A stretch of 64,000 nt of DNA from a bacterium (GTDB lineage Bacteria; Bacillota; Bacilli; Lactobacillales; Streptococcaceae). The notes beneath the pieces are model-generated. The model saw nothing but the letters and a program-made list of their open reading frames with translations. It ran no database searches and had not been told where the DNA came from. Below, piece after piece: positions 1-64,000 of the stretch. Positions within the stretch are counted from its first letter, which is position 1, and every line of letters begins with the position of its first letter. The stretch is from assembly GCA_905221145.1 (NCBI GenBank), contig CAJNCA010000002.1, forward strand, positions 350,217 to 414,216. Reading direction: 5' to 3'. The position numbers and the translations under genes are program-made.

Positions 1-1018
1 AAATGACACCTGTTTCCTGAGCAGGGATTTCCACCACATGGGACACATTGACTGGGCGATAGAGGTCTTCCAAGTCTCCAGCTTGGGCTTTGACCATCTC
101 CTCAAACTTAGCCAGTGCTTGGCCATTTTCAAGATGTTGGCGAACTTCCTCAACTGTCTTGTTTACATTTGCCAGACCAAGCATAATTTGAGCCAATTCA
201 CAGATAAAGTGGGTAATATCCTGACGGCCTTGTCCTTGTAAAATCTCCAGTGCTTCAAGGATTTCCAGACGATTTCCAATCGCTCGTCCCAAAGGCTGAC
301 TCATATCTGTAATCACGGCTACCGTCTTTCGACCAACTGCCTTACCAAGCTCCACCATGGTTTGAGCCAGTTCTCGCGCCTCATCAACCGTCTTCATGAA
401 AGCACCCTCACCGACAGTCACGTCTAGCAAAATAGCATCCGCTCCTGCCGCTATTTTCTTGCTCATCACCGAACTGGCAATCAAAGGAATCGTGTCGACG
501 GTCGCGGTCACATCACGGAGAGCATAGAGAAGCTTATCTGCTTTAACCAACTGGTCTGATTGCCCAATGACGGACACTCCAATGTCCTGCACCTGACGAA
601 TGAAATCTTCTTGACTGCGCTCGACTTGATAGCCCTTAATGGACTCCAATTTATCAATTGTTCCACCAGTATGACCAAGACCACGACCACTCATTTTTGC
701 CACAGGCACACCAAAGCTAGCAACAAGGGGAGCCAAAATCAAGGTCACCTTATCACCAACACCACCCGTAGAATGTTTATCAACCTTAACCCCATCAATA
801 GCTGATAAATCAAACTCTTGCCCAGTCTTAACCATATTCATAGTCAAATCTGAGATTTCTCGTGTCGTCATTCCTTTGAAATAAACAGCCATGGCAAAGG
901 CAGACATCTGATAATCAGGGACAGCTCCTGACACATAGCCTTCAACTAGCCATTCAATTTCACTCGAAGTCAATTCTTGACCGTCTCGTTTCTTTTGGAT
1001 TAAATCAACTGCTCTCAT
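1..1018 (-). CDS. pdp: Pyrimidine-nucleoside phosphorylase (partial)
   Basis: Phosphorolysis of uridine/thymidine-type nucleosides to base plus (deoxy)ribose-1-phosphate, in the cytosol. About 339 N-terminal residues are present of a family length near 430; the C-terminus runs off the left edge. The phosphate-binding KHSTGGVGDK segment is at residues 81-90 and the family signature SGRGLGHTGGT at 110-120. The start ATG (1018-1016) overlaps the stop of the upstream methyltransferase gene as ATGA, so translation is probably coupled. This pairing with an RsmC-like gene is familiar from streptococcal nucleoside-catabolism operons. The symbol deoA is also used for such proteins. Confidence 0.93.
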   Translation of the reverse strand, partial: MRAVDLIQKKRDGQELTSSEIEWLVEGYVSGAVPDYQMSAFAMAVYFKGMTTREISDLTMNMVKTGQEFDLSAIDGVKVDKHSTGGVGDKVTLILAPLVASFGVPVAKMSGRGLGHTGGTIDKLESIKGYQVERSQEDFIRQVQDIGVSVIGQSDQLVKADKLLYALRDVTATVDTIPLIASSVMSKKIAAGADAILLDVTVGEGAFMKTVDEARELAQTMVELGKAVGRKTVAVITDMSQPLGRAIGNRLEILEALEILQGQGRQDITHFICELAQIMLGLANVNKTVEEVRQHLENGQALAKFEEMVKAQAGDLEDLYRPVNVSHVVEIPAQETGVI

Positions 1019-1605
1019 TCTTTCACACTTCTAAGGATATAGTATCCCTTATCTTTTTTGACGATTTCACAATTACCAAACACCTCTTCCATCTTGGACT
1101 TGGCACTTGGAGCCCCTTGTTTTTTCTGGATAACGATAGTCAAATCCCCACCAGTTTCCAAGAAATCTTCGCTTTTCTCAATGATTTCATGAACCACTTG
1201 CTTACCTGCACGGATAGGGGGATTGGAAATGACATGGTCAAATTTCCCTTCAACTTGTTCATAGATGTTGGACTGGAAAATCGTCGCTTCTACTTTATTT
1301 CGTTCAGCATTTTGTCGCGCCAGATCCAAGGCACGATTATTGATATCAACCATGGTCGCCTGAACTCCATAAGCCTTAGCCAAGGACAAGCCCAAAGGCC
1401 CATAACCACAGCCTACATCAAGGACAGTCTCTCCTTGGTTGACCTCTAGACATTTGAGCAAGAGTTGACTTCCAAAGTCTACCATTTTCTTGCTAAAAAC
1501 ACCCGCATCCGTCAAAAAGGTCATTTTTTCTCCCAACAAGTCCACTCTCAACTCATGAATGTCGTGAGCAGCGTCAGGATTTTCTGCATAATACATTTTA
1601 CTCAT
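1015..1605 (-). CDS. RsmC-like class I SAM methyltransferase
   Basis: 196 aa. SAM-binding motif VLDVGCGYGPL at residues 61-71 and the N6/N2-methyltransferase motif NPPIRAGK at 128-135 match the C-terminal catalytic domain of the 16S rRNA m2G1207 methyltransferase RsmC. It is short because it lacks the duplicated N-terminal half of the E. coli enzyme, which is usual in Gram-positives. It is the first gene of the operon leading into pdp (4-nt overlap). There is no Shine-Dalgarno sequence before either candidate ATG (1605 or 1596); the -10 box ends at 1612, so the mRNA may be leaderless. rRNA as substrate is inferred from the family. Confidence 0.85.
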   Translation of the reverse strand: MSKMYYAENPDAAHDIHELRVDLLGEKMTFLTDAGVFSKKMVDFGSQLLLKCLEVNQGETVLDVGCGYGPLGLSLAKAYGVQATMVDINNRALDLARQNAERNKVEATIFQSNIYEQVEGKFDHVISNPPIRAGKQVVHEIIEKSEDFLETGGDLTIVIQKKQGAPSAKSKMEEVFGNCEIVKKDKGYYILRSVKE

Positions 1606-1611
1606 GAAACT

Positions 1612-1641
1612 ATTTTACCATAATTTGCCTTAAATTGTAAA
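1612..1641 (-). promoter_or_regulatory. Promoter of the methyltransferase-pdp operon
   Basis: Minus-strand TTTACA (1641-1636), 18-bp spacer, TAAAAT (1617-1612) preceded by an extended-10 TGG. The predicted start of transcription falls on or next to the start codon at 1605. Confidence 0.7.
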
Positions 1642-1651
1642 TCGTTTACAA
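1635..1651. promoter_or_regulatory. Palindromic operator overlapping the -35 box
   Basis: TTGTAAA-TCG-TTTACAA: perfect 7-bp arms around TCG, covering the -35 hexamer. It resembles a CcpA cre site but is one base longer in the centre than the usual 14-mer, so another LacI/DeoR-type repressor is possible. Confidence 0.5.
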
Positions 1652-1663
1652 ATTGATAATAAA

Positions 1664-1711
1664 ACGAAAAAGACTGAAGAAAGCTAGTCAAGAAGACCTT
1701 TTCTTCAATCT
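1664..1711 (-). terminator. Terminator after the membrane-protein gene
   Basis: Arms AGACTGAAGAAA (1671-1682) and TTTCTTCAATCT (1700-1711), one mismatch, followed on the minus strand by a T-rich tract (1670-1666). Confidence 0.6.
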
Positions 1712-1814
1712 CTTTCAACACTTATAGATGAATGATAAACCATTTAGAACCAGAAATATCATAATCAGGATATAACAAAAAGTTTATCATCTATAATCGG
1801 GCGTATTTTTATTA

Positions 1815-2219
1815 CTATTGCTTAACCTTCAGATACTTAATTATCAACAAAATTCCCAACAAGATGTTTAGATAAAAGCCCAACTGATACGTTTTTGTCA
1901 GGAATTCCAAACTTGTCCAAAGTCGTATCAAATCTTCTAGAGACATACGGAAGAGATACCCTTCTGTAGCAATCCACAAAATCAAAAATAGATAACTTCC
2001 AGCAGCAAGCCTTTTCGCCCATCGTTTTTTTAGTAGCCAAGCAATCAAGAGCGAACAGATAAAGACAACTGTTACAATGACATGTTCCATCAAAAAAGTA
2101 AAACCGTAATAGATTTCCACAAAGCGTCTACCATTATCCGCATTGGCTCCTTTTAAAAAAGGTAGTGCAAAACTTAAAATAAAACAGAATTCCAATATAT
2201 AACTTTTTAAGGTTTTCAT
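1815..2219 (-). CDS. Small membrane protein, unknown function
   Basis: 134 aa from the ATG at 2219, chosen because AGGAGG lies 6 nt upstream; an in-frame upstream start at 2249 has no such site. Four hydrophobic segments are visible, roughly residues 7-24, 42-63, 72-88 and 112-130, with a basic loop (KKRWAKR) at 64-70. I do not recognise a family. It stands alone between its own terminator and the divergently transcribed coaA. Confidence 0.7.
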   Translation of the reverse strand: MKTLKSYILEFCFILSFALPFLKGANADNGRRFVEIYYGFTFLMEHVIVTVVFICSLLIAWLLKKRWAKRLAAGSYLFLILWIATEGYLFRMSLEDLIRLWTSLEFLTKTYQLGFYLNILLGILLIIKYLKVKQ

Positions 2220-2419
2220 GGTACACCTCCTATAAGTTGTGAATCCCAAAGCCCCCTTTATTAGCTTATAAATCAGGAGAAAATAACTCCTACTTCATCA
2301 CTAAATTGTTCAGTTTCTATCTACATCTATTATATAATATTGACTTACCACATTCAAGAAACCGCTTTATTTTTTTAGCTTTTTATGGTATGATAGACAA
2401 AATATCTAGGGGAAAACAA

Positions 2420-3340
2420 ATGACCAACGAATTTTTACATTTTGAAAAAATCAGCCGCCAGACTTGGCAATCTTTACATCGAAAGACAACACCTCCTTTG
2501 ACTGAAGAGGAATTAGAATCCATCAAGAGTTTTAATGACCAGATTAGTCTACAGGATGTTACCGATGTCTATCTTCCCCTTGCCCATCTCATCCAGATTT
2601 ACAAGCGTACCAAGGATGATTTGGCTTTTTCCAAAGGAATTTTCCTTCAACGTGAAAGTAAATCCCAACCTTTTATCATTGGTGTTTCTGGGAGTGTTGC
2701 CGTTGGAAAATCTACAACTAGCCGACTTCTTCAAATCTTACTGTCCCGTACACTTACAGATGCTACGGTTGAGTTAGTAACAACTGACGGCTTTCTCTAT
2801 CCCAACCAGACCTTGATTGAACAAGGGATTTTAAATCGCAAGGGATTTCCTGAAAGCTATGATATGGAAGCTCTTCTCAGCTTCCTGGACCACATCAAAA
2901 ATGGACAAGATGTAGATATTCCCGTCTATTCTCATGAAGTCTACGACATCGTACCTGAGGAAAAGCAAAGCGTCAAAGCTGCTGATTTTGTGATTGTTGA
3001 AGGAATCAATGTCTTTCAAAATCCACAAAACGAGCGTCTCTATATTACTGACTTCTTTGACTTTTCCATCTATGTTGATGCTGCAGTGGATGATATTGAA
3101 AGTTGGTATCTGGATCGTTTCTTGAAAATGCTGAGCCTAGCACAAAACGACCCTGATAGCTACTACTATCGTTTTACTCAAATGCCAATTGGGGAAGTGG
3201 AATCCTTTGCCCATCAAGTCTGGACCAGTATCAATCTCACAAATCTACAAAATTATATTGAACCAACCAGAAACCGTGCGGAAGTGATTCTGCATAAAAC
3301 AAAGAACCATGAAATCGATGAAATTTACTTAAAAAAGTAA
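2420..3340 (+). CDS. coaA: Type I pantothenate kinase
   Basis: 306 aa. Phosphorylates pantothenate with ATP, the first and committed step of coenzyme A synthesis. The P-loop [11 protein letters not shown] is at residues 88-98, and length and sequence match bacterial type I CoaA of the P-loop kinase superfamily. The ATG at 2420 follows an AGGGGAAA ribosome-binding site; the upstream in-frame extension is rejected as non-coding. It stands alone, immediately upstream of the rpsT promoter. Confidence 0.95.
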
Positions 3341-3347
3341 TTTTCCC

Positions 3348-3376
3348 TTGTCAAAACGTAAGTTTTCAGATATAAT
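3348..3376 (+). promoter_or_regulatory. rpsT promoter
   Basis: TTGTCA (3348-3353), 17-bp spacer, TATAAT (3371-3376); it begins 8 bp after the coaA stop. Confidence 0.8.
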
Positions 3377-3407
3377 GGTATAGTTAGTAAATATGGAGGT
3401 AAGAACA

Positions 3408-3644
3408 TTGGCAAACATTAAATCAGCTATCAAACGCGCTGAATTGAACGTTAAACAAAACGAAAAGAACTCAGCTCAAAAATCAGCTATGCGTACTGCT
3501 ATCAAAGCTTTCGAAGCAAACCCATCTGAAGAACTTTTCCGTGCTGCTAGCTCAGCTATCGATAAAGCAGAAACTAAAGGTTTGATTCACAAAAACAAAG
3601 CAAGCCGTGATAAAGCTCGTCTTTCAGCTAAACTTGCTAAATAA
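3408..3644 (+). CDS. rpsT: 30S ribosomal protein S20
   Basis: 78 aa, (M)[13 protein letters not shown]..., lysine/alanine-rich S20 that binds 16S rRNA in the small subunit. The start is taken as the TTG at 3408, giving the canonical N-terminus; GGAGGT at 3395-3400 is spaced 7 nt from it. The upstream in-frame ATG at 3393 overlaps that ribosome-binding site and would add five non-family residues. Own promoter and terminator. A non-AUG start of S20 is known to matter for autoregulation in E. coli; whether it does here is inference. Confidence 0.95.
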
Positions 3645-3647
3645 GAA

Positions 3648-3671
3648 ACAGTCCATAGAGGCTGTTTTTTT
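3648..3671 (+). terminator. rpsT terminator
   Basis: Short stem ACAGTC/GGCTGT (one G-T pair) followed by seven T. Confidence 0.7.
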
Positions 3672-3696
3672 GTCCTCAAATAAGAAAAGGTAGAAA

Positions 3697-4209
3697 ATGA
3701 AAATCGCAATTATCGGATATTCTGGTGCAGGTAAGTCAACTCTAGCAGAAAAGTTGTCTCACTACTACTCCATCCCAAAACTTCATATGGACACACTCCA
3801 ATTTCAACCTGGTTGGCAAGACAGTGACCGAGAATGGATGTTGACCGAGATGAAAAACTTTCTCACAAAGAATGAATCTTGGGTTATCGATGGGAATTAT
3901 TCTTGGTGCTATTACGAAGAAAGAATGCAGGAAGCTGACCAAATCATCTTTCTTAATTTTTCTCCATTGACCTGTCTCTTTCGAGCTTTTAAGCGTTACA
4001 TTACATATCGGGGAAAGGTCAGAGAAAGTATGGCAGAAGGTTGTCAAGAACAATTTAATTGGGAGTTTATTCGATGGATTCTCTGGGATGGGCGGACAAA
4101 AAATGCTAAGGATAGATACCAATACTTAAACAATACTTACCCAGAAAAGATGCATATTCTCCATTCTCAAGCAGAGATTGATTGTTTTTTGCGATTTTTA
4201 AAAAAGTAA
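3697..4209 (+). CDS. P-loop NTPase, FlaR/adenylate kinase-like
   Basis: 170 aa. Walker A GYSGAGKST at residues 7-15, followed by an HMDTLQF stretch and an 'IDGNY' motif typical of the family annotated as DNA topology modulation protein FlaR, AAA_17/AAA_18-type small nucleotide kinases. The true substrate is unknown. The basic segment near residues 95-110 (RAFKRYITYRGK) corresponds to a lid. Ribosome-binding site AAAGG upstream. It follows the rpsT terminator and ends in its own terminators. Confidence 0.75.
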   Translation: MKIAIIGYSGAGKSTLAEKLSHYYSIPKLHMDTLQFQPGWQDSDREWMLTEMKNFLTKNESWVIDGNYSWCYYEERMQEADQIIFLNFSPLTCLFRAFKRYITYRGKVRESMAEGCQEQFNWEFIRWILWDGRTKNAKDRYQYLNNTYPEKMHILHSQAEIDCFLRFLKK

Positions 4210-4232
4210 ACAATATAGTAGCATTTCATTAA

Positions 4233-4250
4233 AATCAGCATGCACTGATT
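4233..4250. repeat. Small inverted repeat downstream of the P-loop gene
   Basis: AATCAG-CATGCA-CTGATT, a 6-bp-arm hairpin without a T-run, just upstream of the terminator at 4255. Confidence 0.5.
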
Positions 4251-4254
4251 GACT

Positions 4255-4293
4255 AAAAAAGGAAGTTTTTCATCCAGAAAGTCTTCCTTTTTT
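4255..4293. terminator. Bidirectional terminator
   Basis: AAAAAAGGAAG (4255-4265) and CTTCCTTTTTT (4283-4293) arms. Confidence 0.8.
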
Positions 4294-4398
4294 CCTTTTA
4301 TTCAACAATTAAAAATAACTCGAGCAATTTATAAATCAACAATAAAATTCCCCTAGAAATGAAAAGAATCTTGTTCATAGTTTCTGAGTTCGTGATAC

Positions 4399-4441
4399 AA
4401 AAAAACTGAAGGAAGTATAGTCCTACTTCTTTCAGTTTTTT
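4399..4441. terminator. Sirtuin-gene terminator, bidirectional
   Basis: Arms AAAACTGAA-GGAAGTA and TACTTC-TTTCAGTTTT around TAGTCC. It abuts the sirtuin stop codon at 4440. Confidence 0.85.
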
Positions 4442-5171
4442 ATTGTCTCAATTTAGAAAAAACTTCTCCAATCTTACCTTCGATAACTAAATCAGCTTGG
4501 CTGTCTTGAGGAGTGCTGGACTTGTTGATAACGACAAGATTTGATCCTGAAAAATAATTGATTAGGTTAGCTGCAGGATAAACAACTAAGGAAGTTCCAC
4601 CAATGATCAACAAATCTGCTTGCTGAATGGCTTGAGCTGCGCTACTAAATACATCCATATCTAGCGCTTCCTCATAAAGGGTCACGTCAGGTTTGACCAC
4701 CTTGCCACAATCTAAGCAGTAGGGAACTGGACCTTCAAGTTCCAAAAAGGCAGTCAAATCATAAAAGCGATGACAGCCCAAACAATAATTACGATCTGCA
4801 CTACCATGCAGTTTCAAAACTTTCTGAGATCCTGCCATTTCATGGAGACTATCGATATTTTGCGTCACAATCGCCTTTAATTTACCTGTTTTTTCCAACG
4901 ACGCTAGATAATCATGTGCTAAATTAGGCTTGGCATCAGGATAGACCAGATACTTTTTGTAGAAATCAAAAAAATCCTCTGGATAGCGCTCAAACATAGT
5001 GCGTGAAACCAGTTGCTCGGCAGTAAAATGGCGACCTAGTTTCAGACTATATATACCATCTGAACTACGAAAATCTGGAATATTAGACTCTGTAGAAACC
5101 CCTGCACCACCGAAAAAGACAATTCTCTGACTTTGATCAATAATACCTTGTAATTGTTCAATCTTATCCAT
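4440..5171 (-). CDS. NAD-dependent protein deacylase, sirtuin family
   Basis: 243 aa. NAD-binding GGAGVSTESNIPDFRS at residues 21-36, TQNIDSLH at 103-110, catalytic His122 in LHGS, and a zinc ribbon with Cys130, Cys133, Cys152 and Cys155. All key Sir2 residues are present, so an active NAD-consuming lysine deacylase is likely. No fused SLOG or TIR domain is present, so it is not a Thoeris ThsA-type defence SIR2. Monocistronic, with the terminator at its stop codon. An inverted repeat (AAGTTGA...TCAACTT, 5201-5230) lies in its upstream region. Confidence 0.92.
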   Translation of the reverse strand: MDKIEQLQGIIDQSQRIVFFGGAGVSTESNIPDFRSSDGIYSLKLGRHFTAEQLVSRTMFERYPEDFFDFYKKYLVYPDAKPNLAHDYLASLEKTGKLKAIVTQNIDSLHEMAGSQKVLKLHGSADRNYCLGCHRFYDLTAFLELEGPVPYCLDCGKVVKPDVTLYEEALDMDVFSSAAQAIQQADLLIIGGTSLVVYPAANLINYFSGSNLVVINKSSTPQDSQADLVIEGKIGEVFSKLRQ

Positions 5172-5400
5172 TTTGTACTCCTAGGAATTTTCAAGTTAAA
5201 AAGTTGAAAGTCTTGACTTCTTGTCAACTTGGCTTCCAACTTTATTTGATTATGATTTAGATATTAAACTGACCAGTCTCGGTCCTTTGACACCATTAGG
5301 CTTTCTTCAATTTCCTTATTCTTACCTATTTCAGGATTGATTCATTGTTGATAGTTATCATTTTGAGAACAAGAGAAATCATTCTGAATATAGCCTACCT

Positions 5401-6111
5401 TTAGTCTGCAATCAAGGTTTCCAAACCAACCTTCATCATATCGGTGAAGGTATTTTGACGTTCTTCTGCAGTTGTATCTTCATCTGGATTGACTAAACTA
5501 TCAGAAATAGTCATGATAGCAAGCGCATCAACATGGTGTTGGGCAGCAAGATAGTAAAGCGCTGCTGCTTCCATTTCCACAGCCTTAACTCCCCATTTAC
5601 CAAGCTCGATGTTCTTTTCAAAATAGTTTGAATAAAAGACATCAGAAGACAAAACGTTCCCAACGTGGGTTGTCATACCGAGTTCTTTAGCGATATGGTA
5701 GGCCTTATCAAGCAAATCAAAGCTAGCGATTTGTGGGAAATCGTACTGTGGCCAGTCATTACGGACGATGTTTGAGTTAGTTGCAGCTGCCTGAGCCAAA
5801 ACCAATTCACGGACGTGGACATCTTCATTCAAAGAACCCGCAGTTCCCACACGAATCAATTTTTTCACACCATAATCAACAATCAACTCACGCGCATAAA
5901 TCGAGATAGATGGCATTCCCATCCCAGTTCCCATAACAGATACACGGTGACCCTTGTAAGTACCAGTGTAACCAAACATGTTACGCACTTCGTTAAAACA
6001 AACAGCATCTTCAAGGAAATTCTCCGCAATAAACTTAGCACGAAGAGGATCCCCAGGAAGAAGAATTTTATCAGCAATTTCACCCTGCTGAGCAGCAATA
6101 TGGATAGACAT
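5401..6111 (-). CDS. deoD: Purine nucleoside phosphorylase, DeoD type
   Basis: 236 aa, hexameric DeoD-type enzyme that phosphorolyses (deoxy)adenosine, inosine and guanosine. RVGTAGSL (phosphate site region) and [11 protein letters not shown] (ribose-binding Met/Glu) are intact. It is the last gene of the rpiA-deoB-DUF1697-punA-deoD cluster, but 558 bp of repeated sequence separates it from punA. No convincing Shine-Dalgarno sequence precedes the ATG at 6111; TATCAT lies only 5 nt upstream of it. How translation starts here is therefore unclear. Confidence 0.95.
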
Positions 6112-6657
6112 AATTTATGATACAAAAAGCGACAAGAAAACAACTGAAAATTAGGAATCTGACGAGAAATCCTGATTTCTCAGTCAGATTATCTATTTTC
6201 CGAGTTTTCCGCTCGTGTTCAAATTAGAACACACGCTCTACCTTTCTTTTTTACATATTTAGGATATCGACAGAGAACAAAGTAAAAATAGGAAACTGAC
6301 GACGTATCGCAGATGCTAGACAGTTTATCTTTTTTACACAGTTCTCCACCCGTATTCAGTTCAATGAATACAGTTTACCCATCCTTTCTTTTTTCTAAAA
6401 TTTATAATCAGAAAGATACCAAACCCGTCAAAAAGCAAAGGGAAAATAGGAGTTCGGCGCAGTGAGCGATGCTCGCTAGACCAACTATCTTTTTCCCACT
6501 GCTTTTAGGGTGGGGCAATTCCTTTCTTTTTTAATTTTGATGATATAAAAGAGAACAGCTCGGGTCCAATTCAAATCCGAACTCCTCTTCTCTTCTGAGT
6601 TTTTAGAAAAGTTTTCCACTCGTGTTCAAATCAGAACACCTTACTTTACCTTTCTAT
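6112..6657 (-). repeat. Four tandem degenerate ~138-bp repeat units
   Basis: The punA-deoD spacer holds four head-to-tail units. Unit boundaries are marked on the + strand by CCTTTCTTTTTT at 6241, 6383 and 6521 and by CCTTTCT at 6649 (steps 142, 138, 128). Units carry a first hairpin: GTGTTC-AAATTA-GAACAC (6215-6232), GTATTC-N8-GAATAC (6352-6371), CCCAC...GTGGG (6495-6514) and GTGTTC-AAATCA-GAACAC (6622-6639). A second CTGAC/GTCAG-type hairpin is visible in the first two units and weaker in the third. No protein of credible length is encoded. They may be related to known pneumococcal small repeats such as SPRITE, which I could not check. Confidence 0.75.
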
Positions 6658-6669
6658 GATAAGTATTAA

Positions 6670-7479
6670 TTACAATTCTGCAAGAATCGCTTTAAGTAGG
6701 CCTTTAAAGTCGCCTTTAACACGTTCGGTCACTTCTACAACTTCTTCATGGTTGAGTTCTTCTTGGAAACCAGCTGCAAAGTTAGTGATACATGAAATTC
6801 CCAGAACTTTCAAGCCAGAGTGGGCAGCCACAATAACTTCAGGAACAGTAGACATACCAACTGCATCTGCTCCCAATGTCTTATAGGCACGAATTTCTGC
6901 TGGGGTTTCATAAGTCGGACCTGTTACACCAATATAGACACCTTCATCAAGCTTGATACCAAGTTTCTTAGCCACTTCATGGGCAGTAGCACGATATTCT
7001 GGAGTGTAGGCTTTAGACATATCTGGGAAACGTGGACCAAAGTCATCCAAGTTTTCACCCATCAATGGGTTTTGCCCTGTCATATTGATATGGTCTGAGA
7101 TAGCCATCAAAGTACCAGGGCCATAACCAATACCACCAGCTGCATTGGTTACAATAACACCTTCACATCCGAGAACTTTCATGACACGTACTGGGAAAGT
7201 CACGACTTCCAGAGGATTGCCTTCGTAGAAATGGAAACGACCTTGAAGAGCCAAGACCTTGCGACCTGCCAGTTCACCATATACCAATTTACCAGCGTGA
7301 CCGACTACTGTTGAACGCCCCCAGTTTGGAATATCAGCATAATCTACTACAACTGGATTTTCGATTTCTTCTGCCAATTCTCCAAGTCCTGATCCAAGGA
7401 TTAGACCAAACTCAGGTGCTTGGATTCCCTTGTCTTTCAGGAAGGCAGCTGTTTCATTGATTTTATCTAAAAATGTCAT
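6670..7479 (-). CDS. punA: Purine-nucleoside phosphorylase, PNP/MTAP family
   Basis: 269 aa, trimeric-type PNP for inosine and guanosine. GLILGSGLGELAE near residues 25-37 is the phosphate loop, followed by GRFHFYEG and the purine-binding GVYIGVTGPTYETPAE. The ATG at 7479 has AGGAG upstream and lies within the end of the DUF1697 gene (17-nt overlap). With DeoD it gives two purine phosphorylases of different folds in one cluster, a usual streptococcal arrangement. Confidence 0.95.
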   Translation of the reverse strand: MTFLDKINETAAFLKDKGIQAPEFGLILGSGLGELAEEIENPVVVDYADIPNWGRSTVVGHAGKLVYGELAGRKVLALQGRFHFYEGNPLEVVTFPVRVMKVLGCEGVIVTNAAGGIGYGPGTLMAISDHINMTGQNPLMGENLDDFGPRFPDMSKAYTPEYRATAHEVAKKLGIKLDEGVYIGVTGPTYETPAEIRAYKTLGADAVGMSTVPEVIVAAHSGLKVLGISCITNFAAGFQEELNHEEVVEVTERVKGDFKGLLKAILAEL

Positions 7480-8035
7480 TGTGTGTCTCCTTATTATTTT
7501 TTAGCATTTGACCAATTTTGTCAAAGGTTTTAGCATTGCGAATGGTAATGTGGCGATAGAATGACATCTTGAGCAGGTGCTTGTGATAGGCAGTCTTAGA
7601 GTAGGATTCTTCAGAGAATTTTCCCCAGAAAATGCCAAGTTTTCCAAAATGAAGCACCTCATCTTTCAGCTCTAAACTTTTAACCTTCTCGATGACTTGC
7701 TCCCCATCCAAGTCCTCCGTGTAGAAGAGAACATCCTTTCGAGCCATGTCTTCGTTCCACCAAGCTGGCAGATTCTTCAGCTCTGCTTCATAGTCTTCTT
7801 GACTCAGTAAAGAAAAACTTTGAATAAATGGATAATGGACTTCAAAGAAAACCTCTAATTTTTCAATCAATTGGGCTTTGGGGGCTATCGAAGTGAAAAA
7901 AATATTGCCACTGTTGATGTAGCTTTCAACCTTTTCCAGTCCCAAGTCTGTCAATTCTCGACGAAGCTCCGCCATGGCAACCTTATTCTTGCCACCAACA
8001 TTAATACCTCTCACAAGCAAAGCATAGCGCGTCAT
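7463..8035 (-). CDS. DUF1697 family protein
   Basis: 190 aa. The N-terminus RYALLVRGINVGGKNKVAM and SYINSGNIFF near residue 40 are hallmarks of DUF1697, a family of unknown biochemical function. Its ATG follows the deoB stop after one nucleotide, and its 3' end overlaps punA by 17 nt, so it is embedded in the nucleoside operon. A role in nucleoside metabolism is only suggested by this position. Confidence 0.85.
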   Translation of the reverse strand: MTRYALLVRGINVGGKNKVAMAELRRELTDLGLEKVESYINSGNIFFTSIAPKAQLIEKLEVFFEVHYPFIQSFSLLSQEDYEAELKNLPAWWNEDMARKDVLFYTEDLDGEQVIEKVKSLELKDEVLHFGKLGIFWGKFSEESYSKTAYHKHLLKMSFYRHITIRNAKTFDKIGQMLKNNKETHNDIFR

Positions 8036-8036
8036 C

Positions 8037-9248
8037 TTATACCAATTTATCTAAGAAACTTTCCCCAATCATGGCAGTTTCCACACCAAAGTTATCGGCA
8101 ACAGTCGCTGAGATATCTGCAAAATGTCCGACTGGAATAACACCATTTCCTTTAAAGGCAGGGCTGTAGGCCAACAATGGAATATATTCACGAGTGTGGT
8201 CTGTTCCTGCATAAGTTGGGTCATTTCCATGGTCAGCAGTAATCAAGAGGAGGTCATTTTCTCGCATGGCTGCGATAATTTCAGGCAAGCGTTCATCAAA
8301 CTCATGCAAGCAATCACGGTAACCATGAGCATTGCGGCGGTGGCCGTAAAGGGCATCAAAGTCAACTAAGTTTGTGAAGGAGAATCCTTTTTCAAACTCA
8401 GCAAGACCCATTGTCTTCAATAGTGTATCAATTCCATGGCTGTTTGACTTATTGTGGCCCATGTCATGGTTGATACCAGCACCGTTAAAGATATCGTTGA
8501 TTTTACCAACAGCGTAAGTATCGATACCAGCCTCATTCAATTTATCCAAAACAGTCGGTGCAAATGGAGATACTGCCAAGTCACGACGGTTTGCTGTACG
8601 AGTGAAGTTACCTGGCTCACCAACATATGGACGGGCAATGATGCGACCAAGAAGGGCAGGACGCTCAAGGGTAATCGAACGAGCGTACTCACAGATACGG
8701 TACAATTCATCCAGAGGAATGATGTCTTCGTGGGCAGCAATTTGCAAAACAGGGTCAGCTGAAGTATAGATAATCAACTCCCCAGTTTCCATTTGACGTG
8801 GTCCAAAATCATCGATAACAGCTGTTCCTGAGTAAGGTTTATTAGCTTCACGAATAACCTTACGTCCTGAAAATTCTTCAATTTTTGTCAAGATTTCTTC
8901 TGGGAATCCGTTCCAGAAAGTATCGAAAGGCTCGGTAATATTGAGTCCCATGATTTCCCAGTGACCAGTCATAGTATCCTTACCAAGGGATACTTCTTCC
9001 AATTTTGTTGCATAACCCGTTGGATTGCTTTCAGCTGGAACAGTCTTCAGAGGAGTTTCACGAGGAATATTTCCTAGACCGATTTTAGCCATGTTTGGCA
9101 CATTCAAACCAACTGTTTTTGAAATGTGTCCTAGTGTGTCAGAAGCTCCATCTGGAACCCCTGCATTGACAAAGTTATTGGCATCTGGTGCAGCACCGAT
9201 TCCTACAGAATCCAGTACCACCAAGTGAATACGATTAAATTTTGACAT
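8037..9248 (-). CDS. deoB: Phosphopentomutase
   Basis: 403 aa, alkaline-phosphatase-superfamily mutase interconverting (deoxy)ribose-1- and -5-phosphate, using two Mn2+. The N-terminal metal-site [14 protein letters not shown] (residues 10-23) and the C-terminal [10 protein letters not shown] and [12 protein letters not shown] metal-binding segments are intact. It starts 23 nt after rpiA with AAGGAG upstream. It links the phosphorylases to RpiA and to deoxyribose-phosphate aldolase (not in this window). Confidence 0.96.
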
Positions 9249-9271
9249 AGTGTATCTCCTTATTATGTTGA

Positions 9272-9955
9272 TTAGTTTGCTTTTGTTGAAGTTAAAATCT
9301 GAACCCCGTCTCGTCCAGCAACGATTACCTTATCCACCATTTGATTAAATAAGCCGTGCTCCACGACACCAACGATATGGTCCAATTCTTGGCCAAAGGC
9401 AATTGGATCCTCGATGACATCCAAGGCCAAGTCAATGATAAAGTTCTGCATATCCGTCACAAAACGTTGGCCGTCTTTTTCACGGAAACTTGGTTTGTAG
9501 CCAGCTCGCTCAAAACGACGGAAGACCTGTTCTGCACCATACTGAACTACTTCTACAGGCAGTTTAAAAGCGCCCAATTTCTCAACTAGTTTGCTTTCGT
9601 CTACCACCCAAATATATTCTTTTGAGGGCGTTGCGACAACCTTCTCCATGAGAAGGGCACCACCACCACCTTTGATTCCGTTAAACTGGCTATCCACTTC
9701 ATCTGCCCCGTCAACCGTCACATCAACCAAGTCTACTTGGTCAATAGACTTTAGCGGGATATTTAACCCTTCAGCCTGTTTACTGGTCACACTAGAAGTC
9801 GTTACAGCAGTAATTTGCAGTCCTTCTTCCTTAATACGACGACCGATTTCTTCTACAAAATAATAGGCAGTAGACCCCGTTCCTAGTCCGACTACCATTC
9901 CATCCTTGACAAACTCAGCAGCCTTGATACCTGCCATTTTTTTCAGATTTTCCAC
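9272..9955 (-). CDS. rpiA: Ribose-5-phosphate isomerase A
   Basis: 227 aa. Ribose-5-P/ribulose-5-P isomerase of the pentose phosphate pathway. Substrate-binding GLGTGSTA near residue 23, DGADEVD near 81 and the [10 protein letters not shown] catalytic segment near 96 are present. The start is a GTG at 9955, with GGAGGTGTTTGA upstream. First gene of the five-gene nucleoside operon; a TATAAT lies at 9990-9985 on the minus strand. Confidence 0.95.
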
Positions 9956-9984
9956 TCAAACACCTCCATTAAAGAGCTAACTTT

Positions 9985-9990
9985 ATTATA
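9985..9990 (-). promoter_or_regulatory. -10 box of the rpiA operon
   Basis: Minus-strand TATAAT preceded by ATACATGT; no good -35 hexamer is visible at 16-18 bp. Confidence 0.5.
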
Positions 9991-10131
9991 ACATGTATCA
10001 CTTTTTATTTCATGGATACACTGAAAAAAACCGAACATTTTTATCTATGATTTCTAATTTTCTTTCTCCATGCTTGTATACAGATCAAAAATTCCCAAAT
10101 CTAGATTTCGAAAGCTCTTTAAAAATTAAAG

Positions 10132-10160
10132 TTGATTTTTTATCATAAAGATGATTAAAT
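10132..10160 (+). promoter_or_regulatory. Promoter of the 61-aa protein gene
   Basis: TTGATT (10132-10137), 17-bp spacer, TTAAAT (10155-10160). Confidence 0.5.
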
Positions 10161-10187
10161 AGGTAAGTACAGAAAAGGAGAAATAAG

Positions 10188-10373
10188 ATGAACCCATTAG
10201 ATTTGTTTAATCAAGTAAAAGAACTAATCGAGACAAAAGATTTTGAAGCTGCAAAAACATTCGTTGCAGAAAATCAAGATCAACTCGGAGAATACTTCGC
10301 ACAAGCTCAGCAGTTGATTTCTGGTTCGGAAGGTTTAGATGGCCTCGTTGGAAAGATTAAAGGATTTTTCTAA
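10188..10373 (+). CDS. 61-aa conserved-looking small protein
   Basis: Starts MNPLDLFNQVKELIE with an AAAAGGAG ribosome-binding site, and ends GLVGKIKGFF. Two acidic amphipathic helices (about 3-31 and 34-46) are followed by a glycine-rich segment and a short basic-hydrophobic tail. There is no signal peptide or membrane segment. Own promoter and a strong terminator support a real gene. Function unknown; I recall similar small proteins in other streptococci but cannot name a family. Confidence 0.75.
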   Translation: MNPLDLFNQVKELIETKDFEAAKTFVAENQDQLGEYFAQAQQLISGSEGLDGLVGKIKGFF

Positions 10374-10380
10374 AAAATAC

Positions 10381-10410
10381 AAAGGCGCCTGAAACGATCA
10401 GGTGCCTTTT
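10381..10410. terminator. Bidirectional terminator between convergent genes
   Basis: AAAGGCGCCTGA...TCAGGTGCCTTT hairpin with A and T runs on either side. It touches the nnrD stop codon (10411-10409). Confidence 0.9.
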
Positions 10411-11248
10411 AAAGATATTTTTTCATAATTTTAGGAAGATAAGAGCTGATTTCCGTCGGCAAGACCACATAATGTTCTTGAGATAGTTCTTGAGCTATAG
10501 CTGAATGAAGATGAGTCGCTACGGTTACGCGTTCATAAAGACTGGCTTGTTTAAACTGGCCTACAAATCCTGCTATCATCCCAGCTAGTGTATCTCCCAT
10601 TCCCCCAGTAGCCTGATAGGGACCACCAACCTGTAACTGGTAATAATCAGACTGGCCAACCTGCCAAATACGAGTAGCCGGACCTTTCTCTACCAAAATT
10701 GTTCCTTGAGGAAAGGAAGTCAGGGCACTAGCTGTTGCATCTTCGTTTTGCTTTTCAATAGTAATTCCAGACAGTTTTTCCCATTCTTTTTGGTGGGGAG
10801 TTAAGATAAGCTGACACGAAGGCAATGATAATCTAGTTCTAGCAAGGATGGTTAAGGCCCCTCCGTCTACAATCAAAATCTGATTCTGTCTTAATCTAGC
10901 AAAAACCTGTTTTACTAGATTTTCTCCAAAAGCATCGTCTCGTAAACCAGGTCCCACTAAGACCACTTCTGCCCTCTCCAACTGCTCTTTTAACAGTTGC
11001 TGGTCTTGAAGAGAAAAGGCCATAGCCTCAGGTAAATGACTGTGCAAAGCTGGGATATTTTCCCTATCCGTTCCAACAGTCACCAATCCTGCACCGCTTT
11101 TTACAGCTGCTAAAGCAGCCATGACGATAGCACCACCATAGGGATAAGTCCCACCAAGCAAGAGCAGACGGCCATAGTCTCCTTTATGACTTGTACGAGA
11201 ACGTTCAATAATGACTTTTTCTAGTAAGGCTTGATCAATCACTTTCAT
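10409..11248 (-). CDS. nnrD: ADP-dependent NAD(P)H-hydrate dehydratase
   Basis: 279 aa, YjeF C-terminal/ribokinase-like domain that repairs damaged NAD(P)H hydrates. GDYGRLLLLGGTYPYGGA near residues 22-40, KSGAGLVTVGT near 50, and the catalytic GGMGDTLAGMIAG near 215 identify the family. The epimerase domain (YjeF N-terminal) is absent here, as in many Firmicutes. It lies downstream of folD beyond a terminator and so is probably transcribed on its own; TATAAT is present at 11274-11269. Confidence 0.92.
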   Translation of the reverse strand: MKVIDQALLEKVIIERSRTSHKGDYGRLLLLGGTYPYGGAIVMAALAAVKSGAGLVTVGTDRENIPALHSHLPEAMAFSLQDQQLLKEQLERAEVVLVGPGLRDDAFGENLVKQVFARLRQNQILIVDGGALTILARTRLSLPSCQLILTPHQKEWEKLSGITIEKQNEDATASALTSFPQGTILVEKGPATRIWQVGQSDYYQLQVGGPYQATGGMGDTLAGMIAGFVGQFKQASLYERVTVATHLHSAIAQELSQEHYVVLPTEISSYLPKIMKKYL

Positions 11249-11276
11249 CGTTTTTTCCTCTCACATTTATTATACA

Positions 11277-11305
11277 ACAAAAAGGAGGCGCAGACCTCCT
11301 TTTGT
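11277..11305 (-). terminator. folD terminator
   Basis: ACAAAAAGGAGG-CGCAGA-CCTCCTTTTGT, a near-perfect 11-bp stem; minus strand followed by a T-rich tract. Confidence 0.85.
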
Positions 11306-11388
11306 AATCTTATATCTAAAATTTAATATTCATTTCTGACATTTTAGATATAGCTATAGAAAACACACTCTCTTCAGCGAATTCTCTC

Positions 11389-12246
11389 TTATTTTCTTTC
11401 CAATGTCCGAACTGCTGCCTGATAAGTTTGTTCCATCAGCATAGTAATGGTCATAGGACCAACACCTCCAGGAACTGGCGTGATATGACTAGCAAGTGGT
11501 GCAACCGCCTCATAATCAACATCCCCACAGAGCTTACCATTTTCATCGCGGTTCATCCCAACGTCAATGACAACAGCACCTGGTTTGACAAAGTCAGGAG
11601 TCACAAACTTGGCACGACCGATTGCGACCACAAGAATATCCGCTTTTGCAGCAACCTTAGCGAGATTATGAGTCCGTGAGTGAGTCAAGGTCACTGTTGC
11701 ATTCTTGGCCAAAAGAAGCTGGGCCATGGGTTTTCCAACGATATTGGAACGACCGATAACAACGGCATTTTTACCTTCTAAATCAATTCCATACTCATGA
11801 AACATCTCCATAATTCCTGCAGGTGTCGATGGAATCATAACTGGATGGCCAGACCAAAGACGTCCCATGTTTAGAGGATGGAAACCATCCACATCCTTTT
11901 CTGGGTCAATGGCTAATAAAACTGCCTCTTCATCGATATGTTTTGGTAATGGCAACTGGACCAAAATCCCATGCCAAGCTGAATCCTGATTGTATTTGGC
12001 AATCAAGTCTAACAACTCCTCTTGAGTAATGGTCTCTGGAACTCGCACTACTTCGCTACGGAAACCAGCCGCAAGAGCAGAACGTTCCTTGTTACGAACA
12101 TAGACTTGGCTTGCAGGATTATCTCCCACCAAAATCACTACCAAACCAGGTACTAGACCTGTTTCTTCCTTTAATTTTGCAGTCTTTTCAGCCAACAGCC
12201 CCTGCAATTTGGCCGCTAAAGCCTTCCCATCAATAATCTGTGTCAT
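11389..12246 (-). CDS. folD: Methylene-THF dehydrogenase/cyclohydrolase
   Basis: 285 aa bifunctional enzyme of one-carbon metabolism, NADP-dependent. Catalytic Tyr49 and Lys53 lie in the [13 protein letters not shown] segment, and [10 protein letters not shown] near the C-terminus binds the cofactor. Start ATG at 12246 gives the family length; the upstream in-frame extension to 12324 is rejected. A TATAAT with extended TGG lies upstream on the minus strand near 12279. Monocistronic. Confidence 0.95.
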
Positions 12247-12346
12247 ATCACTTCTCTTTTCTTTCAAATATCTTCCATTATACCAAAAACTGCTAGTCCC
12301 CTCTAACACTTCTTTCTTAGGCAACCCTATAGTTTCAAACTATAAG

Positions 12347-12368
12347 AAAAAGCTCGGGTCGAGCTTTT
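12347..12368 (-). terminator. Terminator of the amino-acid ABC operon
   Basis: AAAAGCTC/GAGCTTTT stem, then T-rich on the minus strand. Confidence 0.8.
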
Positions 12369-12399
12369 CATTAATCTTGTCTTGAAATTTTAAAATAGA

Positions 12400-13134
12400 C
12401 TATAAAACCTTACCCAAGAAGTCCTTAGTCCGTTGTTCTTGGGTTTGTTCAAAAATCTGCTCTGGTGTTCCGTCTTCAACAACCACACCGTCTGCCATAA
12501 AGATAACACGGTCTGCCACCTCACGGGCAAATCCCATTTCATGTGTTACGATAACCATAGTCATTCCTGACTTGGCAAGGTCTTGCATAACAGCTAGAAC
12601 TTCTCCAACCATTTCAGGGTCCAAGGCTGAGGTTGGCTCGTCAAAGAGCAAAACATCTGGTTCCATGGCCAACCCACGCGCGATGGCAATCCGTTGTTGC
12701 TGGCCACCTGACAAACTCTGTGGATAAGCGTCTGCCTTATCTGGCAAACCAACTTTTTCCAACAGCTCTTGGGCTCTCTTCTCAGCCACTGCCTTGCTCT
12801 CACCTTTGGTCTTGATAGGTGACAAGGTGATATTTTCCATCACAGTCATATTAGGAAAGAGATTGAATTGTTGGAAAACCATGCCCATCTTCTCACGCAT
12901 GGCAAACAGGTCATTCTTCTTGTCCGTAATATCGACTCCCTCAAAGATAACCTTCCCCTTGGTTGCTTCTTCCAGCAAATTCATAGAGCGAAGTAAAGTA
13001 GACTTCCCACTCCCTGAAGGACCAATGATAACGACAACCTCTCCACGTTTAATCTCGAGGTTGATTCCCTTTAATACTTCATTCTTTCCAAAGGATTTAT
13101 GTAAATTTTCAATTTTTATCAAGGTTTCTGTCAT
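12400..13134 (-). CDS. Polar amino-acid ABC transporter ATPase (GlnQ type)
   Basis: 244 aa. Walker [10 protein letters not shown] at residues 38-46, signature LSGGQQQR near 139, Walker [13 protein letters not shown] near 159, and the extra H-loop [10 protein letters not shown]. Best fit is the HisP/GlnQ family of amino-acid importers. It overlaps the permease stop by one base (TAATG), so the two are coupled. No substrate-binding protein gene is adjacent. Exact substrate (glutamine or another polar amino acid) not determined. Confidence 0.92.
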
Positions 13135-13817
13135 TATTTCTTATCTCCTTGTCCCATACGTTTTTCAAAAGCTTTCAAAGCTACGGTCAAAATAGAAGTC
13201 ATAATCAAGTAGTAAAAGGCTGCAAATAAAAGTGGTGTCAAAGGTAGATAGGTTGTTGTAGAAACTGTTGTAGCCCCGTTCCACAACTCCATGACCCCAA
13301 TTGCTGATAAGAGGGAACTATCCTTGATAATGGTGATAAATTCGTTCCCCAATGCTGGCAAGATATTTTTGATTGCTTGTGGCAAAATCACATAACGCAT
13401 GGCATTTTTAGGACGAATCCCTAGCGAATAAGCCGCCTCTAGCTGACCTTTTGGAACCGCATTAATCCCAGCACGAACAGTCTCAGAAACATAAGCACCA
13501 CTATTCATAGAGATAATCAAAATCCCTGGAATCAGACGAGAAAGATCAACACCCAAAATCCCAACCTGAATAGTCGGAGCATTGATATGCATAAGGGCAA
13601 AGGCAATCATAATCTGAACCATCATCGGTGTCCCACGGAAAATCCAAACGTACAAGTTGGCGAGCCAAACAAGAGGTTTAAACTTTGAGCGTTGCCCAAA
13701 AGCCAAGACAACACCCAAAATAGTTCCCAAAAAGACAACACAGATAGAAATGAGAACCGTCACAACAGCCCCATAGTTAAAATAAGGTAAATACTTAGGT
13801 AAAAAAGAAAAATTCAT
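13134..13817 (-). CDS. Amino-acid ABC transporter permease (GlnP type)
   Basis: 227 aa from the ATG at 13817, the position that gives the family N-terminus [13 protein letters not shown]; the longer reading from 13880 overlaps the promoter. About five membrane segments and the EAA loop ([20 protein letters not shown]) contacting the ATPase are visible. HisMQ/GlnP-type membrane subunit. The ribosome-binding site is weak (GAAAGCAG). First gene of the two-gene operon. Confidence 0.92.
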
Positions 13818-13851
13818 AGTCACACTGCTTTCTAAAATAGAATACTGTATG

Positions 13852-13880
13852 ATTATAACATGTATTGAATTAAAATTCAA
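13852..13880 (-). promoter_or_regulatory. Promoter of the amino-acid ABC operon
   Basis: Minus-strand TTGAAT (13880-13875), 17-bp spacer, TATAAT (13857-13852). Confidence 0.75.
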
Positions 13881-14007
13881 ACTTTTTATCCAATTTATTC
13901 AAAAAAACTTTAAGCTGGTAGAATTAGCGAGAAATCTTAGTTTTTTCTAGTCAAGTTGGCCTCCTTTATGGTAAAATAGTAACGATAAGAAATGAAGGAG
14001 AATCAAA

Positions 14008-14238
14008 ATGGAATCACATTTGGTTAGAATCATCAACCGCCTTGAAGCAATGGCAAAAGACGGCGGAAATTTAAAACGTAATTTTGAACGCGAAGGAGTT
14101 GTTGTTGCAGAAGTTGCATACAGCCATGATGAAGAAAACGGCTCAATCTTTACTCTTCGTGATGTAGAAGCTCGCGAAACGTATACTTTTGATAGCATTG
14201 ACTTGATTGCAATGGAGATTTACGAACTTCTCTACTAA
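14008..14238 (+). CDS. DUF1797 (YkuJ-like) protein
   Basis: 76 aa, MESHLVRIINRLEAMAKDGG..., matching the small YkuJ/DUF1797 family conserved across Bacilli; function unknown. GAAGGAG ribosome-binding site; an extended -10 (TGGTAAAAT) lies upstream near 13970. Monocistronic, closed by a terminator. Confidence 0.88.
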   Translation: MESHLVRIINRLEAMAKDGGNLKRNFEREGVVVAEVAYSHDEENGSIFTLRDVEARETYTFDSIDLIAMEIYELLY

Positions 14239-14276
14239 TCTAAAACAAGCCGGGATTGCCCCTGCATGTCTAACCA

Positions 14277-14310
14277 AAATCCTTTTTGTCTCACAAATAG
14301 GATTTTTTTA
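14277..14310 (+). terminator. Terminator after the DUF1797 gene
   Basis: AAAATCCT...AGGATTTTTTT hairpin. Confidence 0.8.
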
Positions 14311-14369
14311 TAACTCAAATTCTCAAAAATTTTCATTGTAACAACTTCTCAAAGCTGCAATCTTTTTAC

Positions 14370-14397
14370 TTGCTTTACACCCCAATCCTGTTATAAT
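14370..14397 (+). promoter_or_regulatory. clpE promoter
   Basis: TTGCTT (14370-14375), 16-bp spacer, TATAAT (14392-14397). Confidence 0.75.
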
Positions 14398-14410
14398 GAG
14401 AGTATAGAAA

Positions 14411-14427
14411 TTTGACTATTTTTGACC
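14411..14427. promoter_or_regulatory. CtsR operator
   Basis: TTTGACTATTTTTGACC; its reverse complement, GGTCAAA-AAT-AGTCAAA, fits the CtsR heptad repeat (RGTCAAA-NAN-RGTCAAA). It lies just downstream of the predicted clpE transcription start, where a repressor would block transcription. Confidence 0.9.
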
Positions 14428-14467
14428 TTTAAACAGGTCAGCCTAAAGAAAGAAATGAGGTAGATGT

Positions 14468-16726
14468 ATGCTTTGTCAAAACTGTAAAATCAACGACTCA
14501 ACAATTCATCTTTACACCAATCTCAATGGAAAACAAAAACAAATTGACCTCTGTCAAAACTGCTACAAGATTATCAAGACTGATCCTAACAACAGTCTCT
14601 TTAAAGGTATGACGGATTTGAACAATCGTGACTTTGATCCTTTCGGCGATTTCTTCAACGACCTAAACAATTTCAGACCTTCTAACAATACTCCTCCAAC
14701 TCCCCCAACCCAATCAGGTGGAGGCTACGGTGGAAACGGCGGTTATGGCTCCCAAAATCGTGGACCTGCCCAAACTCCGCCTCCTAGCCAAGAAAAAGGC
14801 CTGCTAGAAGAATTTGGTATCAATGTAACTGAGATTGCTCGTCGTGGCGATATTGACCCCGTTATTGGACGCGACGATGAGATTATCCGTGTCATCGAGA
14901 TTCTCAATCGTAGAACCAAGAATAATCCTGTTCTTATCGGTGAACCTGGTGTCGGAAAAACTGCCGTTGTCGAAGGTCTAGCTCAGAAAATTGTTGATGG
15001 CGATGTTCCACATAAACTCCAAGGCAAACAAGTCATCCGTTTGGATGTAGTTAGCTTAGTTCAAGGAACGGGTATCCGTGGACAATTTGAAGAACGCATG
15101 CAAAAACTCATGGAAGAAATTCGCAAACGTGAGGATATTATCCTCTTTATCGATGAAATCCATGAAATTGTTGGTGCGGGGTCTGCGGGCGATGGCAATA
15201 TGGACGCAGGAAATATCCTCAAGCCAGCCCTTGCTCGTGGGGAACTGCAACTGGTCGGTGCCACTACCCTCAATGAATACCGTATCATTGAAAAAGATGC
15301 TGCCCTAGAGCGTCGTATGCAACCTGTTAAGGTCGATGAACCAACCGTAGAAGAAACAATCACTATCCTCAAAGGAATTCAAAAGAAATACGAAGACTAC
15401 CACCACGTTCAATATACTGATGCTGCAATTGAAGCAGCTGCAACTCTTTCCAATCGCTACATCCAAGATCGCTTCTTACCTGACAAGGCCATTGACCTCC
15501 TAGATGAAGCAGGTTCTAAGATGAACTTAACCTTGAATTTTGTAGATCCTAAAGTGATTGATCAGCGCTTGATTGAAGCTGAAAATCTCAAATCTCAAGC
15601 TACACGAGAGGAAGATTTTGAGAAGGCTGCCTATTTCCGCGACCAGATTGCCAAGTATAAGGAAATGCAAAAGAAAAAGGTCACAGACCAAGATACTCCT
15701 ATCATCAGTGAGAAAACCATTGAGCACATTATCGAGCAGAAAACCAACATTCCTGTTGGCGATTTGAAAGAGAAAGAACAATCTCAACTCATCCATCTAG
15801 CCGAGGATCTCAAGTCTCATGTTATTGGGCAAGACGATGCTGTCGATAAGATTGCCAAGGCTATTCGCCGTAATCGTGTCGGACTTGGGACCCCTAATCG
15901 TCCAATTGGAAGTTTCCTCTTTGTTGGACCAACTGGTGTCGGTAAGACAGAACTTTCCAAACAACTAGCCATTGAACTTTTTGGTTCTGCTGACAGCATG
16001 ATTCGCTTTGACATGAGTGAATACATGGAAAAACATAGCGTTGCTAAGTTGGTCGGTGCCCCTCCAGGTTATGTTGGCTATGATGAGGCTGGGCAATTAA
16101 CTGAAAAAGTTCGTCGCAATCCATATTCTCTCATTCTTCTCGATGAAGTGGAAAAAGCTCACCCTGATGTTATGCACATGTTCCTTCAAGTCTTGGACGA
16201 TGGACGTTTGACAGATGGGCAAGGACGTACCGTCAGCTTTAAGGATGCCATTATTATCATGACCTCAAATGCAGGTACAGGTAAGGCCGAAGCCAGCGTT
16301 GGTTTCGGGGCAGCTCGCGAAGGACGTACCAACTCTGTTCTTGGTGAACTCGGTAACTTCTTTAGCCCAGAGTTCATGAACCGTTTTGACGGCATCATCG
16401 AGTTCAAAGCTCTCAGCAAGGATAATCTCCTTCAAATCGTCGAGCTCATGCTAGCTGATGTTAATAAGCGCCTCTCTAGCAACAACATTCATCTCGATGT
16501 GACAGACAAAGTCAAGGAAAAATTGGTTGACCTCGGTTATGATCCAAAAATGGGGGCACGCCCACTTCGTCGTACTATTCAAGACTATATAGAGGACGCT
16601 ATCACTGACTACTACCTTGAAAATCCAAGCGAAAAAGACCTCAAGGCAGTTATGACCAGCAAGGGCAAGATTCAAATTAAGTCTGCCAAAAAAGCTGAAG
16701 TGAAAACTTCTGAAAAAGAAGTATAA
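14468..16726 (+). CDS. clpE: ATP-dependent Clp protease ATPase ClpE
   Basis: 752 aa AAA+ unfoldase partner of ClpP. N-terminal zinc finger (Cys3, Cys6, Cys29, Cys32), a Gly/Pro/Asn-rich linker at about 72-106, first Walker A GEPGVGKT at 158-165, a UVR motif around 365-395, and a second Walker A GPTGVGKT near 485. This order (zinc finger, AAA, UVR, AAA) is diagnostic of ClpE rather than ClpC or ClpL. Heat-shock control is indicated by the CtsR operator. Monocistronic. Confidence 0.96.
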
Positions 16727-16735
16727 ATCCTATAG

Positions 16736-16773
16736 AAAAGGAGTAGAAAATGAAAATTTTCTGCTTCTTTTTA
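16736..16773 (+). terminator. clpE terminator
   Basis: AAAAGGAGTAGAAAAT-GAAA-ATTTTCTGCTTCTTTTT hairpin (imperfect). Confidence 0.75.
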
Positions 16774-16855
16774 CTAAAATAACTGTAATTTCTTGACAGC
16801 TTGCCCTTTGTCCATTAAGATAATAATAACAATACTAGATAATGAGGAAAATGCA

Positions 16856-17308
16856 ATGGCAAACCCAACTTTTGGAGAAAAAAAAGCAAATACAGACTAT
16901 GTTGCACGCTATGGAGTGTATGCAGTTATCCCTGACGCTGAACAAAAACAAATTGTTCTTGTTCAAGCGCCTAATGGCGCTTGGTTCTTACCAGGTGGCG
17001 AAATTGAAGCAGGTGAAAATCATCAAGAAGCCCTAAAACGTGAATTGATTGAAGAGCTTGGCTTCACAGCTGAAATTGGTAGCTATTACGGACAAGCTGA
17101 CGAATATTTCTACTCTCGTCACCGTGATACCTACTACTACAATCCTGCCTACCTCTATGAAGCAACTTCCTTCAAAGAAGTACAACAACCATTAGAAGAC
17201 TTTAATCATATTGCCTGGTTCCCTATTGACGAGGCTATTGAAAACCTCAAACGTGGTAGCCATAAATGGGCTATCCAATCTTGGAAAAAACAGCATAAGA
17301 TTGACTAA
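16856..17308 (+). CDS. Nudix hydrolase
   Basis: 150 aa. The Nudix box spans about residues 43-65 (GX5EX7REUXEEXGU satisfied: GEIEAGE, then REL-I-EE-L-GF). Hydrolyses a nucleoside diphosphate linked to some moiety; substrate unknown. The ATG at 16856 follows GAGGAAA; upstream in-frame sequence back to 16793 has no ribosome-binding site. A DYVARYGVY start and a tyrosine-rich centre (DTYYYNPAYLYE) are similar to MutT-like proteins of streptococci. Confidence 0.88.
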   Translation: MANPTFGEKKANTDYVARYGVYAVIPDAEQKQIVLVQAPNGAWFLPGGEIEAGENHQEALKRELIEELGFTAEIGSYYGQADEYFYSRHRDTYYYNPAYLYEATSFKEVQQPLEDFNHIAWFPIDEAIENLKRGSHKWAIQSWKKQHKID

Positions 17309-17366
17309 ATCAAGCTACTTTATTTAAAAAGTGCTATAATAGAATTAGAAAATCGGAGGAAATGTT

Positions 17367-17666
17367 ATGAAGCTTATCAATACGACAAACTCACACTCGC
17401 AACTTGTAAAAAGCCAGCTAGAAAGTACAGATGCAACCCTTGTTGAGGTCTATTCTGCAGGGAATACTGATGTTATTTTTACCCAAGCTCCGCTTCACTA
17501 TGAAATCCTCATTTCAAATAAACACCGTGCTATTCGCGAAACCGAAATCGAAGCCATCCAAGAGTTTTTCTTGAAACGTAAAATTGATAAGGACTCTATT
17601 GATGAGGCCAATATCAAAACACTCTATTCAGAAAAATTAATTGGGATTTCGATTCCAACAAAATAA
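17367..17666 (+). CDS. DUF1827 family protein
   Basis: 99 aa, MKLINTTNSHSQLVKSQLESTD..., matching the lactic-acid-bacterial DUF1827 family, function unknown. AAATCGGAGG ribosome-binding site and TATAAT at 17335-17340. No membrane or signal sequence. Confidence 0.82.
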   Translation: MKLINTTNSHSQLVKSQLESTDATLVEVYSAGNTDVIFTQAPLHYEILISNKHRAIRETEIEAIQEFFLKRKIDKDSIDEANIKTLYSEKLIGISIPTK

Positions 17667-17670
17667 CATT

Positions 17671-17752
17671 TTGGAGAGATTAAAAAGTTTTTTGAACCTT
17701 ACAGCACAAAACGAGGTTCTCACTTGCTTTTTTAATCATCTCCAATTTTTTA
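17671..17752 (+). terminator. Long imperfect terminator hairpin
   Basis: TTGGAGAGATTAAAAAG (17671-17687) pairs with CTTTTTTAATCATCTCCAA, followed by a T-rich tract. Confidence 0.75.
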
Positions 17753-17801
17753 TCTTTAAATCCTATCAAACACAGTTTTATAGGTAACTAAGGAGACAAA
17801 C

Positions 17802-18434
17802 ATGGGAGACATAATATATAGAGAGGCAAGAATTGAGGAGTACGAAAAAATTGGAAAACTATTAGCCAAGTCCTTTCTTGACTATCCTTTTTTAACGATA
17901 ATAACTGATGATTTAAAGAAAGCTGATTCCTTTTCTTCTTTCGTCGAAACATTGCAAATTCTGCTTACTAGAGTCTATATTAAAAAAGGAAACTGTTTAA
18001 TTGCTGAACAAGATGGAGAATTACTAGCAGTTGCCCTTTTGCAACAAAAGGATTTCTGTATACTATCCTATCTACGAAATGGCGGAACAAAAATTTTTCG
18101 CTACATTCGACCACTTAATCTTTTTAAATACTTTGACTTTGTAAAACGTTCCAAAAAACACTTAGAACAATCAGGAGAGTTTGATTGGTATTTGATGGCT
18201 TTAGCTGTCAATACAGCAAGTAAGGGACAGGGAATAGGCAGTACTTTTCTGACACAAGGAATTGAACCCTATGTCAAATCAAAAGGCTGTGAGCACTTAG
18301 GACTCATTACAAGCACAGCAAACAATGCCTCTTTCTATGAAAAAAATGATTATGTATTACTGGACTATATGGACTTAGAATACGGATCAAGATCCATTGG
18401 TAACTGGGCATTTTTAAAAACAATTAAGCAATAA
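17802..18434 (+). CDS. GNAT family N-acetyltransferase
   Basis: 210 aa. The acetyl-CoA-binding motif A is seen as LAVNTASKGQGIGSTFL near residues 130-146, followed by CEHLGLITSTANNASFYEKNDY, the usual GNAT beta-5 and alpha-4 region. Substrate unknown. AAGGAGA upstream; isolated gene ending in a strong bidirectional terminator. Confidence 0.85.
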   Translation: MGDIIYREARIEEYEKIGKLLAKSFLDYPFLTIITDDLKKADSFSSFVETLQILLTRVYIKKGNCLIAEQDGELLAVALLQQKDFCILSYLRNGGTKIFRYIRPLNLFKYFDFVKRSKKHLEQSGEFDWYLMALAVNTASKGQGIGSTFLTQGIEPYVKSKGCEHLGLITSTANNASFYEKNDYVLLDYMDLEYGSRSIGNWAFLKTIKQ

Positions 18435-18476
18435 AAAAGATTTGGTTCTGCTTCTCACAGAACCAAATCTTTTTTA
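18434..18476. terminator. Bidirectional terminator (GNAT/ezrA)
   Basis: AAAGATTTGGTTCTG-N7-CAGAACCAAATCTTT, a perfect stem of at least 15 bp with A and T tracts. Confidence 0.92.
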
Positions 18477-18481
18477 TTATG

Positions 18482-20209
18482 TTAGAAACGAATTGTCTCA
18501 CGTGTTTTTTCATATGAAGTAACAAAACGGTTGGTTACACCAGGTTCTGCAACTTCCAAAGCTTGCGAAATCTTATCAAATGAAGCATGGTAATCAAATT
18601 CTTTTTCAAAAATTTCTAATGATTCATTAAAGGCTTCCTGAATTCGTTCATCAAATGAGCGGTAACGGTTCGAATACTGTAGTAATTGTTCTGTCAATGT
18701 TGCATATTGAACAATATTATACGTTTCTTCTTCAAGTGCTTCCATATCATTTGTTGTAATTTCAAGCATACGGTTCACAGCTTCGATATTGACCTGGGCT
18801 TCTTCTAGCTCAGCCATCAACTCTTCAGTATGATTACTTGCTGTAAAGAACAACTGTAAGAAATTCTGAGGAATACCTGGAAGATTGCGTTTTTCCATAT
18901 ATCTCTTAATTGTATGAAGACGATTGACATAAACATTTGCCTTCTGGCGAGCATTGATGTCATCTTTTTCAATCTGAGCAAGACGTTGACTAACCGCAAC
19001 TTGTTCATCCTCAATTTCTTTCAAAGTCGCTTGTAAATTTTCCAAACGTTCTTCAAGTAATGAATATGGCTCAGAATGTTCTTCTTGTTCAGAAGTTAAT
19101 TCCAATACAGATTCTTCTAAAGATTCTAACTCAGCTTGTAATCTGTGAACATGACTAACATCCGTTTCAGAAAGCAGGTAGTTATTACTTAATCGTTGAA
19201 TATCTTCTACTAAAACAGCATTACTATCTTTCATGTGTTTCAAATACGTAGGAAGGGTGGCAACTAAGCCTTCTACCACTTTTTGAGCAGCTATTTCTCG
19301 TGTAAAGATATCATAGAGTGCATTGATTTCTTCTTGAACTTGAGTATTTTCGTACTCAGCATTATCCAACTCTAATTGAGCAACATTTTCGTGGTTTTTC
19401 TTCAAAGCTTCATAAAGCAATTGGAAGCGAGACTCAATGTCCGTCTCAGCAAAATGATAGTTAGCGTCTAAAAGCTTACGGTAACCATCCTCCAAATCTT
19501 CCAATTGATCAGGTAACTCTTTAGATAATGTTTTTACAATTGCTGGCAGGCGGTCAACAATATGACTCAAAGCCAAGATATGATTTTCAGCATTATCCAA
19601 AATCACAGCAGCTTCTACTGGGTCACCTGAGGTATTCAAAGTAACAAACTGAGAAAACTCTGATTGAATATTTTCCAATTGTTTTTCGATTTCAGACAAA
19701 CCTTGGCCATATTCTTCAGAATGATTAGCAACTCGCTGTTGCAACCCTTCAAACAAGTCCAAGGTATGAAGAACACGTCCACTATTTTTAGACTCTTGTT
19801 TCTCCAAATCTGCCAAGGCATTGCGAATTGCTGCAATATCTTCTTCAATCAAGGTAATTTGGCTCTCAATTTGATCAATTTGATGACTGGCCTTGAAAAA
19901 ACGGAATGAATTGTTATAACCTTCTGCCTCGAAAAGATTATTTTCGATATCGGCAAAAGAGTTAAGAGATAAATCAACCCATTTTTGGTTCCATTCACGG
20001 AAAGTTACTTGACTTTGTCCAATCAAGTGCATATTTTTTACAGCTTCAACTTCATCATTAACTGGAAGATTGTACAGCTCTTCTTTTTTCTCTTCTAAAA
20101 TTGCTAATTTACTTTCATTGCGTTTCCGTACATAAATTGCTATAGCATATGAAATCAGCAATATAATTGCAATTGCAATTATAAGATATACTACTAGACT
20201 ACCAGACAT
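18482..20209 (-). CDS. ezrA: Septation ring formation regulator EzrA
   Basis: 575 aa from the ATG at 20209 (AAGGAG 7 nt upstream), matching the pneumococcal length. One N-terminal membrane anchor (residues 5-24) is followed by a cytoplasmic, almost wholly coiled-coil, spectrin-like region, with the VYVNRLHTIKRYMEKRNLPG patch near 468-487. Regulates FtsZ ring assembly and, in ovococci, peripheral and septal wall synthesis. An extended -10 (TGATATAAT) lies at 20250-20245. It lies downstream of gyrB. Confidence 0.95.
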   Translation of the reverse strand: MSGSLVVYLIIAIAIILLISYAIAIYVRKRNESKLAILEEKKEELYNLPVNDEVEAVKNMHLIGQSQVTFREWNQKWVDLSLNSFADIENNLFEAEGYNNSFRFFKASHQIDQIESQITLIEEDIAAIRNALADLEKQESKNSGRVLHTLDLFEGLQQRVANHSEEYGQGLSEIEKQLENIQSEFSQFVTLNTSGDPVEAAVILDNAENHILALSHIVDRLPAIVKTLSKELPDQLEDLEDGYRKLLDANYHFAETDIESRFQLLYEALKKNHENVAQLELDNAEYENTQVQEEINALYDIFTREIAAQKVVEGLVATLPTYLKHMKDSNAVLVEDIQRLSNNYLLSETDVSHVHRLQAELESLEESVLELTSEQEEHSEPYSLLEERLENLQATLKEIEDEQVAVSQRLAQIEKDDINARQKANVYVNRLHTIKRYMEKRNLPGIPQNFLQLFFTASNHTEELMAELEEAQVNIEAVNRMLEITTNDMEALEEETYNIVQYATLTEQLLQYSNRYRSFDERIQEAFNESLEIFEKEFDYHASFDKISQALEVAEPGVTNRFVTSYEKTRETIRF

Positions 20210-20290
20210 ATTAAACTCCTTTTTTACTTGAAACAATCGTAATGATTATATCATATTTTTTAGACCAAGGGAACTACTTCTCCCGATTTT

Positions 20291-22815
<2,525 letters not shown>

Positions 22816-22822
22816 AGCTTTC

Positions 22823-22828
22823 ATTATA
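22823..22828 (-). promoter_or_regulatory. Extended -10 promoter, probably leaderless
   Basis: Minus-strand TGG-TATAAT; the ATG at 22815 starts 7 nt after the hexamer. Confidence 0.65.
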
Positions 22829-22873
22829 CCATTTTTTCGTTAAAAAAGCGATGATTTCCCTGAGTTTTCCACA

Positions 22874-22900
22874 TAAAAAACGAGAGGTTGACTCCCGTTT
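22874..22900 (-). terminator. Terminator of the DJ-1-like gene
   Basis: AACGGGAG-TCAAC-CTCTCGTT read on the minus strand, then TTTTTAT. It begins at the stop codon. Confidence 0.75.
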
Positions 22901-23454
22901 TATTGATTTTTACCAAAGACATCTCGATAGAGCATTCCAGTTCGTAAACTCTCTGCATCTCCGCCTAGTTGCTCCACCAACTCGTAGGCAAAGGCAAGGG
23001 CTGTTGAAGGGCCCCGACTGGTTGTCAAATGTCCATCTACCACTACTGTTTCCTTGACGTATTGACCATCAATGATTTGCTCTTGAACGCCATCATAGCA
23101 AGTGTACTGCTTGTTTTTTAATACTCCTGCTTGATTGAGGGCAATTGGCGCCGCACAAATGGCTGCCAGTTTCTTCCCTTCTTGCTCGAAGCTTTGCAAC
23201 TCTTGAACCAAGGCCTGATTGTCCCGCAAATGTGCAGAACCAGGCATGCCGCCAGGAAGGACAACCATATCATAGTCTGATAAATCACCATCAAAGACAC
23301 GATCTGCTCTTACTTGGATTGCATGCGAACCAGTCACTTGCTCTTCAAATCCTACCATATCACAAGTAATATTGGCACGACGCAAGACATCTACTACTGT
23401 CAAAGCTTCAATTTCTTCAAAGCCTTGAGCTAACATAACGGCTACTTTAACCAT
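22900..23454 (-). CDS. DJ-1/PfpI family protein
   Basis: 184 aa. ThiJ/DJ-1 fold with nucleophile-elbow Cys100 in LAAICAAPIAL and the Glu at residue 14 in GFEEIEALT. Members include deglycase-type and chaperone-like proteins, and annotations such as 4-methyl-5-thiazole monophosphate synthesis are historical. It starts 10 nt downstream of rodA, so it is probably in the rodA transcript. Confidence 0.9.
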   Translation of the reverse strand: MVKVAVMLAQGFEEIEALTVVDVLRRANITCDMVGFEEQVTGSHAIQVRADRVFDGDLSDYDMVVLPGGMPGSAHLRDNQALVQELQSFEQEGKKLAAICAAPIALNQAGVLKNKQYTCYDGVQEQIIDGQYVKETVVVDGHLTTSRGPSTALAFAYELVEQLGGDAESLRTGMLYRDVFGKNQ

Positions 23455-23464
23455 GATTTTCTCC

Positions 23465-24688
23465 TTATTTGATTCGTTTTAATACAACCTTTTTCCGCTT
23501 GAATGGCACTTTTCCGCTCTTTTCTTCAGCTAGATTGGTCTGGTAACTCATCGATAAAAGCAAGCCAACACCAATCAGATTACTGATAATAGCCGATCCC
23601 CCTTGAGAAATGAAAGGCAAGGGAATACCCGTCAAAGGAAGCAAACCTGTCACGGCACCGATATTCTCAAAGATATGGAAGAGTAACATCATAATCAAAC
23701 CTGTGGAAATATAGGTGTAGAACTGGTTATTTGATTTAAGAGTAATCTTCAACATACGATAAATCAGCATGAGATAAAGGGCAATAACAAGGACAGAGCC
23801 AATAAAGCCAAAATCTTCTGCAATGACCGTGAAAATCATATCCGACTCTCTAACTGGAATAAGCAGATTCGAAGCATTAAAACCTTGACCAAATAAGCCA
23901 CCGCTCCCAATAGCAATTTGTCCTTGAGCCTGTTGGTAAGTGGTTGTTTGAGCAAAGTCAAATGGATTGAGCCAAGCCAAGATACGATTGATTTGGTAGG
24001 TCGGCATCCCCAGTTGATGGAGAAAAGCACGACCATCCTTGCTGATAAAAATGGCTAGAAAACCAGCAATTCCTGTTATCGCAGTCACAAATACTGGAAT
24101 AATAATTTTCCAAGAAACTCCTGATAGTAAGACGATTCCTGAGAAAATGGCCACAAAAACCAAAGCCGTCCCCAAGTCACTTTGAAGTGCCAAAAGAACT
24201 AGGACTGGAATGGTAAAGAGAATCATCCAAAAAATTAACAAAAAGTCCAGTGGAACTGTGCGTCTCCATTCCTTATGTTTTTTTGTAAATTGCACAATGA
24301 CACGGGCCAACATGAGGATATAAGATATCTTCATAAATTCTGACGGCTGGAACAAGGTGATTCCATTAACCGAAATCCAGTTTTTGGCACCCGTTGATGC
24401 AACCAAGCTTGGATTATAAAAGACAATCGGCAGAACCATGAGTCCCAAGCCTAAAATATACAGAAAAGGGGTCACTTTCCAAAGAAATTCTGTATTAAAG
24501 AGCATGACCACAAAACCAATCACAAGCCCCAAGGCAATCCATGCGACCTGTTGCCCTAAAATGGGTAAAATATTGTTTGGATAATCATGACTAACAGCTA
24601 TATAAATAGCTACCACACCGATAACCAGTAGGAAAAATACTGGCAGGAGCAAACTATAATCGACTCTAGAGTCGAGAGAACGTTTCAT
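23465..24688 (-). CDS. rodA: Rod-shape SEDS glycosyltransferase RodA
   Basis: 407 aa from the ATG at 24688 (AAGG upstream); an in-frame GTG two codons earlier is less likely. FtsW/RodA/SpoVE family, about ten membrane segments, polymerises lipid II together with a class B PBP for peripheral growth. Signature stretches include FQPSEFMKI near 113, ALQSDLGTALVF near 165, and the C-terminal GIPLPFISQGGSAIISNL near 355. Length and sequence fit RodA rather than FtsW. Confidence 0.92.
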   Translation of the reverse strand: MKRSLDSRVDYSLLLPVFFLLVIGVVAIYIAVSHDYPNNILPILGQQVAWIALGLVIGFVVMLFNTEFLWKVTPFLYILGLGLMVLPIVFYNPSLVASTGAKNWISVNGITLFQPSEFMKISYILMLARVIVQFTKKHKEWRRTVPLDFLLIFWMILFTIPVLVLLALQSDLGTALVFVAIFSGIVLLSGVSWKIIIPVFVTAITGIAGFLAIFISKDGRAFLHQLGMPTYQINRILAWLNPFDFAQTTTYQQAQGQIAIGSGGLFGQGFNASNLLIPVRESDMIFTVIAEDFGFIGSVLVIALYLMLIYRMLKITLKSNNQFYTYISTGLIMMLLFHIFENIGAVTGLLPLTGIPLPFISQGGSAIISNLIGVGLLLSMSYQTNLAEEKSGKVPFKRKKVVLKRIK

Positions 24689-24724
24689 ATACACTAACCT
24701 TATACTTTCATACTATACTATTTA

Positions 24725-27175
24725 TCAAAGTTCATTTAAAAATCTATCAATAGCCTCATTGACTTCAGATTGAGAAAGGGTTTTAACAGTCGCTTCTTTT
24801 GCTAGAGAAGTCACAATTTGTTTGCCGTATCGTTTTCCGACAATTCTCCTGTCCAGAATGAGAATTAAGGAACGTTGGTGTTCGCATCTCATACTTCTTC
24901 CTAAAGCCTGTTTTAAACGAATAATAGCCATAGGCAATTGATAATCATAGAAGGCATTTTTCCCTTCTTGAATTAGTTCTTGATTAATCTTTTTCGTCAA
25001 GGGCTCTTGCGGATTTTGGAAAGGAAGTCTCGGTACAACTTGAATCACAAAAGGATGGCTTGAAAAATCAACTCCTTCCCAGAAACTTGCTGCACCAAGC
25101 AGGATTTGTTGTTCACCTTTTTCAAAGCGTTTCTTTAGTTGATGAACATCGCCATTTTTATATTGGGCCAGATGGCTAACTGGAAGTAAATCCGATACTG
25201 CTAAAAGCATGTCTTTGGCAGTAAATAGAACCAAAATCGGTTGTTGGAAAACTTGAACATCCATCAGCAAATCAGCCACCTCTTGGGCATAAACTTCTAA
25301 GGAGGTTTCTGTTACCAGGGGAAAATCTTTGACCAAGACCACTTCTTGATCCTGTTTTTTATGAGCTTCAACCTTGACAAATTTGGCTTCGGGATAACCT
25401 AAAAGATCTGCCAAAGAAACCCTCTGACTAATCTCAAGAGTAGCCGACACTCCCAAGACTTGACATGAATCAGGCACTAAAGAAGATAGAAGAATACGGC
25501 CTGATTTTGTAGAAGAAATCTGAATTTTCTTTTGACTCGTTTCAGTGGCTTCAAGCCAGTAGTCACCTTCAGCCGTAAAATAGCGAACCAATTCCTCAAA
25601 GCCCTCTACTTTTAATTCTGAAAAATACTGGTAGAGATTGGCAAGAGAATCTAAGATATTTTTCCTAGATTTGCCAGACTGAAATTGTTCTATCAAGTAG
25701 AGACATTCAAAGCGAATACTTTCTAGTATTCGTTGCTGGACTCTGTTTTCTTCTCCTGCCAAAGCCTTATCAACTAAATCAATAATAGACTGGATATCGT
25801 AGGTATGTTGAAGCAGATTTTCTAGGGCCAACAAAACTTTTTGAACTTCATCAATAATCAATAAACGATCGCTGACAAATTCAGGATTATCTTCAAGTCT
25901 GGTTACAAGATAGGCATGATTGGTCACTAAAAGCTTGCAAGTCTCTGCTCTTTCTTGACTACGTTTCCAAAAATCTTCCGTCACAAATAAGCTCTTGGAT
26001 GATAAATTCCCGTCATGACGAAGGTCTCTTAGAAAATGTTGGTAACGGTAGAGCTGACCAATCTCATCCAAATCCCCGGTTTCTGTCTCTGTCAACCAGA
26101 CCAAGAGTTGCATTTTAAAGCGTCTAAATAAGCGATTTTCATCATTTTCCTGTAAGGAACGATAAAAGGCATCCAACTTCAGGTAATTTTGTGGTCCCTT
26201 TAAAGAATGAATATCTGTGTGGAATACTTCCTTGAGACGTTTACCTTCTTCTTCCATGATTTGATTTTGAAGAATCTTTGTCGGAACGCTAAGGACAATC
26301 TGACGATGTTCTATTTGGGACAAAGCAGGTAAGAGATAGCCATAGGTTTTCCCAATTCCTGTCGGCGCTTGAATTAATGATACAGGCTCATCTTTCAATA
26401 GCAAGCCGACCCCTTTAGCAAAACGTTCTTGCTCCACCCTCACTTCAAGGTTCAACAGAGAAATATTCTTAGAAAAATCTTGAGATAATTTTCGTGACTC
26501 CAGGGGAGCTGCAATCTTCTTGAAATATAGCCCTTGAACTTCGATCAAGTCTGGAGAAGTCAGGATAGATTGGTTTCGAAAAATTTCCTCAATAACCAGG
26601 TAAGACTCATATAAGAGAGCGTCAGCCATTTCCAGCAAGCGTTCCAAGAGACCTTTAGGAAGCTGGGCCATCTTTTCTCGTAGAAAAAGGAGTAATTCCG
26701 CAGTAGCTTGGGCATCTGAAAGGGCTGTGTGGGCGTGTTTTAGAGGAATTCCCAATTCTCGACACAAAATAGGCAAACTATATTTTTCCAGTTCAGGGAA
26801 AAAGACCTGGGCCAATTCTACCGTGTCAACACGAGGATTTCTTAGCTCATAGCCTTCTAAAAATAAATTTTCTGCCAAGAGATTGGCATCAAACTGAACA
26901 TTGTGGGCTACAAAAATACCATCCTCCACCAAGTCAAAGATTTTTCTTGCAACTTGCGAAAAATCAGGTGCTTGCGCCAGACGTTGGTCTGTCAATCCTG
27001 TCAGTTCTTTGATATGAGCATCCAAAGGTTCATGTGGATTGACATCCGTCGTATAGTAATCGACGATTTTCCCATCCTCAATCACAACAATTCCCACTTG
27101 GATAATTTTAGCCTTAATACCTGTGCTAGTTGCCTCTAAATCCACCACAACATAGCGATTACCAATCGTTTTCAT
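24725..27175 (-). CDS. dinG: DnaQ-type exonuclease/DinG-family helicase fusion
   Basis: 816 aa. N-terminal DEDD exonuclease (VVDLEATSTG at 10-19 with Asp12 and Glu14; HTALSDAQATAELL near 148) fused to an XPD-like helicase: Walker A APTGIGKT near 268, Walker B LIIDEVQ near 440, motif VI QALGRSMR near 765. The four iron-sulfur cysteines of E. coli DinG are not evident, as in Firmicute DinG, where the exonuclease rather than helicase activity has been described. Extended -10 (TGGTATAAT) only 8 nt from the ATG: leaderless candidate. Confidence 0.93.
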   Translation of the reverse strand: MKTIGNRYVVVDLEATSTGIKAKIIQVGIVVIEDGKIVDYYTTDVNPHEPLDAHIKELTGLTDQRLAQAPDFSQVARKIFDLVEDGIFVAHNVQFDANLLAENLFLEGYELRNPRVDTVELAQVFFPELEKYSLPILCRELGIPLKHAHTALSDAQATAELLLFLREKMAQLPKGLLERLLEMADALLYESYLVIEEIFRNQSILTSPDLIEVQGLYFKKIAAPLESRKLSQDFSKNISLLNLEVRVEQERFAKGVGLLLKDEPVSLIQAPTGIGKTYGYLLPALSQIEHRQIVLSVPTKILQNQIMEEEGKRLKEVFHTDIHSLKGPQNYLKLDAFYRSLQENDENRLFRRFKMQLLVWLTETETGDLDEIGQLYRYQHFLRDLRHDGNLSSKSLFVTEDFWKRSQERAETCKLLVTNHAYLVTRLEDNPEFVSDRLLIIDEVQKVLLALENLLQHTYDIQSIIDLVDKALAGEENRVQQRILESIRFECLYLIEQFQSGKSRKNILDSLANLYQYFSELKVEGFEELVRYFTAEGDYWLEATETSQKKIQISSTKSGRILLSSLVPDSCQVLGVSATLEISQRVSLADLLGYPEAKFVKVEAHKKQDQEVVLVKDFPLVTETSLEVYAQEVADLLMDVQVFQQPILVLFTAKDMLLAVSDLLPVSHLAQYKNGDVHQLKKRFEKGEQQILLGAASFWEGVDFSSHPFVIQVVPRLPFQNPQEPLTKKINQELIQEGKNAFYDYQLPMAIIRLKQALGRSMRCEHQRSLILILDRRIVGKRYGKQIVTSLAKEATVKTLSQSEVNEAIDRFLNEL

Positions 27176-27183
27176 TATAAAAA

Positions 27184-27189
27184 ATTATA
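27184..27189 (-). promoter_or_regulatory. Extended -10 promoter of dinG, probably leaderless
   Basis: Minus-strand TGG-TATAAT, then TTTTTATA and the ATG at 27175; no Shine-Dalgarno sequence is present. Confidence 0.6.
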
Positions 27190-27320
27190 CCAAAAAAAGG
27201 GCCATTTGGCACCTGCAAACATGGGATATTTTTCAAACTCAAGGACGTTACTTAGCTTAAAAAGCCTATCAAATAGAGCATCCTAGCCTGCTAATTTTTT
27301 GAAAATATTGGAGAGTAAGA

Positions 27321-27361
27321 AAAAATTGAGAGAAGAAATGTTTGCATCTTCCTTCTCTCAA
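27321..27361 (-). terminator. Terminator of the U32 gene
   Basis: TTGAGAGAAG and CTTCTCTCAA arms, T-run on the minus strand. Confidence 0.85.
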
Positions 27362-27374
27362 CTATCCATTTACT

Positions 27375-28304
27375 TTATTTTACCATATCAGGATCGTAAT
27401 CATAAAATCCTGTATCAAGGAAACGGTTTTTAGGGTGAAGTTTACGAACTTCTTCATCCAGCAAGAAGGCTTGGTCATGGCTAAAGTTGCCCTCTTGGAT
27501 CAAGCTACGCGCTTGCATAAAGAGTTTTGCAATCTCAACAAAGTTCTGACCAGGAGTGTAGAGCCCTTCTAGTTTCCAGTGAGTGAAACCATGCTCTACC
27601 AATTCTGTCAATTTGGTCATCAAATCAAGGTCATTGTTGGCAAAGATGTGAGTACCATGATTGTCTTCAAAAATAGAATAGTGGCTTTCAGGGTCACTTG
27701 GCTCTGCCAAAAAGAGATCACGTTTACGCGTCTTTTCATCATCGATATGCGTAAAGTTATAGTAGTTTTGCAAGAGTGGACGTTTAGAATGATGAATAAC
27801 ACTAGCACCATAAACTAAAACTTCAGCAGGAATTTCCAAAATCTCAGGCATCTTGAAGAGCTCAGCAGATGGAATTTCACGTGCCAAAACAGCTTCAGAT
27901 GCGCCAGCCTTTTGTCCCCAGAAGTTAATCTGACGACTGCTTGTCACCATGGTTGAGGCATCGTAGATAGTCTTAAATGAATAACCATCGCGATTGACCA
28001 CATAAAAGACACCTGCATCCCCAATTGTAATGTAATCTGTCTTGATTTCTTCCAAGAAATCGAGGAAAGGCTTGATACGGTCCATCATATCTTGGTGCAT
28101 GAGGGCATTGACCGCAACAATCAATTCCTTACCAGCATCATGAACCAGCTTAGCGATTTCACGCAATTGGTCATAACTAAAGGTCGTTGGCAGACGAAGG
28201 CCAAAATCTTTCTCACCGACATAGATACGGTCCACGCCAGCTTCGAGCAGTTGTTTAACTTGTTCAATACTTTCAGCAGTTGCTGTAATGATAATCTTTT
28301 CCAT
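27375..28304 (-). CDS. Peptidase U32 family protein
   Basis: 309 aa. The N-terminus ITATAESIEQVKQLLEAGVDRIYVG and the AGKELIVAVNALMHQDM segment match the U32 (YrrN/YegQ-like TIM-barrel) family, several members of which act in prephenate-dependent tRNA wobble-uridine hydroxylation rather than proteolysis. The C-terminal extension of long U32 proteins is absent. Extended -10 TGGTATAAT ends 7 nt before the ATG and there is no Shine-Dalgarno sequence. Monocistronic with its own terminator. Confidence 0.85.
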   Translation of the reverse strand: MEKIIITATAESIEQVKQLLEAGVDRIYVGEKDFGLRLPTTFSYDQLREIAKLVHDAGKELIVAVNALMHQDMMDRIKPFLDFLEEIKTDYITIGDAGVFYVVNRDGYSFKTIYDASTMVTSSRQINFWGQKAGASEAVLAREIPSAELFKMPEILEIPAEVLVYGASVIHHSKRPLLQNYYNFTHIDDEKTRKRDLFLAEPSDPESHYSIFEDNHGTHIFANNDLDLMTKLTELVEHGFTHWKLEGLYTPGQNFVEIAKLFMQARSLIQEGNFSHDQAFLLDEEVRKLHPKNRFLDTGFYDYDPDMVK

Positions 28305-28311
28305 AAGAAAA

Positions 28312-28317
28312 ATTATA
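28312..28317 (-). promoter_or_regulatory. Extended -10 promoter of the U32 gene, leaderless
   Basis: Minus-strand TGG-TATAAT-TTTTCTT-ATG: transcription would begin at the start codon. Confidence 0.65.
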
Positions 28318-28430
28318 CCACATTTCTGGAAAATCAGCTATGAATACTAGGAATTTTCTAAAAAGGCAAAGTCATTTTTTAAGGTTTGCAATCAAAAAGT
28401 GAACAGTAACTAGCACCGTCCACTATCATT

Positions 28431-29111
28431 TTATGCAAGTGATTTTTCAACTAGGTGTCCATCGTTCATCACATAAACACGGTCCACCTTATCTAGAAGA
28501 CGAGTATCGTGTGTAATCATGACAACTCCTCTACCTTGTTCGTGGGCAATGGCAGCCAACATCTCCGTTACTTGATAGGCCCGCTCTGTGTCAAGACTAG
28601 CTGTTGGCTCATCTGCAAGAACGATGCTCGGATTGTTATAAAGCGCTCTAGCAATTGCGGCCCGTTGACGTTCGCCACCTGATAAAGCCTTGGGATACTG
28701 ATCTTGAACCTTTTCCAAATCCAACAAGTCAATTAACTCTTTTCGATCACTTTTACTATTTTTTCCCTTATCTAGTCTGTCAATCAAATCCAGCTGTTCC
28801 TTGACCGTAAGAAATGGAATTAAGTTTGAAGCCTGAAGAATAAAGCCAAACTCTCTAAAACGGAGGTCTGTTTTCTCCTTCTCCGTCAAACTGCCTGTTT
28901 CCTTCCCCTTAACTAAAATCTTTCCACTCGATGCTTCCTGAAGTTGTCCTAGAGTCGTTAGAAAGGTTGTCTTTCCAGAACCTGAAGGCCCAACGATAGC
29001 TACGAACTCTCCCGCATTTAGATGAAAATTCGTCTCATGTAGAGCTATGACTTTCATCTTTCCTTCCCCGTACGTTTTTGTCACTTGAGTCATTTCAATC
29101 AATGCTGTCAT
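28431..29111 (-). CDS. ABC exporter ATPase, MacB/LolD type
   Basis: 226 aa from the ATG at 29111 (AAGGAG upstream; the longer reading overlaps the permease). Walker A GPSGSGKTT near 40, signature LSGGERQR near 140, Walker B IVLADEPTASLD near 159. This subfamily works with FtsX-type permeases in exporting lipids, peptides or haem, or in mechanotransmission. Second gene of the two-gene operon. Confidence 0.9.
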   Translation of the reverse strand: MTALIEMTQVTKTYGEGKMKVIALHETNFHLNAGEFVAIVGPSGSGKTTFLTTLGQLQEASSGKILVKGKETGSLTEKEKTDLRFREFGFILQASNLIPFLTVKEQLDLIDRLDKGKNSKSDRKELIDLLDLEKVQDQYPKALSGGERQRAAIARALYNNPSIVLADEPTASLDTERAYQVTEMLAAIAHEQGRGVVMITHDTRLLDKVDRVYVMNDGHLVEKSLA

Positions 29112-29124
29112 ACTATTCTCCTTA

Positions 29125-30180
29125 TCATTCTGCAATCGCAGTAATCGGGTCCACCTTTAGCAAGCGTGGAAGTGAAATGACACCACCTAGCATGGCCATC
29201 AAACAAATCACCAAGCTTAGGACAGAATAGGCTAACCAACTTGGGTAGAAAAAGAAGGTAGCTGGCAAGACTAAAATCACTCCTCCAACAGCCAGCAAGG
29301 CTAGAGCAATTCCCATACCAGACAAAAGAAAGATTTGACAGAACAGAGACCATACAATGGTTTTGATCTGTATTCCTTGAGCCCGCATTATTCCATAAAG
29401 CCCTAGTTTTTGAATGGTAATGATATAAACAAAAATACCCATAATCAAGCCTGTAATAACAATCATAGCGAGAATCATTCCTGAAAATACATTAACCTGA
29501 GGTGTGTAACCAGGAATTTTTGAAATCATTTTTGGGATGGAAATCTGTTTCAGTCCGTCGCCAGCCACTTCTATGTCATTTTTCAATACCAAGGCAGCGA
29601 TGGATTTATTAGATTTTAAAGTTCCTTGTAAAGTCCAATAAGTTGTCAGACTCGTAAAGACAACAGGCTCTGTGAAAAACTTATTTCCTTGAGTCAGACC
29701 TACAATCTTGTAACTTGCCTCGCTTCCATTAAGCTGAATGGCATCACCTAGCTTAATCCCATAATTTTCAAAAGACTGATCCACGACCACCTCATCATCC
29801 CCTTCAGGATAACGGCCTTCGGTCAAACTAGGAGAGATAAAAGAATCCCACTCCTGAGCAAAGATAGAAACATTAACCTTTTCACTACCATCGACAAGAT
29901 TGGTCACAGCGAACATATAGCCCAGTGGAGTAGCCTTTTTAGAACTCTTATCCTTGTAGTCCTTTTCAGGAATAAAGGATGCTGTCAAATTATCATTTGC
30001 GTAGTCAGATAAAACTACACCCGTCGCTTGCCAATTATCAATAGCTGCCCGGTTGTTTCGCACAAGACCAAGAGCTAGACTGGTCATAAAAAAGACCATA
30101 AAAGCGATAAGAAAAATAGTAGTTAGAATCAAACTATATCGAAGTTTATTTCGTAATATTTCTTTGATAGCAAGATACAT
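29125..30180 (-). CDS. FtsX-like ABC permease
   Basis: 351 aa from the ATG at 30180 (AAAGGAG upstream). One N-terminal membrane segment (about 15-38), a large extracytoplasmic MacB-periplasmic-core-like domain (about 45-225), then three C-terminal segments, the FtsX topology. A GIMRAQGIQ motif marks the ATPase-coupling loop. Substrate unknown; HrtB/DevC-like haem or lipid exporters are closest in architecture. Expression probably passes through a structured leader upstream. Confidence 0.9.
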   Translation of the reverse strand: MYLAIKEILRNKLRYSLILTTIFLIAFMVFFMTSLALGLVRNNRAAIDNWQATGVVLSDYANDNLTASFIPEKDYKDKSSKKATPLGYMFAVTNLVDGSEKVNVSIFAQEWDSFISPSLTEGRYPEGDDEVVVDQSFENYGIKLGDAIQLNGSEASYKIVGLTQGNKFFTEPVVFTSLTTYWTLQGTLKSNKSIAALVLKNDIEVAGDGLKQISIPKMISKIPGYTPQVNVFSGMILAMIVITGLIMGIFVYIITIQKLGLYGIMRAQGIQIKTIVWSLFCQIFLLSGMGIALALLAVGGVILVLPATFFFYPSWLAYSVLSLVICLMAMLGGVISLPRLLKVDPITAIAE

Positions 30181-30405
30181 GCTTATCTCCTTTAACTTTT
30201 CCAAGAGGTATCAATTAGACACCTCACTACTATAAAAATAGGAGACAGAAAATCTGTCTCTGTATTCAAAACAAATCTCACTAATCAAATTAAATAAAAT
30301 AAAGAAAATAAGGAAATAATTTTCCTAAAAATGAATCAATTGGTAGCTCTATTTTCTTAGGAATATAATCAATTATGAATATTAATAAGTATTGAGTGTC
30401 TATCC
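30181..30405 (-). promoter_or_regulatory. Structured 5' leader of the ABC exporter operon
   Basis: Between the promoter (30434-30406) and the start codon lie about 220 nt without a credible ORF. On the minus strand: a perfect 8-bp hairpin GAGACAGA-TTT-TCTGTCTC (30260-30242) followed by CTATTTTTATAG, terminator-like, then GAGGTgTC-TAATT-GAtACCTC (30218-30198) just upstream of the AAAGGAG ribosome-binding site. Confidence 0.5.
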
Positions 30406-30434
30406 ATCCTATCATTTTCACATTATGGTGTCAA
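30406..30434 (-). promoter_or_regulatory. Promoter of the ABC exporter operon
   Basis: Minus-strand TTGACA (30434-30429), 17-bp spacer, TAGGAT (30411-30406). Confidence 0.55.
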
Positions 30435-30538
30435 GAAAAGTGATTTTGAAAAGGGACTTTATTCTTATTGTAACCTTTCTGTAATAATTCTCTGCTGAAA
30501 AAATGATAAAATAGGTATGTACTGTTAAGGAGAGAATA

Positions 30539-30826
30539 ATGCCCGTAAGAAAATTACAGTCCTATGAGGTAGACTATCAAGAAGAATTAAGCCAACAGGT
30601 TCCTCGATATCAAGATTATACACCTGAAGCGCAATCTGATGCCAATCTCAAGGAAATCCTATTTTTTGTTAATATCGCTGTTTTTTGTATCTGTATTGCT
30701 ATCTTTAGTTTTATCTTTTTAGCATTAAAATTTTCAACTGCTCTTGCCTTTGCCGCAGCAATCGGATCCAGCTTACTTGTTTTAAAAATTCAACGAACTA
30801 TTATCAAACGAAAACGTAGAAGATAA
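30539..30826 (+). CDS. DUF3270 small membrane protein
   Basis: 95 aa. A hydrophilic N-terminus (about 1-38) is followed by two membrane segments (about 40-62 and 65-82) and a strongly basic tail IKRKRRR. It matches the streptococcal DUF3270 family, function unknown. AAGGAGAG ribosome-binding site. It is transcribed towards ciaH and ends in a bidirectional terminator. Confidence 0.8.
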   Translation: MPVRKLQSYEVDYQEELSQQVPRYQDYTPEAQSDANLKEILFFVNIAVFCICIAIFSFIFLALKFSTALAFAAAIGSSLLVLKIQRTIIKRKRRR

Positions 30827-30830
30827 ATCC

Positions 30831-30861
30831 AAAATATCGCCCCAGCTGGAGCGATATTTTT
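30831..30861. terminator. Bidirectional terminator (DUF3270/ciaH)
   Basis: AAAATATCGC-N10-GCGATATTTT stem with T-runs on both strands. Confidence 0.88.
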
Positions 30862-32194
30862 ATTTTTTCTTTTTCGATGGTGTGTGTATGGCAATCTTCA
30901 CTTCAAAGATTGTTCCCTTTGGTTTATTATCTTTGACAGTAATGGTTCCTTTTAGCGCATCTACAATTTGCTTGGCTAAGGATAATCCTAAACCAAAACC
31001 ACCTTTTTGGCGGGTTCTAGCCTTGTCTACTCGATAAAAACGATCAAAAATTTTCTTCTTATCTTCTGTTGAAATACCGACTCCATTGTCGGAAACTAGC
31101 AAATACAGATTACGATCAGTCGCTGAAATCATAAAATCAATTTCACCATCCTCCTCAGTATATTTGATAGCATTATCAAACAGGATGGTCATCAATTGTT
31201 TCAAAAGAAGCTGATCTGTGACAATCGTTCTATGAATGCGATTTTCAAAACGGAAGACACGGTCATTTTCAGAAGCAATCATCTCATAGTTTGTGAAAGT
31301 CGTATTGAAAAAACTAGTTGGAACTTCTGCAAGTTCTGGCTTAATTCCATCATCTCGTCGAGCTAAGTTCAACAAGTTTGTCGTCAAAAACCGCATATTT
31401 CGGACTTCTTCCAAACTCGATGCAATGCTTTCACTCACATCCATAATGGTAGCTTCTGGCTTCCGGAAAAGGGTCTCTAAACGATTTTGCAAAACAGCAA
31501 GTGGAGTTCGTAACTCATGACTGGCATTTTCCACAAAGGACTGCTGCTTCTGCATACTTTCAAGCAGAGGCCGAACACTGACTCGAGCTAGATAGAGACT
31601 GGCGAGCAAAGACAAAATCCAGAAACTAGCCATCACAACCACAATCAGTTGCTCATGCTTTTGACTGGCCTGCTCCAACTGACTGGTATTAATCAAGACA
31701 GCCGCATACTTAATATTGGTTGAAACCGAACTGATATTGGTTTCCATCAAAATCATGCGATAGATTTCTTCCTGTCCATAGCTATTAAAAACCTGAATTT
31801 GATAGATATGGCCTAGTTCTTTCTTCTCTAGCTTAATCTTATCCAATCCCAAAAATCGATTTCCAGAAAGGAGCTGGGTAAAATTCTTATCAAAAAGAAT
31901 AACCTCCGTATTGGAACTGACATTGGGTTTTATCTCAGTCTTGCTAGTATCTGTAGCAGCATTCTCTAAATCTTTAATCTCTTCTGTTGCCCTATTTACC
32001 GCAAGCTGAATAACCGCCTGAGGATTGTTACTCAGTCCATGGAGCGTATCATCCACCGAAGTATAGAGACTCGAATGCATAACCTGCAAAATAATCAGAG
32101 TCATGGTAGAGAAAATCAAGGTGAAGACACCAAAGTTGCGGATAAAGTAACTAAAGTCATCCGCATACCATGTTTTTTTTAGTTTACTGAACAT
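30860..32194 (-). CDS. ciaH: Sensor histidine kinase CiaH
   Basis: 444 aa. Two membrane segments (about 20-42 and 185-206) flank an extracytoplasmic sensor domain. H-box [18 protein letters not shown] near 220, N-box FDNAIKY, G1 DNGVGIS and G2 [10 protein letters not shown] are intact. Partner of CiaR; controls competence, beta-lactam tolerance and stress in pneumococcus. It overlaps ciaR by 11 nt. Confidence 0.95.
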
Positions 32195-32858
32195 CTTTTA
32201 AAATATACCCAACACTACGCAAGGTTTGCAAATTCTCTGCAAAAGTGGTTCCTTTTAATTTCTTACGGACTTTTGAAACATAGACTTCGACAACCGAAAT
32301 CGTTGTATCACTATCAAATCCCCATAGACGGTCAAAAATCTGAGTCTTCGGCAAAATAACATTTTGATTTTGAAGGAAATAAACTAGTAAATCAAATTCT
32401 TTCCCCAGCAATTCGACAGGAGTATCTTCGACTTTAACGGTATTGGTTGACAAATTAACCACAATATTTCCATAAGTCAAGGTGTTTTCATTAAACTTAC
32501 CTGAACGTTTAAGAAGAGCCTGAATCCGCATTTTGAGTTCTTCTAGGTAAAAAGGTTTGGTCAGATAATCATCCGCTCCTAGTTCAAATCCATGTCCCTT
32601 GTCATCCAAACTTTCCTTAGCAGTCATAATTAGAACTGGGGTCGTAATTCCCTTTTCACGCAATTCTTTCAAGACTTGGAAACCATTTTTTTCTGGCAAC
32701 ATCAAATCGAGCAAAATCAAGTCATAGACGCCACTCTCAGCTTCGTAGAGACCTTCTTCTCCATCAAATACCTGCATGACATCCGCAAAATCGTCTAAAA
32801 AGTCAAATACTGAATTTGACAGGCCTAGGTCATCCTCAACTAATAAGATTTTTATCAT
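32184..32858 (-). CDS. ciaR: Response regulator CiaR
   Basis: 224 aa, OmpR family, from the ATG at 32858 with AAGGAGGAG upstream; in-frame sequence back to 32924 crosses the promoter and is rejected. Receiver with VEDD at 8-11 and phospho-acceptor in [10 protein letters not shown] near 51; winged-helix C-terminus with [11 protein letters not shown]. Autoregulation is supported by the CiaR-type repeat at 32899-32915. Confidence 0.96.
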
Positions 32859-32882
32859 GAGAAACTCCTCCTTATTAAGACC

Positions 32883-32888
32883 ATTATA
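32883..32888 (-). promoter_or_regulatory. -10 box of the ciaRH operon
   Basis: Minus-strand TGG-TATAAT, 10 bp downstream of the CiaR repeat. Confidence 0.7.
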
Positions 32889-32898
32889 CCAAATTTGC

Positions 32899-32915
32899 CT
32901 TAAAAAAAACTCAAC
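32899..32915 (-). promoter_or_regulatory. CiaR direct-repeat binding site
   Basis: Minus strand GTTGAG-TTTTT-TTTAAG, one mismatch from the NTTAAG-N5-NTTAAG pattern known for CiaR promoters; it sits 10 bp upstream of the -10 box and takes the place of a -35. Confidence 0.7.
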
Positions 32916-32948
32916 TCTCTGCATTTTACATGAGATAGCTGAGTTTTA
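32904..32948 (-). terminator. pepN terminator, overlapping the CiaR site
   Basis: Imperfect stem AAAACTCAGCTATCTC / GAGAGTTGAGTTTT on the minus strand, then eight T. Confidence 0.7.
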
Positions 32949-32954
32949 TTTTGA

Positions 32955-35501
32955 TTATTTAGTTCCGTATTGAAGAACAACTGCTTCCACTGCAGCTTTT
33001 TCGCGGTTAATCAAGTCAACACGCGCTGCAATTTCCTTGATTCCCATGCCGATATTACGGCTAAGAGCAAGATCAGAAAGTTGTGGCTCAAAGAACTCCT
33101 TGTATTCCGCCAAGCGTTGTTCTGTCTTAAATACATGAGCAGGAAGGATAACAAAGCTATCAAAGCTCATATCTCCACCAAGAGCTGCCTTGATCCAAGC
33201 CCAGTTTTCACGAGCCCAAGACCAAGCTGTTTCCTGAGTTGCTTGATGGTTTAAGAACTGGAAGTACCAAGCAGACAGGTCTTGTGGTTTGACCACAAAT
33301 TTGTCCTTCCAAGAAGCAATCAAGGTTTGGATATTGTCCGCATCTTTACTGTAGGCAAGAGCTGCTGCCAACTGACGTTTAAAGACAGCATCTGTTGCGT
33401 GCGTATAAGTATCAAGATAAAGTGCTAACAAGTCTTTGGTCTCATGATGTTTCATTTCATTGATGAGAACTTGTGAGCGAATGGCTGCTGGAAGTCCTGC
33501 AAGTTTCTGCTTGTGAGCCGCGAAGATTTGGCTAGCAACTTGACTAGCTTCTGCATCATTTGAGCGAATCATCATAGAAATGGCCAACTGACGAACCAAT
33601 TCATCCTCATCTGATTCTCCATCATTAGCTTCAAAACTAAGACGGTCATAGTTGTGACGAGCCAATTTAGCAACTAGTGCTTTGAAGGCTGTTTCAGCTT
33701 CTGTTCCTTCATCGATAAAGCGCTCAAGTGCAGAAATAACTTGAGAAACAGCTGAAACCACAAGGTAAGACTCTTCCTTGGCAAGTTTATCAAGGACTGG
33801 GAGCAAGTCAGCATAAGAAATGTGCCCTGCTTCAGCAAGCAAGCGACGTTCTTGGACGATTTGCAGTTTGCTTGTGTTATCAAGCTCAACTAGGTCAGCA
33901 AGAACAGCATCTAACAAGTCTCCTTGATAGTCTGTAATGTAGTGAGCTGTATTTTCAGTGTTTAGGCGAAGAGCACCTTTGTTTTCAGCAAGAAGAGCTG
34001 CATAGCCAGGGATTTCGATACTTTCAGTCTCAAGTGTATCAGGCAATCCTTTCCAGTTGCTGTTGAGTGGCACCACCCAGAAACGGTTCTTGTCTTCGTG
34101 CTCACCGATGAAGAATTGTTTTTGTGAAATCTTCAAGACATCATTTTTAACTTTGACAGTAAGAACTGGGTAACCAGGTTGTTCCAACCAAGAATCCATG
34201 AAGGCTGCGACATCACGTCCTGACGCTTTACCAAGGGCATCCCAAAGGTCACGACCAATTGTATTACTGTATTGGTGTTTTTCAAAGTAGGCATGCAAAC
34301 CTTTAGCGAAATCAGCATCTCCTAGCCAACGGCGAAGCATGTGCATGAGACGGCTTCCTTTGGCATAGACGATAGCCCCGTCAAAAAGCGTATTGATTTC
34401 ATCTGGGTGTTTGACTTCAACGTGAACAGACTGTACGCCATCCGTCGCGTCACGTTTCAAGGCAGACGGAACACCACCTGTTTGGAAATCTTCAAAGATA
34501 TTCCAGCTTGGCTCGATGGCATCCACACAGACGTACTCCATCATGTTGGCAAAACTTTCATTGAGCCAAAGATCATCCCACCATTTCATAGTCACGAGGT
34601 TACCAAACCATTGGTGAGCCAACTCATGGGCCACAACAAGGGCAACTTGTTGACGGCTGGCAAAGGTAGAGTTCTCATCCACAACCAAGTAAACTTCACG
34701 GTAGGTCACAAGACCCCAGTTTTCCATAGCTCCAGCTGAGAAGTCAGGAAGGGCGATGTGGAGAGATTGAGGGATTGGGTACTTGACTCCGTAGTAATCT
34801 TCGTAAAACTCGATAGAGCGAACAGCAATGTCCAGTGAGAAATCAAGGTTAGATAGTGGGTGGGCTTTGGTTGAGTAGACACCTACGAGGGTACCGTTTT
34901 TAGTTTTAGCCGTCACACCTTGCAAATCACCAGCAACAAAGGCCAACAAGTAAGAAGACATGCGAGGTGTTGTTTCAAACTTCCAAATACCTGTTTCTTT
35001 ACGGTTTTCAACATCAATCTCAGGCATGTTTGACAAGGCCAATTCACCTTCTGCTTGGTCAAAACGTAGAGAGAGGTCAAAAGTCGCTTTGGCTTCAGGC
35101 TCATCCACACACGGGAAGGCTTCGCGCGCAAAATGGCTCTCGAACTGAGTAGACAAGACTTCCTTCTTGACACCATCAACTGTGTAATAAGAAGGATAAA
35201 TCCCTGTCATGTTGTCTGTGATTTTACCAGAAAAGGTAAGAACCACTTCAACTTGACCAACCTCAGCCAATTCGATATGAAGGGCTTCATTTTCATGGTC
35301 AACTGTAAATGGACGAGCTTGACCTGCAACTTCTACAGAAGCGATTTCCAAGTCTTTTTGATGAAGGGAAATACGGTCACTCTGTGCTTGACCAGTAATG
35401 GTCACCTTCCCAGAAAACGTCTTGGCCTCACGACTCAAGTCTAAAAATAAATCATAATGTTCAGGAACAAATTGCTTAATAAAATGTTCAACTGCTTGCA
35501 T
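32955..35501 (-). CDS. pepN: Aminopeptidase N (M1 family)
   Basis: 848 aa zinc metallopeptidase. Exopeptidase motif GAMENWG near 256 and zinc site HELAHQWFG near 290, with the third ligand Glu in LNESFANMMEY 18 residues on. The C-terminal helical ERAP1-like domain is complete. Cytoplasmic; releases N-terminal amino acids from peptides. It has its own leader containing a 16-bp inverted repeat and ends in a terminator upstream of ciaR. Confidence 0.96.
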   Translation of the reverse strand: MQAVEHFIKQFVPEHYDLFLDLSREAKTFSGKVTITGQAQSDRISLHQKDLEIASVEVAGQARPFTVDHENEALHIELAEVGQVEVVLTFSGKITDNMTGIYPSYYTVDGVKKEVLSTQFESHFAREAFPCVDEPEAKATFDLSLRFDQAEGELALSNMPEIDVENRKETGIWKFETTPRMSSYLLAFVAGDLQGVTAKTKNGTLVGVYSTKAHPLSNLDFSLDIAVRSIEFYEDYYGVKYPIPQSLHIALPDFSAGAMENWGLVTYREVYLVVDENSTFASRQQVALVVAHELAHQWFGNLVTMKWWDDLWLNESFANMMEYVCVDAIEPSWNIFEDFQTGGVPSALKRDATDGVQSVHVEVKHPDEINTLFDGAIVYAKGSRLMHMLRRWLGDADFAKGLHAYFEKHQYSNTIGRDLWDALGKASGRDVAAFMDSWLEQPGYPVLTVKVKNDVLKISQKQFFIGEHEDKNRFWVVPLNSNWKGLPDTLETESIEIPGYAALLAENKGALRLNTENTAHYITDYQGDLLDAVLADLVELDNTSKLQIVQERRLLAEAGHISYADLLPVLDKLAKEESYLVVSAVSQVISALERFIDEGTEAETAFKALVAKLARHNYDRLSFEANDGESDEDELVRQLAISMMIRSNDAEASQVASQIFAAHKQKLAGLPAAIRSQVLINEMKHHETKDLLALYLDTYTHATDAVFKRQLAAALAYSKDADNIQTLIASWKDKFVVKPQDLSAWYFQFLNHQATQETAWSWARENWAWIKAALGGDMSFDSFVILPAHVFKTEQRLAEYKEFFEPQLSDLALSRNIGMGIKEIAARVDLINREKAAVEAVVLQYGTK

Positions 35502-35522
35502 AATTTTCTCCTATCTAAGTTT

Positions 35523-35538
35523 AAGAGCTAGAGCTCTT
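35523..35538 (-). repeat. Perfect inverted repeat in the pepN leader
   Basis: AAGAGCT-AG-AGCTCTT, between the -10 box (TATAAT, 35558-35553) and the pepN start. It may be an mRNA hairpin or an operator. Confidence 0.5.
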
Positions 35539-35625
35539 CTTCAAACAAACTTATTATATCATGTTTTGCCTAAGAAAAAAGGATTGGACGGCGATTTCCA
35601 AAACTTTCTTCCTTCTATTATCTGT

Positions 35626-36066
35626 CTACAGAGGGTAGACCTTGCGAAATTCTTCTAAAACAACCTTGCTATTAGGCGTAAAAGTCAGTCCTGCCTCCCT
35701 CATCCACTCGGTGAAACAGTCTTCATGAACCTGGCGCCAATAGGCTAAAGATTTGTCTCCTTCACCTTCCTTAAAGGCATGGTCCGCAGAAACTTGATTG
35801 AAAGGCTGAACGGAAACCTTGGTAATTTCGACAATGCAGACAGCCTGATTTTGACTATCTAAAATGACATCGAAGGTCCCTTTTTGTGGAAGAGGTTCGT
35901 CTTCTAGTGCGTAGAGGTCATAGGCTGAGGCGGTTGCAGTCTTTTCGCCTCTTAGAACCAAGTCTGCCAAGTGATCTGCTTCCACTCCAAAAGCCCAGGC
36001 ATCTATCTCATCTCCGATAGAAGGATTGATTTGCTTGTAGGCATTCCACATTTCTTGAGGTGTCAT
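35626..36066 (-). CDS. ASCH domain protein
   Basis: 146 aa. ASCH (PUA-like) fold: FGVEADHLADLVLRGEKTATASAYDLY is the GxKxxT-type core loop near 26-52, followed by VCIVEITKVSVQPF. Such domains bind RNA or modified nucleosides; some are N4-acetylcytidine amidohydrolases. Its ATG overlaps the PEP-domain gene stop as ATGA, the last gene of the Tad2-like operon. Confidence 0.88.
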   Translation of the reverse strand: MTPQEMWNAYKQINPSIGDEIDAWAFGVEADHLADLVLRGEKTATASAYDLYALEDEPLPQKGTFDVILDSQNQAVCIVEITKVSVQPFNQVSADHAFKEGEGDKSLAYWRQVHEDCFTEWMREAGLTFTPNSKVVLEEFRKVYPL

Positions 36067-36911
36067 GGGTTGCTCCTTTGTAATTTTTTACTTACTTCTT
36101 TTACACGTTTGAGGTGGTCTGGATGGTCAATCTCTAAATCAAAAATCTCTGGAATAGAACTATAGTGGATAATGCACTTGATACCAATCAGATTCATTTT
36201 TTGTATGAACGAAGTATTCAGATAACCTGCCACAGCAAAGTCTATCTTTTTCGTCCTTGCTTTATCCTGCATCTGTCTCAGCATATCTAACATTATTGGA
36301 CTTTCCATATCATGCCATTGACTATTTCTCACAGTCGCAAAAACAAAGGAAGTCAAATCATTCATTCCAACTACAATCTTTGAAATGCCCGTTTCCATTA
36401 TTCTGTCCAAGTCAAAATATGCTGACGGTAATTCAATCATCGTGCCAATTTTTCCAGTAAAACCATGCTGATGTAATACTGTAATAGTTTGCTCTAACTG
36501 CACAGCATCATTCACAAAAGGAAAAATAACAGACAGATTGGGATTGGTTTGATAAACTTCTGTAACGACATTTGCCTCAGCCTGAAATTCATCCAGACAC
36601 GCTAGTAAACGCCTAGTCCCTCTATAACCAAACAAAGGATGACGTTCGTCAAAATGCTGTTTTGTTCCATCTAAACAATTGGCTTCTGTATTCGTTAATT
36701 CAGAAAAACGATACCAGACTTCTTCATCTGAGTACAAGGAGCAGATAGTATCTAGATAATCTTTTACAAATTGCTGACAACTTGGTAATAGGATGTTTTG
36801 ATTGAGCTCTCTCAACAAATATTCCCCACGAATCATACCTATGTGGTGCAATAACTGAGGATAAATTTTTTCAAGAATTTTTTCGCCACTCAGAGCTAGT
36901 TGGTTTCTCAT
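36063..36911 (-). CDS. Stand-alone PEP-utiliser C-terminal (TIM barrel) domain
   Basis: 282 aa; starts at the second of two tandem ATGs (36911), which has the better spacing from AAGGTG. It resembles only the PEP/pyruvate-binding barrel of PPDK, PpsA or enzyme I: IGMIRGEYLL near 24, HPLFGYRGTRRL near 91, IGTMIELPSA near 155 and VVGMNDLTSF near 180. There is no phosphohistidine or ATP-grasp domain. The loop that should hold the catalytic Cys (usually GxCGE) reads VAGYLN. Probably binds a PEP-like ligand without phosphotransfer, or does something new. It overlaps the Nudix gene by 41 nt. Confidence 0.75.
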   Translation of the reverse strand: MRNQLALSGEKILEKIYPQLLHHIGMIRGEYLLRELNQNILLPSCQQFVKDYLDTICSLYSDEEVWYRFSELTNTEANCLDGTKQHFDERHPLFGYRGTRRLLACLDEFQAEANVVTEVYQTNPNLSVIFPFVNDAVQLEQTITVLHQHGFTGKIGTMIELPSAYFDLDRIMETGISKIVVGMNDLTSFVFATVRNSQWHDMESPIMLDMLRQMQDKARTKKIDFAVAGYLNTSFIQKMNLIGIKCIIHYSSIPEIFDLEIDHPDHLKRVKEVSKKLQRSNP

Positions 36912-37389
36912 CATTCACCTTCCAATTCATATACAAGGTCTTGTCCAGTTCTGGAAATCCTAATAATTCAGACTTAACCTTCAAGACTAATGGCGATGCA
37001 TTTTCTTCTGTGATTTTTTGAATATCCATCCAAACATATCCCAGTGAATCATTAACACCATCATAGATAGCTTCAGAAATAGTAACTTGAGGTGCCTCCT
37101 CATTCATTTCAACATCATACAATGCCATGATATGATGAACCATAAAATTTGTTAACTCTTCCCTGACGAAAACATCGTAGATTCGAGGATTGGAGTAGCT
37201 TCTAACAGTAAATCCTGTCTCTTCCATAACTTCTCTAATCAGCGTTTCCGTCAGTCCTTCACCAAGTTGCTGACTACCACCGGGAAGGTCTAACCTATTT
37301 TTGTAGAGACCTGCTGTTTTTTGAATACAAAGAAGGTAACCATGTTTATAGCAAACACCGTAGACTCCAAAGTGATTTTTGATTTCCAT
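36871..37389 (-). CDS. Nudix hydrolase
   Basis: 172 aa. A complete Nudix box lies at residues 37-60 (GGSQQLGE... then REVMEETGF). The leading FGVYGVCYKHGYLLCIQKTAG and the LPGG are typical of MutT/ADP-ribose-type Nudix enzymes, but the substrate cannot be read from sequence. Third gene of the Tad2-SDR-Nudix-PEP-ASCH operon; starts 10 nt after the SDR stop. Confidence 0.88.
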   Translation of the reverse strand: MEIKNHFGVYGVCYKHGYLLCIQKTAGLYKNRLDLPGGSQQLGEGLTETLIREVMEETGFTVRSYSNPRIYDVFVREELTNFMVHHIMALYDVEMNEEAPQVTISEAIYDGVNDSLGYVWMDIQKITEENASPLVLKVKSELLGFPELDKTLYMNWKVNDEKPTSSEWRKNS

Positions 37390-37399
37390 CCAACTACTC

Positions 37400-38098
37400 C
37401 TACTTCAAAGACCAGCCACCATCAATAGTCAATATTTGTCCTTGCATGGCGCTCGCTTTCCCACTTGCTAAGAAAAGGCTGATCTCTGCTACTTCCTCTG
37501 GCTCGATCCAGCGTTTGATTGGCGTTTCACTAGCCACCCAGTCCGCTAAGCCACCTGGCTCAAAGTCCGCAGCAGTCATACCCGTCTTGACGGCACCCGG
37601 AGCAATTCCAAAGACCTGAATCCCAGCTTCTGCATAGTCTAAAGCCAACTGCTTGGTAAATCCAGCCAAGGCGTGCTTCGAAGAAGTATAGGCGTGTCCA
37701 CCGCCACCAGCTAGGCTCGAAGCTATGGAGCACATATTGATAATAATTCCTTTTTTATTCTCCAGCATTTGTGTCAAATAATAACGAGTCAACTCAACAG
37801 GAGTCACATAGTTGATTTCAAAAATCTCTTGAATTTCCTGCGCCGTTTGTTCCAAAAGTGGTTTGTAATCATCCAAAACTCCAGCAGTATTGCACAAAAC
37901 ATCAACCTGAGGACACCAGTCAAAAATAGTCTCCAAGTCCAAGGTCAAATCTCTCTGTAAAAAGTGGAAATCACCCTGTAAAAGTGGATTTTCACCTTGG
38001 TCAATTCCATAAACTTGATAGCCATTCTCTAAAAAGAGGCAAGCTTGAGCTAATCCGATACCTGAGCTCACCCCTGTAATGAGTACACGTCTAGTCAT
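37400..38098 (-). CDS. Short-chain dehydrogenase/reductase
   Basis: 232 aa classical SDR. NAD(P)-binding TGVSSGIG near residues 8-15, CNTAGV near 88, catalytic Ser in INMCSIASSLAGGGG and YxxxK in AYTSSKHA near 155, and a C-terminal GQILTIDGGWSLK. Closest to 3-oxoacyl-ACP reductase-like SDRs of unknown substrate. Its ATG overlaps the Tad2-like gene by 8 nt. Confidence 0.9.
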   Translation of the reverse strand: MTRRVLITGVSSGIGLAQACLFLENGYQVYGIDQGENPLLQGDFHFLQRDLTLDLETIFDWCPQVDVLCNTAGVLDDYKPLLEQTAQEIQEIFEINYVTPVELTRYYLTQMLENKKGIIINMCSIASSLAGGGGHAYTSSKHALAGFTKQLALDYAEAGIQVFGIAPGAVKTGMTAADFEPGGLADWVASETPIKRWIEPEEVAEISLFLASGKASAMQGQILTIDGGWSLK

Positions 38099-38327
38099 GC
38101 ACTTCTACCCAATCTGTTGCCAAAACATCACAAGGTGTTGGGCTCCACATAGAAAAACCTTCTCCCTCCCCAGACACGTTGATTAGGAAATAGGGCGTCA
38201 CTTCAAGTGCAATCCCGTTTTGTTCAATGGTGTCAAAAAGTTGGACATAGTTTTCCGCCCCTCCCCAACCAGTACGTACATATTTTTTCTTAGCCTTTAA
38301 CCCAGGCAGGATTTCTTCAAATGTCAT
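38091..38327 (-). CDS. DUF2829 / Tad2-like protein
   Basis: 78 aa from the ATG at 38327 (AAAGGAG upstream). Sequence MTFEEILPGLKAKKKYVRTG, then WGGAENYVQLFD, PYFLINV and a terminal MWSPTPCDVLATDWVEV follow the DUF2829 pattern. The family includes phage Tad2, which sequesters cyclic ADP-ribose signals of Thoeris immunity. Here it is chromosomal, first gene of a five-gene operon. Whether it binds such nucleotides is not shown by the sequence. Confidence 0.85.
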   Translation of the reverse strand: MTFEEILPGLKAKKKYVRTGWGGAENYVQLFDTIEQNGIALEVTPYFLINVSGEGEGFSMWSPTPCDVLATDWVEVHD

Positions 38328-38360
38328 GTTATTCTCCTTTAATTCTACATTCTTCATTTA

Positions 38361-38366
38361 ATTATA
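38361..38366 (-). promoter_or_regulatory. Extended -10 box of the Tad2-like operon
   Basis: Minus-strand TGT-TATAAT directly after the upstream gene's terminator; no -35 is visible. Confidence 0.5.
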
Positions 38367-38368
38367 AC

Positions 38369-38394
38369 AAAAAACCGCTTTGCAACGGCTTTTT
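38369..38394 (-). terminator. Terminator of the PadR operon
   Basis: Minus strand AAAAAGCCG-TTGCAAAG-CGGTTTTTT. Confidence 0.75.
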
Positions 38395-38408
38395 GACTAT
38401 ATTTCACT

Positions 38409-39212
38409 TCATACTATCTTCTTAAACCCACGGAAAAAGAGAAAGATACCAATAAAGAGGACAGCTAAAGGAATGATTTTTGTGAGGAAAGTATTTGAAA
38501 TACCCATCCACTCATAGTAACGGAGCAGAGAACCTACAATAAGGTGGGCAACAATCATACTGTTAAAGGGACGAAAAACCGATTCTTTCCAATTCCAAAT
38601 ACTGATGACTAGGGAAATCGTAAAGACAGATAAACTATCCCAGGGAGCCGGAAGATTTAAGACTCCTTCTTGTATGAAACTTCCTATTCCTACATATCCT
38701 AGAACGACTAGCAGAACAAGAATTCCAACGACAATATAAGTGCCAATTTTCTTCTTAGGAGAATCTTGGACTAGCCCCCAACGTAAGATTGTGGCCACAA
38801 GTCCAAATCCAATCAGAAAAAGAATCAGTTGCCCTAAAAACGTGAGCAAATTAACTGTTAAGAGAGAGCCTTTCGAAAAATCGCTTAATAGTTGATAATA
38901 ACGTAATACCGCTAGGACAAGGATTGGCGTCAACAGTGACTCCTTGATAGAACTGCGTGGTGCTTCCTTGAGAATCTCTTTCATTATTTTTTTAGGATTC
39001 TTACCTAGATAATCCTCTGCACTCATACCATCTCGTTCTGCTTCTGAGAAATCTAGCATCATCAAATAGATCTGCTCTCTGAGGTAGTCTTCATCATAGA
39101 GAAATCCAGCAAGATTAAAACTTTCCCACAGCTCCTCAAAATACTGCTGATTGTTCTCAGAAAACTCATGCAACAAAGCGTTTGTTTCTTCATAATACTT
39201 CATTTTCTTCAT
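38409..39212 (-). CDS. PadR-associated membrane protein
   Basis: 267 aa. A soluble helical N-terminus (about 1-90; LREQIYLMMLDFSEAERDGMSAEDYLGKNPKKI) resembles the HAAS/DUF1048-like domain that accompanies PadR regulators. It is followed by about five membrane segments. It starts 3 nt after the PadR gene. Probably a partner or target of that regulator; molecular function unknown. Confidence 0.75.
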   Translation of the reverse strand: MKKMKYYEETNALLHEFSENNQQYFEELWESFNLAGFLYDEDYLREQIYLMMLDFSEAERDGMSAEDYLGKNPKKIMKEILKEAPRSSIKESLLTPILVLAVLRYYQLLSDFSKGSLLTVNLLTFLGQLILFLIGFGLVATILRWGLVQDSPKKKIGTYIVVGILVLLVVLGYVGIGSFIQEGVLNLPAPWDSLSVFTISLVISIWNWKESVFRPFNSMIVAHLIVGSLLRYYEWMGISNTFLTKIIPLAVLFIGIFLFFRGFKKIV

Positions 39213-39215
39213 GGT

Positions 39216-39536
39216 TTAACCCCCATTCTTAATCCCTTCTACTTTTTGACTCAAATCATCCCATTGTTGCCAAAAGACCGAGACACGCTCTTCTCCTTCT
39301 TTGGTTAACGAAAAATACTTCCGATCTGGACCATCTGGCGACGGACGCATGTCGCCTCTTATCCATTGATTTTTTTCTAACTTTTGCAACAAAGGATAAA
39401 TAGTTCCTGGAACGATAGTATCAAATCCAGCCTCTCTCAGAGTCTGAACCAACTCATAACCATATCGCTCTTTTTGACCAATCATATCCAAGACACAACC
39501 TTCAAGAACACCTTTTAACAGCTGAGTTTCTTTCAT
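39216..39536 (-). CDS. PadR family transcriptional regulator
   Basis: 106 aa from the ATG at 39536 (AAAGGAG upstream). Winged helix with the family core LKGVLEGCVLDMIGQKERYGYELVQTL (7-33) and PGTIYPLLQKLEKNQWI. Autoregulation is suggested by the palindrome TAGTATACTA on its -10 box. It forms a two-gene operon with the membrane protein downstream. Confidence 0.92.
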   Translation of the reverse strand: MKETQLLKGVLEGCVLDMIGQKERYGYELVQTLREAGFDTIVPGTIYPLLQKLEKNQWIRGDMRPSPDGPDRKYFSLTKEGEERVSVFWQQWDDLSQKVEGIKNGG

Positions 39537-39587
39537 CCCTTCTCCTTTCCAATCTATTTTGTAATACATACTAGCAACTTTACCTAT

Positions 39588-39616
39588 AGTATACTACTCC
39601 TACACTAGTTTGTAAA
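39588..39616 (-). promoter_or_regulatory. padR promoter with palindromic operator
   Basis: Minus-strand TTTACA (39616-39611), 17-bp spacer, TATACT (39593-39588). The perfect 10-bp palindrome TAGTATACTA (39587-39596) covers the -10 box. Confidence 0.7.
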
Positions 39617-39631
39617 GCATAATAGTCAAAT

Positions 39632-39663
39632 AAAAAAACAGAACTAGCCTGAACTAGTCCTGT
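39632..39663 (-). terminator. metG terminator
   Basis: Minus strand ACAGGACTAG-TTCAGG-CTAGTTCTGT followed by TTTTTT. Confidence 0.85.
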
Positions 39664-39669
39664 CTATTT

Positions 39670-41667
39670 TTACCCAATCACACTTCCGTTTGGTACAGCT
39701 GGATCAACTGTAAGAAGGGTTAATTTTCCATCATGTTCAGCTGAGAGAATCATCCCTTGGCTGACATATTTCTTCATCATCTTACGCGGTTTGAGGTTGG
39801 CAACGATTTGGACTTTCTTGCCAACCAATTCTTGTTCATTTGGATAGTACTTCGCAATTCCTGAAAGGATTTGACGGTCTTCACCATCACCTGCATCTAG
39901 GCGGAATTGAAGCAACTTATCAGAACCTTCTACTTTGGAAACTTCTTTGACTTCTGCAACACGAATTTCAACCTTGTCAAAGTCTTCAAACTTAATTTCT
40001 TCCTTGTTTAGTTTGAGTTCGACTTCGTCTGGATTCCATTCTTTTTCGACTGCTGGTTTGTTGCCTTCCATTTGTTCCTTGATATAGGCGATTTCTTCTT
40101 CCATATCCAGACGTGGGAAAATTGGAGTTCCTTTGGCAACTACAGTCACATCTGCTGGGAAGTCAGCCAAGCTCAAGTTTTCAAGGCTCGCTACTTCTTC
40201 CAAGCCAAGTTGAGTCAAGACTGCACGACTGGTTTCCATCATAAACGGCTCAATCAAGTGAGCTACAACACGAAGGCTGGCTGCCAAGTGGCTCATAACA
40301 CTTGCCAATTGGTCACGATGCGCTTCATCCTTAGCCAAGACCCATGGAGCTGTCTCGTCGATGTATTTATTAGTACGAGAGATAAGCGTCCAGACCGCTT
40401 CAAGTGCACGTGGGTAATCAACTGCTTCCATGTGTGTATGGTAGTCAGCGATTGATTCAGCAGCTACTTGAGCAAGAGCATGGTCAAACTCTGTTACACC
40501 TTCTACATAGGCAGGAATTTGCCCATCAAAGTACTTGTTAATCATAGAAACCGTACGGTTGAGGAGGTTTCCAAGGTCGTTGGCCAATTCATAGTTAATA
40601 CGGCCAACATAGTCTTCAGGAGTGAAGGTTCCGTCTGAACCAACTGGAAGGCTACGCATGAGGTAGTAACGAAGCGGATCAAGCCCATAACGCTCTACCA
40701 ACATTTCAGGGTAAACAACATTTCCTTTAGACTTAGACATCTTGCCGTCTTTCATGACAAACCAACCATGGGCAATCAAACGATCTGGTAATTTGATATC
40801 CAACATCATCAGAAGGATTGGCCAGTAGATTGAGTGGAAACGAAGAATGTCTTTTCCTACCATATGGAAGACAGTTCCATTCCAGAACTTGTCAAAGTTA
40901 CCATGTTCGTCTTGACCATAGCCAAGAGCTGTCGCATAGTTAAGAAGGGCATCAATCCAAACATAGACAACGTGTTTTGGATTAGATGGTACTGGAACAC
41001 CCCATGTAAAGGTTGTACGAGAAACAGCCAAGTCTTCCAAACCTGGTTCGATGAAGTTGCGGAGCATTTCATTAAGACGACCATCAGGAGTGATAAATTC
41101 AGGATGGGATTTAAAAAATTCGACCAAACGATCTTGGTATTTGCTGAGGCGGAGGAAGTATGATTCTTCAGATACCCATTCAACCTCATGACCTGATGGA
41201 GCGATACCTCCAGTCACATTTCCAGCTTCGTCACGGAAAACTTCTGCAAGTTGACTTTCTGTAAAAAATTCCTCATCTGAGACTGAATACCAGCCAGAGT
41301 ATTCACCTAGGTAGATGTCATCTTGAGCCAGCAAGCGTTCAAAGACCTGCGCCACTACCTTTTCATGGTAATCATCCGTTGTGCGGATAAATTTATCATA
41401 AGAGATATCTAGTAATTGCCAGAGTTCTTTGACTCCAACAGCCATACCATCAACGTAGGATTGAGGTGTGATACCAGCTTCTTCAGCTTTTTGCTGGATT
41501 TTCTGACCATGCTCATCAAGACCTGTCAGATAAAAGACATCGTAGCCCATGAGGCGTTTGTAGCGAGCTAGGACATCACAGGCGATGGTTGTGTAGGCAG
41601 AACCGATATGAAGTTTACCAGATGGATAGTAAATCGGCGTTGTAATATAAAAATTCTTTTCAGACAT
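39670..41667 (-). CDS. metG: Methionyl-tRNA synthetase
   Basis: 665 aa from the ATG at 41667 (AAAGGA upstream). Class I signature HIGSAYTT (HIGH variant) near 19, [10 protein letters not shown] near 300, an anticodon-binding helical domain, and a C-terminal EMAP/Trbp111-like tRNA-binding domain (about 560-665). No zinc-knuckle cysteines are visible in the CP domain. No T-box leader. Monocistronic. Confidence 0.97.
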
Positions 41668-41754
41668 AATTTTTCCTTTCCAGGCAAATGAAACCTGTTT
41701 TTCTAACACTTCATTATATCACATTTTTAATGATTTTCGATAGGGAAATCCATA

Positions 41755-41786
41755 CAAAAACAAGATAGACGAGTGTCCATCTTGTT
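41755..41786 (-). terminator. Terminator of the MacAB-like operon
   Basis: AACAAGAT-N12-ATCTTGTT arms with a short T-run on the minus strand. Confidence 0.6.
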
Positions 41787-41790
41787 GATC

Positions 41791-43050
41791 TTATTCATAG
41801 CGAAGGGCTTCGATTGGATCAAGTTTCGATGCCTTATTGGCTGGCAAGACCCCAAAAACTATACCCACGCTAGCCGAAACCGCAAGACTAAATAGGGCAA
41901 CTGGGATTGATACTCCAACTTCTATACCCGCAATCAAACCTTGCAATAGCAAACCTGCTAAGGCAGTTAAACCACTTGCAATTGTCAATCCAATCAAGCC
42001 ACCTAACAAGGTCAAAATCATGGATTCAATCAAAAACTGAATTAAAATATTGGCACGCGTTGCACCCAAAGCCTTACGGAGACCAATCTCACGAGTACGC
42101 TCCGTCACCGAAACCAGCATAATGTTCATAACGCCAGTTCCTCCAACAAAGAGAGAAATCCCTGCAATGGCACTAATAATCGTCGTCATAAAACTAAACG
42201 ATTGTTGAACTTCTGCAAATGCAGCTGACTCATCTGCTACTTGATATTCTCCCTGTTGCAAGCCAGCAAGCTCTGTCATTTTTCGTGCTAATTCTGGCCC
42301 CAGAGTTTGAGTCAAACTTGTGTCATTCACTCGAAAGACAATATTAGCTATTTCATCTACATTAAAATTCGCAGCAAGGGAGATATTTGTGGTAATGGGC
42401 AAGCCACCAAAACCATATATTTTTGAATTTTTAGATTCTTGACTAGTATAAACACCAATGACTCTATAACTAAAACCATTGACTTCTACAACCTTGTTAA
42501 TAGCTTCTTGAGGAGATCCAAATAGACTAATGGATAATTCTTCATCAAGCAAAATAACACTTGCAAACTCTTTGAAATCTTGCTCTCTCAGACTACGACC
42601 TGCAAGAATTTCATTGTTAACAGCCTCCATATACGTTCTGTTACCACCTGTCAAATTGGCATTTTCAACCTTTTTATCTTTATAAGTCAAGATGGCGTTC
42701 GTTGAGTTGGTTACATAGTAATTATCCACTCCCTTGAGCTTAGCAGCTTCCTTGACCCAAGATTCTTGCGGTTTTGGTGGTTCAACATGAACTTCCTCTT
42801 CTTTTCCAGAAACCGTAAAAGCTGATTGTTTCTGAGTAAAAGACCCATCTTTGCTTTTTTTAGAAGAGAAAAAGACACTGATATTTTTCTGAGATCTGGT
42901 CATGTTTTTATTGAGATATCGAGACATGGAATCACCCAGAGCCATAATCACAACAACTGATGAAACACCGATAATAATCCCAATCATGGTAAGCAAAGAA
43001 CGCATCTTGTGAGCCATGATAGATGAAAAGGCAAATTTCAGATTCTGCAT
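41791..43050 (-). CDS. MacB-like ABC exporter permease
   Basis: 419 aa. N-terminal membrane helix (about 20-41), an extracytoplasmic MacB core domain (about 42-285), then three C-terminal helices with RTREIGLRKALGATRANI, the FtsX-family coupling motif. It is split from its ATPase, as in Gram-positive MacAB-like pumps; the pneumococcal counterpart has been studied structurally. Likely exports antimicrobial peptides or macrolide-like compounds. Last gene of the operon, 1 nt after the ATPase gene. Confidence 0.92.
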   Translation of the reverse strand: MQNLKFAFSSIMAHKMRSLLTMIGIIIGVSSVVVIMALGDSMSRYLNKNMTRSQKNISVFFSSKKSKDGSFTQKQSAFTVSGKEEEVHVEPPKPQESWVKEAAKLKGVDNYYVTNSTNAILTYKDKKVENANLTGGNRTYMEAVNNEILAGRSLREQDFKEFASVILLDEELSISLFGSPQEAINKVVEVNGFSYRVIGVYTSQESKNSKIYGFGGLPITTNISLAANFNVDEIANIVFRVNDTSLTQTLGPELARKMTELAGLQQGEYQVADESAAFAEVQQSFSFMTTIISAIAGISLFVGGTGVMNIMLVSVTERTREIGLRKALGATRANILIQFLIESMILTLLGGLIGLTIASGLTALAGLLLQGLIAGIEVGVSIPVALFSLAVSASVGIVFGVLPANKASKLDPIEALRYE

Positions 43051-43051
43051 C

Positions 43052-43753
43052 TTAGTTTTCCTCCTTTTCTAACTGAGCACTATCAGACGAAATGACTCCA
43101 TCTCGAATGACAATCTGGCGTTTGGCATAAGCAGCGATTTCAGGCTCATGCGTTACCATGATAATGGTTTTTCCTTCTTTGTTCAAGTCAACCAATAGTT
43201 GCATAATTTGATTCCCTGTTTTGGTATCCAAGGCACCTGTCGGTTCGTCCGCTAGGATAATAGAAGGATTGTTTACCAAGGCACGCGCAATAGCTACACG
43301 TTGCTTTTGACCACCAGATAATTCTGAAGGCAAATGGTGACTACGTTCAGTCAATTCAACCTTATCTAAATATTCCTCGGCTAACTTGCGACGTTTTGAA
43401 GATGAAACTCCTGCGTAAATCAAGGGCAATTCTACGTTTTGCAGAGCATTGAGTTTGGATAGAAGAAAGAACTGCTGAAAGACAAATCCAATTTGTTGGT
43501 TACGGACCTTGGCTAGTTGTTTTTCACCCAGTCCAGCTACTTCTTGACCTTCAAGATAATATTCGCCACTGCTTGGTGTATCCAACATGCCAATCGTATT
43601 CATGAGAGTAGACTTACCAGAACCAGATGGTCCCATGATAGCAACAAATTCACCCTCATTCACTTCTAGGTTGATATTTTTGAGAACCTGCAGTTCTTGG
43701 TCACCGTTACGGTAGCTTCTGCAAATGTTTTTTAGACTAATTAGTTGCTTCAT
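43052..43753 (-). CDS. MacB-like ABC exporter ATPase
   Basis: 233 aa. Walker [10 protein letters not shown] near 41, Q-loop VFQQFFLL, signature LSGGQKQR near 145, Walker B IILADEPTGALD near 165, H-loop MVTHEPE. It sits between the fusion-protein gene (17-nt overlap) and the permease gene (1-nt gap), so the three are translated as a unit. Confidence 0.93.
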   Translation of the reverse strand: MKQLISLKNICRSYRNGDQELQVLKNINLEVNEGEFVAIMGPSGSGKSTLMNTIGMLDTPSSGEYYLEGQEVAGLGEKQLAKVRNQQIGFVFQQFFLLSKLNALQNVELPLIYAGVSSSKRRKLAEEYLDKVELTERSHHLPSELSGGQKQRVAIARALVNNPSIILADEPTGALDTKTGNQIMQLLVDLNKEGKTIIMVTHEPEIAAYAKRQIVIRDGVISSDSAQLEKEEN

Positions 43754-44942
43754 CAGCCTTCACCTCTTTTCCTTCCTCTAGAGAAGACGTTGGGTTACTG
43801 ATGACCTTGACTCCATTTGTCAGACCTGAAGTGATTTCTTGGTTGTCTGCATCAGCATTGCCCAAACCAACTTCCACTTTCTTGGCCTTTTTCTGCTCGT
43901 CAAGCACCCAGACATAGTTCTTATCATTTTCAGTCACAACACTTGTTAGAGGAACCAAAATGGCTTTACTCTTATTCTTGACCTCAACGCTTACTGAAAA
44001 TCCTTGTTTCAAATCACCAATTTCACTTGTAACATCAATGGTATATGGATATTTAGAGCCAGAATTACCAGCTGCTGCGGCAGCCGCTGCACTTGCTGCT
44101 TCGCCATTGTTTTTTGGGTAGTCAGAGATATAGCTAATCTTACCAGTCCAGCTCTTATCTTGGTAAACTTTAGAAGTAAAGGTTACTTCTTGTCCGACAG
44201 ATAGGTTGGCAAGGTTATATTCAGATAGTTCACCCTTAACTTGCAAGTTTTCATTGCTGACAATATGAACCATCACCTGGCTAGCGCCAGTTGGAGATTT
44301 AGAAACATTGCGGTTGACTTCGACCACAGTTCCCTCTAGGGTACTGAGAATAGTCGTTGCATCCAACTGACTTTGAGCCTTGCTTAATTGTGCCGCTGCA
44401 TCTTCACGGGCATCACGAGCATCACCCAGTTGTGCATCAATAGAAGCAACAGAATTTCCAGCCACTGGAGTTGGGCTTTGCACCGTTGCATCTTCTCCTC
44501 CTGCTGGCGCTGGTAACTGTGGAGCCGGAGCTGAAGCGGCTTCATTTCGTGCTTGATTGAGTTCGTTGATATGACGATCTGCCTTAGCTACTGCTCGACT
44601 AGCTGAATCATAGGCCGCCTGGGCTTCAGAACTACTATACTTGACTAAAGCCTGCCCTTCGCTGACCTTATCACCCACAGAAACAAGGATTTCATCTAAA
44701 TCTCCCTTACTAGCATCAAAATAAACATATTGTTCATTTTTTGCTGTTACTGTCCCTGACAATAAAACAGAGGATGCCACGCTTCCTTCCTTAGCAACAA
44801 CCAGATGAGTAGGCTCATCTTTTACAGCGGTCTGAGAAGGTTGTCTAAAGAGCAAAATGCCCCCAGCACCCAATACAACTACACTCGCAGCACCAACTGC
44901 TGCATACAATTGCCACTTTTTAGCTTTACCATTCTTTTTCAT
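43737..44942 (-). CDS. Membrane fusion protein, MacA/HlyD family
   Basis: 401 aa from the ATG at 44942 (AAAGGAG upstream). N-terminal anchor (about 11-32), biotinyl-lipoyl-like domain (VSVGDKVSEGQALVKYSSSEAQ near 85), a helical hairpin rich in Ala/Asp/Gln (about 115-205), and beta-barrel and membrane-proximal domains. A run of eight alanines (SAAAAAAAAG-type segment near 285) interrupts the barrel, an unusual low-complexity insertion. First gene of the tripartite export operon. Confidence 0.92.
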   Translation of the reverse strand: MKKNGKAKKWQLYAAVGAASVVVLGAGGILLFRQPSQTAVKDEPTHLVVAKEGSVASSVLLSGTVTAKNEQYVYFDASKGDLDEILVSVGDKVSEGQALVKYSSSEAQAAYDSASRAVAKADRHINELNQARNEAASAPAPQLPAPAGGEDATVQSPTPVAGNSVASIDAQLGDARDAREDAAAQLSKAQSQLDATTILSTLEGTVVEVNRNVSKSPTGASQVMVHIVSNENLQVKGELSEYNLANLSVGQEVTFTSKVYQDKSWTGKISYISDYPKNNGEAASAAAAAAAGNSGSKYPYTIDVTSEIGDLKQGFSVSVEVKNKSKAILVPLTSVVTENDKNYVWVLDEQKKAKKVEVGLGNADADNQEITSGLTNGVKVISNPTSSLEEGKEVKADEATN

Positions 44943-44978
44943 AATGAAACTCCTTTTTGATTTAAAGTTCTTAACAAT

Positions 44979-45007
44979 ATTATACAAAAATTATCAATTT
45001 GAAACAA
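44979..45007 (-). promoter_or_regulatory. Promoter of the MacAB-like operon
   Basis: Minus-strand TTGTTT (45007-45002), 17-bp spacer, TATAAT (44984-44979). Confidence 0.65.
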
Positions 45008-45009
45008 TA

Positions 45010-45039
45010 ACATTTCAGAACGAAATAATGACATTTCAG
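45010..45039 (+). promoter_or_regulatory. ComE/BlpR-like direct repeat
   Basis: ACATTTCAG (45010-45018), exactly 12 bp, ACATTTCAG (45031-45039). Perfect 9-mers at a 21-bp period match the remembered ComE pattern aCAnTTcaG-N12-aCAgTTgaG. It lies 2 bp beyond the -35 of the MacAB-like operon and upstream of a + strand TTTACA/TATAAT. Confidence 0.6.
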
Positions 45040-45064
45040 GATTCACTTATTGTTCGGAATTTAT

Positions 45065-45092
45065 TTTACAATCATTGTACTAGTTATATAAT
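45065..45092 (+). promoter_or_regulatory. Possible second upstream promoter for gor
   Basis: TTTACA (45065-45070), 16-bp spacer, TATAAT (45087-45092). Confidence 0.4.
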
Positions 45093-45151
45093 ACACTTTA
45101 TTTTTCTTTTTTGCAAGCCTTTTCTTTAATTTTTTTGAACGTAGCAGATTT

Positions 45152-45180
45152 TTGCAATCACATCAAAAAAAAGATAGAAT
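45152..45180 (+). promoter_or_regulatory. gor promoter
   Basis: TTGCAA (45152-45157), 17-bp spacer, TAGAAT (45175-45180). Confidence 0.6.
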
Positions 45181-45234
45181 ATGACTATCAAAAAATGACA
45201 CTCTACTATTTAAAAGAGTACAAAGGAGTTTTCA

Positions 45235-46581
45235 ATGAGAGAATATGATATCATTGCTATTGGTGGAGGTAGCGGAGGAATTGCTACCATGAACCGTGCT
45301 GGTGAACATGGAGCCAAAGCGGCCGTTATTGAGGAAAAGAAACTAGGCGGAACCTGTGTCAACGTCGGTTGTGTTCCTAAGAAAATCATGTGGTACGGAG
45401 CGCAAATCGCTGAAACTTTCCATCAATTTGGAGAGGACTACGGTTTTAAAACTACTGATCTTAACTTTGACTTTGCAACCCTACGTCGCAATCGTGAAGC
45501 CTACATTGATCGCGCTCGTTCTTCTTATGATGGCAGTTTTAAACGCAACGGTGTAGACTTGATTGAAGGTCATGCTGAATTTGTAGATTCTCATACTGTC
45601 AGCGTAAATGGTGAACTCATTCGTGCTAAACATATTGTGATTGCTACTGGTGCCCATCCAAGTATTCCTAATATTCCTGGTGCTGAACTAGGTGGCTCTT
45701 CTGATGATGTATTTGCTTGGGAAGAATTGCCAGAGTCAGTTGCTATTCTAGGTGCCGGCTATATCGCTGTTGAATTAGCTGGTGTTCTCCACACTTTTGG
45801 TGTCAAGACAGACCTCTTTGTTCGCCGTGATCGTCCTTTACGTGGTTTTGATTCTTACATCGTTGAAGGTTTAGTCAAGGAAATGGAAAGAACAAACTTA
45901 CCACTTCATACTCACAAAGTCCCTGCCAAGTTAGAAAAAACTGCTGAAGGCATTACCATTCATTTCGAGGATGGTACTAGTCACACAGCTAGCCAAGTTA
46001 TCTGGGCTACAGGTCGCCGTCCAAACGTTAAGGGCTTGCAACTTGAAAAAGCTGGCGTTACTCTGAACGAACGTGGCTTTATCCAAGTGGATGAATACCA
46101 AAATACTGTTGTTGAGGGAATCTATGCTCTAGGTGATGTAACGGGTGAAAAAGAACTGACTCCAGTTGCTATCAAGGCTGGACGTACCCTATCTGAACGC
46201 CTCTTTAACGGAAAAACTACTGCTAAAATGGACTACTCAACCATTCCAACTGTTGTCTTTTCACACCCTGCTATCGGAACTGTTGGGCTGACAGAAGAGC
46301 AAGCTATTAAAGAATACGGTCAAGACCAAATCAAGGTTTACAAATCAAGCTTTACTTCTATGTACTCTGCTTGTACTTGCAACCGTCAAGAAACACGTTT
46401 CAAATTGATCACAGCTGGTTCAGAAGAAAAAGTTGTCGGACTTCATGGAATTGGCTACGGTGTTGATGAAATGATTCAAGGATTTGCTGTTGCTATCAAA
46501 ATGGGAGCGACCAAGGCTGACTTTGATGCAACCGTAGCGATTCACCCAACTGCATCTGAAGAATTTGTAACCATGCGTTAA
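45235..46581 (+). CDS. gor: Glutathione-disulfide reductase
   Basis: 448 aa flavoprotein. FAD-binding [13 protein letters not shown] at 10-22, redox disulfide Cys41-Cys46 in [18 protein letters not shown]-binding [11 protein letters not shown] with downstream [10 protein letters not shown] arginines, and the C-terminal catalytic HPTASEE. Keeps imported glutathione reduced; important for oxidative and metal stress in streptococci. AAAGGAG upstream. Own promoter and terminator. Confidence 0.95.
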
Positions 46582-46587
46582 TCGAAA

Positions 46588-46625
46588 CAAAAGAAGCTGA
46601 TACAACTGTGTCTGCTTCTTTTTTG
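46588..46625 (+). terminator. gor terminator
   Basis: AAAAGAAGCTGA...TCTGCTTCTTTTTT hairpin with one mismatch. Confidence 0.85.
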
Positions 46626-46708
46626 ATGATTTACGAAATGATGAAAACAACTTACTCAGTCAGGAAATCGGCTGTTACAGTGTTTGTTACCTTGTTTTTA
46701 AAAATAGG

Positions 46709-46736
46709 TTGACAATAATGTTCTTACGAGTATAAT
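46709..46736 (+). promoter_or_regulatory. bioY promoter
   Basis: TTGACA (46709-46714), 16-bp spacer, TATAAT (46731-46736). Confidence 0.75.
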
Positions 46737-46769
46737 TGTTACTATACATTAGAAAAGAGGTTAACTATT

Positions 46770-47306
46770 TTGAAAAAAGCTCACATTTATGCCATCCCTG
46801 CTATTGGGGCTGCTCTCATTGCTGTATTGGCACAAATCAGTCTTCCAATTGGACCTGTTCCCTTCACTCTGCAAAACTTTGCAATCGGCTTGATTGCTAC
46901 TGTCTTTAGACCAAGAGAGGCTGTGCTTTCTGTTGGACTCTATCTTCTTCTAGGTGCTATCGGTCTTCCTGTCTTTGCAGGAGGGGGAGCTGGATTGCAG
47001 GCGTTGGTTGGTCCTACTGCAGGTTATCTTTGGTTTTATCTTGTCTACTCTGGACTTACCTCTTCTCTAACTAACAGCAAGAGTGGAGTTGTCAAGATTT
47101 TTCTTGCAAACCTCTTGGGTGATGCCCTTGTCTTTGTCGGTGGGATTCTAAGCTTGCATTTCCTAGCTGGAATGGCATTTGAAAAAGCTCTTGTGGTGGG
47201 GGTTCTTCCCTTTATCATTCCAGACCTTGGTAAACTTCTTGCTATTAGTATTATTAGCCGTCCATTACTTCAACGCCTTAAAAATCAGGCTTACTTTGCT
47301 CACTAA
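46770..47306 (+). CDS. bioY: Biotin transporter BioY (ECF S component)
   Basis: 178 aa, six hydrophobic segments. The LPIGPVPFTLQNFAI loop near 25-40 and LGAIGLPVFAGGGAGLQALVGPTAGYL near 60-86 are BioY hallmarks. Substrate-specific membrane subunit that works with a shared ECF module. The start is a TTG at 46770 following AGAGG. Own promoter; ends in a terminator shared with the convergent PC4-like gene. Confidence 0.93.
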   Translation: MKKAHIYAIPAIGAALIAVLAQISLPIGPVPFTLQNFAIGLIATVFRPREAVLSVGLYLLLGAIGLPVFAGGGAGLQALVGPTAGYLWFYLVYSGLTSSLTNSKSGVVKIFLANLLGDALVFVGGILSLHFLAGMAFEKALVVGVLPFIIPDLGKLLAISIISRPLLQRLKNQAYFAH

Positions 47307-47345
47307 AAAAGGATATCGAGTTGTCATGACTCAATATCCTTTTCT
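47305..47345. terminator. Bidirectional terminator (bioY/PC4-like)
   Basis: AAAAGGATATCGAGT-N7-ACTCAATATCCTTTT. Confidence 0.88.
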
Positions 47346-47359
47346 TTCATTTTGAAAAC

Positions 47360-47575
47360 TTAGTTTCCTTTAAAGGCATCCACCATTGTTTGAAATTCTT
47401 CATTTGAGAGGGTAATTCCCTTGCCCATTTTAGTATGGTCTGGGCTCCAAGCACGAATATCAAACTTTGCAGGGGCACCATTAAAGCTCACACGGTTGAT
47501 TTCCTTGGTCCAACCTTTTTCGTTTTCAGAAAGAGTCAACAAGTGCTCTTCGATTTCAAATGTAAATTCTGCCAT
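47360..47575 (-). CDS. PC4/YdbC-like ssDNA-binding protein
   Basis: 71 aa. FTFEIEEHLLTLSENEKGWTKEINRVSFNGAPAKFDIRAWSPDHTKMGKGITLSNEEF matches the YdbC subgroup of the transcriptional coactivator p15 (PC4) family, whose Lactococcus member binds single-stranded DNA (given here as residues 4-62). AAGGAG upstream. Cytosolic; role in this organism unknown. Confidence 0.85.
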   Translation of the reverse strand: MAEFTFEIEEHLLTLSENEKGWTKEINRVSFNGAPAKFDIRAWSPDHTKMGKGITLSNEEFQTMVDAFKGN

Positions 47576-47618
47576 TTTCTTCTCCTTTTTTAGCTTTCAT
47601 TAGTTTATTCGTAAAATC

Positions 47619-47647
47619 TTGTAGATTTTAGGAAAATTTTATATAAT
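47619..47647 (+). promoter_or_regulatory. Promoter of the 106-aa protein gene
   Basis: TTGTAG (47619-47624), 17-bp spacer, TATAAT (47642-47647). Confidence 0.65.
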
Positions 47648-47673
47648 ATTGATATAAAAGAAGGGGGGCCAAT

Positions 47674-47994
47674 ATGAAACTTAAATTCCAGCAAGTTCTA
47701 GATAAAATCCATGACTTTTTAAATGGACATGACCAATCTGACCAGACTGAAACCAACTCCCTTACAGCCACTATTGAAGAGGCTATCCAGAAACAAACTG
47801 CTGTTCACCTTATCTTGTCTGAGACAAGCTTTACAGGTGACATCATCAAATACGATCAGCAACGCCAGCAAATTATCGTGAAAAATTTTGCCAAAAATGT
47901 AACCCGTATTATCCGTATAAGCGATATTCAACGCCTGCGATTTGTCCCTTCAACCGTCCAAACAGCCCAAAAAAATAGATTTAAGAAAGAGTGA
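47674..47994 (+). CDS. Hypothetical 106-aa protein
   Basis: An acidic, polar N-terminal half is followed by a beta-rich segment (VHLILSETSFTGDIIKYDQQ at 49-68, then IIVKNFAKNVTRIIRISDIQ) that reads like a small Sm/SH3-like or YolD-like barrel: hydrophobic strands alternating with basic residues, and a basic tail. No membrane helix. AAGGGGGG upstream. I do not assign a function. Confidence 0.7.
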   Translation: MKLKFQQVLDKIHDFLNGHDQSDQTETNSLTATIEEAIQKQTAVHLILSETSFTGDIIKYDQQRQQIIVKNFAKNVTRIIRISDIQRLRFVPSTVQTAQKNRFKKE

Positions 47995-48024
47995 GATGTA
48001 GTTGCTTCATCCCACTCTTTTTTC
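47986..48024. terminator. Bidirectional terminator
   Basis: AAAGAGTGaGATG...CATCcCACTCTTT with flanking A/T runs. Confidence 0.88.
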
Positions 48025-48363
48025 TTAGCGAACTTGTTCAAAATGTAAATGAACGGCGATATGATCTCCATAACCACTTCTTTCCAAGTCACGTTGTAAA
48101 CGATAGGAAATGTAGTGTTCTGCAATGGTAATGTAACCTGCACCCAATAAACGATGTTCAACCATAGACTGAATCATGCTGATAGTGGCACGTTCTACCT
48201 TGGCTTCCTCCAAGTCCAAAACCACTTTCTTAGTGACTTGTGCAAGGTTTTGACGCAAATCATCTGTCAATACATAGACAGTCTGGGCCGCCTTTAAGAT
48301 GGCTTGGTAAATCTTATCTGGATTAAATTCAGCAATTTCTCCATCACGTTTGATTACTTGCAT
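48025..48363 (-). CDS. Stand-alone ATP-cone domain protein
   Basis: 112 aa. QVIKRDGEIAEFNPDKIYQAILKA at 2-25 and the following VERATISMIQSMVEHRLLGAGYITIAEHYISYR constitute a single ATP-cone, the nucleotide-sensing domain of ribonucleotide reductases and NrdR. No catalytic domain or zinc ribbon is attached. It follows trmD by 11 nt, last in the rimM-trmD transcript. Probably an ATP/dATP-binding regulator; partner unknown. Confidence 0.82.
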   Translation of the reverse strand: MQVIKRDGEIAEFNPDKIYQAILKAAQTVYVLTDDLRQNLAQVTKKVVLDLEEAKVERATISMIQSMVEHRLLGAGYITIAEHYISYRLQRDLERSGYGDHIAVHLHFEQVR

Positions 48364-48374
48364 AGGTTTCTCCT

Positions 48375-49094
48375 TTATTCTTTGTTTTCTTTGATTTCTG
48401 CCAGCATTTTTTCTTCTTCTGCTGTCAGTTGATAATGTTCTAACAAATCCGGTCTGCGCTCGTAGGTTTTCTTTAAACTTTCATACAATCGCCACTGACG
48501 AATTTTTTCATGGTGACCACTCATCAGTACATCTGGCACGACCATACCTCGATAATCATAGGGACGTGTGTACTGAGGATATTCGAGAAGACCAGAAGAA
48601 AAACTATCATCTTGGTGGCTAGATTCCTTGCCAATCACTTCTGGAATCAGGCGAACTGTAGCATCAATCATGGTCATGGCCGCCAATTCTCCACCAGTAA
48701 GGACATAATCTCCTAGGGAAATCTCATCCGTCACCAGTGTCTTGATGCGCTCATCATAACCCTCATAGTGACCGCAAATGAAGATCAGTTCTTCTTCCTG
48801 AGCCAAATCCTCAGCATAAGCCTGATCAAACTGCTTTCCAGCTGGATCGAGGAGAATGACGCGTGGATTTTTCTTTTCGATGGCATCAAAAGCATCGAAA
48901 ATGGGTTGGGCTCGAAGCAACATCCCCTGTCCACCTCCGTATGGCTCGTCGTCTACATGGCGGGCCTTTTCAGCATATTCTCGAAAATTATGATACTGGA
49001 TATCCAAGATCCCTTTTTCACGAGCCTTTCCAACGATTGAGTGCTCTAGCGGAGAAAACATCTCTGGAAAGAGGGTTAAAATATCAATCTTCAT
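48375..49094 (-). CDS. trmD: tRNA (guanine-N1)-methyltransferase
   Basis: 239 aa SPOUT enzyme making m1G37 in tRNA, which prevents +1 frameshifting. [12 protein letters not shown] at the N-terminus, [21 protein letters not shown] near 51, and the trefoil-knot [12 protein letters not shown] and [13 protein letters not shown] segments. It overlaps rimM by 11 nt. Confidence 0.97.
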
Positions 49095-49602
49095 CGTCTA
49101 ACCCTTCTAAGATTTCCACATCGACGCGGTTATTCGGAATATCAACATTGAGAACCACTGGTGGTATATATGGTAAAAGCAAATCACGTTTGCCTTTTCG
49201 CTTGACCACCCAGACATCGTTAGCCCCTGGTTGCAGGATTTCCTTGATGGTTCCAATCAAGTTATCACCCTCATAGACTTCCAAACCGATAATCTCGTGA
49301 TAGTAGAACTCACCATCGTCTAGGTCATTCAAATCTTCCTCAGCGACCTTGAGACTGTATCCTTTGTACTTTTCGATAGCGTTGATATGGTACATATCTT
49401 TGAATTTAATGATGTCAAAGTTCTTCTGTTTACGGTGGCTAGCAATAGTTACTGTTTGAACAAACTGATCTTTTTCATCAAACAAGGCCAGCTCAGCCCC
49501 TTTTTTAAAGCGTTCTTCTGCAAAATCCGTCACAGACAAGACTCGCATCTCACCCTGTAACCCCTGCGTATTGACGATTTTCCCAACATTAAAGTAGTTC
49601 AT
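49084..49602 (-). CDS. rimM: Ribosome maturation factor RimM
   Basis: 172 aa. Assists 30S head assembly via S19. N-terminal [17 protein letters not shown] (beta-barrel) and PRC-barrel segment [28 protein letters not shown] are clear. First gene of rimM-trmD-ATP-cone, with a good promoter just upstream and a CAGGAGA ribosome-binding site. Confidence 0.96.
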
Positions 49603-49632
49603 CTTGTCTCCTGTAGTCTATTTCTATCCTTT

Positions 49633-49661
49633 ATTTTATCACGTTCCAGGGATTTTCACAA
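49633..49661 (-). promoter_or_regulatory. rimM operon promoter
   Basis: Minus-strand TTGTGA (49661-49656), 17-bp spacer, TAAAAT (49638-49633). Confidence 0.65.
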
Positions 49662-49678
49662 GTTGGAGGAAGAGGACA

Positions 49679-50011
49679 TCAACTCTTGTATCCCTTCAAA
49701 AAACCTTCCAAATCAAGTTCATGTTGGTACTTAATGGCTGCGGTTTTGTCTTTCTCAAAGATGGTTTTAGTTAGGTCAATATGGTTGATGGCTGCAATCG
49801 CGACGGTGTAGTGAATAATATCAGCCAGTTCTTTAGCAAGTTCCTCGTTCGAATCTTGAACTCCCTCTTTTCGACCAGAGCGACCATTCAAAACTTCAGC
49901 TACTTCTCCAACTTCCTCCACTAGCTTGATAAAAAGACCTTCCTCAGTCCGAGACTGCTGATAATTTTCCAGTAGATAGTCTTGTAATTGTCTAAACGTT
50001 AAATCCTTCAT
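49679..50011 (-). CDS. MazG-like nucleotide pyrophosphohydrolase
   Basis: 110 aa from the ATG at 50011 (AAGGAG upstream). All-alpha NTP-PPase: KLVEEVGEVAEVLNG (EExxE metal site near 30-44) and KELADIIHYTVAIAA (ExxD site). Probably a house-cleaning NTPase; substrate unknown. The start codon lies 15 nt after the T-run of a terminator, with no promoter visible between, so it depends on read-through from rpsP-khpA. Confidence 0.87.
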   Translation of the reverse strand: MKDLTFRQLQDYLLENYQQSRTEEGLFIKLVEEVGEVAEVLNGRSGRKEGVQDSNEELAKELADIIHYTVAIAAINHIDLTKTIFEKDKTAAIKYQHELDLEGFLKGYKS

Positions 50012-50025
50012 ATCCTGCTCCTTGC

Positions 50026-50050
50026 AAAAAAAGCGAGACATTCGTCCCGC
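50026..50050 (-). terminator. Terminator between khpA and mazG-like genes
   Basis: Minus strand GCGGGAC-GAAT-GTCTCGC followed by TTTTTTT (one mismatch). Confidence 0.82.
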
Positions 50051-50055
50051 CCTTC

Positions 50056-50295
50056 TTATTTTTCGTCAATAACGATTCTTACTTTTTTGTCTTCAGTTGG
50101 GACAGAGTAGACAATCGTTCTTATCGCAGAAATAGTGCGACCCTTACGACCGATTACACGACCCACATCACTTTGATCAAGATCCAAATGATATTCCAAA
50201 AATTCTGGTGTATCTTCAATCTTGATAGTTAAGGCATCTGGTTGTGAAATCAAGGGTTTCACAATCGCAATAATGAGATTTTCAATCGTATCCAT
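50056..50295 (-). CDS. khpA: KH-domain RNA-binding protein KhpA
   Basis: 79 aa, single KH domain with the GxxG loop in [16 protein letters not shown] near 41-56. In pneumococcus KhpA pairs with KhpB/EloR to control cell elongation and division. It is 19 nt downstream of rpsP and co-transcribed with it, the standard arrangement. Confidence 0.94.
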
Positions 50296-50314
50296 CTGTC
50301 AACCTACTTTAAAC

Positions 50315-50587
50315 TTATTTTGAGAATTTAGAATCGTGGAATTTCTTCAATACACCTTCTTTTGAAAGGATGTTGCGAACTGTATCTGAAGGTTGAGCTC
50401 CATCAGCCAACCATGCAAGAACGCGGTCTTCTTTCAAAGTTACTTGATTTTCAGCAACAAGTGGGTTGTAAGTTCCAACTGTTTCGATGAAACGTCCGTC
50501 ACGTGGTGAACGTGAATCTGCTACGTTGATACGGTAGAAAGGTTTTTTCTTAGAACCCATACGAGTCAAACGGATTTTAACTGCCAT
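50315..50587 (-). CDS. rpsP: 30S ribosomal protein S16
   Basis: 90 aa, [20 protein letters not shown] start diagnostic of S16. The ribosome-binding site is weak (AGAGA). Strong promoter 65 bp upstream; the mRNA 5' end would carry an 8-bp hairpin (50623-50639). Confidence 0.97.
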
Positions 50588-50622
50588 TTTTAAAGTCTCT
50601 TTTCTTATTTTTTATTTCGGTG

Positions 50623-50639
50623 AAATAGCTGAGCTATTT
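50623..50639 (-). promoter_or_regulatory. Hairpin in the rpsP 5' leader
   Basis: AAATAGCT-G-AGCTATTT, perfect 8-bp arms just downstream of the predicted transcription start; no T-run. Confidence 0.55.
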
Positions 50640-50651
50640 AGCACATGTTCT

Positions 50652-50679
50652 ATTATATCAGATTTCTGACAGGTGTCAA
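50652..50679 (-). promoter_or_regulatory. rpsP operon promoter
   Basis: Minus-strand TTGACA (50679-50674), 16-bp spacer, TATAAT (50657-50652). Confidence 0.85.
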
Positions 50680-50764
50680 GAAAAAAACTTGACAGACTAT
50701 AAAATTTTTAAACCATTTAGAAATTTGTTAGAAGTAGGAAATAAATGTTTGAAAGAGGCTATCC

Positions 50765-51212
50765 GTGAATACTATTTTAGAAACATTTTATAAAGACCAT
50801 CAAGTCAAACCCATATCGCCTGAACGAGATTTGGATGCTTGGCTTCTAAATCCCAAGCCTGTTCCCAAACGAAACATGGTTTCCTAAATACTTTGAGTAC
50901 ACTTATGGCATTGATGCCCCTAAACACCTAAAAACTCTGGTAGAAAAAGGTTATACTGTCATTGAAACTGCTTTTGATTCACTTGACCATCTGAATGCTA
51001 CAATGAAAAAGAATATTTTGAAAAGCAAGGGAATTACAGGATTATCTAAGATGAAGGCTGCCGATCTGGACCAAGCCCTTCATGACAACTTTTCAGAAGA
51101 AGAATTAGCAAGTCACTTTGCAATTCGTGGCTACAAATTGACTCTAAAGGGGGAGCAGATACTGGAACAGTACCAGGAAATTATCGACCGTCATCCAAAG
51201 AAAAATCTTTAA
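50765..51212 (+). pseudogene. Frameshifted gene of unknown function
   Basis: A GTG-initiated frame (50765) encodes MNTILETFYKDHQVKPISPE and on to VPKRNMVS before TAA at 50885-50887. The +1 frame continues without a break from about 50871 (ETWFPKYFEYTYGIDAPKHL...) through MKKNILKSKGITGLSKMKAA to 51212. One extra base near 50867-50870 joins them into a product of about 148 aa. The C-terminal half has an LKSKGITGLSKMKAADLDQAL stretch resembling a SAP-like helix-turn-helix (start about 51009). Function not recognised. The downstream part could still be expressed from the ATG at 51003. Confidence 0.8.
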
Positions 51213-51238
51213 TCAACCAAGTTAGGTTGATTTTTTTG
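51211..51238 (+). terminator. Terminator after the pseudogene
   Basis: AATCAACC-AAGTTA-GGTTGATTTTTTT. Confidence 0.88.
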
Positions 51239-51274
51239 TAAATCATTTAAAACACTTATAAAGAATTACAATTG

Positions 51275-51303
51275 TTGACAATCACTTACAAAAGAGATAT
51301 ATT
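51275..51303 (+). promoter_or_regulatory. Promoter of the DeoR-HAD operon
   Basis: TTGACA (51275-51280), 17-bp spacer, TATATT (51298-51303). The near-palindrome ATTGT-TG-ACAAT covers the -35. Confidence 0.7.
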
Positions 51304-51325
51304 AGTATTGAAAGGGGGAATTCAT

Positions 51326-52069
51326 ATGTACCAAGAACAACGATTAGAAGAAATCATTAAACTTTTAGAGGATAGAGGGAGTCTATCAGCAAAAGAAATG
51401 GTTGACTATTTCCAAGTATCCAAAGATACCATCCGCAGAGATTTTTCTATTCTCGCAAAAGAGAAACGAGCAAAAAGAACTCATGGAGGTTTATTGCCAA
51501 TTCAAAAGCAAAGGATTCTTGGTTTTCAAGGTCGAGCAGAACAGTCTTCCAAAGAAAAAGAGAAAATTGCTCATTTAGCTACCCAACTTATTTCTGAATC
51601 ACAATTAATTTTCTATGATGTTTCAACAACTGTACTTGAGTTAGCAAAAATAACAGATAAAAAAGTTACTATTTTCAGCCATTCATTAGATAATGCGCTT
51701 ATTCTAGGAGGGAAAGAAAATGTCGATTTTCACATTCTAGGTGGACGATTTCATAAAGAGAATCGTTTCTATTACTCATTAGAAGAATCAGACATTTTAA
51801 ACTCTATTAAGTTTGATTTAGCTTTTTTTGGAGCTGCAAGTCTTTCAGATGGTCAAGTTAGTTTTGAAGACCAAGAAGATGTTCTAATGAAAAAGAGAGC
51901 ATTTAAAACAAGCAAAACTCGTGTCTTACTGGCTGAAACCAGTAAAATAAGCAAACACTCTCACTTTATTCTTTCTGAACTAGCTGATTTTGATTATTGG
52001 ATTACAGACAAAGAACCCGATATAGAAATTCAGAAATCTTTAGATGGTAAAACAACTATTCTATTTTAA
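51326..52069 (+). CDS. DeoR family transcriptional regulator
   Basis: 247 aa from the ATG at 51326 (GGGGG ribosome-binding site). N-terminal HTH LSAKEMVDYFQVSKDTIRRD at 19-38 followed by RTHGG, then a DeoRC sugar-phosphate-sensing domain (IFYDVSTTVLELA, FFGAASLSDGQVSF, KTSKTRVLLAETSKI). Operon with a HAD phosphatase 12 nt downstream; likely responds to a phosphorylated sugar that the phosphatase handles. Confidence 0.92.
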   Translation: MYQEQRLEEIIKLLEDRGSLSAKEMVDYFQVSKDTIRRDFSILAKEKRAKRTHGGLLPIQKQRILGFQGRAEQSSKEKEKIAHLATQLISESQLIFYDVSTTVLELAKITDKKVTIFSHSLDNALILGGKENVDFHILGGRFHKENRFYYSLEESDILNSIKFDLAFFGAASLSDGQVSFEDQEDVLMKKRAFKTSKTRVLLAETSKISKHSHFILSELADFDYWITDKEPDIEIQKSLDGKTTILF

Positions 52070-52081
52070 AAGAGGTTAACT

Positions 52082-52894
52082 ATGACAAATATTAAATTGA
52101 TTATAAGCGATATTGACGGAACAATTTTAGACAAAAATCACCAGATAGACTCTTATTTGCCAGAACTGATGCCAATTTTAAAACAAAAAGAAATCCCTTT
52201 TGTCTTAGCTTCTGCTCGCTCTCCTCTCGGTATTGCTCCAATCTCTAAAGAACTAGGTATTAGTAACTTCCCAATCGCATGTTATAACGGTGCCCTAATC
52301 AGTAAGGGGGATGAGGTTCTAAGTCAGCATTCTATTGATAAAAATGAATTGGTATTTCTTCATGATTTTTTAAAAAGAGAATTTCCGACAGTTTCTATCA
52401 ATGTTTATTCTGGACAAGATTGGTTTGTTAATACTTTAGATAAATGGGTACAAATCGAAGCCGATATTACTGGAGAAAGTCCAAAAGTTACATCTATAAC
52501 AGATTTTATAAAAGAGGAACAAACTCTTGTTCATAAACTATTATTAATTGATAAAGCAGACACTATACAAAAACTGCAAAACACCTTATCCATTATGGAT
52601 TTCCCTCAAACGGATTTTTATCTCTCCAAGGATAACTATCTTGAAGTTACACATAATCAAGTATCTAAAAAACAGGCTCTGTTAGAATTGGCTAACTACT
52701 ATCAAATTCCCCCAAAAGAGATTATGGCCTTGGGTGACAATTATAATGATGTTCCCATGATTGAAACCGCAGGCCTTGGTATTGCAATGGGAAATGCACC
52801 AACAGATGTCAAATCCTGTGCAAATGCAGTAACAGATTCTAATGAACAAAATGGAGTAAGTCAAGCTATAAAGTTATATGTGTTAGCAGAATAA
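52082..52894 (+). CDS. Cof-type HAD phosphatase
   Basis: 270 aa. Complete HAD motifs: IISDIDGTILD near 8-18, a threonine/serine motif II in VLASARSP, motif III lysine in VSKKQALLELANYY, motif IV ALGDNYNDVPMIE. Type IIB (Cof) cap. Sugar-phosphate or FMN-like substrates are typical; unspecified here. Co-transcribed with the DeoR regulator. Confidence 0.92.
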   Translation: MTNIKLIISDIDGTILDKNHQIDSYLPELMPILKQKEIPFVLASARSPLGIAPISKELGISNFPIACYNGALISKGDEVLSQHSIDKNELVFLHDFLKREFPTVSINVYSGQDWFVNTLDKWVQIEADITGESPKVTSITDFIKEEQTLVHKLLLIDKADTIQKLQNTLSIMDFPQTDFYLSKDNYLEVTHNQVSKKQALLELANYYQIPPKEIMALGDNYNDVPMIETAGLGIAMGNAPTDVKSCANAVTDSNEQNGVSQAIKLYVLAE

Positions 52895-52965
52895 TCTCTA
52901 TTGATATTTGAAATCCACTTCCTTTTAGGGTACAATGGTAGAAATGAATTTTTGAGAGGATCAGA

Positions 52966-53769
52966 ATGAAAAAACTAGCAACCCTTCTTTTACTATCTAC
53001 TGTAGTCCTAGCTGGATGTAGCAGCATCCAACGTAGCCTGCGTGGTGATGATTATGTGGATTCAAGTCTTGCTGCTGAAGAAAGCTCTAAAGCAGCTGCT
53101 CAATCTGCCAAGGATTTAAACGATGCTTTAACAAATGAGAATGCCAATTTCCCTCAACTGTCTAAGGAAGTTGCTGAAGATGAGGCTGAAGTGATTCTCC
53201 ACACAAGTCAAGGAGATATCCGTATCAAACTCTTCCCTAAACTCGCTCCTCTAGCGGTTGAAAACTTCCTCACTCATGCCAAAGAAGGCTACTATAACGG
53301 CATTACCTTCCACCGTGTCATCGATGGCTTCATGGTTCAAACTGGAGATCCAAAAGGGGACGGTACAGGTGGTCAGTCTATCTGGCATGACAAGGATAAG
53401 ACAAAAGACAAGGGAACTGGATTCAAAAACGAGATCACTCCTTATCTCTATAACATCCGTGGTGCTCTTTCTATGGCTAATACTGGTCAACCAAACACCA
53501 ATGGCAGCCAGTTCTTCATCAACCAAAACTCTACAGATACCTCTGCTAAACTCCCTACAAGTAAGTATCCAAAGAAAATCATCGAAGCCTATAAAGAAGG
53601 GGGAAATCCTAGTCTAGATGGTAAACACCCAGTCTTTGGCCAAGTGATTGACGGTATGGATATTGTAGACAAGATTGCTAAAGCCGAAAAAGATGAGAAA
53701 GACAAACCAACTACTGCTATTACAATAGATAGCATCGAAGTGGTAAAAGACTACGATTTTAAATCTTAA
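52966..53769 (+). CDS. slrA: Cyclophilin-type peptidyl-prolyl isomerase lipoprotein
   Basis: 267 aa. Signal peptide with lipobox VLAGC (lipidated Cys18), a short charged linker (about 20-65), then a cyclophilin domain: [21 protein letters not shown] near 108-128, [20 protein letters not shown] near 166. This is the surface streptococcal lipoprotein rotamase SlrA, a folding catalyst for exported proteins that contributes to colonisation in pneumococcus. Monocistronic. Confidence 0.94.
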
Positions 53770-53775
53770 AAACTA

Positions 53776-53813
53776 AAAAATACAGTACCCACATTCGGTA
53801 CTGTATTTCTTTT
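53776..53813. terminator. Bidirectional terminator (slrA/ABC-F)
   Basis: AAATACAGTACC-N7-GGTACTGTATTT perfect 12-bp stem with T-runs both ways. Confidence 0.92.
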
Positions 53814-53822
53814 ATATTCATT

Positions 53823-55364
53823 TTAAGTTAGCTTGTTAAAGTCCCAGATTTGGTCCATCCAGCCTTCATAGAAGTCTGGTTCGTGGCAGACCATAAGAAT
53901 CGATCCCTTGTATTCTTTGAGAGCACGTTTAAGTTCGTCCTTGGCATCCACATCCAGGTGGTTAGTCGGCTCGTCCAACACTAACACGTTGTTTTCACGA
54001 TTCATCAAGAGACAGAAACGAACCTTGGCTTGTTCCCCACCTGACAAAACCTGAATTTGGCTTTCGATGTGCTTAGTTGTTAAACCACAACGGGCAAGGG
54101 CTGCACGGACTTCTGCTTGGTTAAGTGCAGGAAAGGCATTCCAGACAGCTTCAAGTGGTGTTTGGCGATTGCCACCTTCTACTTCTTGCTCAAAATAACC
54201 AAGTTCTAGGTAGTCACCGCGTTCCACTTCCCCAGCGATTGGCGGAATAATACCCAAGAGAGACTTCAAGAGAGTTGTTTTCCCGATACCATTGGCACCA
54301 ATAATGGCAACCTTTTGATTGCGTTCAAAGGTAAGATTTAAAGGCTTGGTCAGAGGACGGTCATAACCGATTTGCAAATCCTTGGCTTGGAAGATAAAGC
54401 GTCCTGGTGTACGAGCTGATTTGAAATCAAAGGATGGTTTTGGTTTCTCACTTTGCAGTTCAATAATATCCATCTTATCCAATTTCTTCTGACGGGACAT
54501 AGCCATATTTCGTGTTGCAACACGCGCTTTGTTCCGAGCGACAAAGTCCTTAAGATCCGCAATCTCTTTCTGCTGACGTTCGTAGGCTGCCTCTAGCTGA
54601 GATTTCTTCATAGCATAGACTTCTTGGAACTGGTAGTAGTCACCAGAATAACGCGTCAGCTGTTGATTTTCCACATGATAGACGATATTGATCACATCGT
54701 TCAGGAATGGAATATCGTGCGAAATAAGGACAAAGGCATTCTCATAGTTTTGGAGATAGCGCTTAAGCCAGTCAATATGCTCAGCATCCAAGTAGTTGGT
54801 TGGCTCATCCAAAAGCAAGATATCGGGCTTTTCAAGGAGAAGCTTAGCCAAAAGCACCTTGGTTCTTTGTCCCCCTGACAAAGAAGTTACATCCGTATCC
54901 ATGCCAAAGTCCATAACACCAAGGGCACGCGCTACTTCGTCAATCTTAGCATCCAAGGTATAGAAATCACGACTCTCCAGACGGTCTTGGAGTTCGCCAA
55001 CTTCTTCCATGAGAGCATCAACATCCGCTCCGCCTTCAGCCATTTCCATATAAAGTTCATTGATACGGGCTTCTGCTTTAAATAGCTCATCAAAGGCTGT
55101 ACGGAGAACATCACGCACCGACTGTCCTTCAGCAAGGACGGAGTGCTGATCCAAGTAACCAGCAGTCACATATTTGGACCACTCAACCTTCCCTTCATCT
55201 GGCAACATCTTACCAGTTACGATGCTCATAAAGGTCGATTTCCCTTCACCATTGGCACCAACCAGACCGATATGTTCCCCCTTTAGGAGACGGAAGGACA
55301 CATCTTCAAAAATTGCACGGTCACCAAAACCGTGACTCAGGTTTTTAACTTCTAAAATACTCAT
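53823..55364 (-). CDS. ABC-F family ATPase
   Basis: 513 aa. Two ABC domains on one chain: GANGEGKST near 36 with LSGGQRTK and LLLDEPTNYLD; GANGIGKTT near 345 with LSGGEQAKVRF and LVLDEPTNHLD. They are separated by a charged coiled-coil linker (about 235-300). No membrane segments: ribosome-associated translation factor type. Linker length is modest, so housekeeping rather than classical antibiotic resistance is more likely. One nt separates it from the VanZ gene upstream. Confidence 0.92.
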   Translation of the reverse strand: MSILEVKNLSHGFGDRAIFEDVSFRLLKGEHIGLVGANGEGKSTFMSIVTGKMLPDEGKVEWSKYVTAGYLDQHSVLAEGQSVRDVLRTAFDELFKAEARINELYMEMAEGGADVDALMEEVGELQDRLESRDFYTLDAKIDEVARALGVMDFGMDTDVTSLSGGQRTKVLLAKLLLEKPDILLLDEPTNYLDAEHIDWLKRYLQNYENAFVLISHDIPFLNDVINIVYHVENQQLTRYSGDYYQFQEVYAMKKSQLEAAYERQQKEIADLKDFVARNKARVATRNMAMSRQKKLDKMDIIELQSEKPKPSFDFKSARTPGRFIFQAKDLQIGYDRPLTKPLNLTFERNQKVAIIGANGIGKTTLLKSLLGIIPPIAGEVERGDYLELGYFEQEVEGGNRQTPLEAVWNAFPALNQAEVRAALARCGLTTKHIESQIQVLSGGEQAKVRFCLLMNRENNVLVLDEPTNHLDVDAKDELKRALKEYKGSILMVCHEPDFYEGWMDQIWDFNKLT

Positions 55365-55365
55365 T

Positions 55366-55848
55366 TTAATTCCTTATCTTATTTTTATGTAATTGTTTAT
55401 AAAGGAGCCAAGCCAAATAGCCACCCAAGGTATTGGTCCACAAATCATCAATCTCAAAGACGCGATTGAAATCAAAGAAAAAGTCCAAGACTAACTGCGT
55501 ACACTCGATTCCAAGACTCACTAGAAAACTGAAAAGAAGAACTCTTTTTGTTTTCCTTAAATTTGGAAAGAGATAAAGGAGTTGAAAGATCAGAGGAAAA
55601 AGCAAGAAGACATTGAGGATATTTTGTAAAAAAATCCAATATAATTGTCCCATATCACTCACTTCGCCCAGTTTCCAGAAAGAATTGAAAGGAGTCAAAA
55701 GAAAAACCAGGCGTCCAAGATGCTGAATACCTGGAGTTTCCACTCCCACGGGAGAATGTTCTTGAGGAGTAAAACAAAAGTAGACGATACAAATGCTATA
55801 GAAAATAACTCCCCAGACCAAAATATGATTATGAGTTTTCTTCATCAT
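55366..55848 (-). CDS. VanZ-like family membrane protein
   Basis: 160 aa. Four to five membrane segments; VLVWGVIFYSICIVYFCFTP at about 9-28, NILNVFLLFPLIF near 75, and FLVSLGIECTQLVLDFFFDFNRVFEIDDLWTNTLGGYLAW (about 110-148) are VanZ-family core. Function unknown outside teicoplanin resistance. Two tandem ATGs (55848, 55845); the first overlaps the rlmN stop by one base (TAATG). Confidence 0.87.
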   Translation of the reverse strand: MMKKTHNHILVWGVIFYSICIVYFCFTPQEHSPVGVETPGIQHLGRLVFLLTPFNSFWKLGEVSDMGQLYWIFLQNILNVFLLFPLIFQLLYLFPNLRKTKRVLLFSFLVSLGIECTQLVLDFFFDFNRVFEIDDLWTNTLGGYLAWLLYKQLHKNKIRN

Positions 55849-56933
55849 TAAGGATTGACTGCTGCGACTGCTTTCTGACGGTCACGTTTCATTGTATTAG
55901 AACGCAATTGTCCACAAGCTGCATCAATATCAGTACCATGTTCTTGACGGACAACACAGTTAACCCCTTTTTTCTTGAGTGTATCATAGAAGGCCATGAC
56001 GCGCTCTTTAGGACTACGGCTATACTGGTCATGTTCACTAACTGGGTTATAAGGAATCAAGTTTACATAAGACAATTTCTTAATGTTCTTGAGCAATTCA
56101 GCCAATTCCAAGGCTTGTTCTACACCATCGTTAACTTCATTAAGCATGATATACTCAAAAGTCACACGACGATTAGTTGTCTCAATGTAGTACTCAATAG
56201 CAGCAAAGAGTTTTTCAATCGGAAAGGCACGGTTAATCTTCATGATGCTTGAGCGCAGTTCATTATTAGGTGCATGAAGGGAAACGGCAAGATTGACCTG
56301 AACTCCTTCATTAGCAAAATCACGAATTTTATGGGCCAAACCTGAAGTTGAAACCGTAATGTGACGAGCACCGATGGCCATTCCCTTGTCATCATTGATA
56401 GTACGAACGAAATTCAAGACATTGTTGTAGTTATCAAAGGGCTCACCGATTCCCATGACAACGATATGGCTGACGCGTTCGTCCTGACCACGCTCATCGA
56501 AGTATTTCTGAACCAGCATGATCTGCGCTACGATTTCTCCATTATTGAGGTCGCGTTGTTTCTTAATCAAACCAGAGGCACAGAAGGTACAACCGATATT
56601 ACAGCCGACCTGAGTAGTCACACAGACTGACAAACCATAGTGTTGACGCATGAGTACAGTCTCAATCAACATACCATCAGGCAACTCAAAAAGATATTTA
56701 ACTGTACCATCAGCAGATTCTTGAACGATACGCTGTTTCAAGGGATTGACCACAAACTGGTCATTGAGCTTAGCAATCAAATCCTTTGAAAGGTTGGTCA
56801 TTTCTTCAAATGACTGCACACGTTTACGATAGAGCCATTCCCAAATTTGATCTGCACGGAATTTCTTTTCTCCCTGCTCCAATACCCATTCCTGCATGGT
56901 TTGACGTGTTAAACTATAAATTGACGGTTTCAT
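55848..56933 (-). CDS. rlmN: 23S rRNA/tRNA m2A methyltransferase RlmN
   Basis: 361 aa radical-SAM enzyme that methylates A2503 of 23S rRNA and A37 of some tRNAs. The iron-sulfur motif [11 protein letters not shown] near 119 and the [15 protein letters not shown] segment are intact; a conserved C-terminal Cys in [20 protein letters not shown] completes the active site. Operon rlmN-vanZ-ABC-F, tightly packed. Confidence 0.95.
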
Positions 56934-56953
56934 TTCTTCTCCTTATTCTCTAC

Positions 56954-57484
56954 TCACTTCTGACGAATGACAAAATGACGTTGTCCCTTATCCTCTTTCT
57001 GAGAATGCTGATCTTTCTGACGACGTCTATTTTTCTTATCTGCATTCGGTTTTCGTTTGGTTTGAGTCGGTTTCTTTCCTTTTCTAGAAGGCGTCTCTTC
57101 TTCCTTCTTACGCATTTTCTTGTCAAATGATGCTCGCTTAGGGGCTTCATTTTCTAGAACAAAATAGGCACAACCATAACTACAATACTCTAAAAGGTAG
57201 TCTTGTAAACGACTGATTTTTTCCATATTTTCTTCCGTTCGGTCATCCTTGTAAAACCCTCGTAGGCGAAGCTGTTCATTACTCCAGTCCCCCACGATAT
57301 AATCAAACTTGGTTAAGACTTCTGAAAAACGCTGATTAAAAGTCGTCACATCAAAGGCATCCTTGATATTTTCCACCAAGGAAAAAACTATCCCTTCCGT
57401 TTCGACCTTGTCCCCGTGTAAATGGAACTCAGGACCAGGAAACTTGTTATAGTTGTATAATTCAGGTGCAATTTCTTTTCGCAT
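56954..57484 (-). CDS. YutD-like (DUF1027) protein
   Basis: 176 aa. The N-terminal two-thirds (YNKFPGPEFHLHGDKVETEG..., FDYIVGDWSNEQLRLRGFY, YLLEYCSYGCAYFVLEN) is the YutD family of unknown function. The last ~55 residues are a Lys/Arg/Gln-rich disordered tail, suggesting nucleic-acid or ribosome binding. 20 nt upstream of rlmN and probably co-transcribed. Confidence 0.87.
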   Translation of the reverse strand: MRKEIAPELYNYNKFPGPEFHLHGDKVETEGIVFSLVENIKDAFDVTTFNQRFSEVLTKFDYIVGDWSNEQLRLRGFYKDDRTEENMEKISRLQDYLLEYCSYGCAYFVLENEAPKRASFDKKMRKKEEETPSRKGKKPTQTKRKPNADKKNRRRQKDQHSQKEDKGQRHFVIRQK

Positions 57485-57562
57485 AGATATCCTTTTTCCA
57501 CGATTACTTAATACTTTATTCTACCATAATTTCTAGCAGTTAGCACGTTTCTCATAAAAATG

Positions 57563-57588
57563 AAAAAAGTCTGACGATTTCGTCAGAC
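57563..57588 (-). terminator. sodA terminator
   Basis: GTCTGACG-ATTT-CGTCAGAC perfect stem, then TTTTTT on the minus strand. Confidence 0.9.
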
Positions 57589-57640
57589 CAGAATCATATA
57601 ACCTAAAAAAGAGAAGAACAATTCTTCCCTCCATATACCA

Positions 57641-58246
57641 TTATTTAGCAGCTGCGTACAATTCATCTACTTTATTCCAGTTGATGACTGAGAAGAAAGC
57701 TTTGATGTAGTCAGGACGCACGTTGCGGTATTTCACGTAGTAAGCATGTTCCCAAACGTCCAAGCCCAAGATTGGTTTTTTACCTTCTGAGATTGGTGTG
57801 TCTTGGTTTGCTGTTGAAGTCACTTCAAGTTTACCATCTTTGTTGACAACCAACCATGCCCATCCAGAACCAAAACGAGTTGTTGCTGCTGCAGTGAAGG
57901 CTGCTTGGAAGTCTTCAAATGAACCAAATGTTGCATCAATTGCTGCTGCAAGTTCTGCTGATGGAGCTGTTTTTTCAGGAGTCATCAATTCCCAGAAAAG
58001 AGCGTGGTTCAAGTGTCCACCACCATTGTTGATAAGTGCTTGACGGATATCAGCTGGGATAGATTCTACATCAGCAAGCAAGGCTTCAAGGTCTTCACCA
58101 ATTTCAGGGTGTTTTTCAAGAGCTGCATTAGCATTGTTGACATAAGTTTGATGGTGTTTGTCATGGTGCAAGTGCATTGTTTCCGCATCGATGTATGGTT
58201 CCAAAGCGTCGTATGCATATGGAAGATCTGGTAAGATAATAGCCAT
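57641..58246 (-). CDS. sodA: Superoxide dismutase (Mn/Fe family)
   Basis: 201 aa. Metal ligands His27 (MHLHHDKHH), His in [10 protein letters not shown] near 82, and Asp/His in [14 protein letters not shown] near 163-167. GGGHLNH and the family length fit the Mn-type enzyme of streptococci. AAGAGG upstream, own promoter and terminator. Detoxifies superoxide formed in aerobic, H2O2-producing streptococci. Confidence 0.96.
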
Positions 58247-58277
58247 CTGTAATACCTCTTTTTCTTTCTATATGAAA

Positions 58278-58306
58278 ATGATAACGCAAACATTCACTTT
58301 TTTCAA
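58278..58306 (-). promoter_or_regulatory. sodA promoter
   Basis: Minus-strand TTGAAA (58306-58301), 17-bp spacer, TATCAT (58283-58278). Confidence 0.75.
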
Positions 58307-58387
58307 GTTTTTTGCTTGTAGATGAAGAAATCACTAAGAAACCCACGACAAGATAATCCTGACGCGGGTTGTAGTTTCAAAAAAATA

Positions 58388-59425
58388 TCAATTTACCTGA
58401 CTAGCAATCTGTAAGAGTGCCTTTTCAAAAAGGAAACCTTTTTCATAAAGACCTGTCTTAATCTGATAGTCTGTCTCAATCAAATAAGAAATAGCTTGCT
58501 TCAGAAAGCTCAAGGAAAGTCCTCGCGAATCTCTTAATGCAAACTTGATTTGATAGGGATTGGGAGTGCGTCCTAGATAACTACCTAAACTACTTGCAAT
58601 CTGTGATTCTGTTTGCCCAGACTCCGCCAAAATCTTCACCTGAGTAAAAGTCCGAAATTGTCCTAACATGACAGCTATGAGCTTAATTTCGTCTTCCCCT
58701 TGCAAGGTCAAGTCTCTAACTAAGTCGCGCGCCTGATCCATCTTTTTAGTCAGAATAAACTGAGTTAAATCAAAAATATTGTCCTGCAAGGTCTTGGGAA
58801 TAGCATTGACAATATCCTCTTCCTCTATGACGGAATCCGCCTTATAGGACTGTAAAAAGAGCAGATTTTTCTGGATTTCGCTAAATTGAAAACCAGATTT
58901 GATAAGTAGATTTTCAAAGGATTGCCCCACAAACTGCAGACCTTGTTTCTGGCTCCACTTTTGGAAATACTGGCGCAGTTCTTGTTCTTTGGCTTCTATT
59001 GCATCAAAAACTTTGGCATCACGCTTAAGTAATTTAACCAACCTTCTCTTGCTATCCAGTTTTCCTTCCGCAAAGATCAACAACTTGGTTGTTGGCGAAG
59101 GGTTATCAAGGTACTCCTCAAACGACTTGAGCTCATCATCTGTTAAAAAGCGTTTCTTGGCTGTTGTGATATCGACAAAATGGTCTAATATCACGATTTT
59201 CTCATCCGCAAAGAAAGGAAGGCTGACCAACTCCAGTTCCACATCCTTGTAGACCACTTCTTTCATATCAAAGTAGGCAAAGTTGAGGTCAGCAGAATCA
59301 TAACCAATCTGTTTCAACACTTGACTTTTCATAACTTCAAACTGGCCCTGATCTGTCCCTGTAAAAAGGATCAGGCTAGGTAAATTTGATAAAGTCAACT
59401 TCTGGCTTTCTTCAATAGCTAGCAT
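58388..59425 (-). CDS. holA: DNA polymerase III delta subunit
   Basis: 345 aa clamp-loader subunit. NLPSLILFTGTDQGQFEVMK near the N-terminus, LVSLPFFADEKIVILDHFVD near 62, and the C-terminal collar helices (SQIASSLGSYLGRTPNPYQIKFALRDSR) are typical HolA. Opens the beta clamp during replication. AAGGAGAGA upstream; downstream of pyrDA by 33 nt. Confidence 0.93.
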   Translation of the reverse strand: MLAIEESQKLTLSNLPSLILFTGTDQGQFEVMKSQVLKQIGYDSADLNFAYFDMKEVVYKDVELELVSLPFFADEKIVILDHFVDITTAKKRFLTDDELKSFEEYLDNPSPTTKLLIFAEGKLDSKRRLVKLLKRDAKVFDAIEAKEQELRQYFQKWSQKQGLQFVGQSFENLLIKSGFQFSEIQKNLLFLQSYKADSVIEEEDIVNAIPKTLQDNIFDLTQFILTKKMDQARDLVRDLTLQGEDEIKLIAVMLGQFRTFTQVKILAESGQTESQIASSLGSYLGRTPNPYQIKFALRDSRGLSLSFLKQAISYLIETDYQIKTGLYEKGFLFEKALLQIASQVN

Positions 59426-59458
59426 CTTCTCTCCTTTCTTCTGATTTTTCGATTTAAT

Positions 59459-60394
59459 TTAGTCAATATAGCGCAATTTTCCACGGAAATCTTCTAGACT
59501 CTCATACCCTTTTTCCGCCATGATTGCTTTCAGTTCATTGGTAATACGTTCGAAGGCACCAACACCTTCTTTGTGAAGGGTGGTTCCCACCTGTACCATA
59601 CTAGCACCACAGAGGATGTGTTCAAAAGCATCACGACCAGTCAGAACGCCACCTGTTCCAATGATTTGGATTTGAGGGTTTAAGCGTTGATAAAAAGCGT
59701 GAACATTGGCTAGAGCAGTCGGTTTGATATACTCTCCACCAATCCCACCGAAACCATTCTTTGGTCGAATAACGACAGACTCATCTTCTATATAAAGGCC
59801 GTTTCCGATAGAGTTAACACAGTTAACAAACTTGAGTGGATATTTGTTGAAAATAGCTGCCGCTTGGTCAAAGTGAACAATATCAAAATATGGTGGCAAT
59901 TTAATTCCTAAAGGTTTGGTAAAGTAGGCAAATACTTCTGATAAAATTCGGTCAGTTGTCTCAAAATCATAGGCAATCTGAGGTTTTCCCGGAACATTTG
60001 GGCAGGAAAGATTTAGCTCAGTCAGACCACGGAAGTCACTCTCTTGGACTTTTTTCAAAATAGTATGAGTTTCCTCCGGAGACATGCCGACTAGAGATAA
60101 GAAGAAAGTTCGGCTTGGTTCTTTTTCCTGCAAATCCAAAAGATAATCCAAATAATAGTCTAAGCCATTATTTGGCAAGCCCATAGAGTTGATGGAACCA
60201 AGTGGAACATCTTGATAGCGTGGCTCAGGATTTCCCTGACGAAAGTCCAAGGTCGCTGTCTTCGTGACAAAGGTTCCTGCCACTGAGTTTTTAACTCCTT
60301 CTAACTCTGCTATCGTCATACAAGCCACACCTGCTGCATTCATCAAGCAATTGTCAAACGCAAAACCAGCAATTTGTGTTTTTGTTGATACCAT
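59459..60394 (-). CDS. pyrDA: Dihydroorotate dehydrogenase A (class 1A)
   Basis: 311 aa. Cytosolic, fumarate-dependent class 1A enzyme of pyrimidine synthesis. NAAGVACMT near 19, catalytic-base Cys in [14 protein letters not shown] near 130, KLPPYFD near 164, [10 protein letters not shown], and FMN-phosphate [16 protein letters not shown] near 248. A TATAAT with extended TGG lies at 60434-60429. Confidence 0.95.
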
Positions 60395-60535
60395 GATTCT
60401 GATCCTCCAGATTCCTTTTGTTGCTAATATTATACCATATTTTCAGATTTTCTCTTTGAGAAAGATATTTCAAAGAAAAAGGTTCGTATTTTATGAATAA
60501 AGAAAAATCTGGAACTGAATTGATAGAATTTTTAG

Positions 60536-61966
<1,431 letters not shown>

Positions 61967-61979
61967 AATTCATTTGCTC

Positions 61980-62009
61980 AATCCTCAATCGTTATGATTG
62001 GGGATTTTT
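61980..62009 (+). terminator. gdhA terminator
   Basis: AATCCTCAATC-GTTAT-GATTGGGGATTTTT. Confidence 0.85.
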
Positions 62010-62062
62010 ATGTTGGCTTCAAAAAAGCTCACCATTTAAAATAGTAAGCTTAAAATCAAGAT

Positions 62063-62707
62063 TTATTTTACCTCTACTAAGGCAAAAGACAGGCATTCAA
62101 CTATTTCATTTACTGCTTCATCTATGTCTAGGTCCTCATTATCATTCAACATCATTGGAAGAGCATAAGAAAGACTCAAGGCTAAAATATAGCGAACAAT
62201 TCTTTCATTTGACCAATCTCGGATAACACCATTTTCTTTAAATTGATTCAAAACAGGGCTAATTGCTTCTATTATAGATTGAACAATAATATTTCCTAAC
62301 TGGATAGAAAGATTTTTATCAATAAAAGAACGCCCCAAGAGAATTTTAACATGCATTTGATTCTCCTGAATGAAAAAGAGCCTATCTCTAACAATACTTT
62401 TTAAAAAGAAGGGAAAAGTTTCTTGATCTACTGTGAATTTCTTTTCTGAGAAATCTTCAATCACTTCTGGAATAACCTGTTCTAGAAAAGTAGATAAAAT
62501 AGCTTCTAAAATACCTTCCTTTGTTTTAAAGTAACTAAAAACCGTTCCTTCTGACACTCCAGCGCGTTCGGCAATAAGGCTGGACGTTGTATTCTCAAAT
62601 CCAATTTCTGAGAATAATTTTAAGCTTGATAATAATACTCGACGTTGTTTTAAGCTCAAGTTGCTAGCTTCTAACGTCTGAGCATACTTTTGTTCTAAAC
62701 TTTCCAT
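62063..62707 (-). CDS. TetR family transcriptional regulator
   Basis: 214 aa from the ATG at 62707 (GAGGTG upstream). N-terminal HTH at about 38-62 (SSLIAERAGVSEGTVFSYFKTKEGIL); the rest is an all-helical ligand/dimer domain. It is downstream of, and co-transcribed with, the oxidoreductase gene (16 nt). The palindrome at 63757-63770 in the operon promoter is the likely operator. Confidence 0.9.
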   Translation of the reverse strand: MESLEQKYAQTLEASNLSLKQRRVLLSSLKLFSEIGFENTTSSLIAERAGVSEGTVFSYFKTKEGILEAILSTFLEQVIPEVIEDFSEKKFTVDQETFPFFLKSIVRDRLFFIQENQMHVKILLGRSFIDKNLSIQLGNIIVQSIIEAISPVLNQFKENGVIRDWSNERIVRYILALSLSYALPMMLNDNEDLDIDEAVNEIVECLSFALVEVK

Positions 62708-62723
62708 CGCTAGCACCTCTCTT

Positions 62724-63728
62724 CTACTCTCTTACTTTTACGACTTTTTTGCCTTGACTGTGTCCCATTTTCAGACTACGATAGGCTTCTCTAACTGACT
62801 TTAGAGAAAAGTCATACACTTGATCAATTTTCAGCTGAACCTTCCCTTCTGAGACCATTTCAGATAAAGTGCTAAAATCATCGTATGTAGAATGTCTCGG
62901 ACCAGTAAACTGAGCACCTTTTATCATAACATAGGGTGAAGGTACTAATGTCCCAATAGCTGTTCCCTTCAAACCTAAACTAAAAGCCAATCTAACATAA
63001 TCAGATCCATAACAATCCAAAAACTTTGTAATAAGCGTTGGACTATCTGATAGAAGAGCCTTCTTGATATTCTCTTCGTAACTTACTGGTATGGCACCTA
63101 AAGACTTCAGATACTCTGCATTTTTCTTACTTGCTATTCCGATCACTGTCGCACCCTTAGCAACTGCATACTGTACTGCAATACTTCCAATACCTCCTGC
63201 TGCAGCTGAAATAACAACAGTATCTCTTGAATTTAAACCGATTCTTCTAAAAGCCCCACCCACAGTTAGAGAAGCTACTCCCATAGTAGCTGCGTGAGTC
63301 ATGTCGATCATCTCTGGTTTCAATACAATTTCCGATTCATTGACACAAATTTCTGTTGCTAAAGCTCCCCTCTTAGTTCCCAAACCAGGATCGCTAATCA
63401 TTGTTCCAAACACCTTATCTCCTACTGAAAACCTAGTTACTTCATTTCCAACTTCTGTAATAACTCCAGAAAAATCTCTCCCCACACCTCTTGGGAATAA
63501 AGATGATTTAGATTCAAACCAACGACTTGGTTTCCTTAATTTCGTCATAAAAGATAGAAATCGAAGGGGTTTCGCTCCCTCAAAAGTTTTATAATCAATA
63601 GGATTTAAACCAACAGCATGAACTTCTACTCTCACTTGATTTACATCCAAGGCTTGAGAGTCGATCTTCACCCAATCCAAGACCTCTTCGTTACCAAAAC
63701 GACTGTACTCTATTGCTTCAACAACCAT
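62724..63728 (-). CDS. Zinc-less MDR NADP oxidoreductase
   Basis: 334 aa medium-chain dehydrogenase/reductase, quinone-oxidoreductase-like. GroES-like N-terminus (VEVHAVGLNPIDYKT near 36; RGVGRDFSGVITEVGNEVTRFSVGDKVFG about 80-108) and Rossmann AAAGGIGSIAVQYAVAKGA near 176. The catalytic-zinc cysteines of alcohol dehydrogenases are missing. AAGGAG upstream. Paired with a TetR repressor, so it probably responds to a small electrophile or quinone. Confidence 0.9.
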   Translation of the reverse strand: MVVEAIEYSRFGNEEVLDWVKIDSQALDVNQVRVEVHAVGLNPIDYKTFEGAKPLRFLSFMTKLRKPSRWFESKSSLFPRGVGRDFSGVITEVGNEVTRFSVGDKVFGTMISDPGLGTKRGALATEICVNESEIVLKPEMIDMTHAATMGVASLTVGGAFRRIGLNSRDTVVISAAAGGIGSIAVQYAVAKGATVIGIASKKNAEYLKSLGAIPVSYEENIKKALLSDSPTLITKFLDCYGSDYVRLAFSLGLKGTAIGTLVPSPYVMIKGAQFTGPRHSTYDDFSTLSEMVSEGKVQLKIDQVYDFSLKSVREAYRSLKMGHSQGKKVVKVRE

Positions 63729-63756
63729 TTTCTTTACTCCTTAATTTCACAAAAAT

Positions 63757-63770
63757 TGAGTGAACACTCA
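63757..63770. promoter_or_regulatory. TetR operator
   Basis: TGAGTG-AA-CACTCA, perfect 6-bp arms, just downstream of the predicted transcription start. Confidence 0.8.
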
Positions 63771-63779
63771 TTTTTATAA

Positions 63780-63808
63780 ATTATACTCTTAATTTGTAAG
63801 AAAATCAA
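63780..63808 (-). promoter_or_regulatory. Promoter of the oxidoreductase-TetR operon
   Basis: Minus-strand TTGATT (63808-63803), 17-bp spacer, TATAAT (63785-63780). Confidence 0.75.
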
Positions 63809-63812
63809 TATT

Positions 63813-63828
63813 ATCGTTTGATAACGAT
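63813..63828. repeat. Palindrome upstream of the oxidoreductase promoter
   Basis: ATCGTT-TGAT-AACGAT, perfect 6-bp arms, 5 bp beyond the -35 box. It may be a second regulator site. Confidence 0.4.
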
Positions 63829-63924
63829 TTATGACATGATACAAATATCCATCATTTCGATTTGCCAATATGATTCTTTCAATCTAACTCTCCTCACTTT
63901 TAAAGAATACTAGCCCCCTTTTTG

Positions 63925-63974
63925 GGCTCTATAATATTTGTAGTGGGTAAATCCCCTATAGATATTATGGAGCC
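63925..63974. mobile_element. Possible insertion-sequence terminus at the window edge
   Basis: GGCTCTATAATATTTGTAG (63925-63943) and its imperfect reverse complement CTATAGATATTATGGAGCC (63956-63974), four mismatches in 19, around GTGGGTAAATCC-type sequence. The GGCTCTATAATATT start resembles ends of streptococcal ISL3-family elements as I remember them. No transposase is within the window, so this is tentative. Confidence 0.35.
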
Positions 63975-64000
63975 TATTTTTGTGTAGAAAAAAAGTCCCA

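What the first reader, a model, noticed from the sequence alone, without database searches (positions are those of the whole stretch)
35626..38327. Chromosomal Tad2-like (DUF2829) gene leads a compact five-gene operon of unknown purpose
Seen: DUF2829/Tad2-like, SDR, Nudix, PEP-utiliser-C-like and ASCH genes run in one direction with overlaps of 8, 41 and 4 nt and a 10-nt gap. An extended -10 box sits just upstream of the first gene. Known: the DUF2829 family includes phage Tad2, which sponges cyclic ADP-ribose signals; Nudix enzymes often hydrolyse ADP-ribose derivatives; ASCH domains bind RNA or modified nucleosides. Inference: the operon may bind, hydrolyse or reduce an unusual nucleotide, either as metabolite repair or as a brake on NAD-derived signalling. 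No Thoeris genes are present in the window.
Basis: partly seen in the sequence, partly recalled or inferred. Interest (0 to 1): 0.72.

Follow-up and report, generated by a model that had tools for sequence, protein, structure and literature searches.

The report
Tad2-like gene beside queuosine-precursor transporter
A small streptococcal protein that folds like a phage anti-defence sponge is half of an old two-gene pair that, in relatives, usually sits beside a predicted riboswitch-controlled importer of queuosine precursors, so it probably helps bacteria salvage a tRNA building block rather than block immune signals.

Summary
The five genes, overlaps and extended -10 box are real, and the 78-aa protein is a true Tad2 homologue by sequence and predicted fold. 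The five-gene operon is not a conserved unit. Only DUF2829-SDR is fixed: 20 of 20 streptococcal loci mapped (hand-picked), 83 of 83 intact loci from other Lactobacillales. Nudix and PEP-C are cargo of a variable slot; PEP-C occurs in 50 of 147 streptococcal genomes. In 61 of the 83 loci the pair lies in line with a QueT-family (queuosine-precursor) transporter gene. A covarying preQ1-II-type leader was found in 62 of 85 loci; in 4 of 4 Lactococcus loci, between SDR and QueT, Rfam's preQ1-II model scores far above its cut-off. Streptococcus keeps the pair but has QueT elsewhere. Of 40 QueT sampled from non-streptococcal DUF2829-negative genomes, none falls in the clade of the pair's QueT. Best explanation: DUF2829-SDR is a 7-deazaguanine salvage module, with an NAD-type dehydrogenase and a Tad2-fold base or nucleotide binder. 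The pathway link is well supported; the chemistry is inferred. A brake on NAD-derived immune signalling is not supported (ThsB in 7 of 147 genomes; pocket residues E25 and C66 differ from phage Tad2).

The parts
38361..38369 (-). extended -10 promoter element TGTTATAAT
   Evidence: read from the sequence; consensus only, not a test of function
38368..38395 (-). intrinsic-terminator-like hairpin closing the upstream gene
   Evidence: pattern scan (5 such sites found in the region scanned, 2.5 expected in shuffles)
38091..38327 (-). DUF2829 / Tad2-like protein, 78 aa; first gene of the conserved pair
   Evidence: Pfam PF11195 5.9e-19 (on the 88-aa ORF); AF2 pLDDT 94.8, Tad2 fold
37400..38098 (-). 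SDR dehydrogenase, 232 aa, NAD(H)-type (Asp33); second gene of the conserved pair, 8-nt overlap with DUF2829
   Evidence: NCBIfam NF005118 393.9 bits, cut-off 270; D33, S124, Y137, K141 each 86 of 86; adjacent in 83 of 83 intact non-streptococcal loci
36871..37389 (-). Nudix hydrolase, 172 aa; variable-slot cargo
   Evidence: Pfam 1.5e-7; 63 of 147 genomes at E <= 1e-20
36063..36914 (-). stand-alone PEP-utiliser C-terminal barrel, 283 aa, PEP-site residues kept, catalytic Cys position Ala; variable-slot cargo
   Evidence: Pfam 7.8e-19; alignment of 121; 50 of 147 genomes
35626..36066 (-). ASCH-domain protein, 146 aa; right edge of the variable slot
   Evidence: Pfam 3.5e-29; 128 of 147 genomes
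39670..41709 (-). metG, two genes upstream of DUF2829; marks synteny with the Lactococcus locus
   Evidence: ORF; metG precedes DUF2829 also in L330 and L334 (Lactococcus)

Best explanation
The functional unit is not the five-gene operon but its first two genes, DUF2829 (Tad2 fold) plus an NAD(H)-type SDR, an old adjacent pair of Lactobacillales and some Bacillales. It works with the ECF-transporter S component QueT in salvage of queuosine precursors (7-deazaguanines). SHOWN: the pair is conserved; outside Streptococcus it mostly lies in line with a QueT gene of one particular QueT clade; a preQ1-II-type leader precedes that QueT in most; in 5 loci QueT, DUF2829 and SDR form one tight gene string in that order. 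INFERRED: QueT imports preQ1 or queuine/Q; the SDR oxidises or reduces a salvage intermediate; DUF2829 uses its Tad2-like inter-subunit pocket to hold the 7-deazaguanine base (or the SDR's nucleotide cofactor) and delivers it to, or forms a complex with, the SDR. In Streptococcus the pair kept its place near metG while QueT lies elsewhere, and the space behind the SDR became an insertion slot that here holds Nudix and PEP-C, closed by ASCH.
For: Pair: all 85 non-streptococcal DUF2829 loci of a 295-genome Lactobacillales draw were fetched. 83 have an intact DUF2829 ORF; 83 of 83 have the SDR on the same strand within 300 nt; 61 of 83 have QueT in line within 400 nt (56 DUF-SDR-QueT, 5 QueT-DUF-SDR with gaps of -4 to 16 nt); 3 more have QueT in the locus. 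QueT identity: Pfam PF06177, E 1.8e-37 to 9.3e-35, 3 of 3 tested. Leader: in 19 elements both helices covary (64 double-change cells against 18.9 in shuffles; 99.4% of cells paired against 33-57% when slid). The model built from them finds 62 of 85 loci (19 by construction, 43 of the other 66, some of these close to the training rows), then 13 of 29 named loci not used in building: 8 of 8 Bacillales genera, 4 of 4 Lactococcus, 1 of 1 Streptococcaceae MAG, 0 of 2 Floricoccus, 0 of 14 Streptococcus. Rfam's own preQ1-II model scores 75.9-79.3 bits (cut-off 47) between SDR and QueT in the 4 Lactococcus loci and 68.2 in the MAG, and 72.5 and 96.8 upstream of QueT in 2 of 3 streptococcal QueT loci. 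QueT clade: 64 rows = 61 from DUF2829 loci + 3 streptococcal; 0 of 40 QueT from non-streptococcal DUF2829-negative genomes lie in it. In 3 of those 40 loci QueT is followed directly by a related SDR without DUF2829. Named loci: 52 of 63 non-streptococcal ones have QueT in the fetched stretch; many of these are the same genomes as in the first set, but Lactococcus and Bacillales are new. SDR: Asp33 86 of 86, the NAD-type position (recalled rule).
Against: In 19 of 83 loci no QueT lies near, nor in any of the 17 named Streptococcus loci. Twelve Streptococcus genomes without DUF2829 all keep tgt and 11 of 12 keep QueT; the QueT of one of them (G114, L190) falls in the pair's QueT clade, so that clade does not track DUF2829 inside Streptococcus. 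Of 23 genomes without tgt the 20 listed lack DUF2829, but they are mostly one family code, f9. The leader lies behind the SDR in the usual order, so it would control QueT and not directly the pair. Rfam's model listed the leader in only 2 of 8 non-streptococcal loci even at E <= 10, and the preQ1-I-like leaders that I see in three QueT-first loci are by eye only: the relaxed Rfam search of L113 did not list one. In the careful tree the 64-row grouping has only 89/72 support (SH-aLRT 96 in the quick tree); four QueT from DUF2829 loci (L113, L181, L186, L187) fall outside it. Only one QueT per DUF2829-negative genome was sampled. No step of the chemistry was tested.
Confidence: 0.63

Rival explanations
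1. DUF2829 is a chromosomal Tad2-type sponge that binds cyclic ADP-ribose signals and damps NAD-derived (Thoeris-like) immunity; the SDR and the other genes are bystanders.
For: Tad2 fold and family; W21, G23, P63, D67, L69, A70, D72, W73 shared with SPO1 and Myroides Tad2. The two streptococcal genomes with a broken DUF2829 (G060, G015; 2 of 135) are among the 7 of 147 with a ThsB-like gene.
Against: ThsB-like gene in 7 of 147, DUF2829 in 135 of 147 genomes. Of 12 genomes checked for STALD (ThsA), G060 has none, and STALD-positive G001, G004 and G137 (the last with a stop in its STALD frame) keep an intact DUF2829. SDR adjacency in 83 of 83 and QueT linkage are unexplained. E25 and C66 differ in all 5 phage or prophage relatives compared and E56 in 4 of 5.
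Confidence: 0.1
2. DUF2829 is simply a cofactor-binding or regulatory subunit of the SDR in some other pathway; the QueT neighbourhood is an inherited accident of gene order.
For: DUF2829-SDR adjacency is stricter (83 of 83) than QueT adjacency (61 of 83); Tad2 pockets bind ADP-ribose compounds (PMC12043709, passages read) and the SDR is NAD-type; the pair persists in Streptococcus away from QueT.
Against: QueT linkage recurs in both orders, in Bacillales as well as Lactobacillales; in 3 loci a related SDR follows QueT without DUF2829; outside Streptococcus the QueT clade tracks DUF2829.
Confidence: 0.19
3. The five genes form one dedicated pathway for nucleotide or metabolite repair.
For: Overlapping genes, and promoter-like sites no more frequent than chance in 35400-38700 (9 found, 7.1 expected).
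Against: Nudix and PEP-C present in 63 and 50 of 147 genomes; the slot holds other genes (GNAT, alpha/beta hydrolase, AbiH, SUKH-like genes, up to 26 ORFs) in other strains, and several PEP-C copies are broken.
Confidence: 0.04

Closest known systems
Tad2 (Thoeris anti-defence 2; SPO1 Tad2 8smf, ModTad2 9eib, HgmTad2/AcrIIA7)
   Different: Chromosomal, paired with an SDR, queuosine-transporter context; E25 and C66 conserved where the 5 phage or prophage relatives have other residues; ligand unknown
QueT/QrtT ECF transporters under preQ1 riboswitches
   Same: The pair's neighbour is PF06177 QueT with a preQ1-II-type leader
   Different: No DUF2829-SDR partner was met in the passages read on QueT and QrtT; the rest of those papers was not read
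C. difficile QrtT/QueK/QueL queuine salvage, from PMC11130926 passages
   Same: Two precursor transporters of different specificity; 59 of the 85 non-streptococcal DUF2829 genomes likewise have two or more QueT matches
   Different: QueL and QueK are other protein families (recalled); here the linked enzyme is an SDR
preQ1-II riboswitch RF01054
   Same: Two covarying stems, TCCTTT/AAAGGA pseudoknot over the Shine-Dalgarno sequence, upstream of queT
   Different: In the other Lactobacillales and in Bacillales Rfam's model scores it below its cut-off (27-42 bits where listed), so it is a divergent form

Membership tests
Tad2 (as a protein family/fold) | PF11195 sequence match and Tad2 fold | tested here: met
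Tad2 (as an anti-Thoeris sponge) | sequesters gcADPR-type signals | not testable with these tools
   needs binding assay
Tad2 (as an anti-Thoeris sponge) | carried by phage or prophage | tested here: not met
   conserved gene at one chromosomal place in Streptococcus (135 of 147 genomes); the 70 phage records that match are all under 60% identity
Tad2 (as an anti-Thoeris sponge) | ligand-loop residues as in SPO1/Myroides Tad2 | tested here: inconclusive
   core W21, P63, D67, D72 shared; E25 and C66 differ in 5 of 5, E56 in 4 of 5; the contact residues themselves were not read from the structures
preQ1-II riboswitch (element between SDR and QueT, Lactococcus and one Streptococcaceae MAG) | RF01054 above gathering score | tested here: met
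   68.2-79.3 bits, cut-off 47, 5 of 5 loci
preQ1-II riboswitch (element between SDR and QueT, other Lactobacillales and Bacillales) | RF01054 above gathering score | tested here: not met
   none in L103-L122; 27-42 bits where listed
preQ1-II riboswitch (element between SDR and QueT) | covarying helices and SD pseudoknot | tested here: met
   helices covary; the pseudoknot strands never vary and so are not tested by covariation
preQ1-II riboswitch (element between SDR and QueT) | binds preQ1 | not testable with these tools
   needs in-line probing or ITC
Queuosine-precursor salvage component (DUF2829-SDR) | gene linkage to a Q-precursor transporter | tested here: met
   61 of 83 loci; 52 of 63 named non-streptococcal loci, sets overlap; 0 of 17 in Streptococcus
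Queuosine-precursor salvage component (DUF2829-SDR) | lost together with tgt | tested here: inconclusive
   no DUF2829 in the 20 listed of 23 tgt-minus genomes, but these are related; 12 of 12 DUF2829-minus streptococci keep tgt
SDR 3-oxoacyl-ACP reductase (NF005118 name) | acts on 3-oxoacyl-ACP | not tested
   name only; cofactor position Asp33 suggests NAD(H)

The most novel reading that the evidence does not exclude
DUF2829-SDR is a non-radical route from queuine (or Q) back to preQ1: the NAD-type SDR oxidises the cyclopentenediol so that the amine-linked 7-deazaguanine is released by beta-elimination, while the Tad2-fold subunit holds the 7-deazaguanine. Phage Tad2 sponges would then descend from a queuosine-salvage protein captured from hosts.
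Probability: 0.1. Interest if true: 0.88.

Novelty: new variant of a known kind. Interest (0 to 1): 0.65.

Why it matters
It gives a function-bearing genomic context to a widespread chromosomal branch of the Tad2 family, names a candidate SDR and binding protein for queuosine-precursor salvage in lactococci, enterococci and streptococci, and suggests where an anti-immunity sponge fold may have come from. It also shows that preQ1-II-type leaders occur well beyond Streptococcaceae. All of this can be tested with a two-gene deletion and tRNA analysis.

Full report
OBSERVATION. The five genes are where the finding says, on the minus strand, with overlaps of 8, 41 (or 44) and 4 nt and a 10-nt gap. 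The extended -10 TGTTATAAT (38369-38361) follows directly on a terminator-like hairpin of the gene upstream, so transcription very likely starts just before DUF2829. Domain assignments are sound. The window is a mitis-group Streptococcus by its protein matches; its assembly is not held, and the nearest genome held shares 28% of its words.

THE FIVE-GENE OPERON IS ONE STATE OF A VARIABLE LOCUS. In 147 Streptococcus genomes DUF2829 is found in 135, the SDR in 136, ASCH in 128, Nudix in 63 and PEP-C in 50. In 20 of 20 loci mapped (L061-L080, chosen by hand) DUF2829 and the SDR are adjacent at the left edge and ASCH closes the right edge. Between SDR and ASCH lie Nudix plus PEP-C, Nudix plus GNAT plus PEP-C, GNAT plus alpha/beta hydrolase, AbiH plus GNAT, a single short ORF, or strings of up to 26 small ORFs (L064), two of three tested being SUKH-like below Pfam's cut-off. 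So the first two genes and ASCH are the stable parts; Nudix and PEP-C are cargo.

ITS PARTNER. I fetched all 85 non-streptococcal loci that the order-wide search found (129 of 295 genomes positive, 44 of them Streptococcus). Two have a broken DUF2829. Of the 83 others, 83 have the SDR next to it on the same strand, and 61 have a QueT gene in line, 56 as DUF2829-SDR-QueT and 5 as QueT-DUF2829-SDR; 3 have QueT further off and 19 have none in the stretch. QueT was verified with Pfam in 3 of 3 tested. A set with names (80 loci, many of them the same genomes) gave 52 of 63 non-streptococcal loci with QueT, among them Enterococcus, Tetragenococcus, Lactococcus, Lysinibacillus, Sporosarcina, Virgibacillus and Amphibacillus, and 0 of 17 in Streptococcus. 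In Lactococcus petauri and L. formosensis the locus follows metG, as it does two genes on in this window, so the streptococcal pair looks like the syntenic remnant of metG - DUF2829-SDR-preQ1-II-QueT.

THE LEADER. Rfam at its own cut-offs found none in L103-L122, but the gap between SDR and QueT holds a conserved element. In 19 sequences its two helices covary. An invariant TCCTTT/AAAGGA pairing covers the Shine-Dalgarno sequence. A covariance model finds 62 of 85 loci, 43 of them not used to build it. It also finds a known streptococcal preQ1-II (L189, 34.9 bits; not L188 or L190) and three other QueT leaders, L215, L220 and L229, and 13 of 29 further named loci. Rfam's preQ1-II model in turn scores 75.9-79.3 bits in 4 of 4 Lactococcus loci between SDR and QueT, but only 41.7 and 27.0 bits (cut-off 47) in 2 of 8 other loci and nothing in the remaining 6. 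In L106 and L112 the leader starts 7 and 9 nt behind the SDR stop, which leaves no room for a promoter, so a shared transcript is likely there. Of the five QueT-DUF2829-SDR loci, L134 has the preQ1-II-type leader by the model (it is a training row); L113, L181 and L186 look preQ1-I-like by eye, but a relaxed Rfam search of L113 did not list it. A 2024 review says that class II riboswitches are primarily from Streptococcaceae and Lactococcus (PMC11625349, passages).

QUET CLADES. Of the 85 non-streptococcal genomes with DUF2829, 59 have two or more QueT matches (counted). The unlinked one, with a preQ1-I leader at E below 0.01 in 7 of 19 loci, forms a clade with 30 of 40 QueT from DUF2829-negative genomes. 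The linked one plus three streptococcal QueT form a clade with 0 of those 40 (weaker support). Two limits: one of the three streptococcal rows (L190, G114) is from a genome without DUF2829, and four linked QueT fall outside the clade. In L228, L231 and L258, counted DUF2829-negative, QueT is followed by a related SDR without DUF2829, which makes the SDR the enzyme most tightly tied to QueT.

MECHANISM. The SDR keeps S124, Y137 and K141 and the NAD-type Asp33 in 86 of 86; FabG-like reductases usually prefer NADPH (recalled). I therefore favour an NAD-dependent step on an imported 7-deazaguanine compound, with DUF2829 as base or nucleotide binder. That one transporter of a pair can take preQ1, queuine and Q while the other takes only preQ1 is reported for C. 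difficile QrtT (PMC11130926, passages). The exact substrate and direction are inference.

LIMITS. The pair is dispensable for tgt-carrying streptococci; 19 of 83 loci have no QueT near; sampling is one genome per species and phylogenetically clumped; no binding or enzyme data exist here.

Noticed in passing
window 36063-36914: Stand-alone PEP-utiliser C barrel keeps the PEP-site residues (R29, R69, E161, N185, R196 in 121 of 121; D186 in 120) but has Ala (119 of 121) at the position of the catalytic Cys of enzyme I: looks like a conserved PEP-binding pseudoenzyme or PEP sensor (site numbers recalled from E. coli enzyme I).
   Followed up: partly
SDR-ASCH slot; L061, L062, L064, L071, L078: Insertion hotspot with AbiH, GNAT, alpha/beta hydrolase and long strings of small, partly SUKH-like genes between the SDR and ASCH genes.
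   Followed up: partly
L103-L187, SDR-QueT gaps: Divergent preQ1-II-type leaders outside Streptococcaceae that Rfam's model misses at its cut-off.
   Followed up: yes
G060 (L033) and G015 (L198): The only two of 135 streptococcal DUF2829 matches with a stop inside lie in two of the seven genomes with a ThsB-like gene; may be chance.
   Followed up: partly
L228, L231, L258: QueT followed directly by a related SDR without DUF2829.
   Followed up: partly
L281 (Listeria phage A511 gp64), L282 (Kosakonia phage Kc263): A Tad2-like gene sits among tRNA genes of a large Listeria phage; a 254-kb Kosakonia phage also has one.
   Followed up: no
Streptococcus suis (literature): A DUF2829 protein is listed with a ratio of 1.6 in an expression table of a ModS phase-variation study (PMC8125046, one passage).
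   Followed up: no
window 63925-64000: Rfam sRNA Srn266 cut by the window end.
   Followed up: no
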